A DNA stretch of 26,366 nt from a virus. The notes beneath the pieces are model-generated. The model searched no databases, was not told the DNA's origin, and worked only from the letters and a program-made list of their open reading frames with translations. The translations under genes and the position numbers were made by a program. Positions 1 through 26,366 of this stretch are shown here, in pieces. The stretch is taken from the IMG/VR virus record IMGVR_UViG_3300049845_000192, positions 1-26,366 of that record; one strand, given 5' to 3'. Position 1 is the first letter of the stretch, and each line of letters begins with the position of its first letter.

Positions 1-591
1 CTTAGAGACAAGCTTTTCAGTTGTCGGAAGTGCGTTCTTTGCAGTGCGTGCAACTGCGCTTGCAACCGGCTTGCCAGCAATAGCGGCCGCGCGAATAGCA
101 ACCGGTGCTGCTGCGCCAATAACCGTACCGAGTCCTGGGGTGAGCACCTCCTTGGTGGTCTTGCCCTGCTCAAGGTCTGAGCCAACATCGTACGCATATC
201 CCGCGCCCGCGCCTGCGAGAGCCTGTCCGGCGACAGACGCACCACCTGTTACCAGGGCACCACCAAGAATCGACGCTGACTTCAGTGCAGAGCCGGCAAT
301 TTCCTTTCCAGTGGGCGTCGACCGGTCGTAGTATTTCTTCTCGTCGTCAGACGCAAGTGCATACCCAATCTTGGTGCCGATATACTCACCTACCTTGCCG
401 CCACCAAATACCGTATCGAATCCTTTTGCTGCTTTTCCCCAGATGTTTTGCTGGGGTGCTGCTTGAGGCTTCGCTGGCACAATACCAAGACGCGCCGCTT
501 TTTGGGCAAGCGTTTCCTGTGTCTGCCCCGGCGCAGTACTACTTGGCTGGATGCCGAGTCGGCGGGCTTTTTCAGCAAGTGTCTCAGCCAT
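1..591 (-). CDS. Putative virion/ejection-associated protein, partial (C-terminus off window)
   Basis: The frame is open from an ATG at 591 to the window edge (197 codons seen, no stop). The N-terminus has two tandem copies of a short motif, ETLAEKARRLGI and ETLAQKAARLGI, about 22 residues apart. A W/G/K-rich linker follows, then a long Ala/Gly-rich stretch (about residues 105-190) that could be a hydrophobic helical region. It begins 5 bases after the preceding gene's stop, so it belongs to the late operon. No catalytic motif is visible. Its place at the end of a podovirus-like structural block and its Ala/Gly composition suggest an internal or ejection protein, but this is inference. There is no Shine-Dalgarno; the start context is AATCACC-ATG. 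Confidence 0.6.
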   Translation of the reverse strand, partial: MAETLAEKARRLGIQPSSTAPGQTQETLAQKAARLGIVPAKPQAAPQQNIWGKAAKGFDTVFGGGKVGEYIGTKIGYALASDDEKKYYDRSTPTGKEIAGSALKSASILGGALVTGGASVAGQALAGAGAGYAYDVGSDLEQGKTTKEVLTPGLGTVIGAAAPVAIRAAAIAGKPVASAVARTAKNALPTTEKLVSK

Positions 592-596
592 GGTGA

Positions 597-2210
597 TTAT
601 GAGTTAATGATTGTCTGAATCTGTTCGTCTGTGTACCCCTGGTCCCTGAGTTCCTGTATCTGGTCATCAATCGGTAGTGAACCATCCGACTGCTTTGCTC
701 CGGCGCTGTTGTTCACAGCAGTGCCAGTTGTCTTAATGATGCGGTCAAGCTCATCTTCAAATCCTTTCTGTCCCATATTGAGACCGAGCGCCGTTCCGAT
801 TGCCTGCATGTTCTGGAACTCAATGTTAGACATCGAGCCGAGTCCGCGCATTGTCTGAAGATTAGACTTTGAAATAAGTGCCTTGAGGCGTTCTACTTTA
901 TTCTCGTATGTGGCAGTAGAGCCCTCAAATGTTGGGAGTCGACTTGAAATTGGACCAACTGCGTCACTCAAGCCCTCTCTGTCATCTTTCAGTTCCTGCG
1001 CGAGTCTCTTAATCTCGTTCGCTGTCTCAATATCTTCATCAAGCGTTACACCGGTAGTCTGCTCAAGTGCCACCACCACTGCGTTCTTATACTTAGCAGG
1101 TACGTTCGTAATCTTTGCGTCGCCACGAGAAATGCGTGACACCCACGCGTCCGTAACTGGGTCAGCACCTGGAGTGTAGCCGCCAGCCGACACGGTGGTA
1201 CCACCATCCTTTGGGGCATATGTCTTAGCGCGGGAAGCAATAAGTTTTCCGTCAGCGTCGTAGTAAGCTTGACCTTCAGAAAGAGTGAATGAGCGGTCAT
1301 TAAGTTTCGCAATCTCTGCCTCGGTCTTTCGAGTACTAAGACTCTCAGCAGTGTCTGCCTTTGTCTTTGCCGTCTTCGCTGAGCGATACGCCGCAAGTAT
1401 TTCACTAGTTGAGACGCCAGCCATCTTTGCGACTTCATCGAGCTCCTTCTTGTCCATCGTTGCTGGGTCGATATCTTGGTCAAGCATGTCAGACGCAACA
1501 GCGCTGAGGTTCTTTTCCTTGCGTGCCGAAGACGACGCGAGATATGCGATGTAATTATCCGCACCCTGCTGGCGAGCGAGACGCTTCTCCGTTATCTGGT
1601 CAGCGACAGCCTTGCGGACATTACCCATGATGGCACCAATCTTTGCCTGACGCTCTGCCTGCACTGCGCGTTCTGCCTGTGCGTTTTCGCTGAGCGTGAG
1701 ATTATTCTGTGCGTTTGCAAAGTCGGAACCAAGAAGGCCACCGCGTGCCTGGATAGCGGTTGCTGAGCCAATACGTCCCTTGCCGCGCTGTTTTTCTTCA
1801 GCAAGCATCTGGTCGTAGATACGATTCGTTGCATCAATCTCACTCTGGAAGAGGCGCATCTGATTACGCATTATCTTGCGCTCATCTTCTGGCTTGCCGT
1901 AAATTTCCTCAAAGGTGCGTCCCTGTTCGTAGTTGCCTGCGTTGAAACCGAGCGCCGCACCGATGGTTGGGGCCGCTGTAGTAGTTGGTGCCGGGGTAGT
2001 CGGTACTGAACCACCCACACCAGTAGACACACCCGCGGTTGAGGGGGCGACTGGTGCTGGCATCTTCGCTTGCGCCATAGCAATAGACTCAGGACTGAGT
2101 GTCAGTGGCGCTGGTGGCATCGCTGAACGAAGCGCGCCGTCCATCTTGGTCTGCCCGCCGGGAGCTTCCGTGATGTCGTAGAGTGGGTCGTTGGGGTACA
2201 TGGTAGGCAT
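597..2210 (-). CDS. Large coiled, Ala/Gln-rich structural protein (probable internal/ejection protein)
   Basis: A 537-residue protein of unknown family. Residues 1-90 are low-complexity Pro/Ala/Thr-rich and probably disordered. Residues about 100-330 are charged and helical, with many Ala, Gln, Lys and Glu, resembling internal virion proteins. The last 23 residues (DDQIQELRDQGYTDEQIQTI) resemble a short helical SHOCT-like motif. No enzyme motif was seen. The start MPTMYPND has no Shine-Dalgarno, and the in-frame ATG three codons later is an alternative. It lies 1 base after the collar-domain tail protein gene and 5 bases before the next gene, so it is co-transcribed with them. A podovirus ejection protein is the best guess from size, composition and position; a tape-measure-like role is less likely because no tail-tube genes are present. 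Confidence 0.75.
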   Translation of the reverse strand: MPTMYPNDPLYDITEAPGGQTKMDGALRSAMPPAPLTLSPESIAMAQAKMPAPVAPSTAGVSTGVGGSVPTTPAPTTTAAPTIGAALGFNAGNYEQGRTFEEIYGKPEDERKIMRNQMRLFQSEIDATNRIYDQMLAEEKQRGKGRIGSATAIQARGGLLGSDFANAQNNLTLSENAQAERAVQAERQAKIGAIMGNVRKAVADQITEKRLARQQGADNYIAYLASSSARKEKNLSAVASDMLDQDIDPATMDKKELDEVAKMAGVSTSEILAAYRSAKTAKTKADTAESLSTRKTEAEIAKLNDRSFTLSEGQAYYDADGKLIASRAKTYAPKDGGTTVSAGGYTPGADPVTDAWVSRISRGDAKITNVPAKYKNAVVVALEQTTGVTLDEDIETANEIKRLAQELKDDREGLSDAVGPISSRLPTFEGSTATYENKVERLKALISKSNLQTMRGLGSMSNIEFQNMQAIGTALGLNMGQKGFEDELDRIIKTTGTAVNNSAGAKQSDGSLPIDDQIQELRDQGYTDEQIQTIINS

Positions 2211-2211
2211 G

Positions 2212-3534
2212 TTACGTCTTTATGATATAGCTCATAAAGAGGGTTGGCTGGACGTTGTTGTGGGCGCCGCCTCCTCCTGTTGCCAGCGCTGCTGCGTAAA
2301 GGGTTCCAGAAGTATTATTATTCTCGATTGCATCAACTATGATGTAGCCACTACCGCTATTGCCGGTGCTTCCATTCATTATGTCGTGGGTGTGGCTTGG
2401 CATCTCGGCTGTCGTAAGAGTGTGTGTCTCAGCACCAAATGTACCCGCGAGCGAGTCTGCACCCGTATCCGTGATGCGGTTTGCAGAAGAGCCACCGAGG
2501 TTGTCGAGGCCAGCAATAATGCGTCCGCGAAGGTCGGGAACATTGAAGGTTGATGAACCATCTCCCACACCGTACGTTGTGCTAATTACAGAAAAGAGCG
2601 CTGCGTATGTTGTGCGCGACACGGCCTGACCGTAACAAAGAAGGAATCCTGTTGGTGCAACGCTACCCGCAAATGGCAAAACCAGACCGGTTGCGCCGGC
2701 AAGAAAATCAAAGTTGGTCTTTGTGAGCGACTGCGGATTTACCGGGATGAGCAAGAGTTTGGTGGTCGAGAGGGCGAGACCTACGACACGGCTTGTGGTT
2801 CCTGCGCTTGATGAAATAGCTCCACCTGTGTTGGAAGCGTAATAAAGCGCGCCAGCAGTAAGTCCTGTCGTAGTGTAGGTACCAGAAATCTGAACGCCAC
2901 CAGTGATGGCAACGCCGTTAGAACCAGTACCAAGTGCAATACCGAGCTGTACACCGTCAACGGTTGCTGCTGTGTCCGCGTCAGTAAGGTACCACTCCTG
3001 GTCTGAGGTTTTAAAGTAGACAAGGTTTCCGGCCACAATGTTTTCTCCTCCTGTCGCAGAAGAAATAATTTGTGAATCGTACGCAACGGTGCCGCCAGAC
3101 ACGGTATCGAGCACGTAACCCACCGTAGCAAGGTCCTTGCGGTCTGCGAGAGTTGGCTCTGCGTCATAGCCAACTGGAGATGAACCATCGAGGTCAACCT
3201 GTCCGCGGAGAATGTCCGCGACGCGCTGAATGGTCGCAAAGTCGGTAAGGATTACCGATGCGCCGATGCGGTGCGCGCGCGCTGCGCCGGACGTTTCTAC
3301 ACCCTGGCGCGAGACTGAGTACACCGATGTTACGGAGGTGCCGTTAAGCTGACCGATGAGGTATTCCTTCGCAGATGTTCCGCGGTCAACAGTGAAGCAG
3401 TACTTACCCGCAGGGAGCGCATTTCCATCATCATCTGTCGCTGATGCCACTGAGAATGAGGTACCACCGACCGAAATTGAGGTCGAAAGCTGGAGTTCTA
3501 CGTCTGCGTATGCTAGAGGAATTCGGTTCGCCAT
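2212..3534 (-). CDS. Tail fibre/collar protein with phage tail collar domain
   Basis: A 440-residue virion protein. Residues about 285-350 form a recognisable phage tail collar domain (PF07484 type): LPFAGSVAPTGFLLCYGQAV, then TTYGVGDGSSTFNVPDLRGR. The C-terminus has HTLTTAEMPSHTH and ends in QPTLFMSYIIKT, as in many collar-domain fibres. The N-terminal 100 residues contain a repeat-poor beta domain likely to attach to the tail. The middle (about 150-270) is Gly/Thr/Ser-rich beta structure. Collar-domain proteins are short fibres or adhesin parts, so this protein may help choose the host. An extended -10 box (TGT-TATAAT, 3554-3546) lies just upstream and predicts a leader of only a few bases. 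The gene follows the tail-hub gene by 25 bases. Confidence 0.85.
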   Translation of the reverse strand: MANRIPLAYADVELQLSTSISVGGTSFSVASATDDDGNALPAGKYCFTVDRGTSAKEYLIGQLNGTSVTSVYSVSRQGVETSGAARAHRIGASVILTDFATIQRVADILRGQVDLDGSSPVGYDAEPTLADRKDLATVGYVLDTVSGGTVAYDSQIISSATGGENIVAGNLVYFKTSDQEWYLTDADTAATVDGVQLGIALGTGSNGVAITGGVQISGTYTTTGLTAGALYYASNTGGAISSSAGTTSRVVGLALSTTKLLLIPVNPQSLTKTNFDFLAGATGLVLPFAGSVAPTGFLLCYGQAVSRTTYAALFSVISTTYGVGDGSSTFNVPDLRGRIIAGLDNLGGSSANRITDTGADSLAGTFGAETHTLTTAEMPSHTHDIMNGSTGNSGSGYIIVDAIENNNTSGTLYAAALATGGGGAHNNVQPTLFMSYIIKT

Positions 3535-3545
3535 AAATCAATAAA

Positions 3546-3554
3546 ATTATAACA
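3546..3554 (-). promoter_or_regulatory. Extended -10 promoter for the collar-domain gene
   Basis: Minus strand TGT-TATAAT, a perfect -10 hexamer with a TGn extension and no clear -35. The box ends 11 bases before the ATG at 3534, so the predicted leader is about 5 nt. It sits between the hub gene start-side operon and the fibre gene and would allow separate fibre expression. Confidence 0.5.
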
Positions 3555-3559
3555 CGCAA

Positions 3560-5422
3560 CTAGTATTCGGGTTCGTCTTGGTCAACGGTCAAGCCATCGA
3601 TGGATACGTTCTGGGTGAGGCGGGAAGTCTTCGGTAGTTTGTCAGCGAAGGTCCAGATGTCCCAGTCCCACAGTTGCTGAATTGCGCAATATCCGAAGCC
3701 CTCAGCCACGAACTTAATACGTCGTTTGCGCCACTTCGGGACACGGAACTTTATCTCCATCAAGAAGTTGTAGATTGGTACGTCATCACCACCACCAATG
3801 GTGTCTGCTCCAATCAAAGACGTACCAATCGCGTACGTTGAATTGTAGTCGACGTAATCAGCCGAGCCCACAATGGTGCCAATACGCTGGAAGTCTCCAT
3901 TATCGGTAGACATGTACACCGCGATAGTTTGGTTCGGGTCGATGCGTCCGCGGAAGCGATACTTCTTTACCTTCTTTAGTTCTTCCATATCGAAGTTATC
4001 ATTCTTCGATATCCACTCGTTCGTGACCTCGAGACCCATATCATCAAAACCAGTGAAGAGTTCGTATGAGGTGAGTGACACAGGGTCGCCTCCGTAGAGG
4101 AATCCGGAATCCTTAGCAAAAGCACGCACGCCGTATGGAGCGACATCCACCGTCTTGTCAGTCATGCTACACATAAGCAGACGGTTGTTCTCACTGCTGT
4201 CTTCCTTGCAGGCAACAAGCACGTATTCGTCCCACGCTTCAAGCGCGGCGTCACTGTAAGTGTATGAATCAAATGAGAAGTGCGGGAAGAGTTCAACCGT
4301 GTTGAAGTTATCACCGACAGGGTTGCGTTGCACGATAGAGAGCTTTGCACCTGACGCATTACCGGTGTCGATGTAAACGATGCCAGAAGAAGTCGCACAC
4401 GCTGAGCGCAGTGACTGCACACCAATCTCGGTGCGGAAGATTTCGTTTACCGGGTTGAGGTCTGTGGCGTCGAGTTCAAATCGGTAGATGCTGTTCTCCT
4501 TCATCGAGAAGTATGAGCCGTCGAGCGGCACGACCACCTTGATGGAATCACCGCCCGCGTCCTGACGAACAACAAATCCCTCGCCCGCAACGCGCGTTGT
4601 CGACTTGCGGAAGTCTGTGATGCCTCCCGTATTAGAATCCTCCCACTGGTAGTTCACCGTACCGACACCAGAGTTGGTCACGGTGTATGCGCCCGTCATG
4701 TAGTTAATGGTGCCGGTGCCGCCGAGCGAGCCGGTGAGTACACCGTTGTAGTTATCGCTGTACACCTCGCCAGTACCGGTGAGTGTTATCTGGACTGCGA
4801 AGCACGTTCGTGTTGCACCACCTGCCTTGAACGCAAGGGTGCCGGAAAGAGAGGTGGTTGCTTCTCCAGTAACTGCCGTATAGACCGCCGAAGTCTGTGG
4901 GTCAATCTTTGAACCGTAGAGACCGGTCTTGTCGGTGACAGTCGACCACATGATTGTGCGACCCTTATCGATGAAGGCGTAGCCCTTAAAGTTCTTGGTC
5001 GAGTCATACATCGATGCGTAGCTCGCGGGGTTTGCGGTGCAGATTTTATAGATGTTATTCAGCGGGTCGAAGACATACACAAACGCACCCGCGAGCGAGA
5101 AGTAGTTTGAGAAGGTGCAATCACCTACGGTCAGTCCGGTGACAACATCGGTCCACGTGGAACCATTCAAGTATTGAATCTTGGTACCCGCCTTGCGGTA
5201 GCGGATAGCGGTGCCATCGACACGGTACGCAACGTGTTCTGCGTACACCTTGCCGGTCGCACCCTCTGCGCCGTTTGCTTTGCGCCCATACATGAGTTCG
5301 ACACGCCCGTCTTTCGTCAGCCAGCCAATAGAAGAAGACGCCGCGTCAGCGGGAATAAGCTCGTCAGAAATACGATTGTGAGTACCGGACGCAAATGCCT
5401 TAATGGTGTTCTTGGTGGTCAT
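3560..5422 (-). CDS. Tail hub / tail tubular-like protein (beta-rich)
   Basis: A 620-residue beta-rich protein with no enzyme motif. Its size, repeated aromatic/Gly beta strands (for example SLAGAFVYVFDPLNNIYKI, FKGYAFIDKGRTIMWS) and place right after the adaptor gene resemble the tail hub of short-tailed phages (P22 gp10 / T7 gp12 class). This is inferred from position and composition. The start ATG at 5422 overlaps the adaptor stop as ATGA. An upstream ORF extension to 5449 exists but uses a non-ATG start and would overlap the adaptor more. The AGGAGG directly before the ATG encodes the last residues of the adaptor and is only 1 base from the ATG, so it is probably not a working Shine-Dalgarno. 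Confidence 0.7.
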   Translation of the reverse strand: MTTKNTIKAFASGTHNRISDELIPADAASSSIGWLTKDGRVELMYGRKANGAEGATGKVYAEHVAYRVDGTAIRYRKAGTKIQYLNGSTWTDVVTGLTVGDCTFSNYFSLAGAFVYVFDPLNNIYKICTANPASYASMYDSTKNFKGYAFIDKGRTIMWSTVTDKTGLYGSKIDPQTSAVYTAVTGEATTSLSGTLAFKAGGATRTCFAVQITLTGTGEVYSDNYNGVLTGSLGGTGTINYMTGAYTVTNSGVGTVNYQWEDSNTGGITDFRKSTTRVAGEGFVVRQDAGGDSIKVVVPLDGSYFSMKENSIYRFELDATDLNPVNEIFRTEIGVQSLRSACATSSGIVYIDTGNASGAKLSIVQRNPVGDNFNTVELFPHFSFDSYTYSDAALEAWDEYVLVACKEDSSENNRLLMCSMTDKTVDVAPYGVRAFAKDSGFLYGGDPVSLTSYELFTGFDDMGLEVTNEWISKNDNFDMEELKKVKKYRFRGRIDPNQTIAVYMSTDNGDFQRIGTIVGSADYVDYNSTYAIGTSLIGADTIGGGDDVPIYNFLMEIKFRVPKWRKRRIKFVAEGFGYCAIQQLWDWDIWTFADKLPKTSRLTQNVSIDGLTVDQDEPEY

Positions 5423-6045
5423 ACCTCCTGAATCAGACGAGAGTTCCAATAAGCCATATTGGTCAGATAGTCCGCGTACTGCTTCTCGTGGACGTTTTGA
5501 TAACTCTTCGCTTTGTCTGATTGCTGGATGACGAAATCATCGACGCACATACCGTGGTAGAGGATGTCGTGGAACTCTTCGGGAAACCATGGGGTGTCCT
5601 CAGTAGCAAGCTCCGGCATTTGACTGTGATAGTCGTATTCAACACTGTCGGCAGACGCAGGCTGGCGCGTGAAGTAGAGTCGCGAGTTTGGGAGGTCTAT
5701 GTACGCGTATCCACTCTTGTCGCGATACTGTCGGCGGTCAGACCATGAGACTACCTGATAGGGTGTGTACTGTGAACCAACAAACACAACCGGACCATAC
5801 CCGTACTCACCAGAGCTAGTGAAGTTTTTATTCTGTGTCAGGTAGAGGAAATCAGTAGCGAGAGAGATGTACGGGACCGACGTAGACTGCGTGCCGGTGC
5901 CCTCCTTCTTCGTTCCCTCCCACGGGCGCGAGGCATTTACTTTACGATAAATCTTATCGAACAAATCAGACGCCTCCTGCGAAGAAAGCTCCGACTGGTC
6001 GTCCAGATAGAGTGTGAATTTAGTTATGATTTCACCCTTAGTCAT
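5419..6045 (-). CDS. Head-tail adaptor (connector) protein
   Basis: A 208-residue protein with an N-terminal helix-rich part (TKGEIITKFTLYLDDQSELS, ASDLFDKIYRKV) and a beta-rich C-terminal part, ending with helices (HDILYHGMCVDDF, QYADYLTNMAYW). This layout and the place between major capsid and tail hub match head-completion adaptors of podoviruses (P22 gp4-like) and gp6-like connectors, which bind below the portal. The assignment rests on synteny and fold-like pattern, not on a sequence signature. The stop overlaps the next start (ATGA), implying translational coupling with the hub. The start ATG at 6045 has no Shine-Dalgarno and lies 11 bases beyond a strong hairpin at 6056-6094. Confidence 0.65.
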   Translation of the reverse strand: MTKGEIITKFTLYLDDQSELSSQEASDLFDKIYRKVNASRPWEGTKKEGTGTQSTSVPYISLATDFLYLTQNKNFTSSGEYGYGPVVFVGSQYTPYQVVSWSDRRQYRDKSGYAYIDLPNSRLYFTRQPASADSVEYDYHSQMPELATEDTPWFPEEFHDILYHGMCVDDFVIQQSDKAKSYQNVHEKQYADYLTNMAYWNSRLIQEV

Positions 6046-6055
6046 ATCGTTAAGT

Positions 6056-6094
6056 GGTTATCCCCGGCCCCCTCGAGAGAGGGACGGAGTAACC
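6056..6094 (-). other. Intergenic hairpin between capsid and adaptor genes
   Basis: Arms GGTTA (6056-6060) and TAACC (6090-6094) enclose a G/C-rich imperfect stem with CCCTC/GAGGG pairing near a small loop. No U-run follows on the minus strand, so it is not a standard intrinsic terminator. Its place just downstream of the capsid gene suggests partial termination, 3'-end protection or processing that sets capsid mRNA above adaptor mRNA. Confidence 0.45.
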
Positions 6095-6102
6095 AATTAA
6101 GG

Positions 6103-7290
6103 TTAAGCGACGAGGATGTGCACGTCGAGGAACTTCTTCGCACCATCCGAGAAGGTCTTGAGACCTGCAAGGTATGAGGTGAAGACGTTAGTACCACGGC
6201 GGTCAGCGGTGCGGCGCATGTCGACTTCCTTCATGTCCTGAACAACGAGGTCGATAGCTCCGCGCTTACCGAAGTAGCAGTGAAGCTTGTTCGTCGTAGC
6301 TCCTGACATAGTAGTCGAGAAGATGATGCGGCCACGTGCTGTTACAGTGAGGACATCAGTACCAGTGTTGTACGAAGCCTCTACACCGGCAGCGATGAGG
6401 GTGTTGCGGTCAGCATCCGAGAGGGCAATGTATGAAGACGCGCCTGGGGTACCAGTACCGTTAAGCATGTCCACCATAATCTGTCCCTGTGCGTCAGCTG
6501 AAGCTGCGACATCGAACTCACCAGCAGCTGCTGGAGATGCCTTAGCGGTGAAGGTGACACCAAAGATGGTGAACACCTCATCAGCTGTAGCGATATCAAC
6601 AACGAGCGTGGCCTCACCCTTGAGGTTCTCAGAAACGTACATCTTAGCGTTTGAAATGTCGCCAGTGTAACCGTTCTTGAAGACCGCACCTGCGAGGTCG
6701 ATGTTCTTGCCGAGAAGGTACTGAGCGATGTCAGAAGCTGCATAGCTGTCGACAACGAACACCATGTTGGTCGTAACCTCCTGGTTGTTGCGGAAGCGGA
6801 GCTTAGCTGGCATGCGAGATACCATCTGAGGAACCGTAGTTGAGCTGAGTGTGATAGCAGTACCGGTAGACGCAAGCGTCGTGAGGTCGCCGTTATCGAA
6901 CGAGTAGAGTGCATTGTCCACCTCAGCGAAGCATCGAGCATCGAGGTCTGCGGCAACGAGGTGCGCAATCTTAGCTCCGATAGTCTCGCCTGGGTTGAGT
7001 GGACCTGCCTGTGTTACTTCACCATCAGAGATGTGGAAGACAGCCTCCTTCTCAAGGTTGATGTTGAGGAGTTCGACTGAATCAGTAATGGTGTCGATGG
7101 TTGAAGCTGAGCCTCGGGAGACTGAGCGAACCTGTACACCGCTGATGTCGTATGCTACGCGCTCAATAGATTCACCGAAGCGAAGCTTTGGCTCGAAGCG
7201 AGTGTTCATAATCTCCTTAGCGACAAGTACCTTCTGGAAGATTTCCTGGTAGGCATTATCGAACTGCGGAGCAAAATCTGTAAGGGCCAT
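6103..7290 (-). CDS. Major capsid protein with inserted beta domain
   Basis: A 395-residue protein placed directly after the scaffold gene. The N-terminus (residues 1-60, FDNAYQEIFQKVLVAKEIMN) and residues 75-125 and 170-225 look like HK97-fold P22-type coat proteins. Residues about 228-328 read as an inserted beta domain (DEVFTIFGVTFTAK ... LSDADRNTLIAAGVEA ... TDVLTVTARG) that interrupts the core, after which the core resumes (LHCYFGKRGAIDLVVQDMKE). The protein would form the icosahedral shell. The start ATG at 7290 has no Shine-Dalgarno, unusual for the most abundant virion protein. A TATAAA box overlapping the scaffold stop (7320-7315) could give separate transcription. Confidence 0.8.
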   Translation of the reverse strand: MALTDFAPQFDNAYQEIFQKVLVAKEIMNTRFEPKLRFGESIERVAYDISGVQVRSVSRGSASTIDTITDSVELLNINLEKEAVFHISDGEVTQAGPLNPGETIGAKIAHLVAADLDARCFAEVDNALYSFDNGDLTTLASTGTAITLSSTTVPQMVSRMPAKLRFRNNQEVTTNMVFVVDSYAASDIAQYLLGKNIDLAGAVFKNGYTGDISNAKMYVSENLKGEATLVVDIATADEVFTIFGVTFTAKASPAAAGEFDVAASADAQGQIMVDMLNGTGTPGASSYIALSDADRNTLIAAGVEASYNTGTDVLTVTARGRIIFSTTMSGATTNKLHCYFGKRGAIDLVVQDMKEVDMRRTADRRGTNVFTSYLAGLKTFSDGAKKFLDVHILVA

Positions 7291-7298
7291 AATGTTAG

Positions 7299-7313
7299 GT
7301 TAAAGCCCCATCC
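7299..7313. repeat. 15-bp inverted repeat, capsid-side copy
   Basis: GTTAAAGCCCCATCC on the plus strand is the exact reverse complement of 8137-8151. This copy forms the leader just upstream of the capsid ATG at 7290. The two copies flank the whole scaffold gene, so a transcript reading through both could pair them around it. Confidence 0.6.
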
Positions 7314-7314
7314 C

Positions 7315-7320
7315 TTTATA
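7315..7320 (-). promoter_or_regulatory. Candidate -10 box for the major capsid gene
   Basis: Minus strand TATAAA (5 of 6 to consensus) overlaps the scaffold stop codon and would give a transcript with a leader of about 18 nt. No -35 and no TGn extension are visible, so this is weaker than the other late promoters. Confidence 0.3.
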
Positions 7321-8038
7321 TCTGCACTCGTTCGTGGAGACGGTCGTTGTACTCTTTCTTGAGTTCCGGGTTTGCCATTACCTCTTTGAAGTAGGTACTA
7401 TCCCGGCGTGCTCGGTCAATATCAACCGCTTCGTTCTTCGCGCCACCTCGCGGTGTTGCTGTTTCGATGGTTCTCTTTCCCTGAAGGGTATTTCCGTAGG
7501 TCTCTTCGATGAGTTGTGCGAACGTCTTGTTTGCGTTTGCAGGATTGAAGGCGAGTTGCTTGATGACTTCGGGATTTACCACCCCCTTAAAGTCCGGCAT
7601 ATTCTCGAGCGCCTTAGTGAAGTGCTCAGTAAACGCCTTCTCACGCTTCTCCATCTGTTCCCGCTCAGCGATTGGTCGAAGCCTCTCATCTATATCGGCG
7701 TCGGCCTGAGCCTTAATAGTCTTCGCGAGTTTATCTAGAAACCCCGCGTCGATGTTGTGCTCCTCAGCAAGGGCTTTCAAGTCGTGCGCGATTTCGGTCT
7801 TGGACATAGTGTCCGCGGCCGCAGCTTTCTGGAGCTGTTCAATCTTCGCTTCGAGTTCCTTACGTCGTGTAATCTCCTTATTGAGACGTGCGAGGGGTAC
7901 GGAATCTACGACCTTCTTTTCGCCGAGAGTTTCGCCAATAGTCTCTACTGGTTTGCTCTCCGGTGCTTGCTCGGTTTGTGCAGTTGCCTCTGGCTGGATT
8001 ACCTCTCCAACGGGAGTAGTGTCGACTTCTTGTGACAT
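7316..8038 (-). CDS. Capsid scaffold protein
   Basis: A 240-residue, highly charged, mostly helical protein directly upstream of the major capsid gene, the standard position for a phage scaffold. The first 45 residues are acidic, Pro/Gln-rich and probably disordered. Residues about 50-75 are a clear coiled coil (LNKEITRRKELEAKIEQLQK) and about 100-150 another helical, charged region. The C-terminus is basic/helical (NPELKKEYNDRLHERVQI), as expected for a coat-binding tail. Scaffolds nucleate procapsid assembly and leave or are degraded before packaging. The start MSQEVDT has no Shine-Dalgarno. Its promoter is probably the TGG-TATAAT box at 8107-8099, giving a leader of about 55 nt. Confidence 0.8.
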   Translation of the reverse strand: MSQEVDTTPVGEVIQPEATAQTEQAPESKPVETIGETLGEKKVVDSVPLARLNKEITRRKELEAKIEQLQKAAAADTMSKTEIAHDLKALAEEHNIDAGFLDKLAKTIKAQADADIDERLRPIAEREQMEKREKAFTEHFTKALENMPDFKGVVNPEVIKQLAFNPANANKTFAQLIEETYGNTLQGKRTIETATPRGGAKNEAVDIDRARRDSTYFKEVMANPELKKEYNDRLHERVQI

Positions 8039-8098
8039 AAAACCTAGTTGTTAGCAGCTAGTCTGCAAGGTGTTTGACCGTCACCTTGACGTAAATAA

Positions 8099-8117
8099 AT
8101 TATACCACGTAGCGTGG
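8099..8117 (-). promoter_or_regulatory. Extended -10 promoter with adjoining inverted repeat, upstream of scaffold
   Basis: Minus strand TGG-TATAAT (8107-8099) drives the scaffold/capsid unit. The inverted repeat CCACG-TAG-CGTGG (8105-8117) abuts and partly overlaps the extension. It could be an operator. On the RNA of the upstream operon it could be a short terminator-like hairpin followed by UAUAAUUUAUUU. Confidence 0.5.
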
Positions 8118-8136
8118 CATGTACCCTGTGCGTGCC

Positions 8137-8151
8137 GGATGGGGCTTTAAC
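8137..8151. repeat. 15-bp inverted repeat, scaffold-upstream copy
   Basis: GGATGGGGCTTTAAC, the exact reverse complement of 7299-7313. It lies upstream of the scaffold promoter, so it is present only on transcripts reading through from the portal operon. It is embedded in a loop between CCCTGTG (8124-8130) and CACAGGG (8155-8161). Confidence 0.6.
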
Positions 8152-8172
8152 ACACACAGGGGACACGCCAAA

Positions 8173-8448
8173 CTAAGTTTGGAGTGCGTCACTCAGTTCC
8201 TTTAGGTTGCTTTCCGCACGAGTCAGTGCGCGCACGATGTCCATCTTTTCCTTGATGGACGCGCACAGCGCAATCATCTCGATATGACTGAGTGACTGGT
8301 ACTGCGACATCAGCGTGTCGACCTTACTGACCGAATCTGTCAGGAGAGCCTCAACTAGGATTTTCCCTCCGGGGATGTCAGCAAGTGCCTTCAAGTCGTG
8401 ATACTTATCGAGTGCTACTTCCTCTTCTGTTTTAGGCTTCTGATTCAT
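8173..8448 (-). CDS. Small helical protein of unknown function, late operon
   Basis: A 91-residue helical protein starting at the ATG at 8448 (MNQKPKTEEEVALDKYHDLK); a TTG three codons upstream is less likely. It overlaps the preceding gene's 3' end by 17 bases. Predicted helices are amphipathic (ESNLKELSDAL at the C-terminus), with no cysteine or enzyme motif. Lying between portal and scaffold, it may be a minor head or assembly factor, but I do not recognise the family. After its stop comes a 134-base gap with hairpins and the scaffold promoter. Confidence 0.65.
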   Translation of the reverse strand: MNQKPKTEEEVALDKYHDLKALADIPGGKILVEALLTDSVSKVDTLMSQYQSLSHIEMIALCASIKEKMDIVRALTRAESNLKELSDALQT

Positions 8449-8800
8449 CGAAACCAAGTGCCTTGATAATCTCGGCCTTCTCTTTCTTGTATTCCTTCAT
8501 CTGCTTCTTCACCTCGGCACGCTTCGGGAGCACCTCCTGAATACGGTGGAGTGACTCGTAATACATCCAGGCAGTGAGCAAATCCTGTGGCGTCATAGTC
8601 TTGACCCACTTATGGTTTGCTTCAATGTTCTTTACCTTTGCTCCTTCAACTTCGACAAGTCCCTCAATTTCCTTAAGGAGCTTCTCGAGCTTGACCTCAT
8701 GCGCCTCAATCTCAGCAATAGAAAAAGTAATCGTGTGCTCGTACTTCTTCTCTATGGTTGCGTCTTTGTAATTCTTCGCCTTTTTACTGATTCGGTACAT
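8432..8800 (-). CDS. Coiled-coil protein of unknown function, late operon
   Basis: A 122-residue, Lys/Glu-rich protein. Residues about 28-60 (IEAHEVKLEKLLKEIEGLVE) and 90-118 (KRAEVKKQMKEYKKEKAEII) look like two antiparallel coiled-coil segments around a central WVKTMTPQDLLTAWMYYESL helix. It overlaps the end of the portal gene by 17 bases and the next gene by 17 bases, so all three are translationally linked. Its function is unknown; a minor head protein or assembly chaperone is plausible from position. No Shine-Dalgarno precedes the ATG. Confidence 0.7.
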   Translation of the reverse strand: MYRISKKAKNYKDATIEKKYEHTITFSIAEIEAHEVKLEKLLKEIEGLVEVEGAKVKNIEANHKWVKTMTPQDLLTAWMYYESLHRIQEVLPKRAEVKKQMKEYKKEKAEIIKALGFDESEA

Positions 8801-10706
8801 TCTGTTGGATTATGTCCTGTAATGGCTGCGCTGGCCCAGGAGCCCTCATCCTAGTTGGGGTTCCCATCCCCTCGTCCTCAGTCATCATCTGCTTCTGCGC
8901 GTCTTCGCGTGCCTGACGCACAGTGTTGGCGACGATAACCTCGTCGAGTGAACGAATGTATTGTACCATGCGCATCATTTGCTCCATGTCCATGTCCTCC
9001 TCATGGTCTTGCATGTAGTTCACGAAGTACTGCTTGTACGCCGCGTTGGCGACACGGTTTGGTCGTGGCATCTTGCCGTCCAATATGTCCTCCACGTCAC
9101 GTGCCGCTTCGCTCATCACCTCAGCCGATGCGTAGTTGTCGACATCGAGCAGACGACGGATTTCCTCCGGCTCGAGCAGTGCCTTGTTCGCAAGAACCGA
9201 TACCAACTCTTTCTGGTTGACCGTAGGGTTGTTCATCATAGCCGAAAGGAACGCAACCTGGGTACGGCGCTTCTGCTCCGAGAGCATAAGTTCCGCATTT
9301 GATGACTCAATCAGTACCGCAAACTTGTCGCTCTTCCTGAAGATGTCACGGCGTGAAATCATATCCACCTCAATGCCCTCGGGACCGAGAATGTCCACCG
9401 CCTCGCGCTTCACCAAGTGTTCGCGCACACCTTGTTCCCATAGGTTCGCGAATCGCGCGTACCCGAACGCATACGTCTTATTGAAAAGACCAAACCGGTC
9501 CGCAGCGTTGGCCTGGTTCCCTTCGTAGATAGTTGCGCGACCATCCGTGTCCGCCATACCTGCAACACCGGGAGTGACACCAGACGCGCGGTCCTGAATC
9601 GCGTCGAGAATCTTGAAGACCTCGATAGGTGTGGTGATGCTCTGTGTTTCCACCATGCGTACCGCCTTATTGGGGTCCATACCGCCCTTCACCTTCACGT
9701 ACCCATTCTTCCGATACTTCAACTGCGCCAAGTCCTCAATCGCCGACACGTCCACGTATTTCATCGGCTTGTTAATCTGCTCCGCGTTGTCAAGCATCTG
9801 ATTGATAGACACCTCCTGCGCCATGAATATCTCGCGCGCGTAGTCGCAGTACGATGGTGTCCAGAACTCAGTCAGGTCAGGGAACGCAGCGTACGTCCAG
9901 AACGGCCAGAGTCCGGAAGCAAATACGTCTGAGAGTTCCTCTACACGAATGGCACGAGCACCGGTCTCCGAAAGGAGAAGGTAGTAGCGCTTGCCCTCGA
10001 AGGTGGTAAACCACTCCCAGAAGATAAAGGTGTCTGCGTCTCCGTTCTGCTTCTCGTTCTTCTCCGACCCCTGCAAGTAGGTGCGATTCTGTTTGTTGGT
10101 CTTTTCCTGTGTTGACTCAGTTGCGTTACCGGAACCTTCGAGCAAATCCTTCACCTCAGTGCGGATATACATCTTGTTCCCTTCAAGGTCGTACCGATTC
10201 TTAATGACACCGTAGCGTCCCATGTAGCGTCCCTTCTCGATATCGATGCCTCCTGCGCTTGGGTCAATCAAAAAGTCGTACACATCCACGTTCTCCAAGT
10301 TCGGGAGGTATCCATTGTCAGACGAGGCATGGTACGCATACACTGCGCGTCCGTAGATGATGGCCTGCTTCTTGCCGGCGATGTCCTTCATGTCCCAGAA
10401 ATCGCGCTTCGCGTCGTACTCCTTCAGGGAGTTCAATCGCGCGACGCGCTTCAACTGTGACTCCTTGCGCTTCGAGAATGTGAAGGTCAGTGGGTTGTCC
10501 ACCTTAGACAAAAGCGTGTGCACAAACTCCTGCATGCGTCCGAGACCGACATTTGCGCGCGCATCGTCGGTCTTTTCCTTCTTTCCGTAATACAGTTGTT
10601 CGTTTTTGTGCCAGTTGGTGACCTTGCCCTGCTTATACCGGCGCGCAAACGCAAGTTCGGTCAGCGCTTGCGACACAATCTTGTCTCGAATCTCCTTTTT
10701 AATCAT
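8784..10706 (-). CDS. Portal protein
   Basis: A 640-residue protein with the size, composition and position (directly after terminase large subunit) of a phage portal, the dodecameric ring through which DNA enters and leaves the capsid. Supporting pattern: an N-terminal helical region with KQGKVTNWHKNEQLYY, a central clip/wing region (VDVYDFLIDPSAGGIDIEKG, WEWFTTFEGKRYYLLLSE), a helical stem-like part (FMAQEVSINQMLDNAEQINK, VMSEAARDVEDILDG) and a long Gln/Met-rich C-terminal tail. I chose ATG 10706 (MIKKEIRDK) over the TTG at 10751, because the latter would place the start upstream of a perfect TGG-TATAAT promoter at 10736-10728. The predicted leader is about 15 nt without a Shine-Dalgarno. 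Confidence 0.85.
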   Translation of the reverse strand: MIKKEIRDKIVSQALTELAFARRYKQGKVTNWHKNEQLYYGKKEKTDDARANVGLGRMQEFVHTLLSKVDNPLTFTFSKRKESQLKRVARLNSLKEYDAKRDFWDMKDIAGKKQAIIYGRAVYAYHASSDNGYLPNLENVDVYDFLIDPSAGGIDIEKGRYMGRYGVIKNRYDLEGNKMYIRTEVKDLLEGSGNATESTQEKTNKQNRTYLQGSEKNEKQNGDADTFIFWEWFTTFEGKRYYLLLSETGARAIRVEELSDVFASGLWPFWTYAAFPDLTEFWTPSYCDYAREIFMAQEVSINQMLDNAEQINKPMKYVDVSAIEDLAQLKYRKNGYVKVKGGMDPNKAVRMVETQSITTPIEVFKILDAIQDRASGVTPGVAGMADTDGRATIYEGNQANAADRFGLFNKTYAFGYARFANLWEQGVREHLVKREAVDILGPEGIEVDMISRRDIFRKSDKFAVLIESSNAELMLSEQKRRTQVAFLSAMMNNPTVNQKELVSVLANKALLEPEEIRRLLDVDNYASAEVMSEAARDVEDILDGKMPRPNRVANAAYKQYFVNYMQDHEEDMDMEQMMRMVQYIRSLDEVIVANTVRQAREDAQKQMMTEDEGMGTPTRMRAPGPAQPLQDIIQQNVPNQ

Positions 10707-10727
10707 GAAATGTGGGTTAGTGACCAC

Positions 10728-10736
10728 ATTATACCA
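10728..10736 (-). promoter_or_regulatory. Extended -10 promoter for the portal operon
   Basis: Minus strand TGG-TATAAT, a perfect extended -10 within the GGTGGTATAATG context also seen at the terminase small subunit promoter. No good -35. It begins 5 bases past the terminase large subunit stop, so portal has its own transcript start near 10721. Confidence 0.6.
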
Positions 10737-10740
10737 CCGA

Positions 10741-12321
10741 CTAGATGCCAATATCGCTGTACAGTGGCTCCTCTTCCTCGAAAGTCGACTCCTGGTACGT
10801 CACATGCGCGTATTTCCGCATCTGCCAGCCGATAACGACGGCCATAAGGAGGTCAAAGTGGCGGGTGACCATACCAATCTGTGTATCGGTGAGGTCGGCA
10901 GTAGTGAATGAACGCAGCTCCTTCAGCACATTGATGTCGTAAATCTTAATCAGCCCGTCGTTGTAGTCTTTCCGGAAGTCAAACAGCATCTGTGGCTTAC
11001 TCTTTCGAGTAGTTCTCCACCCAATCTTGTCCGTCACCTTAATCTGCCGGTTGCCCTCACGCCGCTCCGTAAACAGGTTCGGGTATCCGCGCATGGCGGC
11101 GATGGTTGCGTGTCCGGTGTTGTTCGCTTCCGGCGCCACGATGCAGTTTCCAAACTCAGCGCCGACACGCGCAAGCTCATGTCCGAAAAGGTCCGGTGGT
11201 ATGCGGTTGTTGTAATACGTGGCGGTCAGTACGCCGATGTCTGAGGGGAGACTGCCGAAATCAAAGAGCGCAAAGGTGTTGGCGTCTTTGCCGATACCCT
11301 CGCTTGTATCAGCGCCAATACCGTACCGGTGGTGGGGGAGGTACTCACCCCAGTACTTCACACCTGCGGATTCACGGTGGGGTTGTTTTACACCGTCGAT
11401 ATCGCGGTCGACACGAGCACGGTCGAAGAAGGCGCTGTCGGCGCGGGTTGGGTCGCACATGTACTCCCCATAGAAGTCATCAGCATCGTCCTTAATCTTT
11501 GCAATCTTCTCTTTGTCGTACCGCGCAGGCCACGTCGGTTCTCCATTCTCATCTTGGATGGCAATCTTGTCCACCACCATGCGCGGTTTATTCAGGAACC
11601 ACTGTATGACCCCCTCTTCCGAAATGTAGTTACCGTTCACCATGTACGCGCCGTCAGCTGCGAGTCCCTGGATGGCTTCGTCGATGCGCCAGATGGTCGA
11701 CTCGGTGGTAGTCAGGGACTGGGTGCTTTCACGGTCCTCCACGTCATCGAATACCAGGAAGTCAGGACGGTAGGCGTCTTGAATGTGTCCGCGTTGCGTC
11801 ATACCGATAGTGCCGGCAAGAAGCTTAACGCCGTCGACGGTGGTGAAACTAGCCATCGTTTCTTCGTGCTTAGAATCATCTTCCTTCTGAAAGATATTGC
11901 CGTACAACTGACGGGTCTCAACAATCATGTTGTAGATGTCCGTGACCACCTGCTTTGCGTTACCCAGGTTGCGGGTCAGTACTTTGATGTACTTGCGGTG
12001 GTGGTCTTGGTCGTTCAAAAGTACGTAGGTCAGGAAGAGTTTGGAGTACGTGGTCTTCGCACATCCGCGGAAACCTAAGTTCAAATAGTTATGGTCGCCG
12101 TAGTAGGCTCCGAGCATATTCATGATGAACTGGGTGTGGAACTCTGCGGGTTCGGATTGGTAATACCGCGGGAAGAGCCGAAACGCCCAATACTGAAACT
12201 TGAAAGCAATCATCGCCCGGGGTTCGGATTTATCGAACGCGAAAAAGGCGATGATTTCTTCGTCCGTGCCCTTGGCGATAGTTTGCTCGGCAAGGTCGAT
12301 TGCTGCTTGTGGTACTTCCAT
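10741..12321 (-). CDS. terL: Terminase large subunit (packaging ATPase-nuclease)
   Basis: A 526-residue terminase large subunit. The ATPase half has a Walker A-like LGFRGCAKTT at residues about 82-91, a middle segment LLAGTIGMTQRGHIQDAYRP, and a Walker B PDFLVFDDVEDRES near 165-180. The nuclease half has an RNase H-like first acidic strand (YGIGADTSEGIGKDANTFALF), a second acidic site (IVAPEANNTGHATIAAM) and a late Asp (HFDLLMAVVIGWQM). It pumps DNA into the procapsid through the portal and cuts the concatemer. Start choice: ATG 12321 (MEVPQAAIDL) follows TATACT by 9 bases, giving an almost leaderless mRNA; the upstream GTG at 12339 would lie inside the promoter. It is separated from the small subunit gene by the probable nuclease gene. 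Confidence 0.93.
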   Translation of the reverse strand: MEVPQAAIDLAEQTIAKGTDEEIIAFFAFDKSEPRAMIAFKFQYWAFRLFPRYYQSEPAEFHTQFIMNMLGAYYGDHNYLNLGFRGCAKTTYSKLFLTYVLLNDQDHHRKYIKVLTRNLGNAKQVVTDIYNMIVETRQLYGNIFQKEDDSKHEETMASFTTVDGVKLLAGTIGMTQRGHIQDAYRPDFLVFDDVEDRESTQSLTTTESTIWRIDEAIQGLAADGAYMVNGNYISEEGVIQWFLNKPRMVVDKIAIQDENGEPTWPARYDKEKIAKIKDDADDFYGEYMCDPTRADSAFFDRARVDRDIDGVKQPHRESAGVKYWGEYLPHHRYGIGADTSEGIGKDANTFALFDFGSLPSDIGVLTATYYNNRIPPDLFGHELARVGAEFGNCIVAPEANNTGHATIAAMRGYPNLFTERREGNRQIKVTDKIGWRTTRKSKPQMLFDFRKDYNDGLIKIYDINVLKELRSFTTADLTDTQIGMVTRHFDLLMAVVIGWQMRKYAHVTYQESTFEEEEPLYSDIGI

Positions 12322-12322
12322 C

Positions 12323-12339
12323 GTGTATTCAGTATACAC
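12323..12339 (-). promoter_or_regulatory. Terminase large subunit promoter within an inverted repeat
   Basis: Minus strand -10 TATACT at 12336-12331 ends 9 bases before the ATG at 12321, predicting a leader of about 3 nt. The -10 lies inside the inverted repeat GTGTAT-TCAGT-ATACAC (12323-12339), a candidate operator resembling the one at the primase start (GTG-rich arms around the -10). Confidence 0.5.
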
Positions 12340-12394
12340 CCGACACCCATTCAGAAAGGGGAAAATGGTGGGTTAAATTACACCATAACTGTCG

Positions 12395-12527
12395 CCTGTA
12401 ACCCGTGCTGAGTAGCACCCCCGCAAGGGAGGTGTGCTTAGCACAGCTTACAGGTTGTATGTCAAAAGCGCAAGTGGAAAAAGACCAGGATGTTAGCCGT
12501 GAAATCGACCTGATTTTTCGGTTTTTT
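12395..12527 (+). ncRNA. Structured RNA element, copy 1, with its own terminator
   Basis: The core 12395-12454 folds into three nested helices. P1 is CCTGTAA (12395-12401) with TTACAGG (12448-12454). P2 is GTGCT (12405-12409) with AGCAC (12440-12444). P3 is CACC+CCC (12416-12422) with GGG-a-GGTG (12427-12434), closed by a GCAA tetraloop. A conserved 3' box TGTCAAA-n-GC-n-CAAGT lies at 12460-12475, and an intrinsic terminator ends at 12527. A second copy at 17449 keeps every helix with compensating changes. The GNRA loop and downstream U-run favour the plus strand. No family recognised. No clear promoter; TTAAAT at about 12373 is a weak -10 candidate. Confidence 0.7.
12497..12527 (+). terminator. 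Intrinsic terminator following structured RNA copy 1
   Basis: Stem CCGTGAAATC (12497-12506) with GATTTTTCGG (12512-12521), one mismatch in 10 pairs, 5-nt loop, then TTTTTT (12522-12527). No plus-strand gene ends here, so it most simply ends the structured RNA. Confidence 0.55.
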
Positions 12528-12552
12528 GGCTACAGGCATGGGCTTTTTGGCC

Positions 12553-12577
12553 AAAAAAGACCCCAATTTAGGGGTCT
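12553..12577 (-). terminator. Intrinsic terminator of the nuclease gene
   Basis: On the minus strand AGACCCC pairs with GGGGTCT (12577-12571 and 12564-12558), 6-nt A/T loop, followed by a run of six T (12558-12553). It lies 25 bases after the nuclease stop. Confidence 0.85.
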
Positions 12578-12601
12578 GTTATGACACGCGTTTTTGGAAT
12601 A

Positions 12602-13207
12602 TCAAGAGAGAAAACGCTTCTGAAACTCAGAATATGACAACACATTGGGGTGTGTGGGGGTGATGTCCGGGTTTACGCAGACAAAAATCACTTCATGAGT
12701 GGTGGGCGGCATCAAGGACACGGGATGTCTTTTAAGCTTTGCCATTTTGGCTCTTACACACCCCTTATATGAGCGCATGTCCTTTGGATAGAATAGGTCT
12801 ATTAAGGTCACGTGTGTGGGGTCCACAAGCGCGATGTCGCATGAGATGTTTTTATACCAGTTTTCTCCCTCCTGGTACTGCTGGTATGCGTAGTCTCTTA
12901 CGACATCCCTGGTGGGGCTTTTATGTCTTTTATACATCTTCTTCCATATCTCAGCTTCGTACAGGTTTGCCCTCTCGATTGCCGTAATTGCTGTTTTTTT
13001 TCTGGTATTTCCAGTGGTGTGGTCCCTGAGACTGAGCCCCGCCTCTGGTCGAATACGTTTAAGTCCTCCATACATGCGCTGTAGGTGGCGTGAGGAGGGT
13101 AGATACGGGCAAGCATCAATCTCGGGTGTTGTTGGTTCGTGCCCCAATTCTTCTGTTAAACGGCGCAGGTTTGCGAGTATGGACTCGTATGAATGGATTT
13201 TATACAT
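12602..13207 (-). CDS. Probable homing-type nuclease between the terminase genes
   Basis: A 201-residue protein. Residues about 10-60 match the homing-endonuclease-associated repeat pattern (LRRLTEELGHEPTTPEID, then GGLKRIRPEAGL), a DNA-binding helix module. The C-terminal half has a candidate PD-(D/E)XK-like core: CDIALVD followed by VTLIDLFYPKD, then Lys-rich SYKGCVRAKMAKLKRHP; this part is less certain. It has its own promoter and terminator and sits between terminase small and large subunit genes that are usually adjacent, as free-standing homing endonucleases often do. I chose ATG 13207 over an upstream start at 13261, because TTGACA-N18-TATTGT (13243-13214) puts +1 on this ATG. A transcription regulator is the alternative. 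Confidence 0.6.
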   Translation of the reverse strand: MYKIHSYESILANLRRLTEELGHEPTTPEIDACPYLPSSRHLQRMYGGLKRIRPEAGLSLRDHTTGNTRKKTAITAIERANLYEAEIWKKMYKRHKSPTRDVVRDYAYQQYQEGENWYKNISCDIALVDPTHVTLIDLFYPKDMRSYKGCVRAKMAKLKRHPVSLMPPTTHEVIFVCVNPDITPTHPNVLSYSEFQKRFLS

Positions 13208-13213
13208 AGCCAC

Positions 13214-13243
13214 ACAATAGGTCGCACACAGGGTGGGTGTCAA
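13214..13243 (-). promoter_or_regulatory. Promoter of the probable nuclease gene (leaderless)
   Basis: Minus strand TTGACA (13243-13238), 18-base spacer, TATTGT (13219-13214), then 6 bases to the ATG at 13207. Predicted +1 is the A of ATG. Confidence 0.5.
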
Positions 13244-13261
13244 TGGTGGGGGTGTGGACAA

Positions 13262-13290
13262 ATTAAAGAATGTCAGTCTTGGGATGTCAG
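13262..13290 (-). promoter_or_regulatory. Second, upstream promoter candidate within the tandem repeats
   Basis: Minus strand CTGACA (13290-13285), exactly 17 bases, TTTAAT (13267-13262). The -35 is part of the first tandem repeat unit. Every repeat unit carries the same CTGACA, and the last partial one gives TTGACA, but only this one has a matching -10. Confidence 0.35.
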
Positions 13291-13331
13291 TCTTGGGATG
13301 TCAGTCTTGGGATGTCAGTCTTGGGATGTCA
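13271..13331. repeat. 14-bp tandem repeat, four full copies plus a partial fifth
   Basis: Unit TGTCAGTCTTGGGA starts at 13271, 13285, 13299 and 13313 with no mismatches, then TGTCA at 13327. The array lies upstream of the nuclease gene, between the terminase genes. A 14-bp period is more than one helical turn, so bound proteins would wind around the DNA. It may be a protein-binding array (iteron, operator or packaging site) or slipped-strand expansion. Confidence 0.9.
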
Positions 13332-13570
13332 AGGGTTGGTTTTCAAAAATTTGGTGCGCGGGTTTGGTGCCTTATGGTACCTAAATAATGTTGGTCACGT
13401 TTTCACACCCCCTCCCCCGTCTTTGAATTTCAGACAGTGACGGCCGTGAGTTTGCGCGCGATTCTGAGGGGTAGAGTCGCAAAATGTATATTGTCGACCG
13501 TCATTCATGCGCGCACAATATGGCCGTGTATAGCGCTACAATATGTCGCTTTCATAGTACTGTCACACGC
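13332..13570. other. Noncoding region between terminase small subunit and nuclease genes
   Basis: No convincing gene on either strand. It holds two ACAATATG words (13515-13555 area) in GC-alternating sequence, CGCGCG-rich stretches and a C-run (about 13408-13418). Its position beside terS makes a packaging (pac/cos) or terminase-binding site possible, but nothing in the sequence proves it. Confidence 0.3.
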
Positions 13571-13596
13571 AAAAAGACACGCATGGTACGCGTGTC
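13571..13596 (-). terminator. Intrinsic terminator of terminase small subunit
   Basis: GACACGC (13576-13582) and GCGTGTC (13590-13596) form a 7-bp stem with a 7-nt loop. On the minus strand it is followed by TTTTT (13575-13571). It lies 14 bases after the gene's stop, so terS is a one-gene transcript. Confidence 0.85.
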
Positions 13597-13609
13597 TCAC
13601 TGTGTGGCG

Positions 13610-14095
13610 CTAGTTTGTGTGCTTGGGTGCCTCCTGCACACCTTTAAAGAGCGCCGAGAGGGGCATTTTCGCACGCTCGCGCTTCTCGTCGTCAAAAAGA
13701 CGCTTCCCACCTGCTCCAGTAAGCTCCTGACGCGCACTGTAGGCGTCCTTTCCGAGACGCTCCGATACAAAGGTTGAAGCTTTTAGTTTCAACACTGCGT
13801 AGTCCTTATTCGATGAATCATACTGAGTAGCTTCGACAAGAGCCCTTTCCGCGGACGCCAAAAGTTGCGCGCGCATCCCTTCGGTACTTTCTAGCATTTC
13901 AACGTACCAGCGCGCTCGTTGCGCTCCTATGCTTTCGCTGTACTCTTGTGAGTACCCTGCACGCAACCCCGACTGCAACGTATTCATGAAGGTGGGGCTC
14001 TTCGGGTCGAGGAAGTACTGTTTGAAAATCGCCACGCGCGGGTCATCATATGACCGCCTACCCTTCACACCAGTTATATTCTTCTTTCGTGCCAT
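13610..14095 (-). CDS. terS: Terminase small subunit
   Basis: A 161-residue protein with a basic N-terminus (MARKKNITGVKGRRSYDD) and a helical DNA-binding segment FMNTLQSGLRAGYSQEYSES (residues about 35-55), the helix-turn-helix pattern of small terminases. Helical oligomerisation segments follow (SAERALVEATQYD, LKLKASTFVSERLGKD). Small terminases recognise packaging sites and regulate the large subunit. It is the first gene of the left arm. Start ATG 14095 was chosen over a GTG at 14128 because the extended -10 TGG-TATAAT ends 6 bases before it, which makes 14095 the predicted transcription start, so the mRNA should be leaderless. It has its own terminator and is separated from terL by the nuclease gene and repeats. 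Confidence 0.75.
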   Translation of the reverse strand: MARKKNITGVKGRRSYDDPRVAIFKQYFLDPKSPTFMNTLQSGLRAGYSQEYSESIGAQRARWYVEMLESTEGMRAQLLASAERALVEATQYDSSNKDYAVLKLKASTFVSERLGKDAYSARQELTGAGGKRLFDDEKRERAKMPLSALFKGVQEAPKHTN

Positions 14096-14101
14096 ACCAC
14101 C

Positions 14102-14110
14102 ATTATACCA
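14102..14110 (-). promoter_or_regulatory. Leaderless extended -10 promoter of terS
   Basis: Minus strand TGG-TATAAT (14110-14102), then GGTGGT, then ATG at 14095. Perfect -10; the -35 region is GTGTGG, so recognition relies on the TGn extension. It is divergent to the early promoter at 14139-14167. Confidence 0.7.
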
Positions 14111-14138
14111 CCCACGCAAGTTATCCACACCCTAGCAG

Positions 14139-14167
14139 TTGACAAGTTGACACACAGAGACTATACT
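14139..14167 (+). promoter_or_regulatory. Strong sigma70-type promoter of the right arm
   Basis: TTGACA (14139-14144), 17-base spacer, TATACT (14162-14167), the best consensus promoter in the window; a second TTGACA overlaps at 14147. It should start near 14174 and drive the small-gene cluster, consistent with host-polymerase early transcription. Confidence 0.85.
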
Positions 14168-14196
14168 AGGGGAGTAGCAATAATGAATAAAACACT

Positions 14197-14418
14197 ATGA
14201 CACAGATAACGTACATCGAAGCGAACGAGTTCATACCAACGGAACTGTGGTTGAAGTACACGGAAGCAGAATTCCGCGAAAGAGTTAAAAAGCTATACGC
14301 GGAAGGAGATGACGGCGGTTATGAAGCGGAAGATATAGACTTTGAAGTGAGCTATATCAACCGTACGGGAATGAGCACAATCGCGGGAGTGCGCTTCATT
14401 ATCAAAACGCAAAAATAA
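14197..14418 (+). CDS. Small acidic protein, first gene of the right arm
   Basis: A 73-residue protein (MTQITYIEANEFIPTELW start) of alpha/beta look, family not recognised. It is the first full gene after the strong promoter, so probably an early takeover or anti-host protein; this is inferred from position. A five-codon ORF (MNKTL, 14183-14200) lies just upstream and its TGA overlaps this gene's ATG, so it could be translated by re-initiation. No Shine-Dalgarno. Confidence 0.65.
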   Translation: MTQITYIEANEFIPTELWLKYTEAEFRERVKKLYAEGDDGGYEAEDIDFEVSYINRTGMSTIAGVRFIIKTQK

Positions 14419-14422
14419 CACC

Positions 14423-14530
14423 ATGCAAAACAAGTCTACAGACGATATGGCAACGTGGGCACAGAGCAAGTGCGATACATGTGGTGGCCATGGTGGCGGA
14501 CATTATCCAGAGTGTAGCAATAAGAAATAA
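14423..14530 (+). CDS. 35-residue zinc-knuckle-like mini-protein
   Basis: The ORF encodes MQNKSTDDMATW, then CDTCGGHGGGHYPEC near the C-terminus: three Cys and two His in 15 residues, a plausible single zinc site. It starts 4 bases after the previous stop with the start cassette AAATAACACC-ATG, identical to that of the next gene. Function unknown; nucleic acid or protein binding is possible. Confidence 0.55.
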   Translation: MQNKSTDDMATWAQSKCDTCGGHGGGHYPECSNKK

Positions 14531-14534
14531 CACC

Positions 14535-14711
14535 ATGAAAATCAAACACTTTGCAACGGACTCAGAGCACAATGCATACACGTACCGACACATCAAAGCA
14601 CGACAGCGCAGGAACGAGGCAATAAAGGAGACAGCCACTATTGTGGTGGCATGTATCTTTGGCCTCGCGTTCGTGTGGGTGTTCGTGCAGTTATTCATTG
14701 GTCATAACTAG
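14535..14711 (+). CDS. Small C-terminally membrane-anchored protein
   Basis: A 58-residue protein. Residues 1-30 are charged and soluble (HIKARQRRNEAIKE), followed by one hydrophobic helix of about 22 residues (TIVVACIFGLAFVWVFVQLF) ending at the C-terminus. By charge the basic N-terminal part should be cytoplasmic. Such early phage proteins can modify the host membrane or exclude other phages. A holin is less likely given the early position and single C-terminal helix. ATG 14535 has the AAATAACACC cassette and was chosen over 14481, which overlaps the previous gene. Confidence 0.6.
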   Translation: MKIKHFATDSEHNAYTYRHIKARQRRNEAIKETATIVVACIFGLAFVWVFVQLFIGHN

Positions 14712-14713
14712 TT

Positions 14714-14941
14714 ATGAAAGTAAAAAACGGGGTGCTATTCCTCACGAGGAAAGAGCAGAGAGCGATAGAGACAATGCTGAGACATGCGGAAAAAGACCAA
14801 AGGTATTATGCGGGCGGTTCGTTCGGTGACGGTGAAGAGTTACGGGATGATAAGTGGAATATAGACAGAGAGGGGAAGACGCTAGCGCGAGCGAAAGAGG
14901 GGCTAGAGCTTGTGCGCGATATACTAGCTTACTACAAGTAG
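14714..14941 (+). CDS. Small charged helical protein, unknown
   Basis: A 75-residue protein with two amphipathic helices (RKEQRAIETMLRHAEKDQRY and EGKTLARAKEGLELVRDILA) around a Gly/Asp-rich loop. No motif recognised. It follows the membrane protein gene by 2 bases, so it is in the same operon. Confidence 0.65.
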   Translation: MKVKNGVLFLTRKEQRAIETMLRHAEKDQRYYAGGSFGDGEELRDDKWNIDREGKTLARAKEGLELVRDILAYYK

Positions 14942-14945
14942 AAAA

Positions 14946-15098
14946 ATGAAAATCAAAATTTACAACGTGGCGGGGCTTATGGTGGCGACATTACAGCAAA
15001 AAGGGGAAGCGGGCGGTTATATGGCATACGGGAAGACAGCGGGTGACGCTATCGAAAATGTATTGCTACGCGCGATGAATAGCAGGGTGCAATTATAA
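14946..15098 (+). CDS. 50-residue protein, unknown
   Basis: Starts MKIKIYNVAGLMVATLQQKG and ends NSRVQL. It has an N-terminal beta hairpin-like stretch and a C-terminal helix (AGDAIENVLLRAMN), suggestive of a small beta-beta-alpha fold. Start 4 bases after the previous stop. Its TAA forms part of a TATAAT word (15094-15099) upstream of the next gene. Confidence 0.5.
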   Translation: MKIKIYNVAGLMVATLQQKGEAGGYMAYGKTAGDAIENVLLRAMNSRVQL

Positions 15099-15113
15099 TT
15101 TTCGCGGGGAAAA
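15094..15113 (+). promoter_or_regulatory. Leader element, copy 1: TATAAT plus TTTTC/GAAAA dyad
   Basis: TATAAT (15094-15099) overlaps ATTTTC-GCGGG-GAAAAT, a 6-bp inverted repeat (15098-15114), immediately before the ATG at 15115. A near-identical copy precedes the ATG at 15366. It may be a promoter with operator, or an RNA hairpin at the start. Confidence 0.45.
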
Positions 15114-15114
15114 T

Positions 15115-15342
15115 ATGCCAAAACTATACGCTATAGTGTCGGAAGAGGGAGAGAACGAAAACAAGGAGCTATCTATCAAAATAATTGCTGGTGAAGACCA
15201 CGAAACACTAGCAGAAATAGAAGTGACGCAAACGCATGGGAACGTGGCCATATATAGCGCATTTTGTGGTGATGAGGTTATTGCACAAACGATAGACACA
15301 AAATGCCCATGCGTGAATTGTCGCGGGAGAGTGAGGTTGTAA
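15115..15342 (+). CDS. Small protein with C-terminal Cys cluster, unknown
   Basis: A 75-residue protein, beta-rich for the first 60 residues (MPKLYAIVSEEGENENKELS, VAIYSAFCGDEVIAQTID), then a compact KCPCVNCRGRV with three Cys that may bind a metal. Family unknown. It is preceded by the conserved TTTTCGCGG leader element. Confidence 0.6.
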   Translation: MPKLYAIVSEEGENENKELSIKIIAGEDHETLAEIEVTQTHGNVAIYSAFCGDEVIAQTIDTKCPCVNCRGRVRL

Positions 15343-15345
15343 AAT

Positions 15346-15364
15346 AATTTTCGCGGAGAAAAAC
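15346..15364 (+). promoter_or_regulatory. Leader element, copy 2
   Basis: ATAATTTTCGCGGAGAAAA differs from copy 1 (15095-15113) at one base over 19 and again directly precedes a start codon (15366). Arms TTTTC and GAAAA remain complementary. The weak -10 TAAAAT at 15340-15345 abuts it. Confidence 0.45.
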
Positions 15365-15365
15365 T

Positions 15366-15539
15366 ATGACAGAAAAAATATACGCAGACGCACAATGCCC
15401 ACTATGCAACGCAGGGAAGCTGGAGCACAGAGCGCACAATGGTACTTATGCGTACGTGTGCGAGGAGTGTCCTTTTGTCGGGTTCGAGTACTACAGTGAG
15501 AAGAATTATACGGACTTACGGGCAATGATAAAAGACTAG
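15366..15539 (+). CDS. Zinc-ribbon mini-protein
   Basis: A 57-residue protein with two CxxC knuckles, QCPLCNAGKLE (about 10-20) and YVCEECPFVGFEYY (about 30-43). Spacing of about 18 residues matches a small zinc ribbon. Such proteins often bind DNA, RNA or polymerase. Not in the supplied long ORFs because of its length, but the frame is clean from ATG to TAG. Confidence 0.65.
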   Translation: MTEKIYADAQCPLCNAGKLEHRAHNGTYAYVCEECPFVGFEYYSEKNYTDLRAMIKD

Positions 15540-15541
15540 TT

Positions 15542-15721
15542 ATGCCACTACCAACCTACACCTACCGGCGCATACGCTATTTTGTAGACTATCGCCTACA
15601 ACAGTTCCGCAGTGATACACCAGTGATACGGTTCTATGACTTTCGGAGCGATGAGGGAGATAGAATACTGGCCAAAATGATACGCGAGGGAGTGGCAGAT
15701 ACTAGCAGACTTATACTATAA
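15542..15721 (+). CDS. Small basic protein, unknown
   Basis: A 59-residue, Arg/Tyr-rich protein (MPLPTYTYRRIRYFVDYRLQ) that could bind nucleic acid. It starts 2 bases after the zinc-ribbon gene's stop and ends 2 bases before the next ATG. Family not recognised. Confidence 0.55.
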   Translation: MPLPTYTYRRIRYFVDYRLQQFRSDTPVIRFYDFRSDEGDRILAKMIREGVADTSRLIL

Positions 15722-15723
15722 AA

Positions 15724-16023
15724 ATGAAAAACAATAGCAACGCACTGAAAATAGCGCGAGAAGTGATGGACTTAGCGAGGCGCAGGGGGTACGGGCTGGG
15801 GGAGTGCGGGTTTTATTTTGAGAGCTACGCGTGGGACGTCATCGAAGAAAAATACGACGACATCGAATACGACATGTATGACCTCGATGACATGAACCGC
15901 GCAGAGCGGGCACGATTAAAAGAGGAGCGTCCGGAAATTTTCCGCGAGTGGCTAAAGCTCACAAGTGAAGCGGAAGAAATTGCAGAGAAAATGGAGGAGT
16001 TAGGGGTGATTGCTTTCCGGTAG
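15724..16023 (+). CDS. Acidic helical protein, unknown
   Basis: A 99-residue protein with a striking acidic/Tyr segment (EEKYDDIEYDMYDLDD, about residues 40-56) between a basic N-terminal helix and a charged C-terminal helix (TSEAEEIAEKMEEL). The acidic patch recalls DNA-mimic or anti-host proteins, but that is speculation. It is the last gene before a 143-base gap with a perfect hairpin. Confidence 0.65.
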   Translation: MKNNSNALKIAREVMDLARRRGYGLGECGFYFESYAWDVIEEKYDDIEYDMYDLDDMNRAERARLKEERPEIFREWLKLTSEAEEIAEKMEELGVIAFR

Positions 16024-16033
16024 TGTTTCCCTA

Positions 16034-16087
16034 GCGTCTCGCAGTCATGCGAGGCGCAGTGGGGTATAGTACCCTCGTTCTTTGACA
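16034..16087 (+). other. Perfect hairpin, GGGTA/TACCC palindrome and TTGACA before gene at 16167
   Basis: GCGTCTCGCA (16034-16043) pairs fully with TGCGAGGCGC (16048-16057) around GTCA. The palindrome GGGTA-TAG-TACCC (16062-16074) and TTGACA (16082-16087) follow. There is no U-run and no -10 at the right distance from the TTGACA. GCGC-GAAA-GCGC (16111-16122) forms another hairpin, and TATACG/TATATAA words precede the ATG. This is probably a regulatory leader or operator region, details unclear. Confidence 0.4.
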
Positions 16088-16166
16088 ACCGTACCCGCAC
16101 ACCACCAAAAGCGCGAAAGCGCGAGCTATAGAGTGCGCGGGAATTATACGCATATATAAAAAAACA

Positions 16167-16655
16167 ATGATAAGGAAACAATACAGAGAGCACCTTGCAA
16201 GGGTATTCACCACAATGCAAGCGCCTGAAGGTACCCGCATTATATTCCACGATGAATATCTACGTGCGAAAGAGGGTACAGAAGAGCACGCTATCTATCG
16301 CGCAGTAAGTGACGCGCAACGAGATAGTGGGCTCGGCTTTTCTTTTAGCTACAACGTGGCATATAAGGCCGTGGACGCTCTGTGCGAGGTTTTGGGGTAC
16401 TACGACACCCCGGAAGAAGCACTGGAGGACGGCCGTGGCGTCATGCAGGACGCTATCACGGCACAATTGCCGTACATGAATGCAGAACTTGCGGAAATTG
16501 TGCAGGACGTGAATGCCTGGGATATCGTGGAGGACGCGCTAGCGAGCGCGAGCGGGAGTGATGATTGCAAGCTTGCAAGCGTACTCACGTATGCATGGGA
16601 GCGTGCTATAGAAAATATGGCACGCGATATCCTCGCTAACCTTGCCAAGGTATGA
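16167..16655 (+). CDS. Acidic protein of unknown function
   Basis: A 162-residue, mostly helical protein. The N-terminus is basic (MIRKQYREHLARVF). The middle has alternating Ala/Glu/Asp helices (AVDALCEVLGYYDTPEEALE, AELAEIVQDVNAWDIVEDAL). No motif recognised. Its stop overlaps the next start (ATGA), implying translational coupling. Confidence 0.7.
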   Translation: MIRKQYREHLARVFTTMQAPEGTRIIFHDEYLRAKEGTEEHAIYRAVSDAQRDSGLGFSFSYNVAYKAVDALCEVLGYYDTPEEALEDGRGVMQDAITAQLPYMNAELAEIVQDVNAWDIVEDALASASGSDDCKLASVLTYAWERAIENMARDILANLAKV

Positions 16656-17038
16656 CTAGCGAACGAGTAACCCCCCACCTGTGCACTTGGGGGGAGCAGT
16701 GCCCCGGTCTGCGATTATGGCACAGTGTGATGAGCAGACGCGTACGGGTGTACGATAATGGAGGAACCACCGCAGACCGCTACACGGTAGCAGTCATACG
16801 GACAGAAAAGGGTATCCCGCGTGTGGACGTCTACACGATGTCACGCGGGCAGGGTTCGCCGGACTGCGTGAACCAGTACAGCCACACACAGACCATATAC
16901 GTTGGCACGGTGGGATACTATCTGCGAGAACTGCGCGGAAAAATGAAGCGCGAGCAGGTGCATAACTTGCCTGAGGACGTCATACGCGCGATAGAGGAGC
17001 GCGTATGGCCTAACAAGTACGGAAATGAACCACGCTAA
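16652..17038 (+). CDS. Conserved-looking phage protein with DNGG-TADRYTV motif
   Basis: A 128-residue protein. The stretch VRVYDNGGTTADRYTVAVIR (about 31-50) followed by a beta-rich region and a helical C-terminus (VGYYLRELRGKMKREQV) resembles small hypothetical proteins common in phages that share a DNGG..ADRYTV signature; the function of those is unknown. ATG 16652 overlaps the upstream stop. A later ATG at 16730, just before the conserved part, is an alternative start and would remove a Cys-containing extension. A C-run/G-run hairpin lies within the first codons. Confidence 0.65.
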   Translation: MTSERVTPHLCTWGEQCPGLRLWHSVMSRRVRVYDNGGTTADRYTVAVIRTEKGIPRVDVYTMSRGQGSPDCVNQYSHTQTIYVGTVGYYLRELRGKMKREQVHNLPEDVIRAIEERVWPNKYGNEPR

Positions 17039-17156
17039 CAAGACGCTTGGGGAGCTCCTTAGCTCAAAAAATGATATCGTGAAGCGTAACGCATTCTCGA
17101 TACTGAAACAGCTCGTGAAAGACGACAAAAACACGGTTCTACCCTTGCGACGATAA
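17025..17156 (+). CDS. 43-residue basic mini-protein, last of the small-gene operon
   Basis: The ORF starts MNHANKTLGELLSSKNDIVK and ends LPLRR. It overlaps the preceding gene by 14 bases in another frame and stops 18 bases before an intrinsic terminator, as a genuine last cistron would. Helical and basic; function unknown. Confidence 0.5.
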   Translation: MNHANKTLGELLSSKNDIVKRNAFSILKQLVKDDKNTVLPLRR

Positions 17157-17173
17157 CAACCCGCAAGCATCAA

Positions 17174-17200
17174 ACCGCTATCGAAAGATGGCGGTTTTTT
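17174..17200 (+). terminator. Intrinsic terminator of the first right-arm operon
   Basis: ACCGCTATC (17174-17182) pairs over 9 positions with GATGGCGGT (17187-17195) around a GAAA tetraloop, followed by TTTTTT. Very strong. Confidence 0.92.
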
Positions 17201-17411
17201 GTGTCTCATTGAGGAGAGAAACGAAACGCGGGCAAGCTAACCCCAACGAACAACGCCCCAACTTACAGCGAAAAGGGGCGAACGCATTTTTGGAAAAACC
17301 TAAATTTTAGGAAATCGATTTTAATCGTAAAAGGATGTTGTACCCTGACGTCTCGAGCTTGCGAGGGACGGCAGAATTATAAAAACAACCGCACCCGTTG
17401 CGGTCTTTTTT
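17201..17411 (+). other. Noncoding hairpin-rich region ending in a second terminator
   Basis: No gene seen. Successive hairpins: CGCCCC/GGGGCG (about 17262-17280), CCTAAA-t-TTTAGG (about 17299-17311), CGATT-TT-AATCG (about 17316-17327), and an imperfect CGTC/GACG stem (17345-17374). The terminator at 17388 follows. With no gene between two terminators this could be an untranslated small RNA, but no good promoter was found. Confidence 0.35.
17388..17411 (+). terminator. Second intrinsic terminator in the intergenic region
   Basis: ACCGCA (17388-17393) and TGCGGT (17399-17404) around CCCGT, then C and TTTTTT (17406-17411). It lies 188 bases after the first terminator with no gene between. Confidence 0.75.
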
Positions 17412-17448
17412 ATGCCAATATCCAATACAAACTATAACATTATACCCG

Positions 17449-17530
17449 CCTGTACCCCGGTGTTTAGTAGCGCCCCCGCAAGGGAGGCGTGCTGAACACA
17501 GCGTACAGGTTAATTGTCAAATGCACAAGT
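17449..17530 (+). ncRNA. Structured RNA element, copy 2, upstream of the HTH/primase genes
   Basis: Same three-helix fold as copy 1. P1 is CCTGTAC (17449-17455) with GTACAGG (17503-17509). P2 is GTGTT (17460-17464) with AACAC (17495-17499). P3 is CGCC+CCC (17471-17477) with GGG-a-GGCG (17482-17489) and the GCAA loop. The 3' box TGTCAAA-n-GC-n-CAAGT is at 17515-17530. Linkers nAGTAG, TGCTn and AGC are conserved. TATAAC at about 17433-17438 may be its -10. No terminator follows, so the RNA could read into the gene at 17632 as a leader, unlike copy 1. Confidence 0.7.
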
Positions 17531-17595
17531 CCAATATCGCAAGGGAATACGCCACGGAATAAATGTCAAATTTAAGGATTTTCCCCTGGGTCAAG

Positions 17596-17624
17596 TTGAC
17601 AATACCAGAAACAAGGAGTAAACT
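17596..17624 (+). promoter_or_regulatory. Leaderless promoter of the HTH gene
   Basis: TTGACA (17596-17601), 17 bases, TAAACT (17619-17624), then 7 bases to the ATG at 17632, which would be +1. The AAGGAG at 17613-17618 lies inside the spacer and would not be on this mRNA. Confidence 0.65.
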
Positions 17625-17631
17625 TGTCACT

Positions 17632-17853
17632 ATGGAAATAGAACATTACCGCGCACTGCGCGACCAAGCAGCGACCGAACGCCGGGAGAACCATTACATG
17701 ACACCAGAGAAACGCACCGAGCGGGCCCACGCCATGACCAAACTGCGCTACGAAGACAAACTCACCCTTCAGGCTATCGGCACCCGGTATGGACTCACCC
17801 GCGAACGTGTCCGCCAAATCATTGACGGCTACTTATCCACACCAAAGAACTAG
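17632..17853 (+). CDS. Sigma-region-4-like helix-turn-helix protein
   Basis: A 73-residue protein. Residues about 38-70 read KLRYEDKLTLQAIGTRYGLT then RERVRQIIDGYL, which closely follows the sigma70 region 4 helix-turn-helix (…TL-EIG-…GLTRERVRQIE). In sigma factors this segment binds the -35 box. Here it stands alone without region 2, so it may be a repressor, an anti-sigma-like competitor or a sigma adaptor. ATG 17632 was preferred to an upstream ATG at 17563, because the promoter lies between them and the extra 23 residues are not HTH-like. It precedes the primase operon and may control that operon's palindromic promoter. Confidence 0.75.
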   Translation: MEIEHYRALRDQAATERRENHYMTPEKRTERAHAMTKLRYEDKLTLQAIGTRYGLTRERVRQIIDGYLSTPKN

Positions 17854-17864
17854 ACGCCCCACAA

Positions 17865-17888
17865 TGTGTGCATGATATGATGCACACA
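17865..17888 (+). promoter_or_regulatory. Primase promoter overlapped by a 9-bp perfect inverted repeat
   Basis: Arms TGTGTGCAT (17865-17873) and ATGCACACA (17880-17888) surround GATATG. Within it, the extended -10 TGA-TATGAT (17873-17881) ends 6 bases before the primase ATG at 17888, so the operator, promoter and start codon coincide. A protein bound here would block transcription directly. On any longer RNA the hairpin would also abut the start codon. Confidence 0.7.
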
Positions 17889-18805
17889 TGCAATCGAATA
17901 TCTTAGTATGGCTTATGCGTCGCGGTATTACCGTCGACGTCATTTCCGACTTTGGTATTCACGAGGGCGACCACCCAAAACTAAAAGACGCGATTGTCAT
18001 ACCCGTAAAAGACGCAAGCGGACATGTCCTTTTTAACAAGTACCGACGCAACCCCGCTGATGACGCCAAGCCAAAGTACCTGTATGACGCCGGTTCCTCA
18101 GTCGCCTGTTTCGGCATCCACAACCTACCCGATGGACCGGTAGTCATCACCGAAGGCGAACTCGACACCCTCGTCCTTCGCTCACAGAACATCGCCTCCG
18201 TATCTTCGACCGGTGGTGCTATGTCGTGGAGGCAAGAGTGGAGTGAGCACTTCGTAGGGCGTGAGGTGTATATTTGCTACGACAATGACGACGCAGGTGC
18301 TGACGGCGCAGTAAAGACCCTCGAGTCACTCCCCCACGCCAAAGTTATCTTCATACCGGAGATGCCGGGCGTAAAAGATATATCGGACTACTGCTCGCGC
18401 GGTGGTGATTTCCGCGCACTCATGGACAGCGCACTCCAGTACCCCACTCGTGAAGCGGTGGAGGAGGATAAAAAGAAACGCGAAGCAACGTGGCTCCCCA
18501 CCCGGTTCCACAAGGCATGGCTCGATAAGCACCAGGAACAGAAGGTGCGTAGCCACACCCCGAACCCTAATCTGACCGACAAGGTAGAACGCGCGCGTGC
18601 GTACCCTATCGACCAACTCATCACCTTCCGCCAGCGCAAGGCGTGCTGTCCGTTCCACAATGAGAAGACACCTAGCCTGCAACACTACCCGAAGACCAAC
18701 AGTGCCTACTGCTTCGGTGCGTGTGGTAGACGCTACGACAGTATCGATGTATATCGGCTGAAGCATAACTGCTCTTTTAAGGAGGCGGTAAATGAAATGT
18801 CATGA
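17888..18805 (+). CDS. DNA primase with permuted domains (TOPRIM then CHC2 zinc finger)
   Basis: A 305-residue primase-like protein. Residues about 35-75 resemble the TOPRIM-flanking segment of phage primases (PKYLYDAGSS). The TOPRIM domain spans about 83-170, with the catalytic Glu in VVITEGELDTL (E89) and the metal-binding acids in YDNDDAGADG (D132, D134). After a charged linker (188-240), residues 245-303 form a CHC2-type zinc finger: CCPFHNEKTPSL (C254, H257) and YCFGACG (C275, C279). In DnaG and T7 gp4 the zinc finger comes first; here it comes last. The zinc finger recognises the priming site and TOPRIM holds the metals for RNA primer synthesis. The stop overlaps the ATPase start (ATGA). 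Leaderless start as described for its promoter. Confidence 0.85.
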   Translation: MQSNILVWLMRRGITVDVISDFGIHEGDHPKLKDAIVIPVKDASGHVLFNKYRRNPADDAKPKYLYDAGSSVACFGIHNLPDGPVVITEGELDTLVLRSQNIASVSSTGGAMSWRQEWSEHFVGREVYICYDNDDAGADGAVKTLESLPHAKVIFIPEMPGVKDISDYCSRGGDFRALMDSALQYPTREAVEEDKKKREATWLPTRFHKAWLDKHQEQKVRSHTPNPNLTDKVERARAYPIDQLITFRQRKACCPFHNEKTPSLQHYPKTNSAYCFGACGRRYDSIDVYRLKHNCSFKEAVNEMS

Positions 18806-19965
18806 CCCGCGCCGAACTCCACGCACGCATCGGAGAGATGCTCTATATTGAGGACTACGGCATGGTGGACATCATCATCGCCAGCATTGTCGCCAACAGC
18901 CTGAAGCTCGGCGACCCGGTATGGCTCACTCTTATTGGTCCATCAAGTGGTGGTAAGTCGCAAATCATTCGTCCGTTTGCACGCGCCAACCCGGACCTGA
19001 TACACCAGATAGACGACCTCACCTCGAACACCCTCATTTCCGGCACGCTTGGTGTGGAGAACTCTCTGCTCGGGCGCATTGGTGAGCACGGCATACTGTC
19101 CATGGACGACCTCACGGTCCTGTTTAGTAAGAACAGCGAGCAGCGAGCAGAAATCCTCTCGCAGTTCCGCATGCTCTATGACGGGCGTTTCTCGAAGAGT
19201 ACAGGTAACCGTAAGGACGCGCAGATATGGCAAGGGTATGTCGGCATGATTGCGGGCGCAACCCCGTCTATCTATCGGTACTTCGCTGAGGTGTCGGACA
19301 TGGGTGAACGCTTCATCAACTACCGCATGAAGCGGTACGACATACACAAGGCAGTCCAGTTTGTGACCTCACACCGGTACACCTCAGAAGAAATAACCGA
19401 ACGCCTCTCACACGCTGTGCGTGAGTATGTGGTGACACTCATTGAGGGACTGCCGAAGGATAAGAAGTTTCTGCCGGTCATCCACCCGGAGACCTACCAG
19501 ACCATACAGACCATGAGTGAATTCTCCACGCTCATGCGCACACCGGTCCACATCGATGAGCGCTCTGGTTTGGTCGACGAGTTTCCGGAGCCTGAGATGC
19601 CGTTCCGTGTGATGAAACAGCTCACCAGTATCGCGCAGGCGCTTCAGTGTATGGCGGAAGAGCCGACGCTCCCACTCCCCGCCGACCTCACCTCGGCGCT
19701 TCAGTGGTGTGCGTACAGTCTGTGTAATGATAAACGCAGGATGTGGCTGCGCGCACTCGTGACACTCCATGACGCGGACAAGCGCCTGACCGCACGCAAC
19801 GTATCGGCAGCGACCGGTATGCACACTGAGGTAGTGAAGAAGGAACTCGACCAACTTCAGGCTATTGGTATTATAGAATTGAAGGATGAGGACAGTGGCG
19901 AGAAGCAGTGGCAACTTAACAACATGGGTATCACACGCATGGTGCGTGATATAGATTCAGTATGA
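18802..19965 (+). CDS. AAA+-type replication ATPase with C-terminal winged helix
   Basis: A 387-residue P-loop ATPase. Walker A is IGPSSGGKSQI (about 45-55), Walker B GILSMDDLTVLF (97-108), a sensor-like GMIAGATPSIYR (148-159) and an Arg-finger-like MGERFINYRMKR (167-178). Residues about 320-375 form a probable winged helix (LTARNVSAATGMHTEVVKKE). It is translationally coupled to the primase and probably acts with it at the fork, as replicative helicase or helicase loader. No RecA-type DnaB motifs (H1a/H4) were recognised, so an AAA+/SF3-like class is more likely than a DnaB helicase. Confidence 0.75.
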   Translation: MTRAELHARIGEMLYIEDYGMVDIIIASIVANSLKLGDPVWLTLIGPSSGGKSQIIRPFARANPDLIHQIDDLTSNTLISGTLGVENSLLGRIGEHGILSMDDLTVLFSKNSEQRAEILSQFRMLYDGRFSKSTGNRKDAQIWQGYVGMIAGATPSIYRYFAEVSDMGERFINYRMKRYDIHKAVQFVTSHRYTSEEITERLSHAVREYVVTLIEGLPKDKKFLPVIHPETYQTIQTMSEFSTLMRTPVHIDERSGLVDEFPEPEMPFRVMKQLTSIAQALQCMAEEPTLPLPADLTSALQWCAYSLCNDKRRMWLRALVTLHDADKRLTARNVSAATGMHTEVVKKELDQLQAIGIIELKDEDSGEKQWQLNNMGITRMVRDIDSV

Positions 19966-20198
19966 GTGTCTGGTGGTTTATGAAGAAGGGTGATGACGAA
20001 CACCTCTACAGCGAGAACGGTGACAAACGCCCGCTGACAACGCGGGACTACATCATCCCGTTTGGAAAGTATCAGGGCATGCGCGTGTCTGACATCACCG
20101 ACCGTGGCTACCTAGAGTGGCTATACAAAGTAAAGGAAGATGACTGGTACCTGCGAAAGATAGTGGGTATGCGCCTCAAAGAATATGAAGACCTGTGA
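19962..20198 (+). CDS. DUF3820-like small protein
   Basis: A 78-residue protein. The central motif IPFGKYQGMRVSDITDRGYL followed by EWLYKVKEDDWYLRKIV matches the DUF3820 / exonuclease-X C-terminal-like pattern (FGKYKG…DI…YL-WL). These small modules are often beside nucleases or in phage replication operons and may bind nucleic acid ends. The ATG overlaps the ATPase stop, so it is coupled. Confidence 0.75.
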   Translation: MSVWWFMKKGDDEHLYSENGDKRPLTTRDYIIPFGKYQGMRVSDITDRGYLEWLYKVKEDDWYLRKIVGMRLKEYEDL

Positions 20199-20289
20199 GC
20201 ACCACAAAGAAAAGAAAGGGGCCCTGTACGCCACCAAGGACGGGTGGCTTTGTGAACAATGTTATTTCCGCATCAAAAAGAATTCATAG
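20185..20289 (+). CDS. 34-residue zinc mini-protein bridging two genes
   Basis: The ORF starts MKTCEHHKEKKGALYATKDG and continues WLCEQCYFRIKKNS. CEHH and CEQC about 19 residues apart would make one zinc site. It overlaps the DUF3820-like gene's end by 14 bases and the helicase start by 31 bases in a different frame, making a continuous chain of coupled genes. Function unknown. Confidence 0.6.
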   Translation: MKTCEHHKEKKGALYATKDGWLCEQCYFRIKKNS

Positions 20290-21407
20290 ACAGAAATCCT
20301 AACGCCACTATCCTGGCATGGGAGGGCGGTACCGGTAAGACTCGTGCTGGCGTCGAGTGGCTGCGCCTCAGGACTGGGTACCGTTTGGTGGTATGCCCGA
20401 AGCGGGTAAAGAATAAGTGGCAAAAGGAACTCGGTGATGTCGAAGCTACTGTCCTCACTAAGGAAGAGTTCGTGAAGCTCTGGCGCACCCTCCCGGTCCC
20501 CACCGCTGTCATCATAGACGAGGCGGACGAGTTTGCGTCGCCACTGTTTATACGCGGGGCGCGCTCGAAGCGGAGTGAAGCCATGTACGACTACCTGGCG
20601 TTGGCACCACACGCCCATCGCCTCCTCCTTACCGCCACACCGGTGCGCAGTACGCCGTGGAATATGCACACACTTATGTGCTTCTTGGGTGTGTATGTGG
20701 ACTGGAAGAATTGGCAGTCAGAATTCTTCGAGCTTGCCCGCCGACCCTTCCTCCCCCGCCCAGCTTGGTTCCCGAAGGCTGACTGGCGCAAGACCATCCG
20801 CACCTACATCGACCAACACTGCGAGATAGTACTGATGAAGGACTGTGTGGACGTGCTTCCTCCCGCTACTGAAGTAGTGCATAAATTGCAACAACTGAAG
20901 CCGGCGCCCGAGCTGACCTGGCACGAGCGACACCGTGCGGAGAATGGTAAGGAGAAGCACGCGGCTGTTGAGGAGATAATTAAGGACTACCGCAAAGCCG
21001 TGGTGGTAGTGTACTATCGCGAACAGCTCGAGCAAATGTACCAGGCACTGAAGGGGCGATGGAACGTCTACCAGATGCACGGTGGTACCAAAGACCAGGA
21101 GGCAGTAATAGCAGAGGCGCAGGCTGACGATGAATGTGTGCTCCTGGTGCAGGCGTCACTGGTCGCGGGCTACGACCTCGACACCTTCTCGATAGTGGTC
21201 TTTGCCTCGATGTCCTTCAAGGTTGCCGACCACGTACAGATGAAGTTCCGTGTGCGTCGCATCCATAACCTCCACCCGGTTGCCTACCACTACCTGCTCG
21301 CCGGACCGTGCGACCGTGGGGTGTATACTACAGTTATGAGCGGCAAGGACTTTGTGCCGTCAGAATATGCCTCCACTCCCGAAGAAGCGACAGAAGAAGG
21401 AAGCTGA
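20259..21407 (+). CDS. Compact SF2 helicase (DEAD/SNF2-like)
   Basis: A 382-residue SF2 ATPase. Q-like motif LFPHQKEFI (2-10), Walker A WEGGTGKTRAG (21-31), motif II VIIDEADEF (84-92), motif III LLLTATPVRS (117-126), and in the second RecA domain motif IV-like VVVYYREQLEQMY, motif V LLVQASLVAGYDLD and motif VI VQMKFRVRRIHN. The order is complete and the protein is short, with no extra domains. Such phage helicases act in replication restart, recombination or DNA remodelling. It is the fifth gene in the coupled replication operon; the next gene starts inside its 3' end. Confidence 0.88.
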   Translation: MLFPHQKEFIDRNPNATILAWEGGTGKTRAGVEWLRLRTGYRLVVCPKRVKNKWQKELGDVEATVLTKEEFVKLWRTLPVPTAVIIDEADEFASPLFIRGARSKRSEAMYDYLALAPHAHRLLLTATPVRSTPWNMHTLMCFLGVYVDWKNWQSEFFELARRPFLPRPAWFPKADWRKTIRTYIDQHCEIVLMKDCVDVLPPATEVVHKLQQLKPAPELTWHERHRAENGKEKHAAVEEIIKDYRKAVVVVYYREQLEQMYQALKGRWNVYQMHGGTKDQEAVIAEAQADDECVLLVQASLVAGYDLDTFSIVVFASMSFKVADHVQMKFRVRRIHNLHPVAYHYLLAGPCDRGVYTTVMSGKDFVPSEYASTPEEATEEGS

Positions 21408-21684
21408 TGTGACCCCACTCGTGGTCGCGTGGTTTCGTGAGCACTACCCGCGTTCGTGCGCTCTGGAGATAAAGGTCGGCGACAACAAGATACTGCCCCA
21501 CCAAGACCGCGCACTCAAAGAAACACAGAACGGGTGCTTTTCATACAAGATACCGGACATGGGACGTCAAAACCCCTTCGACGCATTTCTGCTCAAAGGG
21601 GCTGACGGCGTTTTAGTTCGGTGTGATGGGCGCCAGTGCCGTGCGGAGGTGTACGACGGCACCAGTTTTGACTTTAAAATTTAA
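21367..21684 (+). CDS. Probable PD-(D/E)XK endonuclease (Holliday-junction-resolvase-like)
   Basis: A 105-residue protein. It has CALEIKVGDNKILPHQDRAL (about 31-50) with the E-x-K pair and the downstream HQ..AL of the PD-(D/E)XK type, then KIPDMGRQNPFDAFLLKGAD. The order of acidic elements (ExK before PD/FD) differs from the simplest pattern, so catalytic residues are uncertain. Small PD-(D/E)XK proteins beside a helicase commonly resolve branched DNA before packaging. The ATG lies 41 bases inside the helicase gene. Its stop overlaps the convergent gene's stop by 11 bases. Confidence 0.55.
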   Translation: MPPLPKKRQKKEADVTPLVVAWFREHYPRSCALEIKVGDNKILPHQDRALKETQNGCFSYKIPDMGRQNPFDAFLLKGADGVLVRCDGRQCRAEVYDGTSFDFKI

Positions 21685-22252
21685 GATTCTCCTTCAAGAA
21701 GTCAATGAGAAAGACGCGACACTCAGTGAAGTACATTTTCCACTTATCGCTGCTGTACTTCTTCATGTCACCCTTCGGCTCAGGGAATCCGTGGAGGTGC
21801 TTCCATGAGTCGCCATCCTTCTCCTTAAAGTAGTCAGCAATCTTTGTATCACCCTGTGTGATGGAGAGACCACGGCGGCTCTTACCTTTCTCATCGGTGA
21901 ATGAGTACGGTGAAATGACCACGTACTCATCGAGCTTGACGTTCATGACCTTCTTCATGAAGTCTTCACCAAATGGTGTCGATGCGCTGAGTGATAGCTT
22001 GTACTCAGTACCCTCGTCGTCAACAGTGACAAGCACATTGGTGCCGAACCCGCCATCGTGAAACTCCACGTTGGTGATGCGTCCTTTAAGTGAAGAGTAC
22101 ACCAGCTCATGCTTCGTGCCGGTCTTCCCGTCGCTTGTTTCATAATCGCGTCGCTCTGCCCCTTCCGTTCCTTCCGGAACCTCGAGGCGAAGTGTGCCGT
22201 CGCTGCCGAGTACCTTGATGTAGTTTTGTGACTCTCGTTTTTCTAGTCCCAT
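21674..22252 (-). CDS. Probable single-stranded DNA-binding protein (minus strand)
   Basis: A 192-residue protein, the only minus-strand gene in the right arm. Residues about 50-140 look like an OB-fold-type beta barrel (LVYSSLKGRITNVEFHDGGF, TNVLVTVDDEGTEYKLSLSA, KLDEYVVISPYSFTDEKGK). The N-terminus is charged and the C-terminus ends in FLKENLKF with a terminal Phe, as in some phage ssDNA-binding proteins, though it is less acidic than a classical tail. Location among replication genes supports the call; no diagnostic motif exists. It converges on the PD-(D/E)XK gene with overlapping stops, so the two mRNAs are antisense at their ends. Confidence 0.5.
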   Translation of the reverse strand: MGLEKRESQNYIKVLGSDGTLRLEVPEGTEGAERRDYETSDGKTGTKHELVYSSLKGRITNVEFHDGGFGTNVLVTVDDEGTEYKLSLSASTPFGEDFMKKVMNVKLDEYVVISPYSFTDEKGKSRRGLSITQGDTKIADYFKEKDGDSWKHLHGFPEPKGDMKKYSSDKWKMYFTECRVFLIDFLKENLKF

Positions 22253-22277
22253 GATGTGTGTACTTTATTTAATAACC

Positions 22278-22292
22278 GGGTATCGAGTACCC
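22278..22292. promoter_or_regulatory. GGGTA/TACCC palindrome in a divergent intergenic region
   Basis: GGGTA-TCGAG-TACCC lies between the divergent ssDNA-binding-like and RecB-like genes; the related GGGTA-TAG-TACCC is at 16062-16074. Both sit in front of genes, so they may be binding sites for one regulator; half-site spacing differs (5 versus 3). Confidence 0.35.
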
Positions 22293-22396
22293 TCATCACC
22301 GCCCACAATGGAAAAACATGCTGAAAACCATTGGCTCTGAGCGGTGGCGAGGAACTTCGATATCCCCATCATACACCTTTCTTCGGCACTGTGGAG

Positions 22397-22405
22397 TGGT
22401 AGACT
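22397..22405 (+). promoter_or_regulatory. Leaderless extended -10 promoter of the RecB-like nuclease
   Basis: TGG-TAGACT (22397-22405), then 6 bases (GTGGAT), then ATG at 22412. No -35. Predicted +1 is the A of ATG. Confidence 0.6.
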
Positions 22406-22411
22406 GTGGAT

Positions 22412-23044
22412 ATGTATAACCTCCCCCGTGGGTATCTCTCGTATAGCGCCATGACACTGTGGCTCAAAGACCCGGAGGGGTTTCGCGCCAAGTACTACGT
22501 CCCGAACGCGCCGGATTTTAGCACACCCTTCACCGAGTTCGGCAAGAAAGTGGCGACCATGCTTGAGACCAATGAGTATAAGAAGGACCCGGTGCTCTCA
22601 AAGATTCCGAAGTACAAGGTGTCTGAACATCCCATCGAGCACACGATTGAGGGCGTACCCATTAAGGCGTACATCGATTCGTTTGACCCGAAGAAGGGAC
22701 GCATCCTCGAGTACAAGACGTCGATACGCAAGAAGCATGGACCACCGGCGTGGAATAGCGTCGCCGTTCAGAAGCATGAGCAACTACTGCTCTACCACCT
22801 TCTCGTGAAAGAGACACTTGGCTTTGTGCACCCAGTTGTAACGCTCGTGGCGATGGAGACTGACTGGACCGAAGAGAAGAAGGGCGGACTGTTGCGCCGT
22901 GACGAAGGGAGGAGCCTGTACCTTACCGGCAAGTTCGATGTGTTTAAACGCACCATCGAGGACTGGGAACATGACCGCATGCGCGAACTCATCGTGCGCG
23001 TCGCTACGGAGGTGTCTGAGGACTTTTCCACACGGAGCGCTTGA
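22412..23044 (+). CDS. RecB/Cas4-like PD-(D/E)XK nuclease
   Basis: A 210-residue nuclease. The N-terminus YLSYSAMTLWLKDPEGFRAKYY (about 8-29; first 20 residues YLSYSAMTLWLKDPEGFRAK) is the typical RecB-family opening. PIKAYIDSFDP (83-93) supplies the catalytic Asp (D89), ILEYKTS (98-104) the E-x-K, and VQKHEQLLLYHLL (119-131) the Gln/Tyr motif IV. Such phage exonucleases resect DNA for recombination, often with a recombinase or ssDNA-binding protein; the adjacent divergent ssDNA-binding-like gene fits. No Cys cluster for an iron-sulfur site was seen. ATG 22412 is chosen over GTG 22406 because the -10 places +1 on the ATG. Confidence 0.8.
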   Translation: MYNLPRGYLSYSAMTLWLKDPEGFRAKYYVPNAPDFSTPFTEFGKKVATMLETNEYKKDPVLSKIPKYKVSEHPIEHTIEGVPIKAYIDSFDPKKGRILEYKTSIRKKHGPPAWNSVAVQKHEQLLLYHLLVKETLGFVHPVVTLVAMETDWTEEKKGGLLRRDEGRSLYLTGKFDVFKRTIEDWEHDRMRELIVRVATEVSEDFSTRSA

Positions 23045-23096
23045 CTCCATTTCATTATTGGACAATACTTAAATCATTATAAAGTAAGCATCATAA

Positions 23097-23387
23097 ATGG
23101 ATTTCCTATTTAAAAGACTTGCAGAACTAAAGGCACAGAAGGACGACATCGACGCTGAGTACGACATGCTTCGCACCAAACTTGCTGAAACCATTTCAGC
23201 AGACTACGCCGGTCCCATTAAAAATGAGTACGGTAAGTTTGTACTTAAAGCAAAGACGTCGTATATCTACACCGATAAAGTGAAGAAGCTTGAGGAGAAG
23301 GTGAAGCTTGAGAAGGTTAAGGAAGAGCAGCAGGGACTTGCTGAAAAGAAGATTACTGAATACGTAACCGTATCACTCAATGAATAA
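23097..23387 (+). CDS. Coiled-coil protein (Gp157-like pattern)
   Basis: A 96-residue, Lys/Glu-rich protein with a coiled coil at about 3-35 (FKRLAELKAQKDDIDAEYDM), a short beta part (GKFVLKAKTSYIYTDKVKKL) and another helix. It resembles the small helical phage proteins that accompany recombination nucleases. Function unknown. TATAAA at 23078-23083 may be its -10, with a leader of about 7 nt. Confidence 0.65.
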   Translation: MDFLFKRLAELKAQKDDIDAEYDMLRTKLAETISADYAGPIKNEYGKFVLKAKTSYIYTDKVKKLEEKVKLEKVKEEQQGLAEKKITEYVTVSLNE

Positions 23388-23481
23388 CATACCAGTGTTC
23401 GACGATGGAGATGAGCGCGAGTTGTGGCGTAGTGAAGCACAGGACCATGATGAAGATAATGATATCGACAATGAAATTTAA
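23380..23481 (+). CDS. 33-residue strongly acidic mini-protein
   Basis: Starts MNNIPVFDDGDERELWRSEA and continues with an Asp/Glu run (QDHDEDNDIDNEI). It overlaps the previous stop by 8 bases and the next start by 11. Its acidity recalls DNA-mimic or ssDNA-binding-protein C-terminal tails, but no function can be assigned. Confidence 0.5.
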   Translation: MNNIPVFDDGDERELWRSEAQDHDEDNDIDNEI

Positions 23482-23731
23482 CACAATGTATGTGGGAGAA
23501 ATTATCTCTCGCTTTATGGACGAGGATGACATGGCGGTCTTCCACAAGAAATACAAAAAGGAACTCATGCGCCGGGGACCCAAGGGTGCGCGCGCTACGA
23601 AGCATGACTTCGACATGTACCACCAGTACAAAAGCGGTGAGGCTACTATCTCCGAACTCGCACAGAAGTATGGCATTTCATACTCGCGTGCCCGTGACGG
23701 CATTATCCGCGCCTCTGTTGAGCTTCTATGA
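23471..23731 (+). CDS. Small helix-turn-helix DNA-binding protein
   Basis: An 86-residue protein. Residues about 52-84 read YHQYKSGEATISELAQKYGI then SYSRARDGIIRASVELL, a recombinase/resolvase-type helix-turn-helix (…S…ELA..YGIS…). The N-terminus is charged and helical. Probably a regulator. The start ATG 23471 is inside the preceding mini-gene; an upstream start at 23405 would overlap more and lacks HTH-like sequence. Its stop overlaps the next start (ATGA). Confidence 0.7.
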   Translation: MKFNTMYVGEIISRFMDEDDMAVFHKKYKKELMRRGPKGARATKHDFDMYHQYKSGEATISELAQKYGISYSRARDGIIRASVELL

Positions 23732-24018
23732 TACAGAAGATTGTGGAGAACACTCGATTCTATAAAGAAGGTGGCAGTTGCTTCGAGTGCTGTGATTACG
23801 AGGGAATGATGGCTGACCTCCACACCGCCCTCACCGATGCTTACCGCGCAGGATACGAAGCACGGGATAGGGAGGTGGGGGAGTGTATTGCAGAACGCAA
23901 GAAGAAACACTTTATCGACGACGGAAAAGCGATTTGCCCACTGCCTCATGAGTACTGCGAAATCTGTGAACACAACGCCGCCCTCACCGACTTACTCACC
24001 CACCTCACCACCAAATAA
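23728..24018 (+). CDS. Cys-containing protein, unknown
   Basis: A 96-residue protein with CFECC near residue 18 and CPLPHEYCEIC near 70-80, giving enough Cys for a zinc site. The central helix AYRAGYEARDREVGECIAER resembles the YRDGFEAGKRAAIREMKRA helix of the gene at 25863, so the two may be distant paralogues. It is coupled to the HTH gene by ATGA. Confidence 0.65.
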   Translation: MIQKIVENTRFYKEGGSCFECCDYEGMMADLHTALTDAYRAGYEARDREVGECIAERKKKHFIDDGKAICPLPHEYCEICEHNAALTDLLTHLTTK

Positions 24019-24019
24019 C

Positions 24020-24160
24020 ATGCCCGACTACCCCTCACCAAAAGTAATGGACGCCCTACACGAATACTACGACAAAATCATTGCTTTCGGTCTACCAGAG
24101 GAGGAGACTCTCGCAATGATGGAGGAGCTTACCAGACGAACCTTTAGACCTACGGCATGA
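24020..24160 (+). CDS. 46-residue helical mini-protein
   Basis: Starts MPDYPSPKVMDALHEYYDKI; C-terminal helix ETLAMMEELTRRTF. Its TGA overlaps the next ATG. Start 1 base after the preceding stop. Function unknown. Confidence 0.6.
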   Translation: MPDYPSPKVMDALHEYYDKIIAFGLPEEETLAMMEELTRRTFRPTA

Positions 24161-24279
24161 CCTCCCTCTCACCACGCCTCCAACTAGCACTCGAAGGAGA
24201 GATACGAGAAGCGTACCTCAAGGGAATAGAGACAGGACGGAAGTTGGAGAGGAAGGCCAATAATCAAACAACACCATGA
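24157..24279 (+). CDS. 40-residue helical mini-protein
   Basis: Starts MTSLSPRLQLALEGEIREAY and continues LKGIETGRKLERKANNQTTP. The end of the gene (AATCAAACAACACC-ATGA) is a start cassette repeated at the end of the 24762 ORF. ATGA overlaps at both ends. Function unknown. Confidence 0.55.
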   Translation: MTSLSPRLQLALEGEIREAYLKGIETGRKLERKANNQTTP

Positions 24280-24467
24280 GCACTGACTGTACCCATGAAT
24301 GGAAAGAAGACCCGATGTTCGCGTGTGGCGCTATTATGATGGTGACTGGACACATCGGCGATTTGGGACACGAGACTCGTATCTATTGCGAGAAGTGTGG
24401 CGCAGTAGAATACGTGCCAAAGAATGCCCTCAATCGCTTTAGTATTGTGCCCGACACTAACACCTAA
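24276..24467 (+). CDS. Zinc-ribbon-like mini-protein
   Basis: A 63-residue protein with CTHEWKEDPMFACG and YCEKCGAVEYVPK. The second CxxC is classical; the first part supplies Cys/His. Resembles small metal-binding treble-clef or ribbon proteins. Start context AACACC-ATG. Confidence 0.65.
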   Translation: MSTDCTHEWKEDPMFACGAIMMVTGHIGDLGHETRIYCEKCGAVEYVPKNALNRFSIVPDTNT

Positions 24468-24471
24468 CACC

Positions 24472-24588
24472 ATGAACCTCCACCCAATAGAACCCTACAT
24501 CCTCGATGAACTGAACCAACCACAAGACAAAGAAACTACGATGAGAGGGTTGAAGATATTACGAGACATGAAGCTCCCAACACCATGA
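24472..24588 (+). CDS. 38-residue mini-protein with MNL start
   Basis: Starts MNLHPIEPYILDELNQPQDK and ends RDMKLPTP. The N-terminal coding sequence ATGAACCTCcaCCC is shared with three later ORFs. Its stop overlaps the next start. Function unknown. Confidence 0.5.
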   Translation: MNLHPIEPYILDELNQPQDKETTMRGLKILRDMKLPTP

Positions 24589-24749
24589 GCAAAGAAACTT
24601 GTCCCTGTGGAATGAACGGAGCGTGTTGCGACAACCCTCAAGTAGGAAGTGGCGAGCATGTCTGTGACGAAACATGCGAAGCCATATGTGAGGAATCTTA
24701 CGAACTCGTGTGCAAGAACTGCGGAGATAGCTGTTATCATGAACTGTAA
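24585..24749 (+). CDS. Cysteine-rich mini-protein (multi-zinc candidate)
   Basis: A 54-residue protein with ten Cys: CPCG, ACC, VCDETCEAICEE, VCKNCGDSCYHEL. This could bind two zinc ions or, if exported, form disulfides; there is no signal peptide, so zinc is more likely. Family unknown. Start context AACACC-ATG. Confidence 0.6.
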   Translation: MSKETCPCGMNGACCDNPQVGSGEHVCDETCEAICEESYELVCKNCGDSCYHEL

Positions 24750-24761
24750 TTCACTAAAACC

Positions 24762-24797
24762 ATGAACCTCTCCACCCCTAATCAAACAACACCATGA
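24762..24797 (+). CDS. 11-codon ORF made of two start cassettes
   Basis: MNLSTPNQTTP. Its first half repeats the MNLST start of the genes at 24871 and 24969, and its second half repeats the 19-bp end of the gene at 24157. It may be a decayed fusion of two gene boundaries or a leader ORF that re-initiates at 24794 through ATGA. Confidence 0.3.
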   Translation: MNLSTPNQTTP

Positions 24798-24874
24798 AAC
24801 TAACAATCATCAGTCTCTACATCCTCGTGTTCACACTCTACGCCCTACAACTTATAGAGTTTATTCGCGCATGA
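24794..24874 (+). CDS. 26-residue single-span membrane mini-protein
   Basis: The entire protein is MKLTIISLYILVFTLYALQL followed by IEFIRA: one hydrophobic helix. Toxin-like, membrane-modifying or spanin-like roles are possible but unproven. ATGA overlaps at both ends; start context AACACC-ATG. Confidence 0.5.
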   Translation: MKLTIISLYILVFTLYALQLIEFIRA

Positions 24875-24972
24875 ACCTCTCCACCCTCGTATCGTACTGG
24901 GAACTCCCCGAGTTTCTCGAAGTAGAGTGTGATTGTCGAGAGTACATTATCAAAATCAACAAGGCACCATGA
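24871..24972 (+). CDS. 33-residue mini-protein, MNLSTL family
   Basis: Starts MNLSTLVSYWELPEFLEVEC and continues DCREYIIKINKAP. Shares the MNLSTLV start (21 of 21 bases) with the next gene, then differs, so the starts have been duplicated or exchanged. Stop overlaps the next start. Confidence 0.5.
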   Translation: MNLSTLVSYWELPEFLEVECDCREYIIKINKAP

Positions 24973-25166
24973 ACCTCTCCACCCTCGTTCGCCTCGCCAT
25001 AGACCACTCCGAGACAGGCGACTTCCATCTGGAACACAACCCTGAACTCATTGGTACAGACGGTGCGTGGGGAGCGTCAGTCGATTGCTTCAAGGAGCAA
25101 GACTACATTTGCGGAAAGACCCCCGAGGAGGCAGTGAAGAAGCTGTTGAGGACGCTTACAAAGTAA
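24969..25166 (+). CDS. 65-residue protein, MNLSTL family
   Basis: Starts MNLSTLVRLAIDHSETGDFH; the rest has a beta-beta-helix look (WGASVDCFKEQDYICGKTPE, then EAVKKLLRTLTK), resembling small HicB/antitoxin-like or phage single-domain proteins in outline only. Start context GCACC-ATG. A longer start at 24933 would overlap the previous gene more and break the ATGA pattern. Confidence 0.6.
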   Translation: MNLSTLVRLAIDHSETGDFHLEHNPELIGTDGAWGASVDCFKEQDYICGKTPEEAVKKLLRTLTK

Positions 25167-25178
25167 TTGAATGAAGGT

Positions 25179-25817
25179 ATGAATGAATATCACAAAATCG
25201 AGACGCTATTCGAGAGAGACATGAAAGGCAACAAAAAGCTCATCGAAGGACGATTCCGTAATCGCGCAGTAGAGTATCTACAGAACACCAAGTGGCTGTT
25301 CACGGAAAAGATTGATGGCACTAATATCCGCGTTCACTGGGATGGTCACAAGGTTCTATTCGGTGGACGAACCGATGCCGCGCAGATTCCCACGACCCTC
25401 ATGTATGCGCTAAATGACAAATTCCTGGGCGTTACGAACGAGGAGCTATTCGAGCAAAAATTCGGAGCAATGCCTGTCACTCTATATGGAGAAGGATATG
25501 GTGAGAAGATACAGAAGGGCGGCGGAAACTACCGTGAAGGTGTGGGATTTATTCTGTTCGATGTCCTCATAAACGGAAATTGGCTCGAAAGGGAAAATGT
25601 TGAGGACATCGCCAAGACATTTGATGTTCCAGTTGTCCCTATAGTGCTCACGGGCACAATTCAAGAAGCCGTGGAGTATGTGAAGTCGAAGCCAAAATCT
25701 ACTGTTTCGCGAGTTGAGCACGAAAGCGAAGGACTTGTAGGAAGACCGTTTGTAGAAATGCGTGACCGACTAGGCGAGCGCATCATTGTGAAGATAAAGA
25801 CTCGTGACTTCGACTAA
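25179..25817 (+). CDS. RNA ligase (Rnl2-type nucleotidyltransferase)
   Basis: A 212-residue ATP-dependent ligase-fold protein. Motif I FTEKIDGTNIRV (41-52) with nucleotidyl-lysine K44; motif III LYGEGYGEKIQ (102-112); motif IIIa FILFDVLING (124-133); motif IV SEGLVGRP (183-190); motif V IIVKIKTRDF (202-211). All core motifs are in order, and the protein ends right after motif V, so it has only the nucleotidyltransferase domain. It probably reseals cut RNA such as tRNA broken by host anticodon nucleases. No kinase/phosphatase partner is in the window. ATG 25179 was chosen over a TTG at 25167. Confidence 0.85.
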   Translation: MNEYHKIETLFERDMKGNKKLIEGRFRNRAVEYLQNTKWLFTEKIDGTNIRVHWDGHKVLFGGRTDAAQIPTTLMYALNDKFLGVTNEELFEQKFGAMPVTLYGEGYGEKIQKGGGNYREGVGFILFDVLINGNWLERENVEDIAKTFDVPVVPIVLTGTIQEAVEYVKSKPKSTVSRVEHESEGLVGRPFVEMRDRLGERIIVKIKTRDFD

Positions 25818-25862
25818 GTCCCCACCCTCCCGAAGATTAAAAGATAGTGTATTGAGAATTGT

Positions 25863-26051
25863 ATGAGTCCCTACATTTCTGAACTATTCCGCAAGATGAT
25901 GCCGGAATACCAGACCGCTTACCGTGACGGATTTGAAGCGGGGAAACGTGCCGCAATCCGCGAGATGAAACGAGCAATAGCGAGCACCAAAGACAAAGAG
26001 CCGTTTTGCACAACAAGCGCGACCTTTCCCTCCTCGCAGTCTGGTCAGTGA
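25863..26051 (+). CDS. 62-residue protein, unknown
   Basis: Starts MSPYISELFRKMMPEYQTAY. The helix YRDGFEAGKRAAIREMKRAI resembles the one in the gene at 23728. The C-terminus is Ser/Thr-rich and probably disordered. Follows the RNA ligase gene by 45 bases. A weak TATTGA box ends 7 bases before the ATG. Confidence 0.55.
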   Translation: MSPYISELFRKMMPEYQTAYRDGFEAGKRAAIREMKRAIASTKDKEPFCTTSATFPSSQSGQ

Positions 26052-26117
26052 TGGTGTAAAATGAGGGCGACCAGCTTATAAGATTGCTGCCGCGCGGGTC
26101 AGAAATTGTTAAGAATT

Positions 26118-26157
26118 CACGTCTTTACCTTCTCTTGGGGAGACGTGTTTTCTTTTT
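26118..26157 (+). terminator. Intrinsic terminator after the RNA-ligase unit
   Basis: CACGTCT (26118-26124) pairs with AGACGTG (26141-26147), 16-nt loop, followed by TTTTCTTTTT. Confidence 0.8.
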
Positions 26158-26161
26158 GTTG

Positions 26162-26167
26162 TATACT
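26162..26167 (+). promoter_or_regulatory. -10 box of the probable small RNA
   Basis: TATACT preceded by TTG, right after the previous terminator's U-run, predicting a start near 26174. No clear -35. Confidence 0.5.
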
Positions 26168-26173
26168 GGTATT

Positions 26174-26259
26174 GCCCACAGCAACCGTGGGTGTCCGCCA
26201 GGAGATTACGGGTCGCGCCCGTCAGGGAATGTCAGCATGTATACGTGCTGGCATTTTTT
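26174..26259 (+). ncRNA. Probable three-hairpin small RNA
   Basis: Between the TATACT box and a strong terminator there is no ORF, but three hairpins: CCCAC/GTGGG (26175-26191), ACGGG-TCGCG-CCCGT (26208-26222), and the 12-bp terminator stem (26228-26255) followed by TTTTTT. Length about 86 nt. This layout is that of a stand-alone regulatory RNA. No family recognised; not a tRNA. Confidence 0.6.
26228..26259 (+). terminator. Intrinsic terminator of the probable small RNA
   Basis: AATGTCAGCATG (26228-26239) pairs along its whole length (two wobble pairs) with CGTGCTGGCATT (26244-26255) around TATA, then a T run to 26259. Confidence 0.88.
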
Positions 26260-26265
26260 GTTTTG

Positions 26266-26274
26266 TGCTATAGT
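26266..26274 (+). promoter_or_regulatory. Near-leaderless extended -10 promoter of the last gene
   Basis: TGC-TATAGT ends 8 bases before the ATG at 26283; predicted leader 0-2 nt. Confidence 0.55.
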
Positions 26275-26282
26275 TTATGTAT

Positions 26283-26366
26283 ATGACACTTGGAACTGAC
26301 AACCTATTTATAGAACCATTGAACGACTGGAGACAACTGTCGCGCCAATTCAATTGGAATTGGTAC
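26283..26366 (+). CDS. Start of an unidentified gene (cut by window end)
   Basis: 28 codons visible from ATG to the window edge: MTLGTDNLFIEPLNDWRQLS, then RQFNWNWY. Too short to identify. The preceding terminator and extended -10 box support it as a new transcription unit. Confidence 0.5.
   Translation, partial: MTLGTDNLFIEPLNDWRQLSRQFNWNWY

Follow-up and report, generated by a model that had tools for sequence, protein, structure and literature searches.

In the complementary-strand origin of M13 a hairpin, RNA polymerase and a short RNA are found together beside replication genes. The sso of rolling-circle plasmids has the same features (PMC5703833), and in the Frpo or ssi of conjugative plasmids folded DNA offers a −35 TTGACA and a −10 TATAAT to the host RNA polymerase, both boxes lying within the stem and being paired with their complements (PMC11541004; PMC7736820). 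Hairpins are also part of the early promoters of phage N4; they are short, have conserved bases and serve directly as the structure which the phage virion RNA polymerase reads; the stem bases are partly free as long as the pairing is kept, and negative supercoiling, in N4 by gyrase action, is the likely driver of their formation (PMC4496689). An N4 hairpin placed between the −35 and the −10 of the rrnB promoter extrudes in vivo in a gyrase-dependent manner and alters the activity of the promoter (Dai et al. 1997, described in PMC4496689). Finally, oriF and oriG of T4 are phage replication origins which use a promoter and its transcript and need a downstream A+T-rich unwinding element (PMC3016281).

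Here we analysed a virus record of 26,366 bases (the window), which by its gene content belongs to a tailed phage. It contains two copies of an imperfect inverted repeat which the initial annotation had read as a structured RNA of the plus strand. From comparisons at the level of sequence we conclude that both copies are more likely DNA switches than structured RNAs, and we suggest with moderate confidence that each is a two-state sigma70-type promoter arranged around a DNA hairpin on the minus strand.

The two hairpins and their neighbourhood

Tail genes are located to the left of the terminase large subunit gene, which lies on the minus strand (10741–12339, likely true start at 12321; PHROG 38 and context). 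The plus-strand order is small genes, an HTH gene, a primase, a P-loop helicase-like gene, an SNF2-type helicase, a PD-(D/E)XK-like nuclease and an RNA ligase. The primase (17888–18805, plus strand; Pfam and alignments) has a reversed domain order with the Toprim domain in the N-terminal half and the CHC2 zinc ribbon at the C-terminus, an order that is kept in at least 12 related phages. A primase relative with 46% identity is present on contig L285, which was binned to a Patescibacteria group bacterium and thereby hints at the hosts that these phages may have. The adjoining P-loop ATPase (18802–19965, plus strand), a probable helicase or helicase loader, carries the motif G-A-S-S-G-G-K-S; it has no Pfam or PHROG match and no relatives among 50,697 known phage records, and 55 related loci in metagenomic viral contigs. 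A tandem 14-bp repeat (ATGTCAGTCTTGGG, about five units) is found at 13270–13339. DnaA-box-like sequences (TTATCCACA or TTGTCCACA) are located at 14121–14167 and 13214–13261, there directly upstream of consensus promoters, and at 17833–17841 just before the primase. The early promoter at 14139–14167 has a doubled TTGACA and is free of a hairpin.

The two copies lie at 12395–12475 and 17449–17530, where the initial annotation had put them, and are 83% identical over 81 nt; a third copy was not found anywhere in the record. Copy 1 faces the terminase gene and copy 2 adjoins the primase as well as the gene of a small protein with a sigma70 region 4-like HTH (PF04545, 17563–17853, likely start 17623 or 17632). 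The hairpins proper comprise 60 nt in copy 1 (12395–12454, minus strand) and 61 nt in copy 2 (17449–17509, minus strand). They differ at nine aligned positions, of which six form three pairs altered on both sides (A-T to C-G, C-G to T-A and A-T to G-C) and three are unpaired, whereas not a single pair is broken. At least three double-changed pairs are expected with P = 0.003 under random placement of the differences. Thus, the compensatory changes were described correctly, and the conclusion drawn from them, that selection acts on base pairing and not on the sequence, is supported. Each copy forms a single long, imperfect hairpin that is interrupted by internal loops and bulges and has no branches. 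Each copy folds with about −39 kcal/mol with RNA parameters; with DNA parameters the values are −17.5 kcal/mol (z −4.3) for copy 1 and −15.6 kcal/mol (z −3.3) for copy 2.

Other parts of the RNA reading did not stand. The plus-strand terminator attributed to copy 1 is absent from our terminator scan, and the terminator at 12558–12577 belongs to the minus strand. Neither window hairpin is directly followed by a T run on either strand, so that neither qualifies as an intrinsic terminator. An Rfam scan, as the initial annotation had recommended, gave no match at the gathering score, and whatever permissive settings returned lay outside the hairpins and was at the level of chance. Both copies do carry the 3′ box TGTCAAA-n-GC-n-CAAGT; it is the reverse complement of the −35 boxes.

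Conserved geometry of boxes and hairpin in related phages

An exact search of viral contigs with the loop sequence CCCCGCAAGGGAGG gave 119 unrelated chance matches, a search with the 3′ box and the stem end gave none, and blastn of both copies against known phages returned nothing meaningful. The closest terminase relatives, L203 and L205, have neither a sequence-similar element nor a clear layout. Among the small genes between terminase and primase of L203, L205 and L206 there is an arrangement TTGACA-hairpin-TACAAT with the spacer split differently and not as 5 + 12 nt, which may be a divergent form of the element.

Relatives were reached via the neighbouring primase, whose gene served as query, and were then inspected for hairpins near the primase gene. 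In L122, L211 and L212 the hairpin close to the primase is flanked by TGTCAA and differs widely in its sequence, and in L216 and L224 a hairpin lies directly behind the helicase gene. The link to the unusual primase made by the initial annotation is borne out in that related phages have hairpins of this kind next to their own primase–helicase pair. Together with the two window copies these elements formed a first comparison set, picked by a hairpin with TGTCAA or by the position beside the primase–helicase genes, the −10 being left unused. In six of these seven a motif TGn-TNTA(A/G)T follows 12 or 13 nt past the hairpin, the exception being L212 without an outer −10; the gap between −35 and hairpin is 4–6 nt in this set. 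An alignment search with the helicase-like gene (18802–19965) as query extended the collection to 55 loci, among which L330, L334, L353 and L361 are the contigs of L122, L224, L216 and L211, respectively, fetched again. A scan allowing 3–8 nt before and 10–14 nt after the hairpin added L321, the closest relative (71% in the helicase), and L333, L357, L360, L363 and L365 with the same layout, and a wider scan added L331. For these later members the search demanded a −35 and rewarded a −10. As a control, a pattern scan with a 13-nt gap gave six matches, all of which lack a strong spanning hairpin. With a 12-nt gap, one subtype (arms CCT...AGG) was matched 12 times in 2.9 million viral contigs, a real hairpin being present only in the L224 contig.

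On the strand opposite to that of the RNA reading, which is the minus strand in the window, the order of the element is TTGACA, about 5 nt, a hairpin of 34–67 nt, about 12 nt and TGn-TNTAAT, and it was found in 13 distinct elements from 12 phages. TTGACA is present in 12 of the 13 (TTGACG in L211), the TGn precedes the −10 in 11, and the consensus of the −10 is TATAAT; incomplete members are L212 without the outer −10, L366 without the inner −35 and L357 with a weak −10. In copy 1 the −35 (12460–12465, minus strand) is followed by tacaa, the 60-nt hairpin, cgacagttatgg and, 12 nt past the hairpin, the extended −10 TGG-TGTAAT (12377–12382, minus strand), 55 nt ahead of the likely terminase start ATG at 12321. 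Copy 2 has its TTGACA at 17515–17520 and, likewise 12 nt past the hairpin, the extended −10 TGT-TATAGT at 17431–17436 (both minus strand); another TATAAT lies 4 nt past this hairpin. The same layout can be read in L224 (TTGACA, gctta, a 34-nt hairpin, cgctagaagtgt and TATAAT) and in L122 (TTGACA, aacag, a 67-nt hairpin, ttgctaccgtgg and TCTAAT). The hairpin sequences are unrelated across the elements, with the exception of copy 1 and copy 2, and the folds range from −9.8 to −22.8 kcal/mol with z values of −2.0 to −6.8 (DNA parameters). At the junctions an A precedes the hairpin in 11 of the 13 elements and CG follows it in 10.

The spacer between −35 and −10 is optimal for a sigma70 promoter at 16–18 nt. 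In B-form DNA the outer boxes are 51–84 nt apart and miss this range, whereas the unpaired spacer with the hairpin left out sums to 16–18 nt (17 nt in nine of the 13 elements). The two gap lengths tend to compensate each other where they vary, being 8 + 8 in L331 and 6 + 11 in L365. Because the unpaired spacer has this length, the outer −35 and −10 reach register only upon extrusion of the hairpin. Strict combinations of TTGACA, hairpin and near-consensus −10 occur 19 times in 0.84 Mb of the family loci as against one or two times in shuffled family DNA and five times in 3.49 Mb of other phage DNA, there with spacer sums of 8, 9, 27, 40 and 71 nt and none near 17 nt.

A feature that played no part in finding the elements is a second −35, TTGAC[AT], which a spacing of exactly 17 nt separates from a TAnnnT at the hairpin base. 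It is present in 10 of the 13 elements, 7–14 nt upstream of the first −35, for example as TTGACT-17-TATAAT in L333 and as TTGACA-17-TATACT in L353. As its −10 sits in the 5′ arm of the hairpin or across its base, extrusion would abolish this second promoter. It is absent from L321 and degenerate in the window, where copy 1 has TTGCGC (12468–12473) 17 nt from TAAGCT (12445–12450) and copy 2 has TTGTGC (17523–17528) 17 nt from TACGCT (17500–17505), all on the minus strand and both −10-like hexamers within the 5′ arm. In the short-hairpin members L333 and L334 an RNA from this promoter would begin near the loop and could not contain the hairpin. At three further sites (L337 6844, L346 9253 and L368 7037) TTGACT-17-TATAAT or TAAGCT is found at a hairpin base, with the outer promoter unclear or absent.

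Most elements flank the replication genes, that is the primase–helicase pair, in either orientation. Copy 2 and the elements of L361 and L330 are upstream of the primase, those of L331, L333, L334, L353, L357, L360 and L363 just behind the helicase, and copy 1 and the elements of L321 and L365 towards the terminase, with copy 1 pointing into the terminase gene. An intrinsic terminator is located at most 50 nt from the −10 in eight of the 13 elements, as compared to 26 of 600 random positions (4%), and therefore the product would be about 17–48 nt long in these eight. In copy 2 the terminator (17387–17405, minus strand) lies about 26 nt beyond the −10 and the RNA would be about 40 nt long. The usual product may thus be a very short RNA or primer. 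DnaA-box-like sequences are found within 300 nt seven times against about 1.8 expected, a roughly fourfold enrichment on small numbers. Terminators, replication genes and DnaA-box-like sites together favour a replication-linked role, as far as context can tell.

A possible two-state promoter and its alternatives

We suggest the following working model. In ordinary B-form DNA only the second promoter would be usable. Negative supercoiling, a passing polymerase or single-stranded DNA during replication would extrude the inverted repeat, upon which the second promoter would be lost and the outer −35 and −10 would come into register as a near-consensus promoter, presumably for the host polymerase. 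Copy 2 and most relatives would then yield a very short terminated RNA beside replication genes, most likely tied to the start of replication, and copy 1 would drive the terminase operon. The wider proposal, namely a natural promoter with two mutually exclusive DNA-shape states whose geometry and not sequence is conserved in uncultured phages and which times replication or late genes, we put forward more tentatively and with some doubt.

Several points speak against a promoter bridged by the hairpin. Imperfect, GC-rich hairpins such as these might be extruded only slowly from B-form DNA. In a four-way junction the two flanks are unable to stack on one another, and the polymerase would therefore have to tolerate a kinked spacer or the presence of one hairpin only. 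The extended −10 could function alone without a −35. No ordinary gene promoter is expected to have a terminator 20–45 nt downstream, and such a terminator is missing from copy 1. In addition, the second promoter is decayed or absent in the window copies and in L321.

Among the alternatives, the very short terminated product, the vicinity of DnaA-box-like sequences and the usual position beside the primase–helicase operon with no fixed gene orientation would also fit a folded single-strand DNA origin or priming site used by RNA polymerase or the phage primase, which the initial annotation had offered as its third option. Known sso (PMC5703833) and Frpo (PMC7736820) sites prime in such a way. 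However, folding of the single strand does not pair the −35 and −10 boxes dependably (mean probabilities of 0.05–0.73 as compared to 0.69–1.0 for the hairpin base), whereas Frpo keeps both boxes duplex, and a primase site has no need of a 17-nt register. Moreover, neither an initiator protein nor a GC-skew signal could be established, the skew being dominated by gene direction in this record. As a rival to the two-state promoter we regard such a site as unlikely; as the purpose which the element serves, an origin or priming site may still apply. A small regulatory RNA gene of about 75–120 nt, reaching from the B-form promoter to the terminator with the hairpin only as a modulator, could draw on the upstream promoter (intact in 10 of the 13 elements) and the terminator (in eight); with an RNA whose sequence is not kept between phages, a decayed promoter in the window copies and no explanation for the fixed distance of the outer −10, we consider such a gene highly improbable.

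Extended −10 promoters need no −35, and the elements might be ordinary promoters of this type beside a double-stranded operator, with the repeat as protein site and TTGACA as regulator box. The doubled TTGACA also found at the hairpin-free early promoter agrees with this, and the 96-aa HTH protein encoded beside copy 2, with its sigma70 region 4-like domain, could bind the doubled boxes. A clear homologue of this protein was seen only in L321, though, and the repeat sequence is unrelated between phages, the copies within one genome differ by compensatory changes which are not favoured in an operator, and the 5 + 12 geometry is left unexplained, so we consider an operator rather improbable. The structured plus-strand RNA of the initial annotation, either trans-acting or a regulatory leader, could account for the compensatory changes in the stem and for the location of copy 2 upstream of the HTH and primase genes. 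It appears very improbable, as there is no common plus-strand promoter, no Rfam match and no terminator where one had been claimed for copy 1, as the orientation to the neighbouring genes is not fixed across the relatives, and as the conserved flanks and shared motifs (TTGACA, TGnTATAAT and TTGACT-17-TAnnnT) are promoter elements of the minus strand. We also looked at a primase site (TGTCAA contains GTC) and at an integron-like or operator palindrome, which are disfavoured by the boxes on the other strand and by the missing sequence conservation.

If the two-state promoter is real, it would be a natural case of a promoter for a cellular-type RNA polymerase that exists only in non-B DNA, overlapping with a promoter that exists only as long as the DNA keeps its B shape, and it would provide phages with a simple sensor for supercoiling or replication. 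It would further mean that regulatory DNA can be kept as geometry while its sequence turns over fully and is missed by ordinary motif and RNA-family searches. No description of a natural hairpin-bridged promoter was found in the literature searched, which covered few subscription papers and is weak support for novelty.

Comparison with known hairpin promoters and origins

The proposed promoter has in common with the T4 origins that a phage promoter and its transcript would serve replication; T4 requires the A+T-rich unwinding element downstream, whereas here a terminator usually follows. With the sso and the M13 origin it shares the hairpin, the presumed use of RNA polymerase and, close to replication genes, a predicted short RNA. 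The conserved boxes of our elements sit outside the stem, unlike in these origins, and no rolling-circle initiator was recognised among the proteins scanned, which comprised only part of the small genes. Folded DNA with a TTGACA and a TATAAT for the host polymerase also recalls Frpo, but there both boxes are within the stem and paired, and the elements described here place them outside the hairpin.

The likeness to the N4 early promoters lies in the DNA hairpin within a phage promoter, in stem bases that are partly free if the pairing is kept and in negative supercoiling as the likely driver. The elements cannot be classed as N4-type, as the hairpins are long (34–67 nt), have no shared sequence and lie between the boxes of a host-type sigma70 promoter; no vRNAP-like gene was recognised among the proteins scanned from this possibly incomplete record. 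The engineered rrnB promoter with the N4 hairpin appears similar in that extrusion of a hairpin in the spacer changes the activity in vivo. In that construct the extruded state is off, whereas the geometry of the phage elements predicts that extrusion turns the promoter on.
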